From contig CAINUX010000130.1 in assembly GCA_903853895.1 (NCBI GenBank), positions 1-64,000 of the forward strand: a stretch of 64,000 nucleotides of DNA, in the 5' to 3' direction. A program made the translations under genes and the position numbers. The notes under the pieces are model-generated. The model was not told where the DNA came from, did not search any database, and saw only the letters and a program-made list of their open reading frames with translations. Position 1 is the first letter of the stretch. Each line of letters opens with the position of its first letter. Below are positions 1 to 64,000 of the stretch, one piece after another. This DNA is from an uncultured beta proteobacterium. Lineage in GTDB: Bacteria; Pseudomonadota; Gammaproteobacteria; Burkholderiales; Burkholderiaceae_C.

Positions 1-1291
1 GAATTCGGGCAAGCCCTCGGCTGAGGCGCTGGCAGCACTGGACCGCCATTGGCGCGCCCGCTACCTGCTGCTGGCTCCCCACCGCTTGGGGTTTTTTCTG
101 GCCATGGTGGTCCTCGTCGCGTCAGGCATCTGGTGGGCACTCGTGCAACTGGACCGCGTCAGCATCGCCGTGGTGTTGCCCTACGTCATTTCTCCCACCC
201 TGGTTCACGCCGCGGTGATGACGTTTGGCTTTGTTCCACTTTTCTTTTCAGGCTTTCTGTTCACCGCAGGTCCTAAGTGGCTGCGCGTTGAACCACTGGA
301 AGTCCGCCTGCTGCTGATGCCCTTGTTGATGCAGGCCATGGGCTGGCTCTTGTGGCTCATGGGTGTCCATACCCATATGCTGGTCGCATTGGGAGGCTTG
401 GCATTGGCATGGAGTGGCTTGGCTCGCGTAACCTGGCTCTTTTGGCGACTCGTCTGGCGCAGTCGTGAGGCGGACCGGTTGCATGCCTGCACGGTCGGCG
501 TGGCCTTTCTGGTGGGGTGCGCGAGTCTGGGCGGCCTGCTGGCCAATCTGGTAGTTGGGGCAACGGCCGTCGCACTGGCCTGCGTGCTGACCGGTCTGTG
601 GGGATTTGTGGTCGTAGTGTTTGTCACAGTGGCCCACCGCATGATTCCATTTTTTACGTCCAGTGTCATGCCATTCTTCACTGCCTGGCGTCCCTTTTGG
701 GCCTTGGACTTGATGCTGCTGGCAGCGGTCGTTGAGGTTGCCGCCGTGTGGGTCGAAATTGATGGCCCGCTGCATGGGCCTATGGCCCCGGTCTGGATGC
801 TGGCCCGCGGCGCGTTTGAATTGGGCTCTGGTTTTGTTTTGCTGTGGCTGGCTTCCGTCTGGGGCTTGTTGCAAAGCCTCAAAAATCGTTTGTTGGCCAT
901 GCTGCATATTGGATTTTTGTGGCTGGGTCTTGCGCTCGTGCTGGGAGGCGTTGCGCAACTACTGGGAGTCGTGCAGGGCACTGCCGTGTTGAGCTTGGGG
1001 TCGCTCCACGCCGTCACCATAGGCTGTCTGGCCTCGTTGATGCTAGCCATGGTGACCCGGGTGTCCTGCGGGCACAGTGGGCGTGCGCTGGTGGCTGACC
1101 GCACCGTCTGGTCTTTGTTTGTGTTGTTGCAGATCACTGCGCTGCTGCGCATTGCCGCCGCGGCCCAGAGTACCCTTGCCAGCTGGCTCTTGCTGCCCAC
1201 AGCGCTGGTGTGGGCAGCCACGATGGCGGTATGGGGTGTGCGGTTGGGGGGGTGGTATGGACGTGTTCGCACCGATGGGCGGGGTGGTTAA
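1..1291 (+). CDS. nnrS: NnrS family membrane protein (5' end outside window)
   Basis: The reading frame is open from the first bases of the window, so the start lies upstream; about 429 residues are visible. The visible part begins with a segment ending RYLLLAPHRLGFFLA, which resembles the start of the NnrS membrane core. About ten or more hydrophobic segments follow, with scattered His and Trp. NnrS proteins are polytopic haem/copper membrane proteins tied to nitric oxide stress and denitrification. The stop overlaps the longest possible reading of the next gene, so the two may be co-transcribed. The family call rests on the opening motif, the membrane topology and the length; the exact role is inferred. 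Confidence 0.8.
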   Translation, partial: NSGKPSAEALAALDRHWRARYLLLAPHRLGFFLAMVVLVASGIWWALVQLDRVSIAVVLPYVISPTLVHAAVMTFGFVPLFFSGFLFTAGPKWLRVEPLEVRLLLMPLLMQAMGWLLWLMGVHTHMLVALGGLALAWSGLARVTWLFWRLVWRSREADRLHACTVGVAFLVGCASLGGLLANLVVGATAVALACVLTGLWGFVVVVFVTVAHRMIPFFTSSVMPFFTAWRPFWALDLMLLAAVVEVAAVWVEIDGPLHGPMAPVWMLARGAFELGSGFVLLWLASVWGLLQSLKNRLLAMLHIGFLWLGLALVLGGVAQLLGVVQGTAVLSLGSLHAVTIGCLASLMLAMVTRVSCGHSGRALVADRTVWSLFVLLQITALLRIAAAAQSTLASWLLLPTALVWAATMAVWGVRLGGWYGRVRTDGRGG

Positions 1292-1307
1292 AGTGGACGC
1301 TGCCGCA

Positions 1308-1895
1308 ATGGATATGGACCTGGTCAACACAGTGGCCACATTGATGCAGACGCGCCAGACGATATTGCCCAAACGCTTGATGCCGCCTGGTCCTGATCCG
1401 ACACAAATGCGATTGATACTGGAAGCTGCCGCATCGGCTCCGGACCACGGGCAACTGTTGCCGTGGCGCTTTGTGGTGGTGCCCGATGCCGCACGCGATG
1501 CGTTGGCCAGGGTGTTTGGAGAGGCCCTTTCGGAGCGCGATCCGCTGGCCACGGCCGAACAGGTCTCGCAGGCGCGGGAAAAGGCCTACCGATCTCCATT
1601 CTTGATGCTGGTGGTGGTCGATGCCATGCGTGGAGATCCCGAGATCGATTTGCATGAACGCATTGTTTCGGCCGGCTGTGCTGTTCAGAACGTCTTGCTG
1701 ATGGCCACCGCATGGGGATATGGGTCTGCACTAACAAGTGGCAAGGCGTTGAAGTCAACTGTTTTGCGCACGTTGTTCAGTTTGGACGCCGGCGAACACG
1801 CCTTGTGTTTCCTCAGCATTGGTTCGGTACAGTCACGCAAAAAAACACCACTGCGCCCCGTTCATGATGACTTTGTCAGTGTGTTGCTTGGCTGA
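1308..1895 (+). CDS. nitroreductase family protein
   Basis: The 195-residue product has the pattern of small YdjA-like nitroreductases: an early TRQT segment that binds flavin phosphate, PGPDPTQMRLILEAA, then APDHGQLLPWRF, and a late segment with QNVLLMATAWGYGSAL before the C-terminus. It probably uses FMN and NAD(P)H to reduce nitro compounds, quinones or similar substrates in the cytosol. The frame is open further upstream, and ATG codons at 1257, 1275 and 1314 are alternatives. I chose 1308 because it leaves the usual short N-terminus; no strong ribosome-binding site decides it. The 3' end overlaps the convergent histidine kinase gene by 34 bp. Confidence 0.75.
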   Translation: MDMDLVNTVATLMQTRQTILPKRLMPPGPDPTQMRLILEAAASAPDHGQLLPWRFVVVPDAARDALARVFGEALSERDPLATAEQVSQAREKAYRSPFLMLVVVDAMRGDPEIDLHERIVSAGCAVQNVLLMATAWGYGSALTSGKALKSTVLRTLFSLDAGEHALCFLSIGSVQSRKKTPLRPVHDDFVSVLLG

Positions 1896-4800
1896 TCCAG
1901 TAGCGATTGGCAGTGGCGGGCCGCCTCGGAAAAGTCAAGCTGTACGATAGCGTGCGCCATCGGCGCAAACGCCGCTTCACAAGCGCTGCCATAGGTCTGC
2001 TGCATGCGGGCAAACACTTCTAGCGCTTCCATATTCGACGCGTCCAGCAGCTGGTGTAACGCATGCAAATCAGTGGCTCGTTGATGGGCGTCCCGCGTGC
2101 CCATTGCAGTCTTAACACCGTTCTCGCTGCTTTGCGTGACAGGCTGAGCATATTGCAGTAGCACCGGTTGCAGTGCGCGGGCGGCTGCGTCGATGGCGTG
2201 TTGCAATTGCTGTACGACGTCGGCACGAGCGCCGGGCGAAACACCGTCGCGCAGACGCTTCTCTAGTTCGATTGCCACCTGCGCCAGACGGCTGGCGCCT
2301 ACCGTGGCAGCGAGTCCTTTGAGTGTATGCATGGCGCGAACCGCCTCTACATGCTGGCCGGCTTCCAGGTGGGCGTTGAGCTGCTGCGGTACCTGCGCCA
2401 TGTCCTGTGCAAAGGCATGCAGCAGCGTTCCCAGTAGATCTGTGTCACCACCCAGGCGGTGCAGCGCCGCGTCGATATCCAGCTCAACCGCCTGCGTTTG
2501 CACCGACGGCGGTGTATCGGCGCGTTTGCTCACCATGCGGCCCGTATGGTTCAACAACAAGGCCACCAGGTGGTCCAGTTCGAATGGCTTGCCCACGTGG
2601 TCGTTCATGCCCGCGGCCAGACATGCTTCACGGTCCGAGGCCATCGCATTGGCCGTCATGGCGATCACGGGCAATGCATTCAGACCCAGCTCGCCGCGAA
2701 TCGTCCGTGTGGCGGTGTAGCCATCCATGACCGGCATCTGCACGTCCATCAGCACGGCATCAAATGCTGACGGTGCGCTAGCCACAGCGGCTACGCCCAA
2801 AGCGCCATTCTCGGCCAGCGTGACCTCCGCACCTTCCTGACGCAACAGGCCTTGGGCAACCAGCTGATTGATCTTGTTGTCTTCGACCACCAACAGGCGC
2901 ATGCCCAGCAACCGTTGGGGCTTTTCGATACTCCCGGTGCGATCCTCCCGTTGGTCCTCCACATAGGGTTGAACTTCGGCGGTCAACGCAAAACGAACTT
3001 CAAAATGGAAGGTGCTGCCCTTGCCCAGCGTGCTGTCGAGCTTGAGCTCACCGTCCATGAGATCCACCAGGCGCTTGGAGATGGATAGCCCCAGGCCCGT
3101 ACCCCCAAACCGGCGTGTGGTGTTGGACTCGGCCTGCGAGAAGCCGCTAAAGATGTGCGCCTGCTTGTCCGCAGCGATGCCGATGCCGCTGTCGCGCATG
3201 GCAAACCGGATCCGTGCGTGGTGGTCGTTTTTTTCAACCAGGGTTACTGCCAGCACCACTTCACCCTCGCTGGTGAACTTGATCGCGTTGCTCCCCAAAT
3301 TGATCAGCACCTGCTGCAGACGCATGTCGTCGCCCAACAAGCCCCGGGGTACATCAGCAGCCACGTCGAAGCGCAGCGCGATCTTCTTGTCTTCCAGGCT
3401 GGAAGAAAGGACCACATCCAGGTCATGCAGCATGCGGTCCAGATGGAAGGGGCGTGGGTCGAGCGTCATCTTGCCCGCTTCCACTTTGGAAAAATCGAGG
3501 ATGTCGTTGAGCAGGCCCAGCAGCGAGCGTGCAGCACCCTCGGTGTTGGATGCATAGCCCTTCTGGTAGGCGTCAAGCTTGGTGTTCTGCAGCAGTTTGA
3601 GCATGCCCAGGATGGCGTTCATCGGGGTGCGAATTTCATGGCTCATGTTGGCCAGAAATTCACTCTTGGCGCGGCTCGCGGCCTCGGCCGCCTCTTGCGA
3701 TTTCTTAAGCTCGGTGATATCAACCCTGAAGCCAACGGTTTGCCCGAGATTGGTTTTGCGCTCCACAATGCGCAGCCATCGGCCGTCGTTGAGTTTTTGC
3801 TCAACCCGTATGTTGCCTATGCGGTGGGCCTCCATGCGTTCGGCGACCCATGCGTCGACCCGACCCGTGGCATCAGGGTACTGGCCGCGCTCCGCTCCAA
3901 AACGGAGAATCTCTTCAAACGTCTTGCCCGGGACAATCACTTCAGCGGACGCGTTGTACATGTTTCGGTACTTTTCATTGCAAAACTGAAGGCGGTCGCT
4001 TGCGTCGTAGACTACAAAGGCCTCGTCGATAGCCTCCAGCGCAGCGACCATCATGGTCTGTGTCGCATCTCGTGCCACCTCCGCCAGCAGCAGTTCGCTG
4101 GCACTTTCACGCTGGGCATTCAGGGAGAGCAGGTGGTTGTTGTAGCCCTCGACCAGCTGGCCGATTTCGTCATGTGTCCTGGGTGTCGGCAGTGGCGCGT
4201 GGTTTTCCGCAGGTGCCCGACTGAGGCGCTTGAAACCTGCTGAGACGGCCCGAATCGGTGCCACGACCGTGCGCGCAAATCGCCACGTCATCGCCAGCAC
4301 CCCGAGCAGCCCAAGTGCCAGCAACGCAATCGTTGCCAGTGTCAGTTGGTCGACCCGGCCAGTCACCAACTGGCGCGGGGTAATCATGACGAGGTAGCCT
4401 TGCTCGGGGTTGCTGGTATGGATATCCAGCAGAGCCTCCTGGCCATCAAGCGTGAGTTGCTGTGTCTCCCTGTGCCGCCGGATCAGGTCCATCAGGGCCG
4501 GTACGACGGGTTGCCCGACCTGCTGCGGATCGGAATGCAACGCGACAGTTCCTTGCGGGTCGATTTGCATCAGACGCTGCCCGGTCGGTAACGGCACCCG
4601 TCGCAAATACTCCTGCATGATGTCGTCAGTCAGACTGATCACAAGCACACCGACCGCATCAGACTGGCCTGACCGTGGCGAGAAGTGTCGTATGGCGCGC
4701 ACGACGCTGGTCACTTTGGGGTAACGTGAGCTGCTGTTGATGTTGTTTCCCATGCCGCGCCACAGTGTGGGTGACTTGGCATCGGTGGCCATTTGTAGCA

Positions 4801-5236
4801 GTGCATGTGCTGCCTGGGGCGCGACGGTGCTGGAGCTGAGTGTCTCGCCCACATGGAAATGCGCTCCGCCAACCGAAAAAAGGTCGAGAGATACCAGTCC
4901 CTTGACGCGCACATAGCTGTTGAGCGTGTACCCGATCTGGGCACGCACATTGAGTGCGTCATAGCCGCTACTGGACGCATCGTCGGCGTTGCGCAGTGCG
5001 CCACCAATGGCCTCATTGCCGGCGATGTTGGTGGCCAGGTCTTCAATCTGATCGTGGTAGAGCGAAAGGTAGGAAGCGAAACCACCCAGTGCACGAATGT
5101 TCTCTTCTTGGGCCTGCTGTAGAACGACGCGTTTGGCAATCTCCAGTGCACTGAATCCCAGTATGGTCAACGGGACAATACCCGCCACGAGCAGGTAGCC
5201 CAGCAGCTTGACGGTTATGTTGAAGCGCAGGTTCAC
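1862..5236 (-). CDS. hybrid sensor histidine kinase (sensor-HAMP-PAS-HisKA-HATPase-REC-Hpt)
   Basis: The 1124-residue protein starts with GTG. It has a membrane segment near 11-30, a roughly 270-residue periplasmic sensor, a second membrane segment near 298-318, HAMP (about 320-375), a PAS-like region (about 395-510), HisKA with His533 in SHEIRTPMN, and HATPase with [21 protein letters not shown] receiver domain follows with Asp831 in [11 protein letters not shown] and Lys883, then an Hpt domain with His970 in HTLKGLA. All four phosphorelay residues appear intact. Its last 80 residues have no motif I recognise. Only 21 bp separate it from the upstream gene for a sugar-binding lipoprotein, which may feed it ligand information as LuxP does for LuxQ. 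No partner response regulator lies next to it. Confidence 0.9.
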
Positions 5237-5257
5237 AACACCGCGGCAGTTGCTTGT

Positions 5258-6241
5258 TTACTTCAGATCGGCCGCGGTCACCAGACGGGTGTCAATCAAT
5301 GTCAGGGCAGGCGCATTTGCTCCTTTGATCAATTGCAGCGCCATCGCCACGCCCTGGTAACCCTGTTCCGCGGCTTGCTGGTCAACCGTGGCTGCCATGC
5401 GACCCGCTTTGATTTCTGCCGTGGCTTCGGCCAGCGCGTCATAGCCGACCACGCTAACCTTGGTCTTGCCCGATTCCTGCAAGTACTTGACGGCTCCAAT
5501 CGCCATCATGTCATTGGCGGCGAAGAGCAAAAGGACGTCGGGGTGCTTCGTAAACAAGGTCTTGGTGACGGCATACGCCTCGTCGATTTTCCAATTGGCA
5601 GTTTCGGACGCCACCAATTTGATCTGTTTGTTCTCAGCCATTGCGCGCTTGGCGCCTTCCATGCGTTGGCGGGCGTTGTCCGCGCTGCGCATGCCCTCCA
5701 GGATGGCAGCCTGGGTGGGCTTGCTCGCTGTATCGGCCAGAAATTTACCGGCCTTATAGGCACCTGCATCGTTGTCGACGCCAATAAAGGGAATTTCGCC
5801 CACTGCTGCTTGCTTCAGCGCATCGGGATCCAGGCGGTTGTCAATGTTGACCACCTTGATGCCGGCTTCGGCAGCTTTCTTTAGTGCAGGTATCAGGCTT
5901 TGGGAGTCGCCAGGTGCGATGACGATGGCATCGACCTTGGCTGCAATCAGGTCGTTGACCAGCTGGATCTGCTGCTCAATGGACGTCTCCTGTGCCGCCG
6001 TTTTGACGATCAAGGTAATGCCCAATTCCTTTTCGGCCCGGCGTGCACCCTTTTCCATTTCAATGAAAAATGGATTGGTCAGTGTCTTCATGACCAGTCC
6101 AATCTGGCGCGAAGGTGGGGCCGCGGGGGCGGGCGCAGAAGCCGGCACGGCAACCGTTGTGACACTGGGGCCGCTGGACTGGCCACAGGCCAACAATCCC
6201 AAACCCAGCATTGCGCAAGAGAACAAGGGGAAGAGCTTCAT
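5258..6241 (-). CDS. RbsB-like sugar-binding lipoprotein without transporter partners
   Basis: The 327-residue product is a type I periplasmic binding protein of the ribose/galactose class. The signal ends in a lipobox, LLAC, with Cys19 as the lipidation site, followed by a Pro/Ala-rich tether to about residue 44. The binding fold shows IGLVMKTLTNPFF, DAIVIAPGDSQSL, VNIDNR and LFAANDMMAIGA, all typical of this class. No permease or ATPase gene is adjacent; the only gene in the unit is the hybrid histidine kinase 21 bp downstream. I infer that it senses a sugar-like ligand for the kinase. It could also serve a transporter encoded elsewhere. Confidence 0.85.
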   Translation of the reverse strand: MKLFPLFSCAMLGLGLLACGQSSGPSVTTVAVPASAPAPAAPPSRQIGLVMKTLTNPFFIEMEKGARRAEKELGITLIVKTAAQETSIEQQIQLVNDLIAAKVDAIVIAPGDSQSLIPALKKAAEAGIKVVNIDNRLDPDALKQAAVGEIPFIGVDNDAGAYKAGKFLADTASKPTQAAILEGMRSADNARQRMEGAKRAMAENKQIKLVASETANWKIDEAYAVTKTLFTKHPDVLLLFAANDMMAIGAVKYLQESGKTKVSVVGYDALAEATAEIKAGRMAATVDQQAAEQGYQGVAMALQLIKGANAPALTLIDTRLVTAADLK

Positions 6242-6336
6242 GGACTACTCCTATGCATTGACGGTTGATCCGGACGCCACCATCGTAGCGCATGCGCACC
6301 AGCGTCTGTCATGGGAGCCGTGTTCCAATAGTCGCA

Positions 6337-7569
6337 ATGAACCCCGATGCACACAAATTATGGCTCGCCCCGCAATGGGCATTTGCCATTCTGCTGGCAC
6401 TGCTGGGCATGCTGGGGCCGTTTTCAATCGACACGTATCTGCCGGCTTTTGCCGACATCGCACAGTCGCTGGATGCCACGCCGGTGCAGATGCAGCAAAC
6501 CCTGTCAGCCTACCTGTTTGGCTTTGCCTTTATGAGCCTGTTCCATGGCGCCATTTCCGACAGCTTTGGCCGTCGACCCGTGGTGTTGTGGGGGCTGGCC
6601 GCCTTTACCGTGGCCTCTGCCGGTTGTGCCCTGTCCCAAAATATTGGGCATTTGATTTTCTTCAGGGCCATGCAGGGGCTGTCTACCGGCGCCGGCATTG
6701 TGGTGTCGAGGGCCGTGATCCGCGACATGTTTGCGCCTTCTCAGGCGCAAAAAGTCATGAGCCAGGTCACCATTTTCTTTGGTGTGGCACCAGCCATTGC
6801 GCCCATGGTGGGGGGCTGGATGCTGGTCCACGTCAGCTGGCACGGCATCTTCTGGTTCTTGACGGGTGTAGGCGTGGTTTTGTGGATTGCCATTTTTCGG
6901 TTGCTGCCTGAAACGCTGCACATCACCCAGCGCCAGCATTTTCATCCCAGAAACCTGATGGCGGGCTACTGGCAGCTGAGCTCCGACCCCCGCTTCTTTC
7001 TGCTCGCCCTGGCCAGCGGCATCCCCTTCAACGGCATGTTCCTGTACATCCTGAGTGCACCTGTTTTTCTGGGGGAGCATCTGCAACTGGTACCGCAGCA
7101 GTTTTTCTGGTGTTTTTTGATCACCATTGGCGGCATCATGGGAGGGGCATTGGTGAGTGGCCGCATGGCTGGGAAGATTCCACCCAAACGCCAGATCCGG
7201 ATTGGCTTGACCATCATGCTGGTCATTGCGCTGGTCAACCTGGCGGCCAACCTGGCGTTCAAGGCGCACGTCAGTTGGGCGTTGCTTCCGTTGGGGATCT
7301 TTTCATTCGGTTGGGCGATGATGGTGCCCGCCGTCACCCTGCTGGTGCTGGATCTGCATCCCGAACGTCGCGGCATGGCGTCTAGCTTGCAGATGTTTGT
7401 GGGCTCCAGCGCGAATGGAATCGTGGCGGGAGTGATCTCGCCATTGGTGATGCACTCCACGGTTGCACTGGCCACGGCGTCGTTGGCCATGTTGGGCCTG
7501 GGGCTGCTGTCGTGGACCTACATTCGCTACCGTTGGCCTGAAATTGGACTTAACATTAGTCATGGATAA
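6337..7569 (+). CDS. Bcr/CflA family MFS drug-efflux transporter
   Basis: The 410-residue membrane protein has about twelve hydrophobic segments. The first contains SIDTYLPAF, a Bcr/CflA hallmark, and GRRPVVLWG in the first cytoplasmic loop matches the MFS loop 2-3 motif. The family exports drugs, sulfonamides or metabolites by proton antiport across the inner membrane. A longer frame starts at 6292, but the ATG at 6337 gives the normal N-terminus (MNPDAHKLWLAPQW); neither start has a good ribosome-binding site. The 3' end overlaps the start of the diguanylate cyclase gene by 8 bp, which suggests translational coupling. The substrate is unknown. Confidence 0.85.
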   Translation: MNPDAHKLWLAPQWAFAILLALLGMLGPFSIDTYLPAFADIAQSLDATPVQMQQTLSAYLFGFAFMSLFHGAISDSFGRRPVVLWGLAAFTVASAGCALSQNIGHLIFFRAMQGLSTGAGIVVSRAVIRDMFAPSQAQKVMSQVTIFFGVAPAIAPMVGGWMLVHVSWHGIFWFLTGVGVVLWIAIFRLLPETLHITQRQHFHPRNLMAGYWQLSSDPRFFLLALASGIPFNGMFLYILSAPVFLGEHLQLVPQQFFWCFLITIGGIMGGALVSGRMAGKIPPKRQIRIGLTIMLVIALVNLAANLAFKAHVSWALLPLGIFSFGWAMMVPAVTLLVLDLHPERRGMASSLQMFVGSSANGIVAGVISPLVMHSTVALATASLAMLGLGLLSWTYIRYRWPEIGLNISHG

Positions 7570-9634
7570 AGTGACTGGGCTGACCGTTGGTATTCTTTCG
7601 GTGCTTCTCGCACTGCACGGTGCTGCTGTTGCCCAGCCGGACGCCATGGAGCGCATTGATGCGATCCAGATACTGTCCGAAAAAGACAACCAGCAAGCGC
7701 TGAATCAGCTACAGGCCATGGAGCCCGCACTGGGCCCGACCACGCCCTATGCTGTGCGCCGTGAGTACCTCAACGCGCTGATGACCGTGCAGGTCGATGC
7801 CGCCAAAATGGAAGCTGCCGAGGGGACCGTTGCAACGTTGTTGAAGTTGGCTCAGGAGAACAAAGACGGTATCGGCGTGGTGTTGGCCACCAGCAAAGCG
7901 GCCTCCATCATGGCCTTGTCGGGGAAGACGGATGCGGCCATTACTCAACTCATTGCCATTGAGGCCACAGCCCTGAAGACAGCCGACGCACACGCCTTGT
8001 GGCGCTTTTATTCGACATTTGGCAGTGCACAGCTAACGGTGGGTCGTTTCGAAACCGCACTTGAAAGCACGCTCAAGAGTCTGCAATACTCCAAGGAGCG
8101 CCCTAGTCACGCCAAGACCTCGCACCTGACATCGCTCAACCTCTTGGGCAATGTCTATATGGCGATGACCAACTGGGACAAGGCCCTGCAAGTCATTGAG
8201 GAAGGCCTGACCCTTGCGGATGCGGTTGGCTCCAGCAAGCTCAAGGGCACGCTCCACCTGAACCAGGGGGCCTCCTTTGCCAGCCTGGGGCGCGCCAAGG
8301 AGTCTGTGGCCGCCTATGAAAAAGCACTGCTTATTGGACGGGAGTCCGGGTTGGTCGGCCTGCAGGGTACAGCGCTCAACAACATTGGTGACAGTTACCT
8401 GATCAGCAAAGACTACCCCAAGGCCGAACTATTCGCTCGCCAGGCCATGGCCAAATTCAGGGAGGCAGGTGAACTTGGCGGCGTGGCGACGGCCCAGAGC
8501 AATATCGGATTTGCTTTGATGGGGCAGGGCAAAATACGCGAAGGCGATGCTGAAGTTCGCGCTGCCATCCGGTTCAGCCAGGATTCCGGTGCCAAGACCG
8601 ACCAGGAGGCCATTCTGGGCGAGCTGGGTCGCATGTACGAGCAGGTCGGGCTCTACCGCGAGGCGGTTGCCACCATCCGTGAGCAGCAGGCCTTGACGGC
8701 GCAGTTGTTCCGTGCGGACCGTGAAAAGTCCGTAGCCACTTTGCAGGCGCAGTTTGACGCTGTGCAGCGCCAAAAGCAGATTGAGTTGCTGGCCCGTGAA
8801 AACAGCCTGAAGGATGCTGAAATCAGCAACCAGCGCCTGCAGCAAATCATCACCCTGCTGGGGGCCGTCGTGACGGTGATGGCGGGTATTTTTGTATTCT
8901 TGCTGTACCGGCGTGTGCGCAAGACCAACCTGAAACTGCGCGAGGCCAACAAGCAGCTGGAGTTTCACGCGGTGCGCGATCCGTTGACCGGCTTGTACAA
9001 CCGCCGGTCGTTCTTCGATTTGATGAATGGCCGCACCAGCAACCCCAATGATGGCCGCCGCGAGGAAGATAACCCCGATGGCTTGATGATCCTGGACATT
9101 GACCACTTCAAGAACATCAACGACACCCTGGGCCATGCCGGTGGCGACGCGGTGTTGGTCGAGATTTCCAAACGCTTGCGCGCCACGGTGCGTGACACCG
9201 ACATGGTGATGCGCTGGGGTGGTGAGGAGTTTTTGATTTTTTCGCCCCGCGCCAATGCTGCGCATTTGAAGAACCTGGCGCAGAGGGTGCTCCATGCTAT
9301 CGGTGCCACACCGATTGCGGTGGGTGACAAGATGATGCCCATTACGGTGACGGGCGGCTTCCTGTCACTGCCGTTCTCGGGTCTGTCAGAGGTCGACTGC
9401 AATTGGGAAAAAGCCATGCAGATTGCCGACATGGCGTTGTACCTGGGCAAGGTCAATGGGCGCAACCGGGCCTATGGCCTGAACCGCTTGTTGGCACCGG
9501 TCGAGCAGGTAATGCCGGTGCTGGAGCATGACATTACTGCCGCACTGAAGGCCGGCATGGTGGAGCTGGTCGAGGTCATTGGCCCCGTGACGGACGCGCA
9601 AACTCTGGTGCCACCTTTGGAAAGTGCAGGATAA
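7562..9634 (+). CDS. TPR-repeat diguanylate cyclase (GGDEF)
   Basis: The 690-residue product has a signal peptide (1-24) and a periplasmic array of tetratricopeptide-like repeats (about 80-380; for example LHLNQGASFASLGRAKES and ALNNIGDSYLISKDYPKAE). A coiled coil (about 380-428), one membrane span (429-449) and a C-terminal GGDEF domain follow. The active site reads GGEEF (553-557) and the inhibitory-site motif RDTD (544-547) lies five residues before it, so both catalysis and product feedback look intact. It should make cyclic di-GMP in response to a periplasmic protein or peptide signal. I chose the ATG at 7562 because it gives the signal peptide; the frame continues upstream inside the MFS gene. 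The 3' end overlaps a convergent kinase gene by 59 bp. Confidence 0.9.
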   Translation: MDKVTGLTVGILSVLLALHGAAVAQPDAMERIDAIQILSEKDNQQALNQLQAMEPALGPTTPYAVRREYLNALMTVQVDAAKMEAAEGTVATLLKLAQENKDGIGVVLATSKAASIMALSGKTDAAITQLIAIEATALKTADAHALWRFYSTFGSAQLTVGRFETALESTLKSLQYSKERPSHAKTSHLTSLNLLGNVYMAMTNWDKALQVIEEGLTLADAVGSSKLKGTLHLNQGASFASLGRAKESVAAYEKALLIGRESGLVGLQGTALNNIGDSYLISKDYPKAELFARQAMAKFREAGELGGVATAQSNIGFALMGQGKIREGDAEVRAAIRFSQDSGAKTDQEAILGELGRMYEQVGLYREAVATIREQQALTAQLFRADREKSVATLQAQFDAVQRQKQIELLARENSLKDAEISNQRLQQIITLLGAVVTVMAGIFVFLLYRRVRKTNLKLREANKQLEFHAVRDPLTGLYNRRSFFDLMNGRTSNPNDGRREEDNPDGLMILDIDHFKNINDTLGHAGGDAVLVEISKRLRATVRDTDMVMRWGGEEFLIFSPRANAAHLKNLAQRVLHAIGATPIAVGDKMMPITVTGGFLSLPFSGLSEVDCNWEKAMQIADMALYLGKVNGRNRAYGLNRLLAPVEQVMPVLEHDITAALKAGMVELVEVIGPVTDAQTLVPPLESAG

Positions 9635-11702
9635 AGCAGCTGCCATGCCCCAGTTTCGAGCTGACGGTCAGATGCCCGCCCAGCATGCCGGTTGCAATAT
9701 TGTGCGACACCGACAGCCCTAGGCCCGAGCCGCCCTGGCCCAGTCGGGTCGTAAAAAACGGCTCAAAAATATGTGCCAGCGTGGACGGGGCCATGCCCCG
9801 GCCGTCGTCCTCTACGCGCAGCGCAATGCTGTCATCCACTGCACGGGCACTGATCTGCAAGAGGCCCTGTGGGCGGTCCGCGAAGGCATGCAAGGCGGCG
9901 TTTTGTACCAGGTTGGCAATCACCTGGCCCAGCGGGCCGGGGTAGCTGTCGCAATCCAGCCCGTCTGGGATGTCAATCTGGATCACCCAGGGCGCGCGTT
10001 TGAAGCTGGGCCGCAGGGCGTCGATGTTGTCTTCAACCAGGGTGCGCAAGTCAAAGTGGCGGCGCTGCTCGGATGTCTGGTCCACAGCAACTTGTTTGAA
10101 GCTGTTGATCAATTGACCAGCGCGCTCGCAGGAGCGGGTGATCAGGTCGGCCATCTCCTGCCCATCCCGCACCACGTCGTCCAGCGCAGAGCGCCGCAGT
10201 TCGCCCCGGGCTACCGTGTTGCCAAACTCCTGCATGCGGTGTTGCAGTGTCGATGCCGTGGTCAGGGCATTGCCAATGGGCGTGTTGAGCTCATGCGCCA
10301 CACCGGCAACCAGCGCTCCCAGGGATGCCAGCTTTTCGGCTTGCACCAGATCGTCGCGGGTGTGCTGCAAATGCTCCAGTGCGGTGGTCAATTCGATGGT
10401 GCGTGCGTTGACCCGGGCTTCTAGCAGGCGCTCTGACGTCTGCAAGGTTTGCACCGCTGCCTGTTGGGCCTGTAGCGCTTCGGTTTGGGCTTGCTCCTTT
10501 TCCCGGCGCAGTACATTGAACCGATCGGCCAGGGCAAAGGCCAGTAACAGCATTTCGATGGCTGAACCCAACTGGATGTAGTTGGTGGTGGTCTCCTGGT
10601 TGGGTGTCAAGCCAAAACCGCGCAATTGCGCCATGAACAAGGCCACGCACAGGGCGGCAAAGGCGATCACAAAAAAGTAGGCACTACGCTGCCTCTGAAT
10701 GGAGCCGACGATGCCAGAAAGCAGGATCAGCGACGTCGTCAGCGCCACCAGAAGGTATCCGGGCTTGATGGCGTGGGCAAAGGCGAAAAACAGGCCCAAG
10801 GGCGCCAGCAGATTGAGTGCCATGCATATCTTGAGCCCCATGTCGAGTCTTGGCATCAGCGTGGCCGTGTTCAGCATGCGCCGTGTGAACAGCAACAAGG
10901 TCATCATGGCCACGGATGGGCCTATGAAGGTCACTGCAGTCGACACTGCGGGCGAGTTGGTCCATAGAAATTCATAGGCCAGACCATTGAAGGCCGCCAT
11001 GGTCAATGCGATGGATGCGACGAAGGCGACGTACAGTAGATAGTTAACGTCACGCAGGGCCAGGAACAGCAACAGGTTGAACACGGCCATCGCCATCACC
11101 ATGCCGAAATACAGGGCCTGGCTGACGTAGTCGTGGCGCTCATAGGCCTCAAAGGCCTCACGTGACCACAGCCGTGCGGGGACGTTCATGGTGTTGCCGG
11201 TTTGCACACGCAGGTACACCGTTTGTGTGGCCTGCGCGGGCATTGTGATGGGCAATACAAAAAAATGGTGGGGGTAGGGCCGCTGTGCGAAGGGTAGAAG
11301 TTGCCCGGTCTGGCTGTTTTGCAGTTGTCCGTCTGTCGAGAGGACATGGAAGCCCAGATGCCCCAAGCGGGGAAAGGTGATTTCCAGCATCGCCTCACGT
11401 GGCGCCGGGGTGCTGTTGTGCAGGCGCAGTTTGAGCCAGTAGGCGGACTCGGTCACGCCAAATCCCAACTGTTGGTCCGGTTCGGCTACGGGCTTGAAGC
11501 GATTGGCATGCTCAGGCTTTTGCACATCGACCAGAGTTAAAGACTGCTGGGGATCTTCCAGTACCTCGATATAGCGATTCAACGGGATGGCCTGGTCAGC
11601 CAGCGCACGGACATCCAGCACGTGGGCCGTCTCGGCCATGGCTGGGTACGCCATCACCAAGCACACGAGCAAGCCAACCAGATGACGAAGAGAAAGAAGC
11701 AT
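9576..11702 (-). CDS. 7TMR-DISM sensor histidine kinase
   Basis: With the chosen start the protein has 708 residues: a signal peptide (1-23), a periplasmic 7TMR-DISM extracellular domain (about 35-175, with GFGVTESAYWLKLRLHN), seven membrane spans (about 195-395), a coiled coil, HisKA with the acceptor His470 in GVAHELNTP, and a HATPase domain with DDGRGMAP, FEPFFTT and GSGLGLSVSH. It is a membrane kinase whose receptor fold commonly senses carbohydrates or other small molecules. It has no receiver domain and no adjacent regulator gene. The frame extends to an ATG at 11756 that nearly touches the LexA box; the ATG at 11702 begins the signal peptide directly and is preferred. Confidence 0.85.
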   Translation of the reverse strand: MLLSLRHLVGLLVCLVMAYPAMAETAHVLDVRALADQAIPLNRYIEVLEDPQQSLTLVDVQKPEHANRFKPVAEPDQQLGFGVTESAYWLKLRLHNSTPAPREAMLEITFPRLGHLGFHVLSTDGQLQNSQTGQLLPFAQRPYPHHFFVLPITMPAQATQTVYLRVQTGNTMNVPARLWSREAFEAYERHDYVSQALYFGMVMAMAVFNLLLFLALRDVNYLLYVAFVASIALTMAAFNGLAYEFLWTNSPAVSTAVTFIGPSVAMMTLLLFTRRMLNTATLMPRLDMGLKICMALNLLAPLGLFFAFAHAIKPGYLLVALTTSLILLSGIVGSIQRQRSAYFFVIAFAALCVALFMAQLRGFGLTPNQETTTNYIQLGSAIEMLLLAFALADRFNVLRREKEQAQTEALQAQQAAVQTLQTSERLLEARVNARTIELTTALEHLQHTRDDLVQAEKLASLGALVAGVAHELNTPIGNALTTASTLQHRMQEFGNTVARGELRRSALDDVVRDGQEMADLITRSCERAGQLINSFKQVAVDQTSEQRRHFDLRTLVEDNIDALRPSFKRAPWVIQIDIPDGLDCDSYPGPLGQVIANLVQNAALHAFADRPQGLLQISARAVDDSIALRVEDDGRGMAPSTLAHIFEPFFTTRLGQGGSGLGLSVSHNIATGMLGGHLTVSSKLGHGSCFILHFPKVAPEFARPSRGQ

Positions 11703-11759
11703 GCCTCGGGTGCGAGTGGTGGAGAACAACAGTGTACGGGTGCGGTGCATTGGCATATA

Positions 11760-11775
11760 CTGTATAAAAATACAG
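11760..11775 (+). promoter_or_regulatory. LexA (SOS) box
   Basis: The sequence reads CTGT, eight A/T bases, then ACAG, a perfect match to the proteobacterial LexA operator CTGT-N8-ACAG. One more base on each side extends the symmetry. It lies 18 bp before the chosen imuA start and 57 bp before the divergent kinase start, so LexA should repress imuA-imuB until DNA damage. Confidence 0.9.
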
Positions 11776-11793
11776 TTTTACGAATGCTTACAC

Positions 11794-12513
11794 ATGTCTC
11801 CCCCTGCCCATCTACTGTCCCGTACGGGCGTACATCTGGACGTCTGGCAGGCCGATGCGCTGGCCGGGGCGCCGGGGCGTGTGGTGGCCACCGGCGACGC
11901 CTTGCTCGATGCCCAGTTGCCCGGTGGTGGCTGGCCGCTGGGGGCCTTGAGCGAAATTATGCAGCCTCCCGGCGTCCACAGTGAATGGCGCCTGCTGTTG
12001 CCCGCCTTGGCCCGCTGCGGCACGGGGGCGGTGGTGCTGGTGGGCGCGCCACATCTGCCATTTGGTCCTGCGCTGGGCGCACAGGGCCTGATGCCGCATC
12101 GCCTGCTGTGGGTGGCCGCGCAAGGAGGCGCCCAGTCGGGTGCGCAGCGCCTGTGGGCAACCGAGCAGGCGCTGCGCTGCGCCGATGTGGACGCGGTGCT
12201 GGCCTGGCTAGGCTCGGTGCGCCCGGAGCAGCTGCGCCGCCTGCAGATGGCCGCCGCCGAGTACGCCAAGCTGCTGTTTGTGCTGCGCCCCGAGCAGGCC
12301 CAAAACGAGTCTTCGCCCGCCGCGCTGCGGCTGTGGGCGGCGCCGTCCGGCGATGCGTCCGACACGCTGGAGGTGCGGGCCCTCAAACGGCGTGGCCCCC
12401 CGATGGACCAGCCTCTGCATCTCACTGCCCGCCCGGCGCGGCTGGTATGTTTGTTAGCGGCCAACCATACCTGGAGCGGTGATGCACTGGATCGCACTGC
12501 AGCCCACGCTTGA
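11794..12513 (+). CDS. imuA: ImuA, SOS mutagenesis accessory protein
   Basis: The 239-residue protein carries features of ImuA, a RecA/SulA-like partner of the ImuB-DnaE2 translesion system: an N-terminal GDALLDAQLPGGGWPLGALSEI segment of RecA-like type, VVLVGAPHLPFGPALGAQGL, and PEQLRRLQMAAAEYAKLLFVLRP. In the family it helps ImuB recruit the error-prone polymerase to the sliding clamp. The open frame starts at 11701, but that region contains the LexA box, so I place the start at the ATG 18 bp after the box. The end overlaps imuB by 32 bp. No dnaE2 follows in this window. Confidence 0.85.
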   Translation: MSPPAHLLSRTGVHLDVWQADALAGAPGRVVATGDALLDAQLPGGGWPLGALSEIMQPPGVHSEWRLLLPALARCGTGAVVLVGAPHLPFGPALGAQGLMPHRLLWVAAQGGAQSGAQRLWATEQALRCADVDAVLAWLGSVRPEQLRRLQMAAAEYAKLLFVLRPEQAQNESSPAALRLWAAPSGDASDTLEVRALKRRGPPMDQPLHLTARPARLVCLLAANHTWSGDALDRTAAHA

Positions 12514-13960
12514 TACGTCTGCAACGACAGTGGTCGACACATCGGGCACTGCCTTGGCGGATGCGCCACTGGTCGACGCGCCCAGCGCCTGGGCCTGGTG
12601 GGCGTTGCAATTCACGCCCCTGGTGGCGCGGGTCGAGGCGGCGCTGGTGCTGGAAGTCTCTGCCAGCGAGCGCCTGTTTGGCGGGCGAGACGCCTTGCTG
12701 GATCAATTGCTTAAGCCAAACTGGCCGATAGCCCCCGTGGAATATGCACAAGGCGCTACATCTTTAATAGCATACGGGCGTCTGCAGTGTGCCGGTCATG
12801 CCGGGGTCGGTGTCGCTGCCCTCGCGCCCGATGCCTTGCCCCTGCACACCCTGGTGGCAGCGCGCGCACACCTGCCTACGCTGGCGCGCCTCGGTCTTGC
12901 CAACTGGGGCCAGCTGCGTGCCTTGCCGCGCGGGGGGCTGGCGCGCCGCTTTGGCGCGGGCCTGGTCGATGCGCTGGACTGCGCCTATGGCCAGCGCGCC
13001 GAGCTCTACCCCTGGCTGACCCTGCCCGAGGTGTTTGATGCACCGCTGGAGTTGTTATCCAGTGTCGAGACCGCTTCGGCCCTGTTGTTTGGCGCCCGGC
13101 GTCTGCTGGCGCAATTGCAGCTGTGGCTGCGCGCGCGCCAGCGCGGCGTGCTGGCGCTGGAGCTGCTGTGGGAGCTGGACGCCCGGCGCTCCAACGCCTT
13201 GCATCTGGACGCCCACCACACGGGGGGCGGGCAGGGGCGCCTGGTGCTGCGCACGGCGCAGGCCACGCAGGACATGCAACATCTGGCGCGCCTGCTCGCC
13301 GAGCAGCTGGCGCAGGTGACGCTGCCGGCGCCGGTGCTGCACCTGCGCCTGCGCTCCCTGCAGACCCAGCCACTGGCGGGCGAGAGCATCAGCCTGTTGC
13401 CCGACGATGTACGCCATGGCGACAGCCTGCACCAGTTGCTGGAGCGCCTGAGCGCGCGCTTAGGCGCAGAGCAGGTGCGCAGCACCGCGCTGCTAGCCGA
13501 CCACCGGCCCGAGCGCATGCAGCGCTGGCAGGCGGCGGTGCAAACGCCTACGCCCGGTAGCCGCAGCGGCGCTTTATGCGCTATTAATTCAGGAGCTAAA
13601 CATTTAGATTACACGAGGGCTAGGGGCCTGGGCTTGGGGTTTTGCCAAAATAGCTTGGATGATTCCCGCCAAGCGGCGCTCTACCCGAGCTGGCTGCTGA
13701 CCACGCCGTTGCGCCTGACCGTGCACCAGGGCAGCCCGCAGTACGAAGGCCCCTTGACCTTGCTGGTGGGCCCCCAACGGCTGGAGGCTGGCTGGCTGGA
13801 CGGTGCGGCCCACTGCGCTCTGCGCGACTACTACGTGGCCCGCAGCGCGACCGCGGGGCTGGTGTGGGTGTACTGCGAGCGGCTGGGGTGTCCAGGCGCG
13901 GATGCATCGTCGGCCACGCGGGAGGTGCCGCGCTGGTATCTGCACGGGCTGTTTGCGTAA
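12482..13960 (+). CDS. imuB: ImuB, Y-family polymerase-like protein
   Basis: The 492-residue product is a catalytically dead Y-family polymerase homologue that acts as hub of the ImuA-ImuB-DnaE2 mutasome. It shows the ImuB segment FTPLVARVEAALVLEVSASERLFGG, a helix-hairpin-helix region (LPTLARLGLANWGQLRALPRGGLARRFG), and C-terminal DHRPERMQRW and LYPSWLLTTPLRL patterns. The GTG at 12479 directly before the ATG is also possible. Between residues about 360 and 400 the sequence is unlike ImuB and is encoded by a 51-bp repeat inserted in frame (13580-13630); a partial copy of the same repeat lies near 12755. The gene overlaps imuA and is probably co-regulated by LexA. Confidence 0.85.
   Translation: MHWIALQPTLDTSATTVVDTSGTALADAPLVDAPSAWAWWALQFTPLVARVEAALVLEVSASERLFGGRDALLDQLLKPNWPIAPVEYAQGATSLIAYGRLQCAGHAGVGVAALAPDALPLHTLVAARAHLPTLARLGLANWGQLRALPRGGLARRFGAGLVDALDCAYGQRAELYPWLTLPEVFDAPLELLSSVETASALLFGARRLLAQLQLWLRARQRGVLALELLWELDARRSNALHLDAHHTGGGQGRLVLRTAQATQDMQHLARLLAEQLAQVTLPAPVLHLRLRSLQTQPLAGESISLLPDDVRHGDSLHQLLERLSARLGAEQVRSTALLADHRPERMQRWQAAVQTPTPGSRSGALCAINSGAKHLDYTRARGLGLGFCQNSLDDSRQAALYPSWLLTTPLRLTVHQGSPQYEGPLTLLVGPQRLEAGWLDGAAHCALRDYYVARSATAGLVWVYCERLGCPGADASSATREVPRWYLHGLFA
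12755..12780 (+). repeat. partial copy of the 51-bp repeat inside imuB
   Basis: The bases GCTAC, nine intervening bases and AGC match the left half of the 51-bp repeat found elsewhere in the window, but the GGGCTAG end is missing. It is read in frame as part of ImuB. This is the weakest member of the family and could be chance. Confidence 0.35.
13580..13630 (+). repeat. 51-bp dispersed repeat, copy A, in frame inside imuB
   Basis: This segment aligns without gaps to the intergenic copy at 43249-43299, with 38 of 51 bases identical by hand count. The shared pattern is GCTAT, nine bases, AGCT, then ACG(A/G)GGGCTAG near the right end. It lies in the linker between the DHRPERMQRW and LYPSWLL parts of ImuB and keeps the frame open, so it adds about 17 residues without breaking the gene. 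Confidence 0.75.
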
Positions 13961-13985
13961 GCGCAAACCGCAACTCGGCGCACTA

Positions 13986-14125
13986 CCGCGCCGAGTTCTA
14001 CCCCTGGCCGACCACCGGCCCGAGCGCATGCAGCGCTCTACCCGAGCTGGTTGCTGGTCACGCCGTTGCGCGTGACCAGCAACAGGGGCGCCCGCAATAC
14101 GCAGTCCCGCTGACCCTGCAGGTAT
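13986..14125 (+). pseudogene. collapsed second copy of the imuB 3' region
   Basis: This stretch joins three pieces that match separate parts of imuB: one like 12995-13021 (RAELYPW), one like 13497-13526 (DHRPERMQR) and one like 13676-13765 (LYPSWLL...PLTL). The pieces meet at short shared sequences (CTGGC/CGACC and GCGCT), as expected after two microhomology deletions. The reading frame is shifted and leads to no full protein. It contains a perfect 14-bp inverted repeat (14050-14063 with 14070-14083) that the parent lacks. The remaining 300 bp between imuB and the next gene hold only this remnant and an FNR-type site. Confidence 0.75.
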
Positions 14126-14142
14126 ATGCATAGGTTGTTTGC

Positions 14143-14156
14143 TTGATTCACATCAA
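14143..14156 (+). promoter_or_regulatory. FNR/Anr-type site upstream of the rquA-like gene
   Basis: The sequence TTGATTCACATCAA is a perfect TTGAT-N4-ATCAA palindrome, the binding consensus of FNR/Anr oxygen sensors. It is 110 bp before the chosen start of the rquA-like gene. Control of that gene by low oxygen is inferred. Confidence 0.65.
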
Positions 14157-14266
14157 GAAGATGCTTCGGGTTTGGTCTCAACCCCATTCCAATTCTTGCT
14201 GGAAGTGCCACACTCAAAACCGTGCCATGCGCCCTTTGCGCGTGCATCAACTTTCAGAAGGCATGT

Positions 14267-15058
14267 ATGACGAGCTGGATGACAAATGTGGTTTTTGGCC
14301 TGTTCTTTTTATTGGGTTTGACAGGCCTCTTTTTCTTTGTGCTGACGCGGGGTGCCCTGCTGGTGCGCGGGTTTTCCTCCGCACAGAACAGCGCCAAATC
14401 GCATGTGTACCCGCTGTACTCCAATATGCGCTTGATTAAGCTGGTGGACTTTCAGCCCGTCATCTCGGCCATCCTGCTGTTCCAGTACAGCACCCTGGTA
14501 TCCAAGATCGTCGAAGGTCTGGGGGCCACCAATCTGAAGGGCAAAAAGGTGCTGGTCACGTCTTGCGCCTTTGGCAACGTCATTCCCCGCGTGGTCGACG
14601 CTGCGGTTCAGTCGGGCGCGCACAGTGTGGTGATTGCCGACATCATCGACAACGAGTTGGAGCACGCACGGGGCAAGCTGGGTCACCATCCCGGAAAAGT
14701 AGCCTACGTTGAAGACAATGCCACAGCTATGACCCAGCAGGCGGGCTGTGCCGATGCCAACGTGATGTTCTTCCTGTTGCATGAGCTGCCTCACCCTCTG
14801 AAGATCCAGGCGCTACGTGAAGCCGGACGCATGCTGGCACCGGGCGGCAAGCTCTACCTGGCCGAGTTCCACCGTCCGGAAGTGCCTCTGCTTCGGTTGC
14901 TGAGCTGGACCTATTTCAAAGTATTCGAGCCGTTTGGCCTGGCCCTGTGGGACACGCACGACCCAGTCAACTGCCTCACCGAAATGGGTGGCTGGACCTG
15001 CGAGCGCAGCACCTATTTCTTCGGCAATTTTCAGGTCATCACGGCCACTAAACACTAG
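14267..15058 (+). CDS. rquA: RquA-like rhodoquinone biosynthesis methyltransferase-fold protein
   Basis: The 263-residue product has one N-terminal membrane span (about 6-34) and a SAM-dependent methyltransferase-like core. Motif I reads KVLVTSCAFGNV (94-105). The C-terminal part has MFFLLHELP (167-175), APGGKLYLAEFHRP (191-204) and EPFGLALW (221-228), the spacing I associate with RquA, the enzyme that converts ubiquinone to rhodoquinone for anaerobic fumarate reduction. The start at 14267 is supported by AGAAGG five bases upstream; a longer frame begins at 14222. The membrane anchor is unlike the RquA I know, so a different quinone methyltransferase is possible. An FNR-type site upstream fits anaerobic use. 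It meets ygjV tail to tail with 4 bp overlap. Confidence 0.6.
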   Translation: MTSWMTNVVFGLFFLLGLTGLFFFVLTRGALLVRGFSSAQNSAKSHVYPLYSNMRLIKLVDFQPVISAILLFQYSTLVSKIVEGLGATNLKGKKVLVTSCAFGNVIPRVVDAAVQSGAHSVVIADIIDNELEHARGKLGHHPGKVAYVEDNATAMTQQAGCADANVMFFLLHELPHPLKIQALREAGRMLAPGGKLYLAEFHRPEVPLLRLLSWTYFKVFEPFGLALWDTHDPVNCLTEMGGWTCERSTYFFGNFQVITATKH

Positions 15059-15570
15059 CCTTTGGCAACTGCACGCATGCGCCAGATGGTGCTGCAGTTG
15101 ACAACCAGGATGGTCAATTCCAACGCGGTTCCACCGATGGAGCCTGACAGTACGTTGTTGATGATCCACAGCAGGGTGCCCATCAGCATGACCACCCGCA
15201 TGCGAATCCCGTGCAGCAGGAAAAGGGCCAGCGTGCCGATACAGGACGCCAGTAGCGGCAGCCAGTTCCACCACTGCGTGGCCAGGCCATAGCCCAGCGC
15301 CAGGTTGACCGCCACCACGGAGAGCGCAACCCACGCGGAGCGCGTGTACAACGACAGCAGCGAGCGCACCAGCGACACCCCCGAACTGGCCGCTGCCGTG
15401 GGGATGCCCAGCATCCAGAAGTGGACGACATAGGCCAGGCACTCTCCCGCCATGAACCATTTGAAGCGCCGGTCACTCTTTTGCAGGAAAGAGGCCACGC
15501 CAAGTACAAAGGCGAGGTAACCGAACAGCTGCGCCGGGGTGAGCCAGCCCTGGAGCAGGACGAAATCCAT
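15055..15570 (-). CDS. YgjV family inner-membrane protein
   Basis: The 171-residue protein has about five to six hydrophobic segments covering most of its length, starting WLTPAQLFGYLAFVLGVASFLQKSDRRFKW, with GECLAYVVHFWMLG and a late LLWIINNVLSGSIGG. This layout matches the YgjV family of small membrane proteins, whose function is unknown. The longer frame begins with TTG at 15621, inside the divergent kdgK promoter; I chose the ATG at 15570. Confidence 0.75.
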   Translation of the reverse strand: MDFVLLQGWLTPAQLFGYLAFVLGVASFLQKSDRRFKWFMAGECLAYVVHFWMLGIPTAAASSGVSLVRSLLSLYTRSAWVALSVVAVNLALGYGLATQWWNWLPLLASCIGTLALFLLHGIRMRVVMLMGTLLWIINNVLSGSIGGTALELTILVVNCSTIWRMRAVAKG

Positions 15571-15594
15571 GGGGCGAAGATCCGCAGTGTGCAG

Positions 15595-15622
15595 TTGATT
15601 TTTGGACTGACGATAGTACAAT
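15595..15622 (+). promoter_or_regulatory. probable sigma-70 promoter of kdgK
   Basis: TTGATT (15595-15600) and TACAAT (15617-15622) are separated by 16 bases, a reasonable -35/-10 pair. The predicted start of transcription falls inside the KdgR box that follows, so bound regulator would block initiation. Confidence 0.6.
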
Positions 15623-15636
15623 GAAACATCGTTTCA
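15622..15636 (+). promoter_or_regulatory. KdgR-type operator before kdgK
   Basis: TGAAACATCGTTTCA is a perfect TGAAA-N5-TTTCA inverted repeat, as in enterobacterial KdgR boxes. It overlaps the -10 end and the predicted transcription start and lies 15 bp before the GTG start of kdgK. The matching regulator gene is at 41732-42547. Confidence 0.8.
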
Positions 15637-15651
15637 AAAATAGAATTCATC

Positions 15652-16632
15652 GTGAAAAAAACCAAGAAAGTGGCCCTGATCGGCGAATGCATGCTGGAGC
15701 TGCACGGTACGGCGTTTGGCGCCATGCAGCAAAGCTACGGTGGCGACACCTTCAACACCGCCGTTTACCTGTCCCGCTGCGGTGGCGACGCACTCTCGGT
15801 CCGTTATGCCACGGCGCTGGGTGACGATCCGCTGAGTGCGGAACTGCTGCGGCGCTGGGCGTTGGACGGATTGGAGCTTGACCTGGTGCGCCGCATCCCG
15901 GGGCGACTGCCCGGGCTATACCAGATTGAGGTGGACGCGCACGGCGAGCGCCGCTTCAGCTTCTGGCGCGACCAGAGCGCAGCGCGGGCCTACTTTGACA
16001 CCGTGCAAACCCCGTTGGAGCAGCATGCCGCGCAGTGGGACGCGTTCTATTTTTCAGGCATCAGCCTGGCCATCCTGCCCGCGGCCGGGCGCGAACGCCT
16101 GTTCGCACTGGCGCAGGCCTTGCGCGCGCGCGGCGCCTGCGTGGTGTTTGACAACAACTACCGGCCCCGGCTGTGGAGCGATCCAGCAGTTGCCCGCGAG
16201 AACTTTCTGCGTGCATTCCAGGTTGCCAGCATGGCCCTGGTGACCGCGGACGACCACCAGGCGCTGTTTGGCCTGGCCAGTGCGGAGGACGCGGTGCTGG
16301 CGGCCCAGCAACTGGCGGTGCCCGAGCTGGTCATCAAGCGCGGTGCGGCGCCGACGCTGGTTCGGGCCGGGCGCGGGTCCTGGGAGCCGGTCGCCACCGA
16401 GGCCGTGCCCCGGGTGGTAGACACCACTGCGGCCGGGGATTCCTTTGCGGCGGGCTACCTGGGGCGCAGGCTCCTCGGCGCCACGCCGGTTGAGGCGGCG
16501 GCGTTTGGCAATCGCTTGGCGGCCCGGGTCATCCAGCATCCTGGTGCGCTGATTCCTGTTGCCGCCATGGCCGACCTGATGGCCGCTACTTCAGGTGCTG
16601 CGCCAGCGCTTGCAACTGCGGCGTCTCCTTAA
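15652..16632 (+). CDS. kdgK: 2-dehydro-3-deoxygluconokinase (PfkB family)
   Basis: KdgK phosphorylates 2-keto-3-deoxygluconate to KDPG with ATP, the step where both galacturonate branches of this locus converge. The 326-residue product has the N-terminal IGECMLEL and YGGDTFNTAVYLSR substrate-side motifs and the PfkB signature DTTAAGDSFAAGY (257-269), with Asp263 as catalytic base. The GTG start at 15652 is required because the first ATG lies inside the conserved GECMLEL motif. The gene sits alone, separated from the rest of the pathway by minus-strand genes, but shares the KdgR box. Its last 47 bp overlap the convergent esterase gene. Confidence 0.92.
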   Translation: MKKTKKVALIGECMLELHGTAFGAMQQSYGGDTFNTAVYLSRCGGDALSVRYATALGDDPLSAELLRRWALDGLELDLVRRIPGRLPGLYQIEVDAHGERRFSFWRDQSAARAYFDTVQTPLEQHAAQWDAFYFSGISLAILPAAGRERLFALAQALRARGACVVFDNNYRPRLWSDPAVARENFLRAFQVASMALVTADDHQALFGLASAEDAVLAAQQLAVPELVIKRGAAPTLVRAGRGSWEPVATEAVPRVVDTTAAGDSFAAGYLGRRLLGATPVEAAAFGNRLAARVIQHPGALIPVAAMADLMAATSGAAPALATAASP

Positions 16633-18187
16633 TGCCCTGCGCCACCAGTGCCGCCATGGCCCGGGCACCGGCTTCCTGAAAGTGCGTGGTGTCGGGTGCC
16701 GCCGGGGTGCCGGCGGTTTGCGTGGCGTACCAGGGGAATTTCACTGTGTCGGCCACCACCAGCCAATAGTTCTGCCAGTCATGGGCATGCGCATTGGCAA
16801 AGCGAATAGTCTTAGCCTCTAGGTCGATCTGCGGCACGCCATTGGCGCGGGCCGTGTCCCGGATGGTCTGGCTGTAGTCGCCAGTAAAGGCGTAACCACC
16901 GGTTGCGTTCTGACGCGTCAGGTGCTGTGACACCACCGGGCGGGTGTCGCCGTTCACATAGGCTATTCTGCGGTCCGCGTTCATAAAGCGCGTGGTCGGT
17001 GTCATGAGGAATGGAATGGCCCCCCTCGCGCGGGCGTCGTTGACATAGACCTCCAGCGCGGACTGAAACGACATCTGCGGATGTCCGGCTGGAAACTGGC
17101 GCCGGCCCTGCGCATCGTTGGGGTAGGTGCACAGGTTGGCCACATCGGCCGCGCCCCGCACCGGGCGCAGGCTGTTGCAGTTCTGGTCATTGTGGCCGAG
17201 GGCAATCACCACATAGTCACCGGGCCGCAGGTAGCGCAGCATCTGGCGGTACCAGCCAGCGTTGTAGAAATCCCGCGAGCTGCGACCGGCGCGTGCGCCG
17301 TTGACCACTTTGACGCCTTCGTTGTCTTTGAATGCTTCTTCAAACACCTGACCCCAGCCCATGCGTGGCAGGCGCTGGCGCTCATACGTGGCAGCCGTTG
17401 AGTCTCCGACGATGAAGACGCGGATCGGGGCCGTCAGGATGGCGGCTTGTTCGCGCTCGGCGCGCTCCATTTGCAGCGGTTCATTGGCACGGTCATCAAA
17501 CGGATGGGCAATCGGGCGCCATGCCGTGTCCGTGATGACGGTGGCGGACGCCTCGCCACTGTCGTTGTCGTAGCCACGCGTGTGGTTGAGTACGGACAGC
17601 ACCGCATCGACGCCGCGCCCGTCGGCGACCATGGGTGTGGTGACCGGGTCAAAACTACCCATGTCCGCAACGCCGCTGCGTGCCAGCGCCGCCCCGAATC
17701 CGCTGCGCAAATTCTGCAGCGCGCGGGTCTGCACGCTGGCCGGGACATCGGGTGCCTTGGGCGCTTCGGCAAACTGCTGCGGCCCGATGAAGTGCAGCGT
17801 GGTAGCCATTTCTGACGCCAGCCAATCGGTCAATGGGTTGATGTTGGTGGTGTTGTCACCGTCTTCCAGCGTTGCACGCCACGCCGCCATGCAGACGGCG
17901 CGGGGGGCCTGGTTGGTGCGGCAATTGCGGTTGCCCGATTCCGACGCCACTACCACCACTGGCGGTCTGAGCGTGGACGCGTCCAACTGGTAGCGGCCCT
18001 GGATGTCGGCCCGTGTGCTCGCCAGGGTGCCGTTGCTGTCGCGCACGCTGACGTGCGCCTGCATGAGTGGCCCGCCCGTGGCCACGACGCCGCTCAGGCG
18101 CTTGACGGGCGGCACGCTGGCGCAGGCACCCAGACCCAGCACCGCGAGCGCGAGGATGAGCCGGCTGCCCCGTATGTGTGTTTGCAT
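16586..18187 (-). CDS. SGNH-hydrolase lipoprotein, likely rhamnogalacturonan/pectin acetylesterase (CE12-like)
   Basis: The 533-residue product has a lipoprotein signal (LGAC, Cys22). A carboxypeptidase-regulatory-like beta domain follows (about 30-85), then a 150-residue region of unknown function. The C-terminal SGNH hydrolase (about 255-530) has FIVGDSTAA with Ser263, Gly301 in NGARAGRSSRDF, GHND, and the DTTH block with Asp499 and His502. The domain resembles CE12 acetylesterases that deacetylate rhamnogalacturonan. Anchoring to a membrane in the envelope fits removal of acetyl groups before lyase attack. It lies downstream of the TonB receptor gene on the same strand, after a terminator. 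Confidence 0.8.
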   Translation of the reverse strand: MQTHIRGSRLILALAVLGLGACASVPPVKRLSGVVATGGPLMQAHVSVRDSNGTLASTRADIQGRYQLDASTLRPPVVVVASESGNRNCRTNQAPRAVCMAAWRATLEDGDNTTNINPLTDWLASEMATTLHFIGPQQFAEAPKAPDVPASVQTRALQNLRSGFGAALARSGVADMGSFDPVTTPMVADGRGVDAVLSVLNHTRGYDNDSGEASATVITDTAWRPIAHPFDDRANEPLQMERAEREQAAILTAPIRVFIVGDSTAATYERQRLPRMGWGQVFEEAFKDNEGVKVVNGARAGRSSRDFYNAGWYRQMLRYLRPGDYVVIALGHNDQNCNSLRPVRGAADVANLCTYPNDAQGRRQFPAGHPQMSFQSALEVYVNDARARGAIPFLMTPTTRFMNADRRIAYVNGDTRPVVSQHLTRQNATGGYAFTGDYSQTIRDTARANGVPQIDLEAKTIRFANAHAHDWQNYWLVVADTVKFPWYATQTAGTPAAPDTTHFQEAGARAMAALVAQGIKETPQLQALAQHLK

Positions 18188-18198
18188 GTTGATTTCCC

Positions 18199-18231
18199 AA
18201 AAAAAAGGGGTGGCCCGCAGACCACCCCTTT
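18199..18231 (-). terminator. Rho-independent terminator after the pectin-locus TonB receptor gene
   Basis: On the minus strand a 10-bp stem (AAAGGGGTGG with CCACCCCTTT) and an 8-base loop are followed by a run of eight T. It sits 18 bp after the receptor stop and should reduce read-through into the esterase gene, whose start is 12 bp away. Confidence 0.85.
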
Positions 18232-18248
18232 ACCCCCGCTTCACCCCA

Positions 18249-21188
18249 TCAAAACTTGTAACGGGCACCGATCAGGAGTTCCCGGCCGGTGACGTTGTAG
18301 ACCACGGAGCTGTTGCGGGCGCGGCTGATGAACTGGTCATTGGGCGTGTTGGTCAGGTTGGTTGCCTCCAGCGTCACGTCCAGGTTCTTGTTGACCTTGT
18401 AGTTCATGGAGAAGTCGACGTTTACTGAGCCGTTCTTCCCTTCAACGTCATTGTTGTTCTGGCCGGGTACACGGGTCAGGAAGGTGCTACGCGATGATGC
18501 CGAAACACGCCCGCTGAACGTGCCGTCATCGTAGTAGAACGTAGCGTTCCAGGACGTGGGCGACAGGTTCAACAAGTCATCGGTGATGTACGAACCGCCG
18601 GTTGCAGTGGTAGCGTAGTCGATCTTGGATTGCACCATCGTGTAGTTCAACAAGGTACCGAAGTTCTTGCCAATTCCCGGCAGAAACGTGAAGGGCTGCT
18701 GGTAGTTGAGCTCCAGTCCGTTGAGTCGGCCACCATTGGTGTTGATGGGGGTGTTGACCGCGAAGACCTCATTGCCGTTGAAGTTCGAAGGCAACAGGGA
18801 CAGTGGTAACCCGGTGTCCTTGAACGCCATGTTGGTCGTCAAGGTCTGGATGTAGGTCGAAATGTTCTTGCTGAACACGCCCAGTCCCAGGAACGCGTTC
18901 TTGTCGAAGTACCACTCAACACCCGTATCCAGCGTTTTGGCCCGGTAGGGTTGCAGCAAGGGGTTGCCGCTGGTGATGGAAAGGGTGCCGGTGGTCGAGA
19001 TCGTTCCGCCCGGGTTCAGGTTGCCCAGCACTGGCCTTGCCATCACGCTGGCAGCGGCGACGCGTACGACAACGGCCGGGTTCAGCGTAGCAGCCAGGTT
19101 GAAAGACGGGAGCCAGTCGTCATACGTATTGGTGACCGAGACCTGTGTGCCGCCGCCAGCAGCCTGGTAGCCGGTAGCGACCTGTTGGGTCTTCACGTAG
19201 CGGGTTCCAAAATTGCCACGCACAGGGGTGTTACCCCACTTGGTGTCGAAATCTGCCATCAGGTAGCCGCCGTTGTCAGTCTCGGTGACAGAGCGATTGT
19301 TGCCACGCGCGTTTCCGTTGGTGGTGGAGGACAGCGTGAAGTCGCCAGGGCCACCGGCAGGGCCGCTCTTCAGGCAATTGCAGTAGATGTCATAGGTCTG
19401 CGCAATGGCGTTGAGATTGGGAATGACCCAGGACGTTGCAGTCCCGGCGGGAAGGTTCAAGCCTTTGCCGAAGTTGTTGATCGTGGTGGTCAGGCTTGCT
19501 ACGGTCGTTCCGGTGGGCGGCACATAAATGGTGTCGCCCTGGTTGACGCGGCGGAACTCAAAGGTGTCAAACGTGTAGCGCTTCAGGTCGATCCCGCCCT
19601 TGACGGTGAGGGCATCCGATGCCTCCCACGCGAGATTGACCTGGCCTACGTCGGTGCGGTTGGTTGCACCTTGGGGACGAATCCGGATTTCGCTGGTCGT
19701 CGTGTTGGGGACTGATGTTGCCGTGCCCGGCGGTACGCCAACCAGGGTCAGTGCACCGCCGGCTTTGTTGACATCAAACGGATAGGTGATGCTTGGCAGG
19801 CGGTCGCTTCCGCGGAAGTCGATGCCGTAGCCATTGACATTGATGGCGTCCAGCGTGGTGGTGGTTTGCACCGGATTGTCAAACACCGACTTGGCACTGC
19901 CCAGTTTGGCTGTCAACTTGAGCGTGTCGCTGAGAGTCTGCTGCCAGGTCAAGGTGGGCTGGGTGAAGGTGGTGGACAGCTCGTCATAGCGGGACTCGGC
20001 ACGAACGTCCACACCGTTGTACACCCCATACTGCAACGCGCCATTGGCTGCATACGCGGTGCTGAGCACACTGGTTTGCGGTTTGCCGCCCTGGGTTGCG
20101 CTTCGGCTGAACGAGATGGCTTCCAGAAAGTCTTCCTGGCGGGTCGCCTTGAGCTTGGAGTACATCAGGTCCAGGGTCAGCAGCGTATCGGCGGCGGGCT
20201 TGAATTGCACCGAGCCAGTCAGACCGACGCGATCCTGGTCGTGGGTCAAGCGTCCGTAGCGGGGCAGACGTGGCGTAAAGTTATTGGCATCACGGGCCGC
20301 GTTGTACGCCGCCAGCGTCTCGGGGGTACCGGCAATGCGGGGCACGCCCTGGGCGGCCGGGCCGCAGGTCGTGGCGGTGGATGTGCTGGGGTTGGCTGTT
20401 GCGCCGGTAGGGGCGCACCATCCGCCGGACGATGGGCCATTGTCCCAACGCACGGTGCTGAAGCCTTCTTCCAGACTGCGTCGTTTTGAGAAGGCGCCGG
20501 ACAACAGCACGCCGAAGGTTTTGTCTTCATTGGTGTTGGACAACAGGAAAGCGGCACGGGGGTCGGTGGTTTTGGAAAGGTCGTTGTACTTCTCTTTCAC
20601 GGAAACCATGGCGTTGAAGCCCTTCAGATCAAAGGGGCGCGTGGTCTGCAGATCCACAGTGGCACCCAGTGAGCCTTCGTCCACGTCGGCCGACGAGCTC
20701 TTGCGCACGGTGACGGTGTTGAACAGCTCCGATGCAAAGACGTTGAAGTCGAATCCGCGGCCACGATTGGCGCCGCCCGAACTGTCGGTGCCACCGGTCG
20801 TTGCCAAGGCTTCAATGCCGTTGATGCGCACACGGGTGAAATCCTGTCCCAGGCCCCGAACCGTGATGGAGCGGCCTTCGCCCGCGTCGCGGTCAATCAC
20901 GACACCGGGCACCCGTTGCAAGGACTCGGCCAGATTGGAGTCCGGGAACTTGCCCATGTCTTCGGCCTTGATCACGTCAACAATGCCGTTGTTGTCGCGC
21001 TTGGCGTTGAGTGCGCTCTCTAGTGAGGCACGCAGGCCGGTGACGACGACGGCGTCCAGTTCTTTGCCTGCCTGTTGTGCAAAGGCGGTGCCGGTTGCGG
21101 CAGCCAGAAGCGATGTCCCCAACAAGACGCGCACGGCCTGGTTGACGCCATTGAGCGTGGGTGAGCGGTGGGAATTATGGTGTGGCAT
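18249..21188 (-). CDS. TonB-dependent receptor (Xanthomonas/Caulobacter type), likely pectic oligosaccharide uptake
   Basis: The 979-residue outer-membrane protein has a signal peptide ending near AFAQQ, a short region with ELDAVVVTGLRASLESAL (TonB-box area), and a plug with DMGKFPDSNLAESLQRVPGVVIDRD and RGLGQDFTRVRING. The long barrel ends in an aromatic residue (GARYKF). The plug pattern matches the carbohydrate-linked TonB receptor class of xanthomonads and caulobacters. It lies between the esterase and kdgF, so pectin or rhamnogalacturonan fragments are the probable substrate. GGAG precedes the start by 7 bases. No STN or FecR partner is present. Confidence 0.88.
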   Translation of the reverse strand: MPHHNSHRSPTLNGVNQAVRVLLGTSLLAAATGTAFAQQAGKELDAVVVTGLRASLESALNAKRDNNGIVDVIKAEDMGKFPDSNLAESLQRVPGVVIDRDAGEGRSITVRGLGQDFTRVRINGIEALATTGGTDSSGGANRGRGFDFNVFASELFNTVTVRKSSSADVDEGSLGATVDLQTTRPFDLKGFNAMVSVKEKYNDLSKTTDPRAAFLLSNTNEDKTFGVLLSGAFSKRRSLEEGFSTVRWDNGPSSGGWCAPTGATANPSTSTATTCGPAAQGVPRIAGTPETLAAYNAARDANNFTPRLPRYGRLTHDQDRVGLTGSVQFKPAADTLLTLDLMYSKLKATRQEDFLEAISFSRSATQGGKPQTSVLSTAYAANGALQYGVYNGVDVRAESRYDELSTTFTQPTLTWQQTLSDTLKLTAKLGSAKSVFDNPVQTTTTLDAINVNGYGIDFRGSDRLPSITYPFDVNKAGGALTLVGVPPGTATSVPNTTTSEIRIRPQGATNRTDVGQVNLAWEASDALTVKGGIDLKRYTFDTFEFRRVNQGDTIYVPPTGTTVASLTTTINNFGKGLNLPAGTATSWVIPNLNAIAQTYDIYCNCLKSGPAGGPGDFTLSSTTNGNARGNNRSVTETDNGGYLMADFDTKWGNTPVRGNFGTRYVKTQQVATGYQAAGGGTQVSVTNTYDDWLPSFNLAATLNPAVVVRVAAASVMARPVLGNLNPGGTISTTGTLSITSGNPLLQPYRAKTLDTGVEWYFDKNAFLGLGVFSKNISTYIQTLTTNMAFKDTGLPLSLLPSNFNGNEVFAVNTPINTNGGRLNGLELNYQQPFTFLPGIGKNFGTLLNYTMVQSKIDYATTATGGSYITDDLLNLSPTSWNATFYYDDGTFSGRVSASSRSTFLTRVPGQNNNDVEGKNGSVNVDFSMNYKVNKNLDVTLEATNLTNTPNDQFISRARNSSVVYNVTGRELLIGARYKF

Positions 21189-21250
21189 GAAGATGTCTCC
21201 GGTGTTATGGGTTTTTGCAGTTGAACGGTGAGAAGGGTGGGTGAGAGAAA

Positions 21251-21586
21251 TCAGGTCGTCAGGTAGTCTTCGCGGGCTGGGGAAAATTGGTCGAGCAGCG
21301 TGCTCTTGTCTTCCAGGGCGACCACGCCATGGGTGTGGTCGTGGGGAGCGATGAAGGCGTCGCCGGCCTTCAAAGTGCGTTTTTGGCCATTGACTTCGGC
21401 CTCGAACGAGCCCGATACCACGTAGGCAATCTGGTCGTGCACATCATGTGCATGGGGTGTGCCGACCGCGCCCTTGTCGAATTGCACCAGCACCGACATC
21501 AGTTGCGGTGTGTGCCCCACGATCTTGCGGCGGATCCCGTCGCCCAGTTCAACCCAGGGGGTGGTTTCATTGATATAGAAGTGCAT
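21251..21586 (-). CDS. kdgF: KdgF-type cupin, uronate linearising enzyme
   Basis: KdgF speeds opening of the 4,5-unsaturated galacturonate ring to 5-keto-4-deoxyuronate, feeding KduI. The 111-residue cupin has KGAVGTPHAHDVHDQIAYVVSGSFE (metal-binding His residues) and GDAFIAPHDHTHG, followed by LLDQFSPAREDYL, a close fit to the KdgF end. I chose the ATG at 21586, preceded by AAGG, over the one at 21607, which has no ribosome-binding site. It diverges from kduI across a region with two KdgR-type boxes. Confidence 0.88.
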   Translation of the reverse strand: MHFYINETTPWVELGDGIRRKIVGHTPQLMSVLVQFDKGAVGTPHAHDVHDQIAYVVSGSFEAEVNGQKRTLKAGDAFIAPHDHTHGVVALEDKSTLLDQFSPAREDYLTT

Positions 21587-21643
21587 GCGGTGGCCTTGGT
21601 GGAGCATCTTTGCGTTGGAATATAAATCAACACAATGATTTTG

Positions 21644-21658
21644 TGGAACTATGTTTCG
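21644..21658. promoter_or_regulatory. second, weaker KdgR-type box between kdgF and kduI
   Basis: TGGAACTATGTTTCG keeps the TGAAA-N5-TTTCA spacing with one mismatch in each half. It is 57 bp upstream of the kdgF start and 43 bp from the better box, so one regulator could control both divergent genes. Confidence 0.45.
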
Positions 21659-21686
21659 GTGATACTATAGCATCAACAAATAAAAA

Positions 21687-21701
21687 TGAAACAGTGGTTC
21701 A
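21687..21701. promoter_or_regulatory. KdgR-type box upstream of kduI
   Basis: TGAAACAGTGGTTCA matches TGAAA-N5-TTTCA with one mismatch (G for T in the right half). It lies 104 bp upstream of kduI in the A/T-rich divergent region. Confidence 0.65.
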
Positions 21702-21805
21702 CTAAGTAGAAACCAGCATTTCATTAAATAGTTAAAGTCGGTTAGTCTTTAAAAAGAGAGCCGACGCAATTGCCATCTCGCACAGACCCGTCAACAGGAG
21801 AAATC

Positions 21806-22642
21806 ATGCAAATCCGCCAACCCATCCACAGCGACCACGCCCGCACACTGGACACCGAAGGCCTGCGCCGCCACTTCCTGGTCGAGGACCTGTTTGTGGC
21901 CGACAACGTCACGCTCACCTACAGCCAGATCGACCGCATCATCGTCGGCGGCATCATGCCGGTGGCCGGTGGTGTCACTTTCTCTGCTGAATTGGGCAAA
22001 CACACCGGTACTGATTTCTTCCTGCAGCGCCGCGAACTCGGCCTCATCAACATTGGCGGCGCCGCCCGTGTCGTGGTCGACGGTGAAACCTTTGAAGTAG
22101 GTGCCCGCGAAGCCCTGTACGTAGGCCAGGGCGCCAAAGCCCTCGAATTCTTCAGTGAAGACGCGGCCCAACCCGCCAAGCTCTACTTCAACTGCGCCCC
22201 TGCCCATGTGGCCTACCCCCACCGCAAGGTCACACTCGCACAGGCGTCCCCTGAAACCCTGGGCTCTGCAGAGACCAGTAACCGCCGCACCATCTACAAG
22301 TTCCTGGTACCCAATGTGTTGCCGACCTGCCAACTCCTGATGGGCATGACCCAGCTGGAGCCAGGCAGCCTGTGGAACACCATGCCCTGCCACACCCATG
22401 ACCGGCGCATGGAGGTCTACTTCTACTTTGACATGAAGGCCGATGCAGCCGTCTTCCACATGATGGGCGAACCCACCCAGACGCGTCACCTGGTGGTGCG
22501 CAATGAGCAGGCGGTGATCAGCCCGAGCTGGTCGTTGCACTCCGGCGTGGGCACACAGGCCTACACCTTTATCTGGGGCATGGTCGGCGAGAACCAGGTG
22601 TTCTCTGACATGGACCATATCCCCATGACCACGCTGCGCTAG
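21806..22642 (+). CDS. kduI: 5-dehydro-4-deoxy-D-glucuronate isomerase
   Basis: KduI isomerises 5-keto-4-deoxyuronate to 2,5-diketo-3-deoxygluconate in the cytosol. The 278-residue product matches the family length and shows [43 protein letters not shown], and the metal-site segment [21 protein letters not shown] five bases before the ATG fixes the start; the frame extends upstream to 21770. It opens the run kduI-kduD-togMNAB-ogl and beyond. Confidence 0.95.
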
Positions 22643-22707
22643 GCCAATTAGGCCGACAAGCACTCTCCAACACCGCCGCCATACAGCATCCACACAGCAT
22701 CACCACC

Positions 22708-23469
22708 ATGATTCTTGAACAATTCCAACTCCAGGGCCAAGTGGCCATGGTCACCGGCTGCAACACGGGTCTCGGCCAGGGCATGGCCGTTGCTTTGGCG
22801 CAAGCCGGAGCCGACATCGTCGGCGTCAACGTTAGCGCACCCGATGACACCAAAACCCTGGTCGAAGCACTGGGGCGCAAGTTTCTGGACCTGCGCGCCA
22901 ATCTGTCGGACAGCAGTTGCCTGGAAGGCGTTGTCCAACAAGGCTTGGCCCTGTCGGGCAAGCTCGACATTCTGGTTAACAACGCCGGCATCATCCGCCG
23001 CTGCGATGCCATTGACTTCAGCGAGAAGGACTGGGACGACGTCATCGACCTGAACCTCAAGACCGTGTTCTTTCTGGCGCAGGCCGTGGCCAAACAGTAC
23101 ATCAAGCAAGGCACGGGCGGCAAGATCATCAATGTGGCCTCCATGCTGTCGTTTCAGGGCGGTGTGCGGGTGCCGTCCTACACGGCCTCCAAGAGCGCCG
23201 TCATGGGCGTGACCCGGGCACTGGCCAATGAGTGGGCCGTCCATGGCGTCAATGTCAATGCGATTGCCCCGGGCTACATGGCGACGGACAACACCACGGC
23301 GCTGCGGGCGGATGCTGCACGCAATGCGGCTATTCTGGAGCGCATTCCGGCCAACCGATGGGGCGTGCCTGAGGATCTGGCAGGGCCAGTGGTGTTTTTG
23401 GCATCCAAGGCGTCTGACTATGTCAATGGCTATACCATTGCGGTAGACGGCGGCTGGTTGGCGCGGTAG
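22708..23469 (+). CDS. kduD: 2-dehydro-3-deoxy-D-gluconate 5-dehydrogenase
   Basis: KduD is the short-chain dehydrogenase that reduces 2,5-diketo-3-deoxygluconate to 2-keto-3-deoxygluconate with NAD(P)H. The 253-residue product has the nucleotide loop TGCNTGLGQGMA (near 17-28), NNAG, the catalytic Ser-Tyr-Lys set (VASMLSFQGG, then SYTASKSAV), and the family ending NGYTIAVDGGWLAR. It follows kduI by 65 bp in the same direction. Confidence 0.95.
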   Translation: MILEQFQLQGQVAMVTGCNTGLGQGMAVALAQAGADIVGVNVSAPDDTKTLVEALGRKFLDLRANLSDSSCLEGVVQQGLALSGKLDILVNNAGIIRRCDAIDFSEKDWDDVIDLNLKTVFFLAQAVAKQYIKQGTGGKIINVASMLSFQGGVRVPSYTASKSAVMGVTRALANEWAVHGVNVNAIAPGYMATDNTTALRADAARNAAILERIPANRWGVPEDLAGPVVFLASKASDYVNGYTIAVDGGWLAR

Positions 23470-23502
23470 GGCGCACGCTTTCCAGCAACGGAATCAGCCG
23501 CC

Positions 23503-24390
23503 ATGTACGAGAACAAGCGCCTGGGGTTTCTCTTTGTGCTGCCCTTTGTACTGGGCGTTCTGTTGTTCAAGTTGTTTCCGTTCGTGATGAGTTTTGCGCT
23601 GAGCTTCACACAGTACGACCTGATCGATCCGCCGCAGTATGTGGGGCTGGAGAACTACCGCGAACTGGCGCTGGACGATCCCTTGTTTCGCAAATCGCTG
23701 GGGGTCACCCTGTTGTTTGCCGTCTTGGCCGTACCGCTGCGCGTTGGCTTTGCGCTGTTCATTGCCCATGTGCTTAACTTTCGATTACGCGGCATCAACT
23801 TCTTTCGCGCTGCCTTCTACTTGCCATCCATTTTGGGTGGCTCGATTGCCGTGGCGGTGCTGTGGCGTTTCCTATTCGCAAAGCACGGCCTGGTCAATCT
23901 TCTGATGACCAATGTTGGCCTGGAACCCGTTGCCTGGCTGGCCGACGAGCACTACTCCATGTGGACCATCGTGCTGTTGTTCACCTGGCAGTTTGGCTCG
24001 GCCATGGTCATTTTCTTGGCAGCACTGCAAAACGTACCGGTTTCGCTGTATGAGGCGGCTGAATGTGACGGTGCCAGCAAACTGCAACAGTTCTGGAGCA
24101 TCACCGTGCCGCTGATCACGCCGGTCATATTTTTCAACATGATCATGCAGATGGTGCACGCCTTTCAGGAGTTCAACGGGCCGTACATGATCACCGAGGG
24201 CGGGCCGTTGAGCTCGACCTATGTGCTGGCGTTGTACATCTATGACCAGAGTTTCCGATTCTTCAATCTGGGATATGGCGCAGCCCTTTCGTGGGTGCTG
24301 TTTGCACTGGTAGCAAGCCTGAGCGCGATCAGTTTCTGGAGCTCCAAGTACTGGGTGTTCTACGCGGGCGAGAAAGAGCAGCGCAGATGA
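23503..24390 (+). CDS. togM: sugar ABC transporter permease (TogM-like)
   Basis: The 295-residue inner-membrane protein has six hydrophobic spans and the MalF-type EAA loop EAAECDGASKLQQFWSITVPLITPVI that contacts the ATPase. Next to togN, togA, a binding-protein gene and oligogalacturonate lyase it is probably half of an oligogalacturonide importer like TogMNAB of Dickeya. The role is inferred from neighbours; the family is clear. The stop overlaps the togN start in ATGA. Confidence 0.82.
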   Translation: MYENKRLGFLFVLPFVLGVLLFKLFPFVMSFALSFTQYDLIDPPQYVGLENYRELALDDPLFRKSLGVTLLFAVLAVPLRVGFALFIAHVLNFRLRGINFFRAAFYLPSILGGSIAVAVLWRFLFAKHGLVNLLMTNVGLEPVAWLADEHYSMWTIVLLFTWQFGSAMVIFLAALQNVPVSLYEAAECDGASKLQQFWSITVPLITPVIFFNMIMQMVHAFQEFNGPYMITEGGPLSSTYVLALYIYDQSFRFFNLGYGAALSWVLFALVASLSAISFWSSKYWVFYAGEKEQRR

Positions 24391-25250
24391 GCGCGGAAAA
24401 CATGCGCTCGCCCACCAGTGGAGGTGGACATGCCTGGGTGCGCTACGTGGCGCTGGTATTGGTGGCTCTGGTCATGTTGTACCCGCTGTTCTGGCTGATC
24501 GGCGCCTCGTTCAAAAGCAACAGCGAGATCTTTACCGAAGTCGGTTTCTGGCCCCAGCGTTTTGACTTCAGCGCCTATGCCAAGGGCTGGAAGACCAGCA
24601 CCGAATACACCTTTGCGACCTACTTTCTCAACAGCTTCCTGATTACCATTCCACGCATCGTTGTCACCGTCATCTCCTGCGTGCTGGTGGCCTACGCCTT
24701 TGCGCGGTTCGAGTTCTGGGGCAAGAAAATACTGTTCTCCATCATGGTGGGAACCATGATGTTGCCGCTGATCGTGCTGCGTTTGCCGCAGTACCTGGTG
24801 TTTCGCGAGCTGGGTTGGCTGGATTCCTATCTGCCGCTGATCGTGCCCTCCGCGTTTGCCACAGACACTTTCTTCATCTTCATGCTCGTGCAGTTTCTCA
24901 AGGGCATCCCAAGGGACATGGAAGAGGCAGCGCAGATCGACGGCTGCAACGCCTTGCAGTTGCTGTGGTACATCATCGTGCCGCTGCTCAAGCCGGCCAT
25001 TGTCTCGGTGATCGTGTTCCAGTTCATCTGGACCATGAACGACTTCATGGGCCCGCTGATCTACCTGGCGTCGGTCGAGAAATACCCGGTGTCGCTGGCA
25101 TTAAAGATGAGCATTGGTGCGACCGAAGAGGTGGAGTGGGCCAACGTGATTGCCATTTCGGTGGTGGCGCTGATTCCTTCGGTGGCTGTCTTTTTTGCCG
25201 CGCAGAAGCACTTCATCGAAGGCGCAACTTCTAGTGGCGTGAAGGGGTAG
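24387..25250 (+). CDS. togN: sugar ABC transporter permease (TogN-like)
   Basis: The 287-residue inner-membrane protein is a MalG-type permease with six spans and the EAA loop EEAAQIDGCNALQLLWYIIVPLLKPA. The start at 24387 is set by the ATGA overlap with togM; the open frame begins earlier inside togM. It is followed by an unusual 357-bp gap before the ATPase gene, although all other joints in this operon are tight. Confidence 0.82.
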   Translation: MSAENMRSPTSGGGHAWVRYVALVLVALVMLYPLFWLIGASFKSNSEIFTEVGFWPQRFDFSAYAKGWKTSTEYTFATYFLNSFLITIPRIVVTVISCVLVAYAFARFEFWGKKILFSIMVGTMMLPLIVLRLPQYLVFRELGWLDSYLPLIVPSAFATDTFFIFMLVQFLKGIPRDMEEAAQIDGCNALQLLWYIIVPLLKPAIVSVIVFQFIWTMNDFMGPLIYLASVEKYPVSLALKMSIGATEEVEWANVIAISVVALIPSVAVFFAAQKHFIEGATSSGVKG

Positions 25251-25285
25251 CAATGGTTCGTGTGCCTGCTATTTTTGATTGCTCC

Positions 25286-25373
25286 GGCGTGGTCGGTGTA
25301 TGCCATTTGCTTCGTGTCCCCCGCGCTTCGCGCTCCTCCTTGACCTACGCAAAATGCATACACCGACCACGCC
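25286..25373 (-). repeat. nested palindromic element, copy 1 (togN-togA gap)
   Basis: An 18-bp perfect inverted repeat (25286-25303 with 25356-25373) encloses a further TTTGC/GCAAA match and a small GCGC-TTC-GCGC hairpin. Read on the minus strand, its core has AGGTCAAGGAGGAG, the hairpin, then GGGGGACACGAAGCAAA. The same core occurs in opposite orientation in copy 2, 61 bp away, but with different arms. Confidence 0.8.
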
Positions 25374-25434
25374 TGCGGACGTGTGCCTTTCAAGGTATTC
25401 AACTTCCCCTCTCGCATTCCGATTCTCCAAGCGC

Positions 25435-25522
25435 CAGGCAAGGGGCGGGTGTTTTGCGGAGGTCAAGGAGGAGGGCCCTCACGGCCCGGGGGACACGGAG
25501 CAAAACATCCGCACCTTGCCTG
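25435..25522 (+). repeat. nested palindromic element, copy 2 (togN-togA gap)
   Basis: A 23-bp inverted repeat (25435-25457 with 25500-25522, 21 pairs and two mispairs, one of them G-T) encloses AGGTCAAGGAGGAG, a GGGCC/GGCCC hairpin and GGGGGACACGGAGC. The core matches copy 1; the arms do not, yet each pair of arms is self-complementary. The rest of the 25251-25607 gap holds no gene that I can support. Confidence 0.8.
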
Positions 25523-25607
25523 ATGCGGGCGAACGAGATGTCTGCTGCAGGCGAACAAAGAATCTTTGGCATGACATGAAGAGACAAGAAACACGGAGAC
25601 AAATACA

Positions 25608-26741
25608 GTGGCACGCCTGCAGCTAAAAAAGATTGAAAAGGTCTACCCAAATGGCTTCAAGGCCGTGCATGGCGTGGACCTGGAAGTGCGCGACGGCGAG
25701 TTCATGGTGTTCGTGGGTCCGTCCGGTTGCGCCAAAAGCACCTTGCTGCGCATGATTGCGGGCCTTGAGACCATCACCGGCGGCGAGCTGCACATCGGAG
25801 GGAAGCTGGTGAACCAATTGGCGCCCAAACAGCGTGGGATTGCCATGGTGTTCCAGAACTACGCGCTGTATCCCCACATGACGGTGTTTGAAAACCTGGC
25901 ATTCGGCTTGAAGCTGGCGGGCACCCCCAAGGCTGAAGTCACGCAACGTGTGCGCCATGCCGCGGGACTGTTGGAGATGGAGCACCTGCTGGAGCGCTAC
26001 CCCAAGCAACTGAGTGGCGGCCAAGCCCAGCGCGTTGCAGTGGGGCGTGCGATTGTGAAGAAGCCTGAAGTGTTTCTGTTTGACGAACCCCTGTCCAATC
26101 TGGATGCCAAGCTGCGCGCGGCCATGCGGGTGCGACTGACCGAGCTGCACCGCACGCTGCGCGAAACGGGTCAACCGGCCACGGTGGTCTATGTGACGCA
26201 TGACCAAGTCGAAGCCATGACCATGGGCGAGCGCATCTGTGTACTCAAGGATGGGGTGATCCAACAGGTGGACACGCCCACCGCGCTGTACGACCGGCCG
26301 GCCAATGCCTTCGTAGCGAGCTTCATTGGCTCACCGGAGATGAACATTGTCAACGCGCAATTGAAACCAGGCGACAACGGCGTCACGGTCGAACTCGGCG
26401 GACAGGTGTTGCGCCTTCCAGCAAGCAGGGCCGCGCAGCTCAACAGTGGCAGCGGCGCCGTGCAATTTGGTTTGCGCCCCGAGCATGTGTCCGCCGGACC
26501 ACGCCCCCAGGGCGACAGCGTCCCTGTGGAGGGAACGCTGCGTTTTGCCGAGCATATGGGCAGCGAGGTGTTTGTGCACTTCACGGTAGGCGACAACGCC
26601 ATGAGCGCGCGCGTGCCCGCTGACGAGCTACATGGCTTGCAGGATAAGGCCCGTGGTGCCGCCCACGTGTTCCATTTCCAGATGCAACGTGCCCACCTGT
26701 TTGAGGCACAGAGTGGCGTGAGCCTGTTGCGGTGCCCCTGA
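25608..26741 (+). CDS. togA: sugar ABC transporter ATPase (UgpC/MsmX type, TogA-like)
   Basis: The 377-residue ATPase has Walker A GPSGCAKST, Q-loop FQNYALYPHMTV, signature LSGGQAQR, Walker B VFLFDEPLSNLDA, the switch His in VTHDQ, and a C-terminal TOBE-type domain (about 240-370). It powers sugar import through the TogMN-like permeases. In Walker A the residue before the Lys is Ala instead of the usual Gly; the codon is GCC. The start is GTG with GGAG about ten bases upstream. The stop overlaps the ATG of the binding-protein gene (TGATG). Confidence 0.87.
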   Translation: MARLQLKKIEKVYPNGFKAVHGVDLEVRDGEFMVFVGPSGCAKSTLLRMIAGLETITGGELHIGGKLVNQLAPKQRGIAMVFQNYALYPHMTVFENLAFGLKLAGTPKAEVTQRVRHAAGLLEMEHLLERYPKQLSGGQAQRVAVGRAIVKKPEVFLFDEPLSNLDAKLRAAMRVRLTELHRTLRETGQPATVVYVTHDQVEAMTMGERICVLKDGVIQQVDTPTALYDRPANAFVASFIGSPEMNIVNAQLKPGDNGVTVELGGQVLRLPASRAAQLNSGSGAVQFGLRPEHVSAGPRPQGDSVPVEGTLRFAEHMGSEVFVHFTVGDNAMSARVPADELHGLQDKARGAAHVFHFQMQRAHLFEAQSGVSLLRCP

Positions 26742-28030
26742 TGCTGCAACGCCGAAACTTTGCCGCGCTGGCCTTGAGCCCCCTGGTGGTGTGGGCGCAG
26801 ACACCTGCCCCATCGGTGCTGCGTTTCGCCTGGTGGGGCGGCGCGAGTCGGCACGAGTCCACATTGAAGGCCATCGCGCTTTTTGAACAGCAAAACCCCG
26901 GACTCAAGGTGAAGGCCGAGTACATGGGTTTTCATGGCTACCTGGAGCGCCTCACCACACAAATTGCGGGCGGTTCCGAGCCCGATGTCATGCAGATCAA
27001 CTGGGCGTGGCTGGCCATGTTCTCCAAGCGGGGAAATGGCTTTGTCGATCTGGACAAGTACCGCTCAGTGTTGGCCCTGGACCAGTTCACACCGCAGGAT
27101 CTGGACGCTGGCCGGGTGGCCGGCAAACTTAATGCTTTGCCTTCCGCCTATACCGCCCGTGTCTTGCTGTGGAACAAGGCCAGTTTTGACCGTGCTGGAA
27201 TTGCCGTGCCAAAGACGTGGGACGAACTCTTCGCCGCCGGCCCGGTCTTCAAGGCAAGGCTTGGGGACCAGGCCTACCCACTGGACGGCGAGTTGTACGA
27301 CATGATGTTGTTGTCGCAGGCCTACGTGCAGCAGAAGCATGGAACACCGTATGTTGACCCGGTCGAGCCGAGGGTGGCCATGAGCCTTGCGACTGCGCTG
27401 GAATGGGTGCAAATCTACCGGCGCTTGATATCCGAACATGTGGCCACGCCACTACCCTTGCGTGCTAGTCTGGGCGGTGCAGACAAGGCCACGGAGCAGC
27501 AACAGGACTGGGTGGTTGGCAATTGGGCCGGCAACTTTGCGTGGGACTCGGCCATACCGCTGCGTGCGGCCACGCTGAACAAGCAACAAAACCTGGTGCT
27601 GGGGGAGTTTCCCACGCTGCCTGGCGCCAAGGTGAGCGGCATGTTTGGCCGCCCCAGTGTCATGCTGGCCGTCGGGCGCAACAGCAAGCAGCCGGAGCTG
27701 GCCGCGAAGCTGGTGAACTTTATGCTGACCGACCCACAGGCCGCGCGCATCCTGGGCAAGACCCGTGGTGTGCCCGCAGCCCGCAGCCAACTCGACGTGC
27801 TATTGCAGGCCAACAAAGTTCCTGCCATGGAACTGGCCGCGCATGAGCAGATCAAGAAACAGCGTGATGCGGGACGTGTTCCCGTGCCCGCACCGCTGTT
27901 CGAACATGCCCGCTTGCACAAGTTCATGCGGGAAGTGTTCGAGACCGTAGCCTACGGAAAAACGACCGACCAGGAGGCTGCCCGCCGCCTGGTGGATGAA
28001 GGCAACGCCCTGTTGAAACGCATCAAGTAA
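26741..28030 (+). CDS. togB: extracellular sugar-binding protein (TogB-like)
   Basis: The 429-residue product is a family 1 solute-binding protein: FAWWGGASRHESTLKAIALFEQQNPGLKVKAEYMG, then GGSEPDVMQINWAWLAMF. The N-terminus, MLQRRNFAALALSPLVVWAQ, has a twin-arginine pair followed by a hydrophobic stretch, so export may use the Tat route. It should deliver oligogalacturonides to the TogMN-like permeases. I prefer the ATG that overlaps the togA stop; a GTG nine bases upstream is possible. Confidence 0.83.
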   Translation: MLQRRNFAALALSPLVVWAQTPAPSVLRFAWWGGASRHESTLKAIALFEQQNPGLKVKAEYMGFHGYLERLTTQIAGGSEPDVMQINWAWLAMFSKRGNGFVDLDKYRSVLALDQFTPQDLDAGRVAGKLNALPSAYTARVLLWNKASFDRAGIAVPKTWDELFAAGPVFKARLGDQAYPLDGELYDMMLLSQAYVQQKHGTPYVDPVEPRVAMSLATALEWVQIYRRLISEHVATPLPLRASLGGADKATEQQQDWVVGNWAGNFAWDSAIPLRAATLNKQQNLVLGEFPTLPGAKVSGMFGRPSVMLAVGRNSKQPELAAKLVNFMLTDPQAARILGKTRGVPAARSQLDVLLQANKVPAMELAAHEQIKKQRDAGRVPVPAPLFEHARLHKFMREVFETVAYGKTTDQEAARRLVDEGNALLKRIK

Positions 28031-28035
28031 AGACC

Positions 28036-29199
28036 ATGAGCAAATCTACCCAACGCCAACTGAATTTTGTAGCCAAGAGCGATCCTGATACCGGTGCGCG
28101 CGTGACAAGGCTGACACCGACGGATATCACCTGCCACCGCAACTACTTCTACCAAAAGTGCTTCACCAAAGACGGCTCCAAGCTGATCTTTGCCGGTGAG
28201 TTCGGCCCCGGAAACGCCTGGAATTACCACCTGCTGGACCTCAACAGCCAGGTCGCCACGCAACTGACCGACCAGCGTGGTGAAAACACGTTTGGTGGCT
28301 TCATGAGCCCGGATGATCAACACCTCTATTTTGTGCGTGCGGAGCGTCAACTGATTCGGCTTGCGCTGTCGGACTTGAGTGAAGAGGTGGTCTACACCGT
28401 GCCACAGGGGTGGGTGGGCTATGGCACCTGGGTGTCCAACAGCGCCTGTACCAAGATGGTGGGCATCGAGATCCATGCGGACGACTGGTTCCCGCTCTCC
28501 GACTGGAAGAAGTTCCACGACATGTACCACGCCAAACCGCGGAGTCGCCTGATCCGCATCGACCTGGCCACGGGTCAGCGCGACGTCATTCTGGAAAAAC
28601 ACGGCTGGCTGGGTCATCCGCAGTACCAGCCCTTTCATGATGACACCGTGGCGTTTTGCCATGAGGGACCGCATGACCTGGTGGATGCGCGCATGTGGTT
28701 CATCAACGAAGACGGCACGAATCTGCGTTGCGGCAAGGTGCACCTGGAAGGCGAAGCTTGTACCCACGAATTCTGGGTGCCGGATGGCTCAAGCATGATC
28801 TATGTGTCGTACCTGAAGGGTCAGCGCGACCGCTGGATTTGCGCGCTCGACCCAGTCACGCTGGAAGACAAGAGGCTGATGTCCATGCCACCTTGCTCAC
28901 ATCTCATGAGCAACTTTAACGGCACGATGTTGGTGGGCGATGGCTGTGGCTCGCCTGCCGATGTCGCTGACGCGAGTAGCCACGACATCGTGACCGATCC
29001 GTTTTTGCATGTGTTTGACCTCAAGTCAGGCACTGTGCGCGCTGTCGCACACCACGATTCGTCGTGGCGGGTACACAAAGGCAGTCGTCAGGTGACGCAC
29101 CCGCATCCCTCGTTTACACCGGACGAGAAGCAGATCCTGTTCAGTTCCGACGCAGAAGGTGAACCGGCTCTCTATCTGGCGGATGTAGGCGCGCCATGA
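28036..29199 (+). CDS. ogl: oligogalacturonate lyase (PL22)
   Basis: Ogl cleaves short, often unsaturated, oligogalacturonides in the cytosol to unsaturated monomers for KdgF and KduI. The 387-residue product lacks a signal peptide and has the beta-propeller pattern of PL22: DITCHRNYFYQKCFTKDG, HPQYQPFHDDTVAFCHEGP, ACTHEFWVPDG and a late HPHPSFTPDEKQILFSSD. It lies 5 bp after the binding-protein gene and overlaps the next gene by 4 bp. Confidence 0.93.
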   Translation: MSKSTQRQLNFVAKSDPDTGARVTRLTPTDITCHRNYFYQKCFTKDGSKLIFAGEFGPGNAWNYHLLDLNSQVATQLTDQRGENTFGGFMSPDDQHLYFVRAERQLIRLALSDLSEEVVYTVPQGWVGYGTWVSNSACTKMVGIEIHADDWFPLSDWKKFHDMYHAKPRSRLIRIDLATGQRDVILEKHGWLGHPQYQPFHDDTVAFCHEGPHDLVDARMWFINEDGTNLRCGKVHLEGEACTHEFWVPDGSSMIYVSYLKGQRDRWICALDPVTLEDKRLMSMPPCSHLMSNFNGTMLVGDGCGSPADVADASSHDIVTDPFLHVFDLKSGTVRAVAHHDSSWRVHKGSRQVTHPHPSFTPDEKQILFSSDAEGEPALYLADVGAP

Positions 29200-31580
29200 G
29201 GCTTTGGGTGTGTCTCGTGGCCTGTTTGTCATGGATTGCTGCGGCGCAAGACGCCGCACGGCCCTGGTTGACGCCAGACGTCGCCCTCGAGTACACCGTG
29301 GCAATCTACCTGGCACAGGGACCATCGCCTTGGGCACCGGTTGAACCATCTGCGCTGCGTGGGTTGCGACCTGACTTTGTGGTGGCCGCAGACGGCGGTG
29401 GCACCCACAGAAGTCTGCAAGCGGCCTTGGATGCCGCCCCTTCCGCTGGTGTTGATTCACGCCGCTTTGTCATTGGTCTGACCCCCGGAATCTACCGGGG
29501 GCAAGTGTGTTTGCAGGCTAAGGCGCCGGTGGCCCTAGTGGGACTGGGGAGCCAGCCGGCTGATGTGCGAGTGGTGGCGTCACGCTACGCGGGCGAGCGC
29601 AAGCGCCCTGGCGTGGATACGGGCAATCCCTGCATGCCCGCGGCCAGCGCGTCAACCTATGGCACGTTCAGTAGTGCAACGTTGGCGATTTTCAGTGATG
29701 ACGTGCAGGTATCGAACCTGACGATCGAAAACGATGCCATGAATGGCGTGCGTGCTGGGGTTGGCTATCCGGTCGACGCCTCCGAAGCCGGTGGCGCGCA
29801 GGCCGTGGCACTGATGACCCAGGGCGACAGAATTCAGCTCGAAGGCGTCCACCTCCTGGGGCACCAGGACACACTCTATGTGCGTGCCACACCGGGCAAG
29901 GCCGGTGATCGGGTTTACGTGCACCAGAGTCTGGTGAGCGGAGATGTGGACTTCATTTTTGGCGCAGGCACGCTGGTGATTGACGGCAGCACCATTTTGA
30001 GCAGGGCCGGACGGCGTTCACCCGGGGAGGGTGGCTACGTATTGGCACCCAGCACGGTTCCGCAGACCGCCCGGGGCATCCTGGTCAACAACAGTCGCCT
30101 TATCAGTGAAGCCGGGTTGCGTGCTGGCGCCATTGCATTGGGCCGTGCATGGGACCAGGGTATTGCCAAGGGCGCCTGGCAAAAGAGCATTTCGCCGAAT
30201 GGCCAGGCCGTGGTGCGTGACAGCGTGCTGGGAGACCACCTGGGGCCTTGGGCGGCCTCCACTGCACGACGGCCTTTCAGTGCTTCTGGTGAACAAGCAA
30301 ACCGCCTGTGGGAGTGGAACAACCACCAAGCTGGAGCGGGCAACGTTGCGGACCAGAGCCCTGACTGGAGTCGCGAGACGCTGGCGCCACATGATGGCTG
30401 GGCCGCAGCACAGGGTGGCACGCTGGGCGGCGCCGAAGCCGATGTGAAGCACACGTACACGGTGCGCAACCGCTCAGAGCTGGTCGCCGCGCTGGCGCCC
30501 GGCGCGTACCCACGCGTCGTACGGATCATTGGCCGCATCGACCTGAGCACGGATGCCAATGGGCATGCATTGGGCTACGCGGATTACCGCGACCCTGCAT
30601 TCGATCAACAGGCCTTTCTGGCGGCCTATGACCCCATCGTCTGGGGCAAGAAGCCGCCCAGCGGGCCACAGGAGGATGCGAGGAAGCGATCGGTTGGCAA
30701 GCAAGCTGCGCAAGTGGTTGTGAAGGTGCCGTCGCGCACCACGCTGGTGGGTGTGGGAGACGCCGCCGCCATCGTCAATGGCAACCTGTTTTTGGATAAG
30801 GCGGACAACGTCATCATCCGCAACATCCACTTCTCGGATGCGTATGATTACTTTCCGGCCTGGGACCCCAAAGACAACGCCAACGGTGAGTGGAACTCGG
30901 AGTACGACAACATCACGTTGCGCGCCGCCACCCATGTCTGGATCGACCATTGCACGTTTGACGACGGACCACGGCCGGACGACGTCGAACCCGTTTTGTT
31001 CGGGCGTCGGGTCCAGCACCACGACGGCTTGTTGGACATCACACAGCAGTCGAACTGGGTGACTGTTTCGTGGAATCACTTTCGCGACCACGACAAGACG
31101 AGCCTGGTGGGCGGCGGTGACAGCCAGGCTCTGGACGTCGGCAAGCTCAAGGTTACCTTCCACCACAACTGGTACGAGCGCGTCCGTGAGCGTACGCCGC
31201 GCGTGCGGTATGGCGAAGTGCATGTGTACAACAACCTGTTCGAAGGGGGGGCTGACGGCCCATACCCCTATGGCTACTCGCTGGGGATTGGCTACCAATC
31301 CAGGATCTACAGCGAACGCAACGCCTGGGTGACGCCACCGACTGTGCAGTCCAGCCAGTTGCTGCGTGTCCTCAAAGGCCATCGCTTCATCGACAACGGG
31401 TCTACCCACAATGGTTTGGCGGTGGACCTGCAGGCGGAGTTGCGTGTGGACCACCCTGCCGTGAACTGGGTGGCTGATGTGGGGTGGACGCCCAGCCTTT
31501 TTCTGGCAATGGATAGTGTGTCGGACGTGCCTGCCCGGGTTCGGGCAGGAGCCGGTGCCGGACGTGGAAAGACAAATTGA
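29196..31580 (+). CDS. pectin methylesterase-pectate lyase fusion (CE8-PL1)
   Basis: One 794-residue frame joins two pectin enzymes. After a signal peptide (about 1-17), residues 55-375 are a CE8 methylesterase with GHQDTLY (222-228, Asp225), GDVDFIFG (249-256, Asp252 as nucleophile) and LGRAWD with Arg317. A linker (about 375-415) leads to a PL1 pectate lyase (about 418-765) with VWIDHCTFDDG (581-591), VSWNHFRDHDKTSLVG and RTPRVRYGEVHVYNN (from 666, with the catalytic-type Arg). The product should remove methyl groups and then cut the exposed polygalacturonate by beta-elimination in the periplasm or outside the cell. The frame is continuous with no internal stop. Confidence 0.92.
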   Translation: MRLWVCLVACLSWIAAAQDAARPWLTPDVALEYTVAIYLAQGPSPWAPVEPSALRGLRPDFVVAADGGGTHRSLQAALDAAPSAGVDSRRFVIGLTPGIYRGQVCLQAKAPVALVGLGSQPADVRVVASRYAGERKRPGVDTGNPCMPAASASTYGTFSSATLAIFSDDVQVSNLTIENDAMNGVRAGVGYPVDASEAGGAQAVALMTQGDRIQLEGVHLLGHQDTLYVRATPGKAGDRVYVHQSLVSGDVDFIFGAGTLVIDGSTILSRAGRRSPGEGGYVLAPSTVPQTARGILVNNSRLISEAGLRAGAIALGRAWDQGIAKGAWQKSISPNGQAVVRDSVLGDHLGPWAASTARRPFSASGEQANRLWEWNNHQAGAGNVADQSPDWSRETLAPHDGWAAAQGGTLGGAEADVKHTYTVRNRSELVAALAPGAYPRVVRIIGRIDLSTDANGHALGYADYRDPAFDQQAFLAAYDPIVWGKKPPSGPQEDARKRSVGKQAAQVVVKVPSRTTLVGVGDAAAIVNGNLFLDKADNVIIRNIHFSDAYDYFPAWDPKDNANGEWNSEYDNITLRAATHVWIDHCTFDDGPRPDDVEPVLFGRRVQHHDGLLDITQQSNWVTVSWNHFRDHDKTSLVGGGDSQALDVGKLKVTFHHNWYERVRERTPRVRYGEVHVYNNLFEGGADGPYPYGYSLGIGYQSRIYSERNAWVTPPTVQSSQLLRVLKGHRFIDNGSTHNGLAVDLQAELRVDHPAVNWVADVGWTPSLFLAMDSVSDVPARVRAGAGAGRGKTN

Positions 31581-31582
31581 CC

Positions 31583-32977
31583 ATGCAAAGCTTTATGGAC
31601 CACAATTTCCTGCTCGATACGGAAGTTGCACAACAACTCTACCGGGAGGTCGCAGCAGACCTGCCCATCATCGACTACCACTCGCATTTGCAGCAGGGTG
31701 AGATCGCAGCCAAAAAGCAGTTCCGCAACATCGCGGAGCTGTGGCTGGCCGGTGACCACTACAAGTGGCGGCTGATGCGCAGCGCCGGCGTGGGTGAAGA
31801 CTTCATCACCGGAGCCCAAAGTGATGAGGCCAAGTTTCTGGCGTTTTGTCGCGTGTTGCCGCTGGCTGTCGGCAATCCGATTTATCACTGGTGCCATTTG
31901 GAACTGCAACGCCTGTTTGGAATCACGCTCTCCGTCAACTCGACCAATGCGCCCCGCATCTGGGAACAGGCGAACGCACGCCTGGCCACCATGACCTGCT
32001 GGACGCTGCTGGAACAGGCGAAGGTCGAAGTGGTGTGCACCACGGACGACCCGGTGGACGACCTGGCGCAGCACGAAGTGATTGCCCGCTCAGAACTGTC
32101 GACCCGCGTGCTGCCGGCGTTTCGCCCCGATGCCGCCATGCGCATTAACCGGCCCGGCTTCGTGGAGTATCTGGCAACACTGGGCACGGTGACGGGCTCA
32201 CGCATCGCACGCTATGCGGATCTGGTGGCGGCACTGGCTGACCGTGTCGCCTATTTTCACCAGCACGGCGCACGCATCTCGGACCACGCCATCGACTTGC
32301 CCATCAGTTGTGACGCTGTGTCCGTTGATGCGTGTGAGGCGCTAATGTCTAAACGTCTGTCTGGTGCCATCCTTAGCGAGGCCGAGCAGGCCGCATTCCA
32401 GCGTGGACTGCTGCAGGACCTGGGCGCCATCTATGCCCGCCACGGGTGGGCGATGTGCCTGCACATCGGTGCGCAGCGCAACAACAGCCAGCGCGGCATG
32501 CAGATGGTGGGGCCCGATACCGGCTACGACGCCATTTCGGACGCTGGCCATAGCCGCGGTATAGCCGGTCTGCTGGATGCGCTGGACGCCGACGGCTTGT
32601 TGCCCAAGACCATGCTGTTTTGCCTGAACCCGGCCATGAACGAAATGCTGGCGGCATTGATCGGCTGCTTCCAGGACGGCAGCGTAGCCGGCAAGGTGCA
32701 AATGGGACCTGCCTGGTGGTTCAACGACCACAAGGACGGCAACCTGCGCCAACTGCGCGCGCTGGCCAACCATGGTGTTTTGGGCACCTTTGTCGGCATG
32801 GTGACCGATTCGCGCAGCTTTGCGTCCTATCCGCGCCATGACTACTTCCGCCGCCTGCTGTGCCGTCAGCTGGGGCGTTGGGTGACCGATGGCGAGTACC
32901 CCGATGACCAGCAGGCGTTGGAAACCATTGTCCGCGGTGTCTGCTATGACAACGCCAAGCGGTACTTTGCGCTATGA
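31583..32977 (+). CDS. uxaC: glucuronate/galacturonate isomerase
   Basis: UxaC converts D-galacturonate to tagaturonate (and glucuronate to fructuronate). The 464-residue product has the expected length and motifs: DYHSHLQQGEIA (metal His pair), NIAELWLAGDHYKWRLMR, TTDDPVDDL, and a late MVTDSRSFASYPRHDYFRR. The ATG at 31583 lies just after the upstream stop; a TTG six bases earlier is in frame. It begins uxaC-uxaA-uxaB with 4-bp overlaps between genes. Confidence 0.95.
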   Translation: MQSFMDHNFLLDTEVAQQLYREVAADLPIIDYHSHLQQGEIAAKKQFRNIAELWLAGDHYKWRLMRSAGVGEDFITGAQSDEAKFLAFCRVLPLAVGNPIYHWCHLELQRLFGITLSVNSTNAPRIWEQANARLATMTCWTLLEQAKVEVVCTTDDPVDDLAQHEVIARSELSTRVLPAFRPDAAMRINRPGFVEYLATLGTVTGSRIARYADLVAALADRVAYFHQHGARISDHAIDLPISCDAVSVDACEALMSKRLSGAILSEAEQAAFQRGLLQDLGAIYARHGWAMCLHIGAQRNNSQRGMQMVGPDTGYDAISDAGHSRGIAGLLDALDADGLLPKTMLFCLNPAMNEMLAALIGCFQDGSVAGKVQMGPAWWFNDHKDGNLRQLRALANHGVLGTFVGMVTDSRSFASYPRHDYFRRLLCRQLGRWVTDGEYPDDQQALETIVRGVCYDNAKRYFAL

Positions 32978-34587
32978 CGGACACCCGTGGCAAAGTGCTG
33001 TGCATTCACCCGGATGACGACATGCTGGTCGCGTTGGTCGATTTGCATCCGGGCGAAACCGTAGAGTGGGCGCAGCAACCGTTGTGCATCCGCACGACGG
33101 TACAGCGCAAACACAAGGTCGCGCGGCGTGATTGTGCACCCGGCGACATCCTGCGCCTGTATGGCACACCGGTCGGCAAAGCCACGAAGCCCATTGGGAC
33201 GGGTTGTGCGGTCACGATTGACAACCTGGAGCACTATGCACCCGCGCCAGTGCTCCATGCGGATACACCGGCGCCGGTCTGGAGTGCTCCCGACGTTGCA
33301 CGCTGGCATCAGGCGACCTTCCAGGGCGTGGTCCGCGCCGACGGACGGGTCGGAACGGCCAACCACTGGCTCATCTTTCCATTGGTGTTTTGCGAAAACC
33401 GCAATGTCGAACAACTGCGTGACGCCCTGGTGCGACCGCTGGGGTATGGCCAGGACGATCTGGCGGACTTCACGCGCTCGCTGTTGGGGGGTACCGCTTC
33501 CACTGCTACGGTGACGCGGCCGTTTCCCAACGTGGACGGAGTCCGCATCATTACCCACCAGGGGGGCTGCGGCGGCACGCGCGCCGATGCGCGCTCGTTG
33601 TGCCGCATTCTGGCCGCCTATGCCGATCACCCTAACGTGGCCGGCGTCACCGTGTTCAGCCTGGGTTGCCAGAACGCACAGGTTGACATGTTCAAGGCGG
33701 CCCTGGCCGAGAAGAATCCGCAATTTGACAAGCCCTGCCTGATCTATGAACAGCAGAAGTGGGAGGGCGGCGAAGCGGCCATGATGAAGGCCGTGGTGGG
33801 GGACACGCTCAAGGAACTGGCCGTGGCCAATGAGGTTCGCCGCCAGCCGGTGCCACTCTCGCACCTGCGCATTGGCGTCAAGTGTGGGGGTTCCGACGGC
33901 TTCTCCGGCATCACGGCAAACCCGGTTTTGGGGCTGGTCTCGGACCGACTGGTGGCACTGGGTGGCGCATCCATTCTGTCGGAGTTTCCAGAACTCTGCG
34001 GTGTCGAGTCCAGCCTGATGGCACGCTGCGTGCACGCATCTGACCAGCAGCGCTTTGTGGATTTGATGCACGACTTTGAGACCCGCGCGCATGCCGCGGG
34101 GACGACCTTTGCCGACAACCCCAGCCCGGGCAATATTCGCGATGGCCTGATCACCGACGCCATGAAGTCTGCCGGGGCCGCGCGCAAGGGTGGTAGCTCA
34201 CCCATCGTTTCCGTGCTGGACTATGGCGAGGTCGCTACGCAGCCTGGGCTGTCCCTGTTGTGCGCACCGGGCAACGACGTGGAGTCAGTGACGGCACTGG
34301 TTGCGGCGGGCGCCAATGTCGTGCTGTTCACCACCGGACTGGGCACCCCCACTGGCAACCCGATCGCACCGGTCGTCAAGGTGTCCAGCAACACCGATGT
34401 CGCCACGCGCCTGTCCGAACTGATTGACTTTGACTGCGGCAGCATTCTGCAGGGCGTCGACCCTGAAGGCTTGGCCGATGCGCTACTGGAGCAGATTGTG
34501 GCAACCGCCTCCGGGCAAACGCAGACCCAGGCCGACCGGTTGGGTCAACACGACTTCATCTTCTGGCGGCGCGACATCTCGCTATGA
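32974..34587 (+). CDS. uxaA: altronate dehydratase
   Basis: UxaA dehydrates D-altronate to 2-keto-3-deoxygluconate. The 537-residue product has an N-terminal SAF-type domain (about 10-90) and a large C-terminal domain with THQGGCGGTRADARSLC, SLGCQNAQ and KCGGSDGFSGITANP, typical of the iron-dependent UxaA/GarD family. It overlaps uxaC and uxaB by 4 bp each, so the three enzymes are probably translated together. Confidence 0.95.
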   Translation: MTDTRGKVLCIHPDDDMLVALVDLHPGETVEWAQQPLCIRTTVQRKHKVARRDCAPGDILRLYGTPVGKATKPIGTGCAVTIDNLEHYAPAPVLHADTPAPVWSAPDVARWHQATFQGVVRADGRVGTANHWLIFPLVFCENRNVEQLRDALVRPLGYGQDDLADFTRSLLGGTASTATVTRPFPNVDGVRIITHQGGCGGTRADARSLCRILAAYADHPNVAGVTVFSLGCQNAQVDMFKAALAEKNPQFDKPCLIYEQQKWEGGEAAMMKAVVGDTLKELAVANEVRRQPVPLSHLRIGVKCGGSDGFSGITANPVLGLVSDRLVALGGASILSEFPELCGVESSLMARCVHASDQQRFVDLMHDFETRAHAAGTTFADNPSPGNIRDGLITDAMKSAGAARKGGSSPIVSVLDYGEVATQPGLSLLCAPGNDVESVTALVAAGANVVLFTTGLGTPTGNPIAPVVKVSSNTDVATRLSELIDFDCGSILQGVDPEGLADALLEQIVATASGQTQTQADRLGQHDFIFWRRDISL

Positions 34588-35930
34588 GCCTGCTAGCAGA
34601 TTTGCCGCGGCTGCAGCGCGAAGCGCCGTTCACATTGCCGATCCGCGTTCTGCAGTTCGGACAGGGTAACTTTTTGCGCGGGTTTGTAGATTGGCAGCTG
34701 GACGTCCTCAATGAACGCTGTGGTCTTGACTTTGGCGTCGTCATCGTTCGCCCCACGTCCCGTTCGACCGCCCCCCTGCTCGACACGCAGGGCGGTTGTT
34801 ACACCACGGTGCTGCGGGGGTTGGACGCAGACGGCGCATTGAAAACGGACGTTCGCCAGATTACCTGCGTGCAACGTGAACTCGACCTGGCCGTCCACTT
34901 TGCGGATTATCTGGCGCTGGCGCGCAACCCGGATGTTCGCTTCGTTGTCTCAAATACTACCGAGGCTGGTATAGCGGTCAATGACCATGACGGCTATGCC
35001 GACCAGCCGCCTGCATCCTTTCCCGCCAAGCTCACGCGGTGGCTATTTGAACGGTATGTGTACTTTCAGGGAGACCCTGCAAAGGGCCTCGTTTTGCTTC
35101 CGTGCGAGCTGATCGAAGCCAATGGACGGGCTCTGCACTCCGCTGTTTTGCACTACACCGCGCTGTGGCGACTGGAGCCAGCCTTTCAAGTCTGGCTGGA
35201 CCAATCCTGTCACTTCTGCTCCACGCTGGTGGACCGCATCGTCACGGGTTATCCCACCGATGAAATCGAATTCTTGAAGATGGAGTTGAGCTACCGGGAT
35301 GACTTTCTGGTTGCGGGGGAGCGTTACCACTACTGGGCGATTGAAGCGCCGCCATCGGTGGCGCTGGAGTTGCCCCTGCAGCGCGCTGGTCTTAACGTGC
35401 AATGGGTAGCAGACCTAACACCTATTCGCCTGCGCAAGGTCGCCATTCTCAATGGCGCCCACACCTTGCTGGCCGCGGTTGGCTTGCTGTCGGGCCTGCG
35501 CACCGTCGAAGAAGCCGTGTTGGACCCGGATCTCGGCCCCTTTCTGCGTGCCACGCTGTGGGAAGAAATCATTCCGGTTCTGCCGTTTCCAGAAACGGAG
35601 TCAATAGCCTATGTAGACGATGTCTTGCGACGATTTGGCAATCCGCACATCCAGCACCGGTTGACGGCCATTGCCCTGAATATGGAGAGCAAGTGCCTGG
35701 CACGCTTGCTGCCCCAAATCATCCGATTTCACCAAACCCGGGGACGCTTTCCTATGCGCCTGCTGCTAACACTTGCGGCGGCCCTTCAGGGCATCGCAGA
35801 GCCCTGCGACCAAATCAATCATGCTATGGGTGCAGTCCCCGGCATGCAAGAAACCGTGAACGCCTTGCGCGCCAGAATTGCTGCCGTCGGGATACGCACG
35901 GCGTTGCACCGCGCGGAGGTGTCGACATGA
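34584..35930 (+). CDS. uxaB: tagaturonate reductase
   Basis: UxaB reduces tagaturonate to altronate with NADH. The 448-residue product belongs to the mannitol-dehydrogenase-like family: VLQFGQGNFLRGFVDWQLD is the dinucleotide-binding start, and the family motif appears as KVAILNGAHTLLAAVG. The order of the catalytic steps is UxaC, UxaB, UxaA, while gene order is uxaC, uxaA, uxaB. The stop overlaps the start of the next gene in ATGA. Confidence 0.93.
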   Translation: MSLLADLPRLQREAPFTLPIRVLQFGQGNFLRGFVDWQLDVLNERCGLDFGVVIVRPTSRSTAPLLDTQGGCYTTVLRGLDADGALKTDVRQITCVQRELDLAVHFADYLALARNPDVRFVVSNTTEAGIAVNDHDGYADQPPASFPAKLTRWLFERYVYFQGDPAKGLVLLPCELIEANGRALHSAVLHYTALWRLEPAFQVWLDQSCHFCSTLVDRIVTGYPTDEIEFLKMELSYRDDFLVAGERYHYWAIEAPPSVALELPLQRAGLNVQWVADLTPIRLRKVAILNGAHTLLAAVGLLSGLRTVEEAVLDPDLGPFLRATLWEEIIPVLPFPETESIAYVDDVLRRFGNPHIQHRLTAIALNMESKCLARLLPQIIRFHQTRGRFPMRLLLTLAAALQGIAEPCDQINHAMGAVPGMQETVNALRARIAAVGIRTALHRAEVST

Positions 35931-37249
35931 AAGCCATAGGTGTTTGCGCGTGGCTGTTGGCGCTGGCGTTGGTGGGTGCCGCTGCCCAAGCCCAGATGAA
36001 CCCGTTTACCTACGATACCCAGGGCTGGGCCAGTGGCACCAGTGGCGGGCGCGGTGGTCGCATTGTGCGTGTCAGCAACCTCAACGCATCCGGCCCGGGT
36101 TCGTACCGCGAGGCCGTTGAGGCGCAAGGGGCACGCATCGTTGTGTTCGAAGTGGGTGGCGTCATTGACATGGATGGTAAGACCATCACGATAAAAAACC
36201 CGCATCTGACGATCGCCGGCCAGACCGCACCCGCGCCGGGCATCACCGTGATCAAGGCAGAAACCAATATTGCCACCCACAATGTGATCATCCAGCACAT
36301 GATGTTTCGCCCGGGTGAATTTGGCCGGGCCAAACGCAGTGGCCACGACCAGGACGGCATTTCGACCCAGGGCGCCGCACACCATGTCATCGTGGATCAC
36401 TGTTCGCTGTCGTGGTCAACGGACGAAAACCTGTCCGTTGGCGGTCCCCGCTTTGACGGAGCAGGACCGGACGATTGGCGGCGCAATACCTCGCACGCCA
36501 TTACCTACAGCTACAACCTGATCTATGAAGGATTGGCCAACTCCGTTCATAAAAAGGGTGAGCACTCCAAAGGCACGCTGGTGCATGACAACGCTACCGG
36601 CATCCTGCTGTTTGGCAACGTCTACGCATCCAATCGTGAGCGCAATGCGCTGTTCAAGGGCGGCGTGCAGGCTGCGATGATCAATAACCTGATCTTCAAC
36701 CCCGGGCTGAAGGCCGTGCATTACAACCTGGTGGCCCATGAGTGGAGCAGCCATGACTATGTGACCGGAAAGGTGACCCTTGTCGGCAACGTCTACCGCC
36801 ACGGCCCGGACACCAAGGCCAACACACCGCTGTTTACTTTGGGGGGGCACGGTGATGTGGAGCTCTACCTGAAGGACAACATCGCCGTCAATGATGTGGG
36901 GCAGGCCGTGGCGCATACCGGTTTCTACACGGCCAGCCAGGCGCGCATTCTGCCTATTGAGACGCCTTACCTTCCTGCCGACATCAAGGTGTATCCGGTG
37001 CAGGACCTGGAGCGCGCGCTGCCGCTGGTTGCCGGGGCGCGCCCCTGGGCGCGGGACCCGATTGACTTCAAGCTGCTGTCCGATGTGGCGGAAGGGCGCG
37101 GCCTGATCATCGACTCTGAAACCGAAAACGCTATGGGCTACCCCCGGTATCCGCCCACTAGCCGTCCATTTCGTGAAGCGGACTGGAACCTCACCGATAT
37201 GAGCCCCAAGGCGGGTTGGGCCTCGCTCGCTGCTGCGGCGCACCACTAG
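35927..37249 (+). CDS. secreted pectate lyase (PL1-like)
   Basis: The 440-residue product has a signal peptide ending AAAQAQ (about 22 residues) and a right-handed beta-helix lyase fold: GGRIVRVSNLNASGPGSYREAVE, FEVGGVIDM, LTIAGQTAPAPGITVI, and HHVIVDHCSLSWSTDENLSV. It should cut polygalacturonate in the periplasm or outside. GGAGG precedes the ATG at 35927; the open frame runs back to 35402 inside uxaB, but that extension has no lyase features. It is distinct from the lyase half of the fusion upstream. Confidence 0.88.
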   Translation: MKAIGVCAWLLALALVGAAAQAQMNPFTYDTQGWASGTSGGRGGRIVRVSNLNASGPGSYREAVEAQGARIVVFEVGGVIDMDGKTITIKNPHLTIAGQTAPAPGITVIKAETNIATHNVIIQHMMFRPGEFGRAKRSGHDQDGISTQGAAHHVIVDHCSLSWSTDENLSVGGPRFDGAGPDDWRRNTSHAITYSYNLIYEGLANSVHKKGEHSKGTLVHDNATGILLFGNVYASNRERNALFKGGVQAAMINNLIFNPGLKAVHYNLVAHEWSSHDYVTGKVTLVGNVYRHGPDTKANTPLFTLGGHGDVELYLKDNIAVNDVGQAVAHTGFYTASQARILPIETPYLPADIKVYPVQDLERALPLVAGARPWARDPIDFKLLSDVAEGRGLIIDSETENAMGYPRYPPTSRPFREADWNLTDMSPKAGWASLAAAAHH

Positions 37250-37252
37250 GTC

Positions 37253-38866
37253 ATGACTCCCATGTTGCGTTGCGTGCTGTTGTTGGGGGGCCTGCTGTGC
37301 CAGGGGCTGGCGACCGCTGCAGACTGCGCGCTGACCCCGGGAAATGCCTACCTGCGCCCCTGCCAAACCTGGGCACAAGGCATTGAAGGGCAGCGCAAGG
37401 CCGATCTGGGTGATGGCCGCTACTTGAACCCCATCATGGCGGGCGACCACCCGGACCCCAGCATCCTGAAAGACGGGGACGACTACTACATGACGTTTTC
37501 GTCGTTTGAGGCCACGCCAGGAGTCACCATCTGGAACTCGCGCGATCTGGTGAACTGGACCCCGATTGGATCTGCGCTGACGCAGTACCTTGGCAGCGTC
37601 TGGGCTCCTGAGTTGGCCAAGCACGGTGACCGCTATTACGTCTACATCCCCGTCAAGCAACCGGGCAACGACAACATATACGTTGTTCATGCAAACGATA
37701 TTCGTGGCCCATGGTCGGCCCCGGTTGCCCTCAACAACGCCCGCATTGACCCCGGCCACATCGTGGGGGAAGACGGCAAGCGCTACCTGTTTCTGTCGCA
37801 CGGCGACCGCGTGCCGCTATCCGATGACGGGCAGCGCATCACCGGCCCCATGACCCATGTCTACGACGGCTGGAAGTACCCCGATGAATGGGACGTGGAG
37901 AGCTACTCGCAGGAAGGCCCGAAGATGATGCGCCGGGGCGACTACTTCTACATGACCCTGGCTTTGGGTGGAACCGCTGGCCCGCCCACAGGGCACATGG
38001 TGGTGTCCGCGCGGTCCAGGTCTATCCACGGGCCCTGGGAAAATTCCCCGTACAACCCGATTCTGCGCACCCGGTCTGAGGCTGAAAAATGGTGGTCCAA
38101 AGGCCATGCCACGCTGGTGGAAGGGCCCAATGGCAAAGACTGGTACATGGTCTACCACGGCTACGAAAACGGCTTCCATACCCTGGGGCGGCAGACCCTG
38201 TTGAGCGCGGTGGAGTGGACTGCCGATGGCTGGTTCAAGGCCAGGGACGCGGATGAGGGCGTGCCACTGCCCGTGCCGCAGGGCGGCAGCGTGCTGTCCC
38301 ATGGACTGCGCTTGTCGGACGATTTCTCAACCAACAAGTTTGGCGTGCAGTGGAGTTTTTTCAAAGGTGCGGCCAATGAGATGGACCGGGTGCGCTATCT
38401 GGAAGGTGCGCTGGAACTCAAGGCCAAGGGCAACTCACCCGCCAACACCTCGCCCATGACGTTTTTGACCGGGGACCAGGCCTACCAGTTGGAGGTCGAC
38501 GTGGACTTCGATGACCAGGCCCAGGCCGGGGTTCTGCTGTTCTACAACGATAAGTTGTATGCAGGCCTGGGTGTCAATGCCAAGAGCCTGGTGTTGCACC
38601 GCTACGGTATGGACCAGCGCAACAGTCCCAAGCCACCCGGCATGCGCAACACGCTGCGCGTGCGGTTGACCAACAACCGCCACATCGTGACCCTGCACAC
38701 ATCCACGGACCAGGGTCGCAGTTGGCAGAAGTACAACACGCAAATGGATGTCACCGGCTACCACCACAACGTGGCCTATGGATTCATGAGCCTGCGACCC
38801 GCCCTTTATGCCACCGGCATGGGGCCCGTGCGGTTCAGCAACCTGACCTACCGCGCTTTGCCGTAG
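37253..38866 (+). CDS. secreted GH43 family glycoside hydrolase
   Basis: The 537-residue product has a signal peptide (to about residue 22) and a five-bladed propeller typical of GH43: [14 protein letters not shown] (catalytic base Asp), [18 protein letters not shown], and [13 protein letters not shown] (acid Glu). A C-terminal concanavalin-like domain (about 355-537) follows. Such enzymes remove arabinose, xylose or galactose from side chains; here pectin side chains are the likely target. A second ATG three codons in is possible. It lies 3 bp after the lyase gene. Confidence 0.85.
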
Positions 38867-38913
38867 GTGCCATCACCGTCGTTTTTTTCACCACCACAAG
38901 AGGAGACACTTGC

Positions 38914-39891
38914 ATGACATACCGTAAGAACCTGATGAAACCGCTGATCGCAGCCGCGTCCCTGCTGGCCGTAGCCAGCGCTTGGGCCACGGAGTTCCGC
39001 TCGGCAGATATTCACCCGGACGACTACCCCACAGTACTGGCGGTTCGCCACATGGGTGAAGAGTTGAGCAAGGCCACCAACGGCAAACACAGCATCAAGG
39101 TGTTTTCCAAATCGGCCCTGGGCATTGAGAAAGACACCATAGAACAGACCAAGCTGGGCGCCATTGCCATGACCCGCGTCAACGTTGCGCCCATGAACAA
39201 CATCTGTGCCGCCACCATGGTCCCCACCATGCCCTTTTTGTTCCGCTCCACCGAGCACATGCGCAAGGTGCTGGACGGTGCCATCGGCGATGAAATCCTG
39301 AAGGACTGCGAAGCGCAGGGCTTCATTGGCCTGGCGTTTTATGACTCGGGTGCACGCTCCATGTACACCGTCAAGAAGCCGGTCAAGACGCTGGCTGATG
39401 CCAAGGGCTTGAAGGTGCGCGTGCAGCAGAGCGACTTGTGGGTCTCGTTGCTGGAAGCCATGGGCGCCAATGCCACACCCATGCCCTTCGGCGAGGTCTA
39501 TACCGCGCTCAAGACCGGTCTGGTGGATGCCGCGGAAAACAACTACCCCAGCTACGAGAGCTCCCGCCATTTCGAAGTAGCCCGCTTCTACAACAAGACC
39601 GAGCATTCCCTGGCGCCCGAGATTTTGCTGTTCTCCAAGAAGATTTGGGACACCCTATCACCCGACGAACAAAAACAGATCCGCGCGGCAGCCAAAGAGT
39701 CGGTCACCTACATGCGCAAGCTGTGGGATGAGCGCGAAGAGAAATCCATGGCCATTGTCAAGGCGGCCGGCGTGCAGATCGTCGATGTGGACAAGGCCAG
39801 CTTCCAGGCTGCCATGAAGCCGGTGTATGACAAGTTCCTGAAAGACCCCAAATTGCAGGATATGGTCAAGCGCATCAACGCCGTGAAGTAA
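38914..39891 (+). CDS. dctP: TRAP transporter solute-binding protein (DctP type)
   Basis: The 325-residue periplasmic protein has a signal peptide (to about 26) and the DctP fold: [66 protein letters not shown], and [28 protein letters not shown], which contains the carboxylate-binding region. It probably binds an acid sugar such as galacturonate or an unsaturated uronate, judged from the locus. AGGAG precedes the ATG at 38914; upstream extension of the frame is not credible. Confidence 0.88.
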
Positions 39892-39902
39892 GGCAGTTTC
39901 CG

Positions 39903-40391
39903 ATGTACACCCGTTTTTGCGCTGCGCTGGCGCGGCTGTGTCTGCAGTTGGGCGTCGGTGGCCTGGTGCTGCTGGTCGTGGCCGTGTTGTACCAGGTGAT
40001 AGGTCGTTATGTGTTCAACGACACGCCCACCTGGGCTGAGAGTGGCGCCGTGTTGCTGGTGCTCTATGTGACCATGCTGGGCATGGCCGTGGGCGTGCGC
40101 GACGCCGGGCACATCGGGCTGGAGTCTTTGCTGGTGCTGGCGCCGGATGCAATCCGACTGAAACTGGAGTTGCTCATCCAGGCGCTGGTGCTGGTTTTTG
40201 GGCTGGTTATGGCCTACAACTGTGGCGTGCTGGCGGTCAGCGTGTGGGACTACAAAATCCCCACGTTGGGCGTGTCTGAAGCCATGAAATACCTGCCACC
40301 TGCCGGTGCAGGGGCGTTGATTGCCGTGTTTGCCCTGGAGCACATCATTGCGCTGCTGCACCATACCGACGTGGAGCCCGCATGGCACTGA
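39903..40391 (+). CDS. dctQ: TRAP transporter small permease (DctQ type)
   Basis: The 162-residue protein has four hydrophobic spans and the DctQ features YQVIGRYVFNDTPTWAES and GVRDAGHIGLESL. With the large permease it forms the sodium-driven membrane part of the importer. It overlaps dctM by 10 bp. Confidence 0.88.
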   Translation: MYTRFCAALARLCLQLGVGGLVLLVVAVLYQVIGRYVFNDTPTWAESGAVLLVLYVTMLGMAVGVRDAGHIGLESLLVLAPDAIRLKLELLIQALVLVFGLVMAYNCGVLAVSVWDYKIPTLGVSEAMKYLPPAGAGALIAVFALEHIIALLHHTDVEPAWH

Positions 40392-41665
40392 CTATTTTGT
40401 GCGTGAGCTTCACGCTGCTGTTGCTGCTGGGCGTGCCCGTTGCGTTTTCCATTGGACTGTCCTCGTTGGCGACGTTGCTCTACGAGGGCATGCCGCTGGC
40501 GGTGGGATTCCAGCAAATGATTTCAGGCATGAGTCCGTTTTCGTTCCTGGCCATTCCGTTCTTCATCTTTGCCGGGGAAATCATGATGTATGGCGGCATT
40601 GCCGACCGCATTGTGGATTTCGCCAAGTCGGTGGCAGGCCATGTGCGTGGAGGGCTTGGTATGAGCAATGTGCTGGCCTGCACGCTGTTTGGCGGGGTCT
40701 CCGGCTCACCGGTAGCTGACGTGTCGGCAATGGGTGCGGTGCTGATACCCCAAATGAAGAAAGAGGGCTACGACGCCGACTATGCGGTTAACGTCACCAC
40801 CCATGCCTCACTGGTGGGGGCGCTCATGCCTACCAGCCATAACCTCATCATCTTCACGCTGGCGGCCAGTGGCAAGGTCAGCATCGCGGCGCTGATTCTG
40901 GCCGGTATCGTGCCCGCGATCTTGCTCACCATCTGCAACCTGGTGGCGGCCTACGCCGTGGCCGTCAATCGCGGCTACCCGGCCGGCACGTTTCCGGGCT
41001 GGGCAATTGTGTGGCGATCCTTCCTGCAGTCGCTGCCGGGCCTGCTGGTGGTGGTCATCATCATTGCGGGCATTCTGTCGGGCGCGTTCACGGCCACTGA
41101 GTCCGCGTCGGTGGCGGTGGTCTGGGCGCTATTTCTGGCCGCAGTGGTCTACAAGCGGCTGACACGCGAACAGTTTCTCAAGGCAGGAGCCAAGGCCGTG
41201 AAGGCCACAGGTTCGGTGCTGCTGCTCATCGGCATCAGCTCGATGTTTGGCTACCTGATCGGCCTGTACGGCGTGGCGGAGCTGACCGGCCAGATGCTGG
41301 GCAGTGTCAGCACCAAACCCTGGGTCATCTTCCTGTGGGTCAACATCATCCTGTTCGTGCTGGGCACGTTTCTGGATATGGCAGCCACCATCCTGATTTG
41401 CACCCCCATCTTTCTGCCCATTTGCCAGCAGATGGGCATGAGTACAGAGCAGTTCGGCATTGTCATTTTGATCAACTGTGCGCTGGGCCTGAACACGCCA
41501 CCCGTGGGTACCACGCAGTTTGTGGGGTGCACGATTGGCGGTATTTCGGTCGGGGAGGTGATGAAAACCATCTGGCCCTTTTATGGCGGGCTGGTTGTAG
41601 CTCTGATGTTTGTGACCTACGTGCCGGCGTTTTCAATGTGGCTTCCAAACTTATTGCTGAAATAG
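40382..41665 (+). CDS. dctM: TRAP transporter large permease (DctM type)
   Basis: The 427-residue protein has about twelve hydrophobic spans and family motifs: FSIGLSSLATLL, PFFIFAGEIMMYGGIADRIVDFAKSVAGHVRGGLG, SGSPVADVSAMG, and ALGLNTPPVGTTQFVGC. It is the transport subunit of the acid-sugar importer. The kdgR box begins 37 bp after its stop, so kdgR has its own promoter. Confidence 0.92.
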   Translation: MALTILCVSFTLLLLLGVPVAFSIGLSSLATLLYEGMPLAVGFQQMISGMSPFSFLAIPFFIFAGEIMMYGGIADRIVDFAKSVAGHVRGGLGMSNVLACTLFGGVSGSPVADVSAMGAVLIPQMKKEGYDADYAVNVTTHASLVGALMPTSHNLIIFTLAASGKVSIAALILAGIVPAILLTICNLVAAYAVAVNRGYPAGTFPGWAIVWRSFLQSLPGLLVVVIIIAGILSGAFTATESASVAVVWALFLAAVVYKRLTREQFLKAGAKAVKATGSVLLLIGISSMFGYLIGLYGVAELTGQMLGSVSTKPWVIFLWVNIILFVLGTFLDMAATILICTPIFLPICQQMGMSTEQFGIVILINCALGLNTPPVGTTQFVGCTIGGISVGEVMKTIWPFYGGLVVALMFVTYVPAFSMWLPNLLLK

Positions 41666-41701
41666 TCGCACAGTCGGCCGAAGTTGATTCACAATATAAT
41701 T

Positions 41702-41716
41702 TGAAACACGTTTTCA
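41702..41716 (+). promoter_or_regulatory. KdgR-type operator before kdgR
   Basis: TGAAACACGTTTTCA is a perfect TGAAA-N5-TTTCA inverted repeat placed two bases after a good -10 element (TATAAT at 41695-41700). It is 15 bp before the kdgR start, the same distance as the box before kdgK. Autoregulation is inferred. Confidence 0.8.
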
Positions 41717-41731
41717 GAGAAACCAAAACAA

Positions 41732-42547
41732 ATGGATGATGATTCCCTCGATTCCAAGCAACCGGAGTCCGTCGCGGCGGTGCTCAAGACCTTTGGTCTG
41801 TTGCAAGCCCTGGCGGATCGCAGCGAAACCGGCATTTCGGATTTGTCGGTGCGTCTGGCCATGCCCAAGGCCACGGTCTACCGTTTTTTGCAAACCATGA
41901 TGACCCTGGGCTATGTGCGCCAGGAGGCTGACAGTGAACGCTACGGCCTGACCATGAAGGTATTCGAGCTAGGCACCAAGGCCTTGCAGTATCCCGAACT
42001 GGTCGATCTGGCCAAGCACCACATGCAGATGCTGGCCGACAAGACCGGGGAGACGGTGCATTTGGGTACGTTGATCGACAGTGAAATCATCTATGTGCAC
42101 AAGGTGGATTCGCGCCACATGCTGGGCATGTACTCCAAGGTGGGCCGACGCGCGCCATTGCACTGCACGGCGATCGGCAAAGTGCTGCTGGCATGGGAGC
42201 ACCCGGATCGCCGCGCCATGATCCTGCAGGGCGCCGAGTTCACCAAATACCGCGACAAAACGATCGTCGAGCCAGCGGCCTTTGCACAGGAACTGGAGCG
42301 CGTCAAGGCGCAAGGCTTTGGTGAGGACCGTGAAGAGTTTGACGACCACATCCGCTGCCTGGGCGTGCCGATTTTTGACCGGCTGAACAGGCCTATTGCG
42401 GGCATGAGCATTTCATTCCCGACATTTCGCTATGACCCGGCGCGCGAGGGCGAAGTGGTGGCCATGCTGACCGAGGCCAGCCGCGACATCTCGGCGCGCC
42501 TGGGATGCACGCAGTTCCCGCTGGATACCGTGGCCCCCAAGGCCTGA
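41732..42547 (+). CDS. kdgR: IclR-family regulator KdgR of pectin catabolism
   Basis: The 271-residue product has an N-terminal winged helix (about 12-75: VLKTFGLLQALADRSETGISDLSVRLAMPKATVYRFLQTMMTLGYV) and an IclR effector domain (about 90-260) with IYVHKVDSRHMLGMYSKVGRRAPLHCTAIGKVLLAW. It follows enterobacterial KdgR closely through both domains. In that group 2-keto-3-deoxygluconate releases the repressor from DNA. Three good boxes of the right shape lie in this locus, which supports the assignment. The stop is 8 bp before the next start. Confidence 0.92.
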   Translation: MDDDSLDSKQPESVAAVLKTFGLLQALADRSETGISDLSVRLAMPKATVYRFLQTMMTLGYVRQEADSERYGLTMKVFELGTKALQYPELVDLAKHHMQMLADKTGETVHLGTLIDSEIIYVHKVDSRHMLGMYSKVGRRAPLHCTAIGKVLLAWEHPDRRAMILQGAEFTKYRDKTIVEPAAFAQELERVKAQGFGEDREEFDDHIRCLGVPIFDRLNRPIAGMSISFPTFRYDPAREGEVVAMLTEASRDISARLGCTQFPLDTVAPKA

Positions 42548-42555
42548 CTCTCGAC

Positions 42556-43173
42556 ATGGCAGTGCGTGCGCGCAACCTCCTTTCCAAGTCCATCGTTGCG
42601 GCCGTGCTGGCACTCTCGGTCCTCTTGACGGGCTGTGCCACGGTATCAACACTGGAAAGTGACGTGCTCAGCTTTTCCAGCGTACCCGCCAGCACCCAGG
42701 CGGGGCCGTTTACCTTTGAGCGTCTGCCTTCGCAGTACCAGAACCCCAACCAAACGCTGGCGTTCGAGCAGATGGCGCAGGCGGCGCTGGAGAAGCGGGG
42801 CTTTACCCGCAACGATGCCAGTGCGCAGTACAGCGTGCAAGTGAGCGCCGTGACATCGAACGCGGTGTTGGTCTACCCCGACCCCTTCTTTGGGCGCTTC
42901 GCCGCTACGCCGTTTGGCCGCTCGCGCCATTGGCATGGCCGTGTGTTCTACGCACCGCCGTGGCCAGATAGCACGGTGCATGTGTCGCGCGTGCGGCTGG
43001 AGATTCGCGACCTGCGCGCCGGCACGGTGGTGTATGAGAGCACCGCCACCAATGAACAGAGCTGGTTCGATGGGGAGAAGATGTTCCCGGCGATGTTTGA
43101 AGCGGCGTTGGCCGACTTTCCGTCACCGCCCAACGGGGTGCGCAAGGTCATCGTCATACTGCCGGGCGACTGA
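42556..43173 (+). CDS. DUF4136-type lipoprotein
   Basis: The 205-residue product has a lipoprotein signal (LLTGC, Cys about 29) and then TLESDVLSFSSVPASTQAGPFTFERLPSQ, with a later ALEKRGFTRNDASAQYSVQVS. This fits the DUF4136 group of small envelope lipoproteins, whose function is not known to me. The longer frame starts at 42505 inside kdgR; the ATG at 42556 gives the clean signal. It may be carried on the kdgR transcript but shows no link to pectin. Confidence 0.75.
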   Translation: MAVRARNLLSKSIVAAVLALSVLLTGCATVSTLESDVLSFSSVPASTQAGPFTFERLPSQYQNPNQTLAFEQMAQAALEKRGFTRNDASAQYSVQVSAVTSNAVLVYPDPFFGRFAATPFGRSRHWHGRVFYAPPWPDSTVHVSRVRLEIRDLRAGTVVYESTATNEQSWFDGEKMFPAMFEAALADFPSPPNGVRKVIVILPGD

Positions 43174-43248
43174 ATCTAGTCCCGGCTGCGCCACCGCATC
43201 GTGGTGATGATCGGCGCGTACTGGCCCCTTGTTTTTTCACTGATACAT

Positions 43249-43299
43249 GCTATCAAATGAGGAGCTGTACAGGGTTATTTCACGGGGGCTAGAGGCCTG
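43249..43299 (+). repeat. 51-bp dispersed repeat, copy B (intergenic)
   Basis: This copy has GCTAT, nine bases, AGCT and a right end with CACGGGGGCTAGAGGCCTG. It lies between two convergent genes, just beyond the sucP terminator, and is the clearest intergenic member of the family. Confidence 0.8.
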
Positions 43300-43309
43300 T
43301 ATCTCCAAT

Positions 43310-43334
43310 AAAAAAAGTGGCACCGAAGTGCCAC
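43310..43334 (-). terminator. Rho-independent terminator after sucrose phosphorylase gene
   Basis: On the minus strand a perfect 7-bp stem (GTGGCAC/GTGCCAC) with a four-base TTCG loop is followed by seven T. It lies 69 bp after the sucP stop and ends the sucrose operon. Confidence 0.9.
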
Positions 43335-43402
43335 AACGGCGCGAGTCATGAAACTACCCGCACCACCCCGAATCAATTCTTTTGATCCCCCTTAGCAAGC
43401 CT

Positions 43403-44878
43403 TCACGCGTGAAAGGTGTGGATGGTGCCACTGGCCCCGTCATCGCAGGCAATCTTGTAGCTCAGGTCGCCAAAGTCAACGAACAGTTCCGCTTTTGACG
43501 CACCGCAAACCCACTGCAGGTGCAGCGTGGTATCCGTTGACGGCAGCAGCTCAAAGCGGCCGTTGAATGCCTTGCTGGTGTTGCGCAGCCGAATGAGCGC
43601 CAGCAGATCTTGCACCAGCGGCTTCTGCAATGCCGCTTCAATGTCCGCAGGGCTGAAACACTGGCGGTTGATGTCCCGGCCCACGCCACTGCGCGCCAGC
43701 AGGTCCATGTCGTTTTCGCCGGCCAACAAACCGACGTAGTAGATCTGCGGCACGCCGGGCAAGAAGAGCTGGATGGCACGCGCCAGCAGGTAGGCGCGAT
43801 CGCTGCGACCCATGGCGTCGTAGAAGGTGCAGTTGACCTGGTAGAGGTCCAGGTTGGAGGCCGCGGCACCGGTGGCCTGGCGGCTTTGGCCGTTGCTGTT
43901 GGCGTGGATGCGTTCGACCAACTGGTCGAGTTGCCCGGGAGCGAGCAGGCCGGGGTGCTGTGCCCGGTCCGCCGGGTCGGCGCCAATGTCAATGATGCCA
44001 ATGCCGTCATGTGTGTCCAGAACGGTAAGGGCGTTTTCGGGGCGGATGCGAATCCAGTCCTTCAGGGCCCGGCTGTTACCAAAGAAAAAAGTATGCAGCA
44101 CAAGTGGCGGCAGCGCAAAGTCGTAGACCCAGTCCACGCGCTGGGCGATCTCAATCTGCCGCTGGAAGTAGGAGTGGATCTCGACCAGCACTTCCATGCC
44201 CATGGATTGCGCCTGCTCGGCAAAGCGGGCGATGAAGTCAAAGGTCTCGGGCAGCATGAAACAGCTGGTGCCCGCCTTCTTGATGGCGTAGCCCGCGGCA
44301 TCCAGGCGGATCATGCGGATGCCGTTGTCGGCAAACCGCTGCAGGATGCTCGTCAGATAGGCCCGGCCCTGTGGATGCTGCACGTCGATGTCGATTTGCT
44401 GCGGCGTGAAAGTGGTCCACAGCATCTTCTTTTGCCCATTGCCCAGCACCGTGGACACAAAGGGCATACCCGGGCGCGGGCGGTAGATGGCCAGCAGGTC
44501 CCGCTCGCAGGCACCCTGCGGGAACACGGTGCCCATGCTCAGGAACAGGCCCGCGTACGGCGACGCATCGCCATGGGCTGAGTAGTCCTGAAACTGCGGT
44601 GACTCGCAGGACATGTGGTTGACGATGGCGTCTGCCATCACATCCACCACGGTGGTTAGGGCGCGTATGTCACCCCAATCGCCCAGACGCGGGTCAACCC
44701 GGGTGTGGTCCTTGGGGTCAAAGCCGGCATCGGCGCCATCAATGGCGTCAAAGAAGGGCAGCAAGTGCACACCACCAAACACACCCTGCAGGGGGCCCGA
44801 TAACAGTTGGGTCAGCTGCTGGAGGTTTCCTCCGCCCAGCCGGTCTACATAGGTAATGAGTTGAACCTGGTTTTTCAT
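43403..44878 (-). CDS. sucrose phosphorylase (GH13 subfamily 18)
   Basis: The enzyme splits sucrose with phosphate into glucose 1-phosphate and fructose. The 491-residue product has LITYVDRLGGG at the start, FGGVHLLPFFD, FDPKDHTRVDPRLGDW, and the catalytic set Asp193 (RMIRLDAAGYAIKKAG), Glu233 (VLVEIHSYF) and Asp291 (LDTHDGIG). No signal peptide is visible, so it works in the cytosol. The longer frame extends to 46054 in the MFS gene, but the ATG at 44878 overlaps the transporter stop in ATGA and gives the family N-terminus. The fructokinase two genes upstream would use the fructose. Confidence 0.93.
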   Translation of the reverse strand: MKNQVQLITYVDRLGGGNLQQLTQLLSGPLQGVFGGVHLLPFFDAIDGADAGFDPKDHTRVDPRLGDWGDIRALTTVVDVMADAIVNHMSCESPQFQDYSAHGDASPYAGLFLSMGTVFPQGACERDLLAIYRPRPGMPFVSTVLGNGQKKMLWTTFTPQQIDIDVQHPQGRAYLTSILQRFADNGIRMIRLDAAGYAIKKAGTSCFMLPETFDFIARFAEQAQSMGMEVLVEIHSYFQRQIEIAQRVDWVYDFALPPLVLHTFFFGNSRALKDWIRIRPENALTVLDTHDGIGIIDIGADPADRAQHPGLLAPGQLDQLVERIHANSNGQSRQATGAAASNLDLYQVNCTFYDAMGRSDRAYLLARAIQLFLPGVPQIYYVGLLAGENDMDLLARSGVGRDINRQCFSPADIEAALQKPLVQDLLALIRLRNTSKAFNGRFELLPSTDTTLHLQWVCGASKAELFVDFGDLSYKIACDDGASGTIHTFHA

Positions 44879-46206
44879 GAATGGTGTTTGGGGGTAGCGC
44901 TGTTCGTGTTCTTGGTGTCCACCATCAGCACGGCGGCCGCGGCGCACAGCAGCAGCACACCGGCGAGGCGGATGACGTTGCTGGGGTTGCCGCCCAGCAG
45001 CGTGTCGTAGTACAGGGGCAGGGTGAGCATCTGGATCAGCATGGGGATCACGATGAACATGTTGAAGATGCCCATGTAGACACCGGCCCGCTCGGGCGGA
45101 ATGCAGCCCGCCAGCAGGATGTAGGGGTTGCCCATGATGCTGGCCCAGGCCAGGCCAATGCCGACCATGGGGACGAACAACAACCATTTGTTGGTGATGT
45201 CGGGTAACACCCACATGCCCGCTGCCGCCAGCGTCAGGCAGACCGCGTGAACGATCTTGGGCCCGAAGCGGCGAGTAAACGGCACCATGGCAAAGGCCGA
45301 CAGGAAGGCGATGAAGTTGTAGAAGCCGCCGATTTGCCCGTTCAGCAAACCCGCTTCGCGAAAACCTGCGGTGGTGGCATCGGACGTGTGGAACATCGTC
45401 TTGGCCAGGCTGGGCACGATGTAGATCCAGTAGCACATCATGCCGTACCACTGGAACAGTTTCATCCACCACAGCCGGCGCATGGTGCTGGGCATTTCCT
45501 TGATGGCCTGCCAGACTTCGCGCAGCGTGGCCACGCCGCCGGTGGGGCGCTCTCGCATCTCCTGGATGGCCTCTGCGGACAGTGGCAGCTCGGGCACCTT
45601 GCGCACCGACCACCACACCGTCACCAGCGAGAACACGGCGCCCATGACGAACGCGGCCATGGTGGCCTGCGGGATATGGTTGTCGCCCACCGCGTCGCGG
45701 CTCATGCCCATACCGATCAGGATGGACGGCATCAGGTAGGCCAGCGTTTGCGCCAGGCCGGTAAAGGCACTCTGCGTCAAGAAACCCAGCGAGTGTTGCT
45801 CGCGGTCCAGGCGGTCGCTGACATAGGCGCGGTAGGGTTCCATGGTCACGTTGTTGGCCGCGTCCAGTATCCACAGCAGGCCGGCCGCGAACCACAGCGT
45901 CGGGCTCATCGGCATGGCCAGCAACCCCAGGCTGCACAAAATGGCACCGATCATGAAGTAGGGCGTGCGCCGGCCCCAGCGCGACACGGTGCGGTCGCTC
46001 ATGGCGCCGATGATGGGCTGCACCAGCAGACCCGTCATAGGCCCGGCCAGCCATAGCAGGGGCAGGGTGGCCTCGTCGGCGCCCAGGTATTTGTAGATTG
46101 GGCTCATATTGCTTTGCTGCAGGCCAAAGCTGAACTGAATGCCGAAGAAGCCGACATTCATGTTGATGATTTGCCAGATCGACAAGTGGGGTTTTGCGAG
46201 GGACAT
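44875..46206 (-). CDS. GPH/SLC45-like sugar:cation symporter
   Basis: The 443-residue inner-membrane protein has about twelve spans and matches the sucrose/oligosaccharide MFS group: [58 protein letters not shown], and [12 protein letters not shown]. It probably brings sucrose from periplasm to cytosol. The open frame starts at 46344 within the kinase gene, but the ATG at 46206 gives the family start ([13 protein letters not shown]). It lies between the fructokinase and sucrose phosphorylase genes. Confidence 0.87.
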
Positions 46207-46237
46207 CAGATTCGGGTTCTCTGGTTTGAATGTTGTG

Positions 46238-47242
46238 TCAGACGATGGTGCCCGCGGTGCTGGCAGCCAGCCGCTTGCGCCATACGGAATAGGCCTGCAG
46301 GTCGTGACCCATGGGACCCCTATGGCCGCAGATCGCCGCCGCATACTCGTTGGCCAGAGCCAGCGACCAGGTCAGCGTGCGTCCGGCCAGTTGGCCCGCC
46401 AACAGCATCGCGCTGAAGCCGTCACCGGCACCAACGGTGTCGACAACGTGGGCCACGTCGATCCCCAAGCCCTCCGCCTCGCAGTGGCCTTGTGCGTCAA
46501 AGCAGGCGTAACCCCGTGGACCGCGCGTCACGATCAAGCGCTGCAGCCGAAAGTGACCCATCAGGTGGGCTATGCCGCTGTGGAAAGCGGCTGATCCCCA
46601 GGCTTCGGACCACATGGCGGCACCGCCTTGCCAGGCCAGCAACTGCACCAGCTCTTCGTCGTTCACTTTGACCCAATCGGCCAGCTCCAGGGATTCCTCC
46701 GCCAGCCTTCGGTTGTCGGGTCCATCGCGCAGATTCAGGTCCAGGTAGCACAAGCCATCGCTGGAACGGATGATTTCCCGGATGGTGTTTTTGGACACCA
46801 TGTGCCGCTGTGCCAATGTTCCAAAGTAGACAAAGGCGTGGGGCTGCGTGGCCAGGAGTATGGATCGCGCCTGTGCCAGGTCCAGGTAGTCCCAGGCCGC
46901 GTCTTCGGCAATGCGAAAAGTATGTACCGCACCCTTTTGCACGATGTGAACGGTGCCGGTGGGGTGCGAGGCATCGCGTTGAAAGCCCTGCGTGGACAGG
47001 CCAAAGTTCTGAGCACTTTGCAACAGTGCGTCGGCGCCCAGGTCGCGGTTTCCGATTCGGGTGATGCACGTCACGGGCACCTGAAGCGCGGCCAGGGAAC
47101 GCGCCACATTGAAGGGCGCGCCGCCCGCCTGGGGCCCGCTGTCAAACAGATCCACCAGCGCTTCCCCCAGCACCAGCACGGAATCCGGTTTGTGGCCAGA
47201 CTGCACGGCGGGTGCTGGATGTGAACTTACTCTTTCGTTCAT
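46238..47242 (-). CDS. PfkB-family fructokinase
   Basis: The 334-residue product has VLVLGEALVDLF, GGAPFNVARSLAAL (sugar site) and the ATP-site signature DTVGAGDGFSAMLLAG with catalytic Asp. It probably phosphorylates the fructose released by sucrose phosphorylase. Substrate is inferred from the operon; other PfkB sugar kinases look similar. It starts 35 bp after the receptor stop. Confidence 0.87.
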   Translation of the reverse strand: MNERVSSHPAPAVQSGHKPDSVLVLGEALVDLFDSGPQAGGAPFNVARSLAALQVPVTCITRIGNRDLGADALLQSAQNFGLSTQGFQRDASHPTGTVHIVQKGAVHTFRIAEDAAWDYLDLAQARSILLATQPHAFVYFGTLAQRHMVSKNTIREIIRSSDGLCYLDLNLRDGPDNRRLAEESLELADWVKVNDEELVQLLAWQGGAAMWSEAWGSAAFHSGIAHLMGHFRLQRLIVTRGPRGYACFDAQGHCEAEGLGIDVAHVVDTVGAGDGFSAMLLAGQLAGRTLTWSLALANEYAAAICGHRGPMGHDLQAYSVWRKRLAASTAGTIV

Positions 47243-47277
47243 GGGAGTTAGATGGCTGTGAGACGCTGGTGGGGGCT

Positions 47278-49530
47278 TTAGAACATGTACTTCAACTGAA
47301 CACTGGCCGAACGACCATTGACCGCACGCGCCGCGTGGCCATCACCCTCGATCTCGGTGTAGCCCAGCGTGTTGAACAGGTTGTTGACCCGCAGCGACAG
47401 CTGTGTCTTGGCGTTGATGCGGTAGTTGGCAAAGGCGTTGACTGTGGTGAAGCCGGCCATGGTGATGGTGTTGGCATCGTCACCATACGAGTCACCGGTA
47501 CCAACCAATGCGGCGCCCAGCTCCAGGGAATCAAAGCTCACGGACGGTGCCAGCTGGTACACAAAGTCGGCCTGGCGGCGCGGCTTCTTGCCGACCGTGC
47601 TGGCGTCGTTGGAGTCGGTGATCTTGGCGTTGGTCCAGGTGGTGCCGCCGGCGATGCGGAAGTCACCCACGTTCCACACGGCTTCAAGTTCCAGTCCGCT
47701 GGACGAGTACTTGTTGGCGGTGAATTTCTGCGTCGTGGCCTCGTAGTTGCTCTCGGTGGTGCGCGCGCTGAACAGCGTCGAGAACAGGCTGAAGCCGCCA
47801 CTGCGCCATTTCACACCGGCTTCCTGTTGCTGGATCTGGTTCAGGGCAATGGGCACCGAGCCGTCCAGCGGGTTGCCATACAGCAGGCGGTCGGCGCTGA
47901 ACGCCACGCCATCGCTGCTGCGGGCAAAGAGCGACAGGTCGCGGTTGATGGTGTAGTTGGCGCCCAGCGAGTAGGAGTTGTGTGACACGTCGTAGTTGAC
48001 GTTCTTTTGCGAGGTCGCGTCCCAGCTCTTGGTTGTGGCATTGGACGACAGGGTGTAGCCGCTGGCCTTCTGGTTGTCGCTGCGCACGCTGGCATCCACA
48101 ATCAGTGCGCCAGCGTCCACGGTCAGGGCCAGGTAGGGGGCGGTCTGGTTGTATTGCACGTCCCAGGTCCTGGCGCAACATCCGCCCCAGGTGTCAAACC
48201 CGGCGGTCACCGGCGCCGAGCTGGGTGCGCCCACGGCATTGACCACCTGTGCGTTGGTGCCGTTCATGGTCATGTTGTACTGATTCCAGTACCAGGTCTG
48301 CGCAATGGTCTGCACACCGGTGAACACGCCGGCAACCGCCGTGACCTTGCCCATGCCCGCATCAAAGGCCTTGGAGACCTTGATGTCGTTGAAGGTGTTG
48401 CCGAAATCGTCCAGCGAGGTGTTGAACAGCGTGGCCGTGAAGAAGGCGTTCTTGCCATTGTTGCCGTTGTCGGCCGGGAACAGCCCGATGAAGCGGCCGG
48501 AGTTGCTGGACCTGCGGAACTTCTCGTCCAGCGTCCAGCCGTCGCCCAGCTTCAGCATGCCTTCAAAGCCGAAGGCGTTGCTCTGGATGCGCAGTCCATC
48601 GCGCGTGTTGCTGGTGGTGAACCCGCCATCGTGGTTCAGGGAGCGGTCGGTTGGCAAGGACGGCGTGATGAAGAAGGCGGTGCGGGGATCGATGCCGTTG
48701 ATGGCGTTGATTTGGCCGTTGGAAACTGTGACTGGCACCGGCAGCAAGGTGGGAGTGCGATCCTCCAGCGACTTGACGCTGAATCGGATGTAGCCGTTGT
48801 CCAACTGCTGGGTGACGTTGGCGCGGATCTGGCCACCGTTTTCGGTATTGAAGCCCGCCGCCCGTGCGCCTTCACCGGTGCGCTGGAAGCCGCCGATGTG
48901 GAAGGTGGTGCGCGGCCCCAGGCTGCCACCGTAGTCCACATCCAGGCGTGTCTGGCGTTGCTGCAGGCCAGCGGTCAGCGCCGCAGATCCGCCCGCTTCC
49001 GCACCGGTCTTGCTGATGAAGTTGACAATGCCCCCGGGTGAGTTGGTGGCCAGTGTGGAGGCAGATCCTCCCCGAATCACTTCCAGCCGGTCTACATTGA
49101 AATCGGCGCGCAGGAACTGGTCGGCCGTGCCAAATGACACATCACCAAACAGTACCAAGGGCAGGCCGTCTTCCTGCAGCTGCACATAGCGCGAGCCGCC
49201 GGCCGACAAGGGCACGCCACGCACCGTGATGTTGGCATTGCCCTCGCCGCCGGATGATTCCGAGCGCACACCGGGAATGGCGCGCAGCAGTTCGGCGGCG
49301 CTGGTTGCGCCGGTCTTTTCCATCTGCTCGGCGCTCAGCGTGCTGACTGACACGCTTTGTTTCATCTTGGACTTCGCTGTCGAGGTGCCAGTGACCACGA
49401 TCTGGTCGAAGTTCATGCCGTCCTTGCTGGCTTCAGCGGCGGTGGACTGGGCCCAGGCGCTGCCGATGGTCAACAAGGCAAGGGAAACGGCTGCCGCAAT
49501 GGGGCGTGTTGTAAAGCTGTGATGGTGCAT
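47278..49530 (-). CDS. TonB-dependent receptor of the sucrose locus
   Basis: The 750-residue outer-membrane protein has a signal peptide (to about residue 27), FDQIVVTGTSTAKSKM near the TonB box, a plug with TSAAELLRAIPGVRSESSGGEGNANITVRGVP and LEVIRGGSASTLATNSPGGIVNF, and a barrel ending in SVQLKYMF. It resembles receptors of sucrose loci such as SuxB in Xanthomonas in gene context. AGGAG lies six bases before the start. A LacI-type operator lies 130 bp upstream. Confidence 0.87.
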   Translation of the reverse strand: MHHHSFTTRPIAAAVSLALLTIGSAWAQSTAAEASKDGMNFDQIVVTGTSTAKSKMKQSVSVSTLSAEQMEKTGATSAAELLRAIPGVRSESSGGEGNANITVRGVPLSAGGSRYVQLQEDGLPLVLFGDVSFGTADQFLRADFNVDRLEVIRGGSASTLATNSPGGIVNFISKTGAEAGGSAALTAGLQQRQTRLDVDYGGSLGPRTTFHIGGFQRTGEGARAAGFNTENGGQIRANVTQQLDNGYIRFSVKSLEDRTPTLLPVPVTVSNGQINAINGIDPRTAFFITPSLPTDRSLNHDGGFTTSNTRDGLRIQSNAFGFEGMLKLGDGWTLDEKFRRSSNSGRFIGLFPADNGNNGKNAFFTATLFNTSLDDFGNTFNDIKVSKAFDAGMGKVTAVAGVFTGVQTIAQTWYWNQYNMTMNGTNAQVVNAVGAPSSAPVTAGFDTWGGCCARTWDVQYNQTAPYLALTVDAGALIVDASVRSDNQKASGYTLSSNATTKSWDATSQKNVNYDVSHNSYSLGANYTINRDLSLFARSSDGVAFSADRLLYGNPLDGSVPIALNQIQQQEAGVKWRSGGFSLFSTLFSARTTESNYEATTQKFTANKYSSSGLELEAVWNVGDFRIAGGTTWTNAKITDSNDASTVGKKPRRQADFVYQLAPSVSFDSLELGAALVGTGDSYGDDANTITMAGFTTVNAFANYRINAKTQLSLRVNNLFNTLGYTEIEGDGHAARAVNGRSASVQLKYMF

Positions 49531-49659
49531 AAAGTCTCCTGTTGACGGCCGAAACGGTTGGAATCAGCGACCAGTTTGTTTTGGATAAAGCATGGGATGA
49601 GGGCAAGCGACCCGACCGGCCGAGACCGTTCCAATCGCTTGAAACGAATATTAAGTTCT

Positions 49660-49675
49660 TTGCAATCGATTGCAA
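49660..49675. promoter_or_regulatory. LacI-family operator upstream of the sucrose operon
   Basis: TTGCAATCGATTGCAA is a perfect 16-bp palindrome with the central CG common to LacI-family sites. It lies in the 280-bp gap between the LacI-type regulator gene and the receptor gene. No other function is seen in that gap. Confidence 0.8.
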
Positions 49676-49810
49676 TTAGGTATAAACCCGTATTTATTTG
49701 AAGTTATCAAGTAAAACAACACAGAGGTGTGGATGAGTCTGATGCAAATCAGCGTCGTTCATGCAATCGTTTGCGTTTTTACCCACTGTGCCGCGGGCCG
49801 CGAAGGCGCC

Positions 49811-50872
49811 TCAAGGCGCGCTGGCGCGTACGACCATGTGAACGGGCAGGGTGCGCGGCAGGGCGCGCACCCCATTGAGCAGTTGCAACAAGGCCGCGAC
49901 CAGCTCGGTCCCCGCTTCCAGCACCGGCTGGTGAACGGTGGTGAGTGCAGGCTCGCAAAAGGCTGCCAGCGGCATATCGTCATAGCCGACCACGCCCACA
50001 TCGCCCGGCACGGAGCGCCCGTGTGCGCGCAGTGCCTGCACCATGTGGATGGCCAGCAGGTCGCTACAGGCCACCACGCCGTCAAACGCCACGCCGCTGG
50101 TGCACAGGTGTTCCAGGATGGGGTGCGCCGCATCGGGCTCGAAGGGAGCGGGAATCTGCAGTTCGGGCGGTGGCGGCGGGAGCCCGGCTGCTGTGTGGGC
50201 ACGCAAGTAGCCTTCGCGCCGCAACCAGACCTCGGGCAGCGCGGTATCACCCAGAAAGGCGATGCGTTTGCGACCGGCACGCAGCAGATGGGCCGTCGCC
50301 TGCTCTCCGCCGTTGCGGTTGTCGCCCCCCACGCTGCAATACAACTGCTGTGGCAGCTCGCCGCCCCACACCACCAGGGGCATATTGCGCGCAGCCAGCT
50401 GGTTGAGCTGGTCGTGGTGGCGCCACTGGCCAATGATGATGACGCCAATGACTTTGCCTGAGTCATAGAGTTGCGAGGCGGCGTCCAGCCGTTCAGAGTC
50501 CACGCGCGACAGCAGCATGTCGTAGCCGTGGTCGGTCAGCGCATCGGCGATGCTGCCGATGATGGACAGGAAGAAGGGGTCGGAAATGTGCTGGCGAGAT
50601 TGCGCGTCATACGGCACCACCACACCCACGGTCAGGTTCTTTTGCAGGCGCAGGTTTTGCGCGCCCAGGTTGATGGAGTAGTTCAGCGACTGCGCCAGCT
50701 GCTGGATACGTTCGCGTGTCTCGGCGTTGACCAGTGTGCTGCCGCTGAGTGCTCGCGATACGGTGGCGACCGACACGCCGGCCAAGCGTGCGATGTCTGC
50801 CATCTGCAGCCGTTTGCGGTCGGTGGATTCACTGGCGGGTGTTGGTCCCTGGGCTAACGATGTCTTGCGCAT
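49811..50872 (-). CDS. LacI-family regulator of the sucrose locus
   Basis: The 353-residue product has the LacI helix-turn-helix and hinge (about 24-70: QMADIARLAGVSVATVSRALSGSTLVNAETRERIQQLAQSLNY) followed by a periplasmic-binding-like effector domain with VGVVVPYDAQSRQHISDPFFLSIIGSIADAL, LGDTALPEVWLRREGY and VVGYDDMPLAAFCEPALTTV. It probably represses the receptor-kinase-transporter-phosphorylase genes through the palindrome downstream. A GTG at 50890 is an alternative start; I chose the ATG. Confidence 0.88.
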   Translation of the reverse strand: MRKTSLAQGPTPASESTDRKRLQMADIARLAGVSVATVSRALSGSTLVNAETRERIQQLAQSLNYSINLGAQNLRLQKNLTVGVVVPYDAQSRQHISDPFFLSIIGSIADALTDHGYDMLLSRVDSERLDAASQLYDSGKVIGVIIIGQWRHHDQLNQLAARNMPLVVWGGELPQQLYCSVGGDNRNGGEQATAHLLRAGRKRIAFLGDTALPEVWLRREGYLRAHTAAGLPPPPPELQIPAPFEPDAAHPILEHLCTSGVAFDGVVACSDLLAIHMVQALRAHGRSVPGDVGVVGYDDMPLAAFCEPALTTVHQPVLEAGTELVAALLQLLNGVRALPRTLPVHMVVRASAP

Positions 50873-50943
50873 GAATAAATGGATTCCCACCGTCGATGGG
50901 GATGGGTAGAGCGGTGTAACGCCGAATACTACCGTGTGGATGT

Positions 50944-51675
50944 CTATTTCCCGGACTTGACTACTTGTGCGATGGCCTTGTTGAGCTTGGCGATGGTGTC
51001 ATCGCTAACCTTGTTGCTGCACCACAGGTGGCGCGTATCGCCGGCGACCACATCATCAAAATGCAGTATTTTCAAACGCGGGCCTTCATGCCTGACGCTG
51101 GCGATCAACGTTGACGCCTCTTCGTATGGGGAAAGTACGAAGTCCGCACGACCGGCGGCCACCATGCGGGCCAATGAACTTTGATCGCCCGTAATGACCT
51201 GTACATGGGCTTTGGCGGCCGATATGATGGCAGGCACATCACGGCCATAGGTCAGTCCGTTCTTCATCAGAATGCGTACCGACGGGTTGGCGGCCAACGC
51301 AGCCAAGGACTTTTCCGGCGGATTGAAATTGAAACGTGCCACGCCGACAGTGGGTTTGTCACGGTAGATCGGATCAGTGAATTTGCCCACACTGGCACGA
51401 CCGGCAGTCTTGTACCACCCCACGCCGCATTCCAGCGTGTTTCCCCGTTCGATCTGGAAAAGCTGGCGCTTGGCCGGGATGGCCTGCCATTGATAGCGGA
51501 TACCGGCCTTTTGAAAGGCCGCAGCGGCCGGGTCAGCCGTCAGACCGGTGGCGTCCCCGTTGACCTGCCGAACTGCGTAGGGCGCACGTTCGTAGTAGCT
51601 GAGCAGAACCACTTCTTCGCAGACAGCACTACCCCCAACACCCAATAGCAGGCTGCAGATCACCAGCTTTTTCAT
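50944..51675 (-). CDS. orphan family 3 solute-binding protein
   Basis: The 243-residue product has a signal peptide (to about residue 19) and the fold of amino-acid-type binding proteins: EEVVLLSYYERAPYAVRQVNGDATGLTADPAAAAFQKAGIRYQWQAIPAKRQLFQIERG and later GDQSSLARMVAAGRADFVLSPYEEA. No permease or ATPase gene is adjacent. It lies 98 bp downstream of hutH on the same strand, so it may belong to the histidine operon, but it could equally be an independent sensor or enzyme-like protein. Confidence 0.7.
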   Translation of the reverse strand: MKKLVICSLLLGVGGSAVCEEVVLLSYYERAPYAVRQVNGDATGLTADPAAAAFQKAGIRYQWQAIPAKRQLFQIERGNTLECGVGWYKTAGRASVGKFTDPIYRDKPTVGVARFNFNPPEKSLAALAANPSVRILMKNGLTYGRDVPAIISAAKAHVQVITGDQSSLARMVAAGRADFVLSPYEEASTLIASVRHEGPRLKILHFDDVVAGDTRHLWCSNKVSDDTIAKLNKAIAQVVKSGK

Positions 51676-51773
51676 GCGCCCCTGGCGGTCAAAGGCGTCG
51701 TAAGCATCTTCACGGCGGGACTCCAGTAGTGGTGAGACCGGATAGTACGCCGAGATGCCTCGCGACGGTGCGC

Positions 51774-53312
51774 CTATTGCAGCCGAAGGGCGCTCAGCTC
51801 GTGGATCTGTGCCTCACCCGCCAGGCCGATGCGGCCCTGGGTGATCAGGCCGCGCACCAGCTCCATGTCCGGAGCCAGGCTGCGGTCGACCATCATGGCC
51901 GGCGACACCGAGCGGATCAACTGCAGGATGCCTTCCAGAACGTCCGAGCTTTTCAGCGGACGCAAGAACTCAATGCCCTGGGCAGCCGCCAGCAGTTCAA
52001 TGGCCACGATGTACTCGGTGTTGCGCAGCATCTGCTGCAGGCGCCGCGCAGCAAAGGTGGCCATGCTCACGTGGTCTTCCTGGTTGGCCGACGTCGGCAG
52101 GCTGTCCACGCTGGCGGGGTGGGCCAGCGATTTGTTCTCCGAGGCCAGCGCCGCAGCGGTGACGTGCACGATCATGAAGCCCGAGTTCAGGCCCGGCTCG
52201 GGCGTGAGGAAGGCCGGCAGGCGCGACACGACGGTGTCCACCAGCATCGCAATGCGCCGCTCGGTGATGGCGCCAATTTCCGCAATCACCACGGCCAGCG
52301 CGTCGGCCGCCAGGGCCACCGGCTCGGCGTGGAAGTTGCCCCCGGAGAGCAGGGTTCCCGTGTCAGCAAAAACCAATGGGTTGTCGGTCACGGCATTGGC
52401 CTCGCGCAGCAGCACGTCGGCGGCATAGCGCATCTGGTCCAGGCAGGCGCCCATGACCTGCGGCTGGCAGCGCAGGCAATACGGGTCTTGCACACGGTCG
52501 TCACCCTCCAGGTGAGATTTGCGTATGGCGCTGCCGATGGCCAGGGCCCGATAGGCCGCAGCACAGGCGATCTGGCCGGGCTGGCCGCGCACCGCATGAA
52601 TGCGGGGGTCGAATGGACCGTCGCTGCCACGGGCGGCGTCCAGCGTCACCGCGCCGGATATCACCGCCGCCTCAAACAGTCGCTCGGTGGCGAACAGCGC
52701 GTCAATGGCCAAGGCGGTCGACACCTGGGTGCCGTTGATCAGCGCCAGCCCTTCCTTGGCCGACAGCTTGATGGGTTCCAGCTTGGCCATCTGCAGGGCC
52801 TTGGCGGCGGGCATGCGCGTGTGGCCGTAGAACACTTCGCCTTCGCCAATCAGTGGCAGGCACAAATGGGCCAGTGGGGCCAGGTCGCCCGATGCACCAA
52901 CCGAACCCTGGCACGGAATGACGGGCGTGATGCCGAGGTTGTAAAACGCAAACAGCCGGTCGATGACCAACTCGCGAATCCCTGAGTAGCCGCGCGCCAG
53001 GCTGGCCGCCTTCATCAGCAGAACCAGACGCACCACGGGCTCCGACATGGGCTCGCCAACACCAACCGCGTGTGATCGCAGCAGGTTGAGTTGCAGGGTC
53101 TCTAGGTCGGCCTTGGCAATGCGCTGGTTGGCCAGCTTGCCAAAGCCGGTGTTGACGCCGTAGACAGCAGCGCCGCCCTCGGCAGCCTGGTGGACCAGGT
53201 CGGCACTCGCGCGGATGCCGGGCCGCGCTGCGGCATCCAGCGTCAGCGGGGTGATGTGGGTGTGCAACTGGCGCAGTTGCGCCAGAGTGAGTTGGCCGGG
53301 TTGGATGTTCAT
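51774..53312 (-). CDS. hutH: histidine ammonia-lyase
   Basis: HutH removes ammonia from L-histidine to form urocanate. The 512-residue product has the MIO-forming triad Ala140-Ser141-Gly142 in [25 protein letters not shown] near the N-terminus, and [21 protein letters not shown]. Length and motifs are normal. The ATG at 53312 gives the usual start; an ATG four codons upstream is also in frame. It follows hutU with a gap of 81 bp that contains a 51-bp repeat. Confidence 0.96.
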
Positions 53313-53341
53313 GGCTCTGTCCAAGGTGCGAATAACAAGGC

Positions 53342-53392
53342 GCTATACAACTGATAGCACCATGTGCTTGTTTAATGAGGGCTATAGTGGTA
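53342..53392 (+). repeat. 51-bp dispersed repeat, copy E (hutU-hutH gap)
   Basis: GCTAT, nine bases, AGC and a right end with GAGGGCTATAG align without gaps to the other copies. It fills most of the space between hutU and hutH, ending one base from the hutU stop codon region. Confidence 0.65.
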
Positions 53393-53393
53393 T

Positions 53394-55091
53394 TTACTTG
53401 ATCATCGGCAGGTTCAAACCCTGCTTCTTGGCCGTTTCAATCGCCAGCTCGTAGCCCGCATCGGCATGGCGCATGACGCCCGAGCCGCAGTCGTTTACCA
53501 GTACATTGGCAAGGCGGGCGGCCGCCGCATCGGTGCCGTCGGCCACGATGACCATGCCGGAGTGCTGCGAGTAGCCCATGCCGACACCACCGCCGTGGTG
53601 CAGGCTGACCCAGGTGGCGCCACCGGCGACGTTGAGCATGGCATTGAGCAGGGGCCAGTCGCTGACCGCGTCAGTGCCATCTTTCATGCTCTCGGTCTCG
53701 CGGTTGGGGCTGGCGACCGAGCCGGTGTCCAGGTGGTCGCGGCCAATCACGATGGGGGCCTTGAGTTCGCCGGTTCTCACCATCTCGTTAAAGGCCAGGC
53801 CTGCGCGGTGGCGCTCGCCCAGACCCAGCCAGCAAATGCGGGCGGGCAGGCCCTGGAAGGCAATGCGGTCCCGCGCCATGTCCAGCCAGCGGTGGGTGTG
53901 CTTGTTATCGGGGAACAGTTCCTTGATCTTGGCGTCGGTCTTGTAGATGTCCTCGGGATCGCCCGAAAGCGCCACCCAGCGGAACGGCCCCTTGCCCTGG
54001 CAGAACATGGGGCGGATATAGGCTGGTACAAAGCCCGGGAAATCAAAGGCGTTGGCCACGCCCATGTCCTTGGCCACTTGGCGGATGTTGTTGCCGTAGT
54101 CCACGGTGGGGATGCCCATGCTCTGGAAGTCCAGCATGGCCTGCACGTGGACGGCGCAGGATTGGGCGGCCTCGTGGGTCAGCTTGGCATGCTGCGCCGG
54201 GTCACGCTGGGCGGCCTTCCACTGCGCCACGCTCCAGCCACTGGGCAGGTAGCCGTTGATCAGATCGTGTGCCGAGGTCTGGTCGGTCACCAGATCGGGT
54301 TTGAGGCCACCAGCTTTGGCACGTTTCACCAGTTCAGGCAGGATGTCTGCTGCATTGCCCAACAGGGCAATGGAGATGGCTTCCTTGGCGGCGGTGTGCT
54401 GGCGGATGAGTGCAATAGCGTCGTCAATATCCTTGGCCTGTTTGTCGACATAGCGGGTGCGCAGGCGAAAGTCGATGGAGCTTTGCTGGCACTCGATGTT
54501 CAGCGACACGGCACCGGCCAGCGTGGCGGCCAGCGGTTGCGCGCCGCCCATGCCGCCCAGACCGGCGGTCAAGATCCAGCGGCCGGCCCAGTCGTTGTTG
54601 TAGTGCTGGCGCCCGGCCTCGACAAAGGTCTCAAACGTGCCCTGCACAATGCCCTGGCTGCCGATGTAGATCCAGCTGCCGGCCGTCATCTGGCCGTACA
54701 TGAACAGGCCCTTGCGGTCGAGTTCGTTGAAGTGCTCCCAGTTCGCCCACTTGGGCACCAGGTTGGAATTGGCAATCAGCACGCGCGGTGCGTTGGCGTG
54801 GGTCTTGAACACGCCCACCGGCTTGCCGGATTGCACCAGCAGGGTCTCGTCGTCGTTCAGTTCCTTGAGGGTTTCCAGAATGCGGTCAAAGCATTCCCAG
54901 TTGCGTGCGGCGCGGCCAATGCCGCCGTACACCACCAGGTTCTTGGGGTCTTCGGCGACCTCGGCGTCGAGGTTGTTTTGCAGCATGCGAAACGGTGCCT
55001 CGGTCAGCCAGCTCTTGCAGCTCAAGGTGGTGCCGCGGGGCGCGCGGATGACGCGGCTGGCATCAAAACGGGGGTCTTGTATGGGGTTCAT
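53394..55091 (-). CDS. hutU: urocanate hydratase
   Basis: HutU hydrates urocanate to imidazolonepropionate using a tightly bound NAD. The 565-residue product has [33 protein letters not shown] (NAD loop), [14 protein letters not shown], and the late [23 protein letters not shown] motif. Length is as expected. It lies between livF and hutH on the minus strand. Confidence 0.96.
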
Positions 55092-55142
55092 GGTGGGTTC
55101 CTCGGGAGGTCAATGAAAGGTTGGTATAGAGCGATATAGAGT

Positions 55143-55847
55143 TCAGTGCAGGCCCAGGTAGGCCGCAGTCAGGGACGGGTCGTTGCGGGCATCCAAGGCC
55201 GAGCCTTTCCACACTGTTCGGCCGGATTCCAGTACGCACACGTCGTCTGCCACGGCCAGTGCGCGCTCGGTGTTCTGTTCGACCAGCAGCACGGTCATCC
55301 CCTCGCTGCGCAGCAGCTTCAAGGCCGCATAGCACTGGTCAATGACCTTGGGCATGAGCCCGAGCGAGAGTTCATCAATCATGATGAGTTTGGGACGCGT
55401 CATCAGTGCGCGACCAATGGCCAGCATTTGCTGTTCGCCACCCGACAGGTTGCCAGCCAGCGAGGAGAGTCGTTCGCCAAGCCGGGGGAAAAGCTCCAAT
55501 ACCCGTGCGCGGTCTTTGGCGTAGGCGCTGGTAGGGTGAATAAGGCCACCGACCCGCAGGTTGTCTTCCACCGACAAGTCTTTGAACAAACGCCTACCCT
55601 CGGGCGAGATGGCAATGCCACGGCGCACCCGTTCGGTGGCTGGCAGACGACTGATGTCTTCACCGCCGAACAGAATACTCCCGGCCTGCAAGTCCACATG
55701 CCCCGCCACGCACATGAGTGTGGAGGATTTGCCCGCGCCATTGGCACCAAGCAGGGCGGTAATCGTGCCGGGACGCAAGACGAGGGAAAGGTCGGCAGCG
55801 GCGTTGAACGCGCCGTAGCCACACGACACAGTGACAAGTTCAAGCAT
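55143..55847 (-). CDS. livF: branched-chain-type ABC transporter ATPase (LivF)
   Basis: The 234-residue ATPase has Walker A GANGAGKSS, signature LSGGEQQMLAIGRAL, Walker B LIMIDELSLGLMPK and VEQNTERAL, all as in LivF. It acts with LivG, LivH, LivM and the binding protein in an inner-membrane importer. Its place next to hutU suggests that the importer carries histidine, urocanate or a related compound rather than leucine. Confidence 0.9.
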   Translation of the reverse strand: MLELVTVSCGYGAFNAAADLSLVLRPGTITALLGANGAGKSSTLMCVAGHVDLQAGSILFGGEDISRLPATERVRRGIAISPEGRRLFKDLSVEDNLRVGGLIHPTSAYAKDRARVLELFPRLGERLSSLAGNLSGGEQQMLAIGRALMTRPKLIMIDELSLGLMPKVIDQCYAALKLLRSEGMTVLLVEQNTERALAVADDVCVLESGRTVWKGSALDARNDPSLTAAYLGLH

Positions 55848-55860
55848 GTTGACCTCCGCC

Positions 55861-55933
55861 GGGCCGCCCCAAGGAGGGCAGCGCCCCCATGGGGGGCAGT
55901 GAGTACACGAAGTGACGAACGTGGGGGCTCATG
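55861..55933. repeat. palindromic repeat in the livG-livF gap
   Basis: The plus strand has CCGCCCCAAGGAGGGCAG, a CCCCC-AT-GGGGG hairpin, then GTACACGAAGTGACG and GTGGGGGCTCAT. A related element lies in the livH-livM gap. Its CAAGGAGG...ACACGAAG layout resembles the core of the togN-togA elements. It fills almost the whole space between the two genes. Confidence 0.7.
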
Positions 55934-56726
55934 ATTGGGCCTCCTTCGATTGATTCGACTGATCCGATGCCAGCGTGTCGCCACCCAGATAGGCGGCTTG
56001 CACCACCGGGTCGCCCATTACTTCGCGCGGAACGCCGTCGCCAATCTTCTTGCCGTTGTCCAGCACCACCAGACGCTGGCACAGGCGCATCACTTCGCTG
56101 AGGTTGTGCTCGATGAGCACCACCGTCATACCACCTTGGTGGATGTCGGCGATGGTGTTGGCCAGTGCCCTCGCTTCGCTGGAGTTCAGTCCGGCCAAGG
56201 GCTCGTCCAACAAAAAAAGCTGGGGTTTGAGTGCCAGTGCGCGTGCCAGCTCCAGTCGCTTCAAAATGCCCAGCGGTTGCGTTCCCGGCATTTGGTTTGC
56301 GCGGTCAGCAATGCCCACCTTCTCCAGCATTTGCATGCCCAGAGCCAATTCCGCCTGGTTGGACACATGCGTGAGCGCCCGCAGCGGCGAAGCCGTCTTG
56401 TGTGACCCCGCCGCTAGCGCCACGTTTTCCAGCAGACTCATGTTGCGCAGTGGCTTGACCAACTGCTGCGACAGCGACATGCCCTGGCGGATGCGCCGCT
56501 CAATGGGCAGGCCCACCAGCGGCGCGCCGCTGAGGTACACCTCGCCCTCTGTTGCGTGCACCACACCGGTAATGGCGCGTAGCATGGTGGTTTTTCCTGC
56601 ACCGTTGGGGCCAATCAGTCCCAGCAGCTCGCCCTGGTGAACATCGAATGACACCTGGTTTACCGCTATCAGGCCACCAAAGCGCACGCTGACGTTTTCT
56701 ACTTTCAACAAGGGGTTTGGGTTCAT
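55929..56726 (-). CDS. livG: branched-chain-type ABC transporter ATPase (LivG)
   Basis: The 265-residue ATPase has Walker A GPNGAGKTT, the LivG-type MSLSQQLVKPLRNMSLLENV, signature-like LGILKRLELARAL, Walker B LFLLDEPLAGLNSSEA and IEHNLSEVMRLC. The signature lacks the usual LSGGQ form (LGILKRLE), a variation to note. The ATG at 56726 overlaps the livM stop by 4 bp; the longer frame inside livM is discarded. Confidence 0.9.
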   Translation of the reverse strand: MNPNPLLKVENVSVRFGGLIAVNQVSFDVHQGELLGLIGPNGAGKTTMLRAITGVVHATEGEVYLSGAPLVGLPIERRIRQGMSLSQQLVKPLRNMSLLENVALAAGSHKTASPLRALTHVSNQAELALGMQMLEKVGIADRANQMPGTQPLGILKRLELARALALKPQLFLLDEPLAGLNSSEARALANTIADIHQGGMTVVLIEHNLSEVMRLCQRLVVLDNGKKIGDGVPREVMGDPVVQAAYLGGDTLASDQSNQSKEAQS

Positions 56727-57571
56727 TGCGCGCCCCCCTTTTTGTGGGACAGGGCCTTCACCATGCCGGCCAAGCCGTGCGGCGAGAAGCGCATCATGAC
56801 GAACAGCAACCCTCCGTACACCAGCAGCTTGTAGTCCCCGATGAACTGGAACCAGCCCGGCAATGCCGACAGCAAGGCGGCCGCAATCGACACCCATACG
56901 ACGGAGCCAATACCGCCCACCACCACCATGGACAGCACGGTGATCGACTCCACAAAGCTGAAGCTGTCTGGCCCGATGAACTTGAGGTGCGATGCGTACA
57001 GGGCCCCCGCGGCGCCGGCCAGTGCGGTCCCAATGGCAAAAGCGGCCAGCTTGTAGCTTGGCACATCAATGCCCAGAACGCGCATGGTGTCCTCGTCCTC
57101 GGCAATGCCGTTGAAGACGCGGCCAATCCAGGCTTTCTGGATATACAGGCTGATGGCTGCGGTGAGGCCCGCCAGCAATAGCGTCAGCAACATGAAGCCA
57201 GTCTTGCCCAGGCCGGAGCCGGGAAAGCCCGACAAGCCCATTTCGCCACCCAGCCACTCCTGCTGGCGCACCAGGCCGATGAACAGAAAGACCACCCCCA
57301 TGGTGGTGATGGCCAGAAAGTCGGCACGCACACGCAAGCTTGCCATGCCGACGATGACACCCAGGAGGCCTGCCAATGCCATGGCTGCCGGGATGGTGAG
57401 CAGAAAGGGAACCCCCGCCTTGGTCAACATGGCCGAGGTATAGGCACCCACTCCCAAAAAGGCGGCGTGGCCCAAGCTGATCTGGCCGCAGAAGCCGGTA
57501 ATGAGGTTCAGCGAAAGCGCAAACATGACGCTGATGCCGATGGTCGTTAGCAAAGAGATTTCGTATTCCAT
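56723..57571 (-). CDS. livM: branched-chain-type ABC transporter permease (LivM)
   Basis: The 282-residue membrane protein has about eight hydrophobic spans and LivM motifs: LSLNLITGFCGQISLGHAAFLGVGAYTSA, ADFLAITTMGVVFLFIGLV, and VGGIGSVVWVSIAAALLSALP. It forms the membrane channel with LivH. GGGAG precedes the start; a palindromic repeat separates it from livH. Confidence 0.92.
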   Translation of the reverse strand: MEYEISLLTTIGISVMFALSLNLITGFCGQISLGHAAFLGVGAYTSAMLTKAGVPFLLTIPAAMALAGLLGVIVGMASLRVRADFLAITTMGVVFLFIGLVRQQEWLGGEMGLSGFPGSGLGKTGFMLLTLLLAGLTAAISLYIQKAWIGRVFNGIAEDEDTMRVLGIDVPSYKLAAFAIGTALAGAAGALYASHLKFIGPDSFSFVESITVLSMVVVGGIGSVVWVSIAAALLSALPGWFQFIGDYKLLVYGGLLFVMMRFSPHGLAGMVKALSHKKGGAQ

Positions 57572-57586
57572 GTCATGTCTCCCGAC

Positions 57587-57655
57587 GAGCCGCCTCTAGG
57601 GGGGCATGTGCCCCCCTGGGGGCCGCGAACGAATGTGAGCTTGGGGGTTCATAGT
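57587..57655. repeat. palindromic repeat in the livH-livM gap
   Basis: GCCGCCTCTAGGGGGG begins the element, with a GGGGGGC-ATGT-GCCCCCC perfect hairpin (57598-57616 region) and a right end TTGGGGGTTCAT. Start and end match the element in the livG-livF gap, while the middle differs. Confidence 0.65.
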
Positions 57656-57657
57656 TT

Positions 57658-58518
57658 TCAGCGTTTTGCAAAAAGCCCCTGCGGGCGCACCATCAGGACG
57701 ATGATCAAAAACGCAAACGCAATCGCGTTGCGGTCCAGCACCTTGCCCAGGTAAACCGTGCCAAAAGATTCGACCAGACCCAACACCATTGCGGCCATCA
57801 GGGTGCCGGGCACCGAGCCCATGCCGCCCAGCACGATGATGGCCAGTGCCTTGTAAGAAGGCACGCTCCCCATGGTGGGCTCCACCAGGTTATTCAGCAC
57901 CGCCACCCATACACCGGCAAAGCCCGCCAGCGCCGAGCCCACCAGAAAGTTCAGGTCGCGCACCGTGTTGAGCGTGATGCCAAAAGACTCGGCCATTTGT
58001 GGGTCAGACACCGTCGCCTGGCAGGCGATGCCCACCCGCGTATGGGATTGCAGCCACGCCAGCACACCCAGGATCAGGGCCGCGCCCACGATCACGGCAA
58101 TTTCGGCCTCCTTGAACTGCAGGCTGCCAATGCGCACCTGGCCCTGCAGCGGCGTGTTCGCAAACGACAGGCCCGACGCACCAAAGGCAATGCGAAAGCA
58201 TTCCTCGGCCGCAATGAAGAGCCCGATGGACGCGATCAACGCGACATGGGGCGGCTGCTTGAGCAGGGGCTTGTAGGCCAGGCGGAACATGGCCACCCCC
58301 GACAGCCCTGAGACCAGCATCGCGGCCAGCAGGGTCAGCGCCAGGCTGCCCGTGGCGTTGTAGGTCAGCACGCCCACGTAGGCCCCCAGGGTGAAAAGGC
58401 TGGCATGCGCCACATGCAGTATGCGCAGCAAGCCATACACCAGGGTCAGCCCCAGCGCAATAAGCGCATAGATGCTGCCCTGCACCAGGCTTTGGGCGAT
58501 GAGTTCCAGGAAGAACAT
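57658..58518 (-). CDS. livH: branched-chain-type ABC transporter permease (LivH)
   Basis: The 286-residue membrane protein has about eight spans and LivH motifs: QSLVQGSIYALIALGLTLVYGLLRILHVAHASLFTLGAYVG near the N-terminus and VVLGGMGSVPGTLMAA in the last third. It partners LivM. It starts 30 bp after the binding-protein stop. Confidence 0.92.
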   Translation of the reverse strand: MFFLELIAQSLVQGSIYALIALGLTLVYGLLRILHVAHASLFTLGAYVGVLTYNATGSLALTLLAAMLVSGLSGVAMFRLAYKPLLKQPPHVALIASIGLFIAAEECFRIAFGASGLSFANTPLQGQVRIGSLQFKEAEIAVIVGAALILGVLAWLQSHTRVGIACQATVSDPQMAESFGITLNTVRDLNFLVGSALAGFAGVWVAVLNNLVEPTMGSVPSYKALAIIVLGGMGSVPGTLMAAMVLGLVESFGTVYLGKVLDRNAIAFAFLIIVLMVRPQGLFAKR

Positions 58519-58548
58519 GGTCGTGCCTACATCGTCATACTTGTACGT

Positions 58549-59715
58549 CTACTTGGTGCTCTTGGAAGGCGGAGCCAGCAACACGGCGTCCGAGATCACG
58601 GAGTGACGGCGGAAGGCCTTGTCCTTGACGATTTGCACTTGAATGTCTTTCTGGACCTCGTGCAGATCGTTGAAGCTCAGCTTGCCGATCGGTGAGTCGT
58701 AAGTTCCTGCAGCCATGGCGTCGCGCAGTGCAGTGCCGCCTTTGCCACCGGTCTTGTTCAAACCATCAATCACCACCTGGGCGGCGGTGTAAGTGGCTGC
58801 GGCAACCATGTCGGCACCGGTGTTGTAGGCCGCCTTGTAGTCGGCCAGGAAGGCTTTTGTCGCCGGGTTTGCAGAGTCGCGGTCCAGCGAAGTGGTGACC
58901 AATACGCCCTCAGAAGCAGGGCCGGCAATCTCCATGAACTTGTCAGAGTCATACCCTTCCTGGCCGATGATGGTGGCCGTGACACCGGCCGCGCGCAACT
59001 GGTTCACCAGTGGACCCGCAGTGTAGAAGTAGCCGCTGGCGTAGATGACTTCGGGGTTCTGCGACTTCACGTTGGCAATCAGCGCGCCAAACTGGCGGTC
59101 CTGCAAACTGTACTCATGCTCACCCAGAATGGTCAGGCCGAACTTGGTTGCGCCTTCCCTGAAGCCTGCGGCCAGCGACTGGCCAAAGTCGTTCTTGATG
59201 TTGATCAGCGCGACCTTTTTCTTGCCCAGGTCGTTGACCAGCTTGGCACCAGCACGGCCCTGCACTTCACCCATGGCTGATACGCGGAACATGAAGTCCC
59301 CGGTTCTGGTGATGTCGGGGTGGATGGCATAGGCCACGGCATACGGCACCTGGGCAGCCTGAAACACCGATGCCGATGCCCGTGTGGCACCCGAGTAGCT
59401 GCCACCAATGGCGGCTACCACTTTGTCTTTTTCCACCAGCTTGGTCGCGGCGGGCACCGCTTCCTTGGGGGATGCCTGGTCGTCATAGATCACCAGTTCG
59501 ATTTTTTCGCCCTTGACGCCACCTTTGGCATTGGCCTGGGCCACGGCGAGCTTGGCGCCATCCAGCGCCGACTTGCCGTCCGCCGCTGCAAAGCCGGTGG
59601 ACGGCACGGTGATGCCCACTTTGATGTCGGCCAGGGCCGCGCCGGAGGTGCTGAAAAACGCAGCGGCCAGAAGCAGGGACTGGGCCGTGTTGAGGTTGGA
59701 AGAACGCTGATGCAT
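58549..59715 (-). CDS. livK: branched-chain-type ABC transporter substrate-binding protein (LivK)
   Basis: The 388-residue periplasmic protein has a signal peptide (to about residue 29) and a type I binding fold: DIKVGITVPSTGFAAADGKSALDGAKLAVAQANAKGG, IGGSYSGATRASASVFQAAQVPYAV, YSLQDRQFGALIANVKSQNPEVIYASGYF. It is the first gene of the minus-strand operon and lies opposite hutC, so histidine or urocanate is the likely ligand. The ligand is inferred. Confidence 0.87.
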   Translation of the reverse strand: MHQRSSNLNTAQSLLLAAAFFSTSGAALADIKVGITVPSTGFAAADGKSALDGAKLAVAQANAKGGVKGEKIELVIYDDQASPKEAVPAATKLVEKDKVVAAIGGSYSGATRASASVFQAAQVPYAVAYAIHPDITRTGDFMFRVSAMGEVQGRAGAKLVNDLGKKKVALINIKNDFGQSLAAGFREGATKFGLTILGEHEYSLQDRQFGALIANVKSQNPEVIYASGYFYTAGPLVNQLRAAGVTATIIGQEGYDSDKFMEIAGPASEGVLVTTSLDRDSANPATKAFLADYKAAYNTGADMVAAATYTAAQVVIDGLNKTGGKGGTALRDAMAAGTYDSPIGKLSFNDLHEVQKDIQVQIVKDKAFRRHSVISDAVLLAPPSKSTK

Positions 59716-59782
59716 GCTGTGTTACTCCTGTGGGTGAAACAAAAAGGTGATCTGGCATTTACGCTTGAGAACAATTAACTGT

Positions 59783-59798
59783 ACTTGTATATACAAGT
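59783..59798. promoter_or_regulatory. HutC operator, strong copy
   Basis: ACTTGTATATACAAGT is a perfect 16-bp palindrome and matches the TTGTATATACAA type site of HutC regulators. It lies in the 185-bp divergent region, 68 bp from the livK start. Confidence 0.85.
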
Positions 59799-59860
59799 TG
59801 ATGCAAGATAAAATTAGTTAGGGTTTGTACTTACTGTTTTTGATTCGTTCGTATGACTGC

Positions 59861-59872
59861 TTGTCTATACAA
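59861..59872. promoter_or_regulatory. HutC operator, second copy
   Basis: TTGTCTATACAA matches the first operator with one mismatch. It lies 28 bp before the hutC start, so HutC should limit its own transcription and that of the following hut genes. Confidence 0.7.
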
Positions 59873-59900
59873 CTGCATTGATTTTGACTAAGATACATGC

Positions 59901-60599
59901 ATGACACCCGCCTACCTCCAAGTCAAAACCTTCGTGCAACAGCACATCAGCTCCGGCGAATGGCGCCCGGGCGACCCGGTTCCCAGCGAGGCCACGCTGA
60001 TGCAGCAGTTCGGCATCAGCCGCATGACGGTGAACCGTGCCCTGCGCGAACTCACCGCCGAGGGCATGGTGACCCGCGTACAGGGCTCCGGCACCTTTGT
60101 AGCCGAGTTGCACCGCATTGCGTCCAACCTGACCATTCGTGACATCCAGGAAGAGGTCGTCGAGCGTGGCCATGTGCATGGCGCGCGCGTGTTGCTCAGC
60201 CAGTCCGAGAAGGCGGGCGTCGATCTTGCAAAGTCCTTGGGCTTGCGCACTGGTGCCAAAGTGTTTCATACCGTGCTGGTGCATCTGGAGAACGGCGTGC
60301 CCATTCAGTATGAGGACCGCTATGTCAACCCTGCTGCAGCCCCCGACTATTTGAAGACCGACTTCACCCAGATCACGCCCACCCGCCATCTGCTCACCGA
60401 GGCGCCGCTGACCGAGGCCAGCTACTCCATCGAGGCGTGCCTGCCCACGCCTGAGCAGGCCAAGCACCTGGACATTGGGGCGCGTGAGGCCTGTCTGGCC
60501 ATGGTGCGGCGCACCGTTAGCGGCGCACATGTCGCCAGCGTGGTGCGGTTGGTGTACCCCGGCTCGCGCTACAGTTTTGCGGGTAAGTTTCAAGCATGA
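59901..60599 (+). CDS. hutC: HutC, GntR-family repressor of histidine utilisation
   Basis: The 232-residue product has a winged helix (about 1-70: QVKTFVQQHISSGEWRPGDPVPSEATLMQQFGISRMTVNRALRELTAEGMVTRVQGSGTFVAE) and a UTRA effector domain ending ASVVRLVYPGSRYSFAGKF. HutC repressors are released by urocanate. Two sites of the right type lie directly upstream. It overlaps hutD in ATGA. Confidence 0.94.
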   Translation: MTPAYLQVKTFVQQHISSGEWRPGDPVPSEATLMQQFGISRMTVNRALRELTAEGMVTRVQGSGTFVAELHRIASNLTIRDIQEEVVERGHVHGARVLLSQSEKAGVDLAKSLGLRTGAKVFHTVLVHLENGVPIQYEDRYVNPAAAPDYLKTDFTQITPTRHLLTEAPLTEASYSIEACLPTPEQAKHLDIGAREACLAMVRRTVSGAHVASVVRLVYPGSRYSFAGKFQA

Positions 60600-61183
60600 G
60601 TTGGCATACGGTTCATCTTGCTGATGTGCCTGCCGCGCCGTGGCGCAATGGCGGCGGCGTGACCCGCGAACTGGCTGCTTGGCCTGCACAAGGCGAGTGG
60701 CACTGGCGCATGTCGGTGGCCGAGGTGGGAAGCAGCGGTCCGTTCTCGCGCTTTGACGGCATCACACGCTGGTTTGCCGTGCTGGCGGGCGCAGGTGTTG
60801 TGCTGAAAGTGCGCACGCCCTCCGACAGCGTTGAAACCGATTCGTTGGAACACCGCCTTACCGAGAACGACGCGCCTTTGTGCTTTGACGGCGGTGCGGC
60901 GACCGATTGCCGGCTGATCGATGGCCCCACGCAGGATTTCAACCTGATGGTGCGTGACAGCAGCCTGCCTGCCCGGATGCTACGTGTGCACGGAAATTTC
61001 CATACGGCCGTAAATGCTACAAAAACAATAGCTATTTATGCAATGGATACGAGGGCTAGCGTGCGATTTAACGCAGAGGAAATCTACGTACCCCCGGCCA
61101 CACTGGTCTGGCGCACGTTGAGCAAATCCGCAACCGTGGAGGTCCACGCGCCCCACGCGCTGTGGATGGAGATGTCGGCATGA
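60596..61183 (+). CDS. hutD: HutD family protein
   Basis: HutD proteins are cupin-like companions of histidine operons and are thought to moderate pathway flux. The 195-residue product has [75 protein letters not shown]. Near residues 140-157 the coding sequence is a copy of the 51-bp repeat (61016-61066), so this stretch of the protein is of repeat origin. Both ends overlap neighbouring genes by 4 bp. Confidence 0.88.
61016..61066 (+). repeat. 51-bp dispersed repeat, copy C, in frame inside hutD
   Basis: GCTAC, nine bases, AGCTA and a right end with ATACGAGGGCTAG align without gaps to copies A and B. The frame stays open across it. Base composition here is more A/T-rich than in the rest of hutD. 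Confidence 0.7.
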
Positions 61184-62394
61184 GCTTGACGATTTGGACA
61201 AACTGCCGCGCCGCCACGATGGCGCCGAGCGCCGAGCACGCGCATGGGTTGATATCCGATGCCGCGCTGGTGGTCGAGGGCGACACCCTGGCGTGGGTCG
61301 GCCCACGCGCCGATGTGCCCACGGACCTGCTTGCGCGCTGCATGGTGCAGCACGACGCTGGTGGCGTCCTGATCACCCCCGGCCTGATCGACTGCCATAC
61401 GCACCTGGTCTATGGTGGCGACCGTGCCCACGAATTCGAGCTGCGCCTGAACGGTGCCAGCTACGAGGAGATTGCCCGCGCTGGGGGCGGCATCGCCTCC
61501 ACCGTGCAGGCCACCCGTGCGGCCAGTGCTGCGGAGTTGCAGGCCTCAAGCAGCCGGCGCCTGCAGCAGTTGGTGGGCGAGGGCGTGACCACCATCGAGA
61601 TCAAGTCCGGCTACGGCCTGGCACTGGAGCACGAGCGTAAGTGCCTGCAAGTGGCCCGCGCCCTTGGCCAGACGCACGCCGTGGAGGTACGCACCACCTT
61701 CCTGGGTGCCCACGCCGTGCCGCCGGAGTTTGCTGGGCGCATGGATGACTATGTTGACGCCGTGCTGCACATGCTGCCCATCCTTCACGCCGAGGGTTTG
61801 GTTGACGCGGTGGACGGCTTTTGCGAGCGCATTGCCTTTAGCACCACGCAAATGGAGCGGGTGTTTGCAGCGGCTAAAGGCTTGGGCCTGCCGGTCAAAC
61901 TGCATGCCGAGCAACTCAGCGACAGCGGTGGCGCGCAGCTGGCCGCCCGCTACCACGCGCAGAGTGCTGACCACCTGGAATGGCTGTCTGACGAGGGCGC
62001 AGGGGCCATGGCAGCGACAGGAACCGTCGCGGTCCTGCTGCCCGGCGCTTTTTACTTTCTGCGCGAGACCAAGCTACCGCCCATCGCCATGCTGCGTGCG
62101 CACGGTGTGCCCATGGCCATTTCCACCGACAGTAACCCGGGCAGCTCGCCCTGCACCTCGCTGCTGCTGATGCTGAACATGGCCTGCACGCTGTTTCGCC
62201 TGACACCCGAGGAGGCGCTGGCCGGTGTCACCCGCCATGCGGCCGCTGCCCTGGGCCTGCCGGACCGTGGTGTGCTGGCGGCGGGCAAGCGCGCCGACTT
62301 CGTACTGTGGGACGTGCAGCACCCGGCCGAACTGGCCTATGCGCTGGGCAGCAACCCGCGTCTTAAAACAATTTTCAAAGGACAGGTGGTATGA
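61180..62394 (+). CDS. hutI: imidazolonepropionase
   Basis: HutI opens imidazolonepropionate to formiminoglutamate. The 404-residue amidohydrolase has the metal His pair His73 and His75 in [47 protein letters not shown] and [10 protein letters not shown]. The ATG at 61180 overlaps the hutD stop in ATGA; a longer frame from 61162 is inside hutD. It overlaps hutG by 4 bp. Confidence 0.96.
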
Positions 62395-63203
62395 GCGCTA
62401 TGGCCGTCTATTCTCTAAAGCAGGGCAGCGCACCGCTACTGGTCAGCATGCCGCACATCGGCACCGACATCCCCGCCGACCTGCGCGCCTACTACGTGCC
62501 GCGCGCCTTGCAGGTCGAAGACACCGACTGGCATCTGGACCGGCTCTACAACTTTCTGGGTGAGCTGGGCGCCAGCGTGCTGATGCCCACCACGTCGCGT
62601 TACGTCATCGACCTGAACCGCCCGCCGGACGACGCGCCCATGTACCCCGGCGCGTCCAACACTGAGCTGTGCCCCACGCGCTTCTTCACCGGCGAGCCGC
62701 TGTACCTGAGTGGGCAGGCGCCGGATGCCGCGGAACGCGCCCGCCGCCGCGATGTCTACTGGCAGCCCTACCATGCAGCCCTTGCCGCCGAGCTGGCGCG
62801 CCTCAAGGCCCAGCATGGCTACGCGCTGCTGTGGGATGCGCACAGCATTCGCTCCGAAATCCCGTGGCTGTTTGACGGCCGGCTGCCCGACCTGAGTATT
62901 GGCACGGCCAGTGGCGCCAGTGCCGACGAAACCCTGACCGCTGCCGTGGTGCAGGCCTGCAGCGCCTACCCGCAGTTCAGCACGGCGGTGAATGGCCGCT
63001 TCAAAGGTGGCTACATCACCCGCCACTACGGCCAGCCCGTGCAGGACGTGCACGCCATCCAGCTGGAGATGTGCCAAAGCCTCTACATGCAGGAGGTGGC
63101 GCCCTTTGCTTTTGATGACGCGCGCGCCGCGCGGGTCCAACCCCTATTGAAGAAAATGGTCTCTAGCCCTCTAGATATAAGCAGGAGTCGCTATGAAAAG
63201 TGA
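62391..63203 (+). CDS. hutG: N-formylglutamate deformylase
   Basis: HutG hydrolyses N-formylglutamate to glutamate and formate, the last step of the pathway. The 270-residue product has [39 protein letters not shown]-type [39 protein letters not shown], and [11 protein letters not shown]. Its final residues (about 256-270, including the stop) are encoded by copy D of the 51-bp repeat, so the true ancestral C-terminus may be different. It overlaps hutF by 11 bp. Confidence 0.93.
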
Positions 63204-63206
63204 AGC
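63156..63206 (-). repeat. 51-bp dispersed repeat, copy D, at the hutG-hutF joint
   Basis: On the minus strand this segment has GCTTC, nine bases, AGC and a right end GAGGGCTAGAGACC, aligning without gaps to copies A-C. On the plus strand it carries the hutG stop codon, an AGGAG ribosome-binding site and the hutF ATG. Confidence 0.7.
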
Positions 63207-64000
63207 AAAGCATTTTTTCGCTCCACAAGCCTGGGTGGCCGGTGCTTGGGCCTATGACGTGCTGCTGGGCGTCGCGGCTGACGGCAGCTGGAGCCAGATC
63301 CAACCCAACGCCACCGAACAGCAGCGCGCTGCCGCCACGCGTCTCAACGGCCCGGTGTTGCCCGGTGTGGTCAACGCCCATAGCCATGCCTTCCAGCGCG
63401 CCATCGTCGGCCTGACCGAGCGGCGCAGCACGGGCGCAGCGCTCGCTGACGACTTCTGGAGCTGGCGCGACCGCATGTATGCGGCCGCCAACTGCATCAC
63501 GCCCGAGCAGCTGGAAACCATCGCCAGCCAGCTGTATGCCGAACTGCTGGCCGGTGGCTACACCCAGGTTTGCGAGTTCCACTACCTGCACAACGCGATT
63601 GCCGGCTCGCCCTATGCCAAAGCGGCCGAGATGTCGCTGGCTCTGGTGCGCGCGGCCCAGCGCACCGGCATGGGCCTGACGCTGTTGCCCACGCTGTACA
63701 TGCGTGCCGGCTTTGCAGACAGCGGCCTGCGCCACGACCAGCGCCGGTTTGCATCCACGCCTGACAGCATCGTTCGCATCATCGAAGAGGTGCAGCGCCA
63801 CGCAGCGGGCGACGCCCGGATCAACGTGGGTGTGGCCATCCACTCGCTGCGCGCGGTCAGCCCCGCTGCGCTGAAGGAGTTGACGGCCTACGCGCACAGC
63901 GCCGCTTTACCGGTGCATATCCACATTGCCGAGCAGACGCAGGAGGTGGACGACTGCCTGGTCCACACCGGCCAGCGCCCCATCGAATGGCTGTTGAACC
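63193..64000 (+). CDS. hutF: formimidoylglutamate deiminase (3' end outside window)
   Basis: HutF converts formiminoglutamate to N-formylglutamate and ammonia, the step before HutG. The visible 269 residues are an amidohydrolase-fold protein with the metal His pair His63 and His65 in VVNAHSHAFQRAIVGLTERR, DDFWSWRDRMY, and VCEFHYLHN. The start ATG has AGGAG five bases upstream, both within a 51-bp repeat copy. The frame runs off the window end. Its presence shows the organism uses the HutF-HutG branch and not the direct formiminoglutamase. Confidence 0.93.
   Translation, partial: MKSEAKHFFAPQAWVAGAWAYDVLLGVAADGSWSQIQPNATEQQRAAATRLNGPVLPGVVNAHSHAFQRAIVGLTERRSTGAALADDFWSWRDRMYAAANCITPEQLETIASQLYAELLAGGYTQVCEFHYLHNAIAGSPYAKAAEMSLALVRAAQRTGMGLTLLPTLYMRAGFADSGLRHDQRRFASTPDSIVRIIEEVQRHAAGDARINVGVAIHSLRAVSPAALKELTAYAHSAALPVHIHIAEQTQEVDDCLVHTGQRPIEWLLN

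Follow-up and report, generated by a model that had tools for sequence, protein, structure and literature searches.

Paired palindromes in a pectin-use operon belong to a dispersed nested-hairpin repeat family of Burkholderiales that is constrained on one strand

What are two oppositely oriented palindromes doing between the permease and ATPase genes of a bacterial pectin-use operon? The question is raised by a stretch of 64,000 nucleotides from an uncultured beta proteobacterium (contig CAINUX010000130.1, positions 1 to 64,000; hereafter the window), where the open frames of the operon leave a single large gap of 357 bp, as an earlier note on this DNA had remarked, and where this gap holds two elements of 88 bp each, measured arm to arm (Table 1). 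The same note had described them as inverted nested hairpins that share a core, with outer arms unrelated in sequence yet self-complementary and with inner hairpins that differ while staying paired. All of this is indeed present: the elements lie at 25286-25373 and 25435-25522, the 18-bp arms are perfect complements and the 23-bp arms form 21 of 23 pairs, and both inner hairpins differ and pair. The palindromes are members of a dispersed family of short-hairpin repeats, and a regulator specific to this locus is unlikely. Also in the window, 29196-31580 (+) encodes a single 794-residue protein that joins pectinesterase and pectate lyase domains, its operon partners being oligogalacturonate lyase, KduI-family and short-chain dehydrogenase genes.

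Table 1. Positions of the gap, its neighbours and the parts of the two elements in the window.
Feature	Coordinates	Strand	Remarks
ABC permease gene, upstream neighbour	24291..25250	+	PF00528; start codon uncertain
Gap holding both elements	25251..25607	.	357 bp, between permease and ATPase genes
Element 1, right outer arm (own-strand reading)	25286..25303	-	18 bp, perfect complement of 25356-25373
Element 1 core: AAGGAGGAG, 10-nt apical hairpin, GGGGGACACG	25313..25341	-	
Element 1, left outer arm (own-strand reading)	25356..25373	-	pairs with 25286-25303; fold
Spacer of inverted pair	25374..25434	.	
Element 2, left outer arm	25435..25457	+	21/23 pairs with 25500-25522
Element 2 core: GGTC, AAGGAGGAG, 14-nt apical hairpin, GGGGGACACG	25461..25497	+	
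Element 2, right outer arm	25500..25522	+	23 bp, pairs with 25435-25457; fold
ABC ATPase gene, downstream neighbour	25608..26741	+	PF00005 and OB_MalK

Common to both elements, in opposite orientations, is a core of the form AGGTCAAGGAGGAG-hairpin-GGGGGACACG(A/G)AGC, which in element 1 is preceded by GGTC at 25342-25345. The predicted fold has two stems, an outer one some 25 bp long and a short one, GGU(C)/GACAC, as well as the apical hairpin and an internal loop made up wholly of purines, AAGGAGGA lying against GGGG. As single strands, elements 1 and 2 fold with z-scores of -6.95 and -5.80 on their own strands and of -7.06 and -4.81 on the opposite strands (5.6 and 5.9 kcal/mol less stable). 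The two strands of an element are thus nearly equal in folding, which by itself cannot show which strand matters. The internal loop displays AAGGAGG (25465-25471 in element 2, and likewise in other copies), a perfect Shine-Dalgarno core; in most genic copies it is read in frame as KEE. Behind the nested hairpins there is no T tail of the kind that marks an intrinsic terminator, and the two pattern matches that were obtained (0.6 expected) use parts of the outer arms. Rfam covariance models gave no match in the window, the one entry for the gap (E 3.5) being far under the gathering score.

The earlier note had suggested a genome search for the core with variable paired arms. In the genome of the source organism this search gave 81 matching pieces and, by strict reading, 49 copies, 48 of them with paired arms (matches from arm scoring were filtered from 59 to 51, and a stricter rule left the 49); a covariance model lists 60 copies. 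Beyond this genome, the exact-core pattern matches 51 of 200 genomes of the source's family, its own included, and the reversed control of the pattern matches none of the same 200. The covariance model found the element in 49 of 61 genomes of the genus, at 0 to at least 66 copies per genome with at most 66 candidates scored in each. Among the matches listed, named records belong mainly to Rhodoferax, Hydrogenophaga, Curvibacter and other Burkholderiales. Plasmids searched with element 2 gave no match, and viral contigs gave four exact-pattern stretches, two of which (L190 and L191) look like chance. A set of 215 copies used below was mostly fetched by the exact core, which makes the constancy of the core in it partly a matter of construction, and it includes chance matches in unrelated genomes (L082, L107, L161, L190, L191); in two less biased sets the core is exact in 40 of 48 own-genome copies and in 20 of 26 copies from genome G206.

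While the core is nearly constant, both stems vary yet remain paired. A covariance check of the kind that the earlier note had proposed was made on 61 aligned copies, chosen by class-1 inner sequence and a 14-nt hairpin and forming a gapless alignment of 101 columns: 95.4% of its cells pair, and 28 of its 33 pairs have changed on both sides. Covariation scores 0.589 in this alignment, whereas shuffles give 0.163 and none of 500 reaches the observed value; slid registers give at most 0.120. Covariation extends inwards, the inner pair of columns 33 and 72 having changed on both sides in 11 of the 61 copies and, by eye, GAGGT/ACACG covarying with GAAGT/ACATG between two variant classes. The arms moreover fit their own partners: in 51 own-genome copies the pairing score of a copy's own right arm averages 19.0, against 7.5 (sd 2.7) with the right arms of other copies, the own arm being unequalled in 36 of the 51 and having at most one rival as good in 44. 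In the same test no other copy matches element 1 of the window, and a single one does as well as element 2 or better. The earlier note's selected or actively generated structure is thus supported by the paired arms of 48 of 49 own-genome copies and by the strong covariation among aligned copies, and the same two results support the mobile palindrome that it had named. In L042 (1275 towards the contig end) the arms are complementary at 56 of 56 positions, possibly an assembly fold-back.

Which strand carries the constraint can be read from the mismatches in the arms. G:T mismatches outnumber A:C mismatches eightfold (346 vs 42) in 188 copies with arms, that is, the 215 copies minus 14 without flank and minus 13 of the remaining 201 without arms, and the two kinds of mismatch were penalised equally during arm fitting. 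In the sets that were not picked by the exact core the excess is 4 to 5 fold (68 vs 16 in the own genome, 43 vs 8 in G206). It is also found where the element is antisense to both neighbouring genes, with G:T and A:C at 38 and 5 in single copies and at 48 and 3 in paired ones; in genic copies on the gene's strand the asymmetry is weaker (34 vs 8). One strand, the one that reads AAGGAGGAG...GGGGGACACG, carries the constraint. Because G:T so far exceeds A:C, even where the element runs antisense to the genes on either side, the constrained form is the fold of the element's own strand, and what is constrained is that one strand, in whatever direction the genes beside it are read. This own-strand constraint, independent of neighbour transcription, is the strongest single clue to the nature of the element. 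A preference for the lagging-strand template was considered and rejected, as the 58 single copies of genome G270 have the element strand in leading sense 22 times and opposite 36 times (p 0.09).

Copies are found just downstream of genes, between the genes of operons and in frame within genes, and those in intergenic gaps may form inverted pairs. Most copies outside genes lie near a stop codon, and few stand between divergent genes (7 of the 136 for which both neighbours were called). Among the matches listed for G270, 58 of 76 copies are single, and eight of its nine close pairs, counted after opposite-strand shadows had been removed by hand, have the same minus-then-plus order as the window. 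Close neighbours in the own genome are likewise mostly inverted pairs; a same-strand pair was seen in genome G081. A simple codon-usage gene caller, some of whose calls are wrong, puts 37 members of the 215-copy set entirely within genes. Thirty-two of them have the gene's orientation and 5 are antisense to it; of the former, 25 share one frame, five of these being the chance matches named above, and 7 are in another. With paired arms required, 26 copies are on the gene's strand and 5 opposite. The main reading frame gives ...AQVKEEPAQRAGDTEQ.... For the own genome the caller places 10 of 49 copies inside genes, nine on the same strand and one opposite, the latter (L015) being a miscall just upstream of an apparent biotin carboxylase gene; for G206 it places 8 of 26, seven on the same strand and one opposite. 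Ten host proteins were tested, of which Mpl, MutL, purine-nucleoside phosphorylase, PutA and CobB score above the NCBIfam curated cut-off, DnaE2 and AddA fragments and one protein matching sensor kinases fall under it, and two have no match.

Several loci carry more than one copy. A long helicase-like gene, by eye hrpA, holds two copies in each of two genomes (L174 338-4693 and L276 649-3999), oppositely oriented in the second. Two very similar inverted pairs about 4.8 kb apart (L083 102-314 and 5133-5327) stand at both ends of one contig and surround an ABC-transporter segment. A composite insertion sequence was rejected as an explanation for widely spaced copies, since no transposase was seen by eye between them (six G270 regions, one in G281, L127, L083 and L174).

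Comparison of orthologous sites shows that the presence of the element differs between related species and that both orientations occur at one site. The earlier note would have given up its reading had the region been absent in all relatives and without effect on transcripts; the window pair is found at the same site in the Rhodoferax MAG L089, and the gap is short and without elements in the five relatives that were read (L054-L058). For mpl, 61 genomes were searched and 30 loci fetched: nine hold the element in sense orientation, one holds it reversed, eleven are short and empty, and nine others are without a core, four of them with a longer linker and five from order-level relatives. The mpl inserts measure 84-108 nt, about 28 to 36 residues. 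The lengthened linkers are those of L203-L206, and the one in L203 retains GTTTTGCC...GGCAAAAC and may be a decayed element. Reversed orthologous copies were also seen at a biotin carboxylase-like start, in dnaE2 and at the L112/L150 site.

A closer view comes from G206 against G232, G200 and G266, at flank identities of 79-98% (23 sites prepared, ten searched, seven aligned), where four kinds of event seem to be visible. One site (L283 vs L321-L323) has another element, oppositely oriented, beside which an old arm seems to remain; at a second (L328 vs L288/L327) the core is inverted inside similar arms. In putA (L319 vs L292/L318), 54 nt comprising the core and most of one arm appear to have been lost in frame. 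Between L287 and L309, with the flanks 97% and 88% identical, the arms have changed block-wise, and at L286 and L291 near-identical arms are found in three of four genomes, the fourth being without the element and missing more than the element. In L325 (G266) the inverted pair of G206/G200 (L289) looks fused: a single element combines one half of either copy, which would fit a loss of the DNA between the two cores. No target-site duplication was readable at the aligned sites of this group, where divergence of the flanks limits the reading. Between orthologous copies, in comparisons that are non-independent, one-sided changes gave 226 G:T, 18 A:C and 41 other states, and double changes between paired states were 143 of transition type and 138 of transversion type, with 58 other double changes; in the mpl group double transversions outnumber double transitions by 59 to 17. 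Many orthologous sites are retained across genera with compensatory changes in place, a pattern which looks like constraint at the site and counts against a reading by mobility.

The foremost alternative is a structured RNA that serves the host in cis, through mRNA stability, processing or attenuation, and that selection on the transcript maintains site by site. It would account for the long retention of sites with compensatory changes, for the predominance of G:T among single changes between orthologous copies (226 vs 18 A:C), for copies between operon genes and near stop codons, and for the very stable folds. However, the strand asymmetry is equally strong in copies antisense to both neighbours, copies also lie within coding regions, orthologous copies may be oppositely oriented, the window gap is without elements in five relatives, and Rfam has no match, and we regard this explanation as unlikely. 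The same evidence bears on the more specific proposal of the earlier note, a regulatory RNA or mRNA stability element for this operon. Here its interpretation stands only in part: the selected or generated structure and the mobile palindrome fare well, whereas a locus-specific RNA does not, the pair being missing from the gap in five relatives and copies occurring in both orientations and inside genes, with an asymmetry that is unchanged when they are antisense to both neighbours. Site retention with compensatory changes would also follow if the arms were kept complementary without selection, by hairpin template switching in which one arm serves as template for the other (quasi-palindrome correction). 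The near equality of double transversions and double transitions (138 vs 143, and the mpl excess) fits this process, as does the block-wise difference between the arms of L287 and L309, but template switching predicts equal numbers of G:T and A:C mismatches by core strand, where the ratio found is 4 to 8, and it leaves the constant core unexplained; we consider it improbable.

REP sequences and their REPIN pairs are short extragenic hairpins with a purine foot, present in many copies and in inverted pairs, and their stems conserve sequence beyond pairing. A system of this kind, mobilised by a RAYT (Y1 tyrosine transposase), could explain why GGAG precedes the hairpins and why inverted pairs have a mostly fixed order, and Y1_Tnp matches do occur: 13 of the 15 copy-bearing genomes examined have them, 12 with scores over the family cut-off, and the own genome has one as well. 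None of 24 Y1_Tnp loci, the own one included, is flanked by the core, however, apart from one half-core lookalike (L234), genomes G060 and G172 have exact cores without a Y1_Tnp match, and the stems of REPs are conserved in sequence as well as in pairing; we give this possibility little credence. The elements thus resemble REP/REPIN in their inverted hairpin pairs, purine foot and copy number, and differ in having no RAYT adjoining them, no conserved stem sequence, and in-frame genic copies. ERIC and MITE-type repeats are intergenic palindromes in many copies and of similar size. Unlike in MITEs, the arms here are inverted repeats whose sequence is not conserved between copies, and unlike in either type the constancy lies in the middle rather than at the ends. 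At the sites aligned, with their diverged flanks, no target duplication was readable.

With moderate confidence, we read the family to which both palindromes belong as a Burkholderiales repeat of nested-hairpin type that is non-autonomous, mobile or locally unstable, and whose working form is a single-strand hairpin. The apparent replacements and core inversions would then be events at the site. An enzyme acting in trans may recognise the folded single strand, ssDNA or RNA, via the constant loop, the purine loop being the part that is recognised and the stems a mere scaffold; because recognition would run through the loop, any stem sequence would serve provided it pairs. In-frame and near-stop positions would be insertions that selection tolerates. 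No mobilising enzyme was found, none of 24 Y1/RAYT-type loci having the core within about 1.5 kb. More tentatively, the repeat could represent a new class of mobile palindrome, in which the all-purine internal loop is the only sequence-specific part and is read by a putative single-strand-acting enzyme, the sequence-free stems need only pair, the core is invertible within kept arms, and peptides are added in frame to housekeeping proteins across Burkholderiales.

Among described repeats, the Beta-proteobacterial repeat element (BRE) of Bordetella and Polaromonas is 75-91 bp in length, is defined by over 70% similarity to a Bordetella consensus, has 4 copies in Rhodoferax ferrireducens and 29 in Polaromonas JS666, often stands in direct tandem, is mostly intergenic with some copies wholly in coding sequences, and is suspected to be mobile (Hot et al. 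2011, PMC3110155). By that description, the family reported here is similar in length (88 bp for both window elements), in its betaproteobacterial taxa and in its mostly intergenic habit with some genic copies; it differs in that mpl inserts of 84-108 nt partly exceed the BRE range, and it may differ from the direct tandems in arrangement, close neighbours in the own genome and G270 being mostly inverted pairs and a same-strand pair being seen in G081. The two are possibly, and in our view probably, the same, on a comparison of described size, taxa and habit. The account of BRE (section 14) contains no fold, covariation or strand asymmetry, and the word 'hairpin' is missing from its main text (PMC3110155). 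Nearest in behaviour, again by description, are the palindromic elements of Rickettsia, repeats of about 150 bp that lie in frame in unrelated genes and add a similar peptide (PMC10969869). The present elements share the in-frame insertion of a palindromic repeat into unrelated genes, and differ from them in being shorter, with 88 bp in the window, and in having a constant core, stems that covary and a core found either way round at a single site. The R. ferrireducens genome paper, in the part consulted, mentions CRISPR alone, and the literature, with subscription titles covered in part, yielded no account of fold, covariation or strand asymmetry for such a repeat of Burkholderiales.

If our reading is true, a logic of fixed loop and free stem, of which we found no description, would drive a common repeat that shapes intergenic space. 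The same element would add about 28 to 36 residues to hosts such as Mpl, with similar inserts in MutL and PutA. It would also become testable how a single-strand fold persists regardless of the direction of transcription, and what enzyme reads it.
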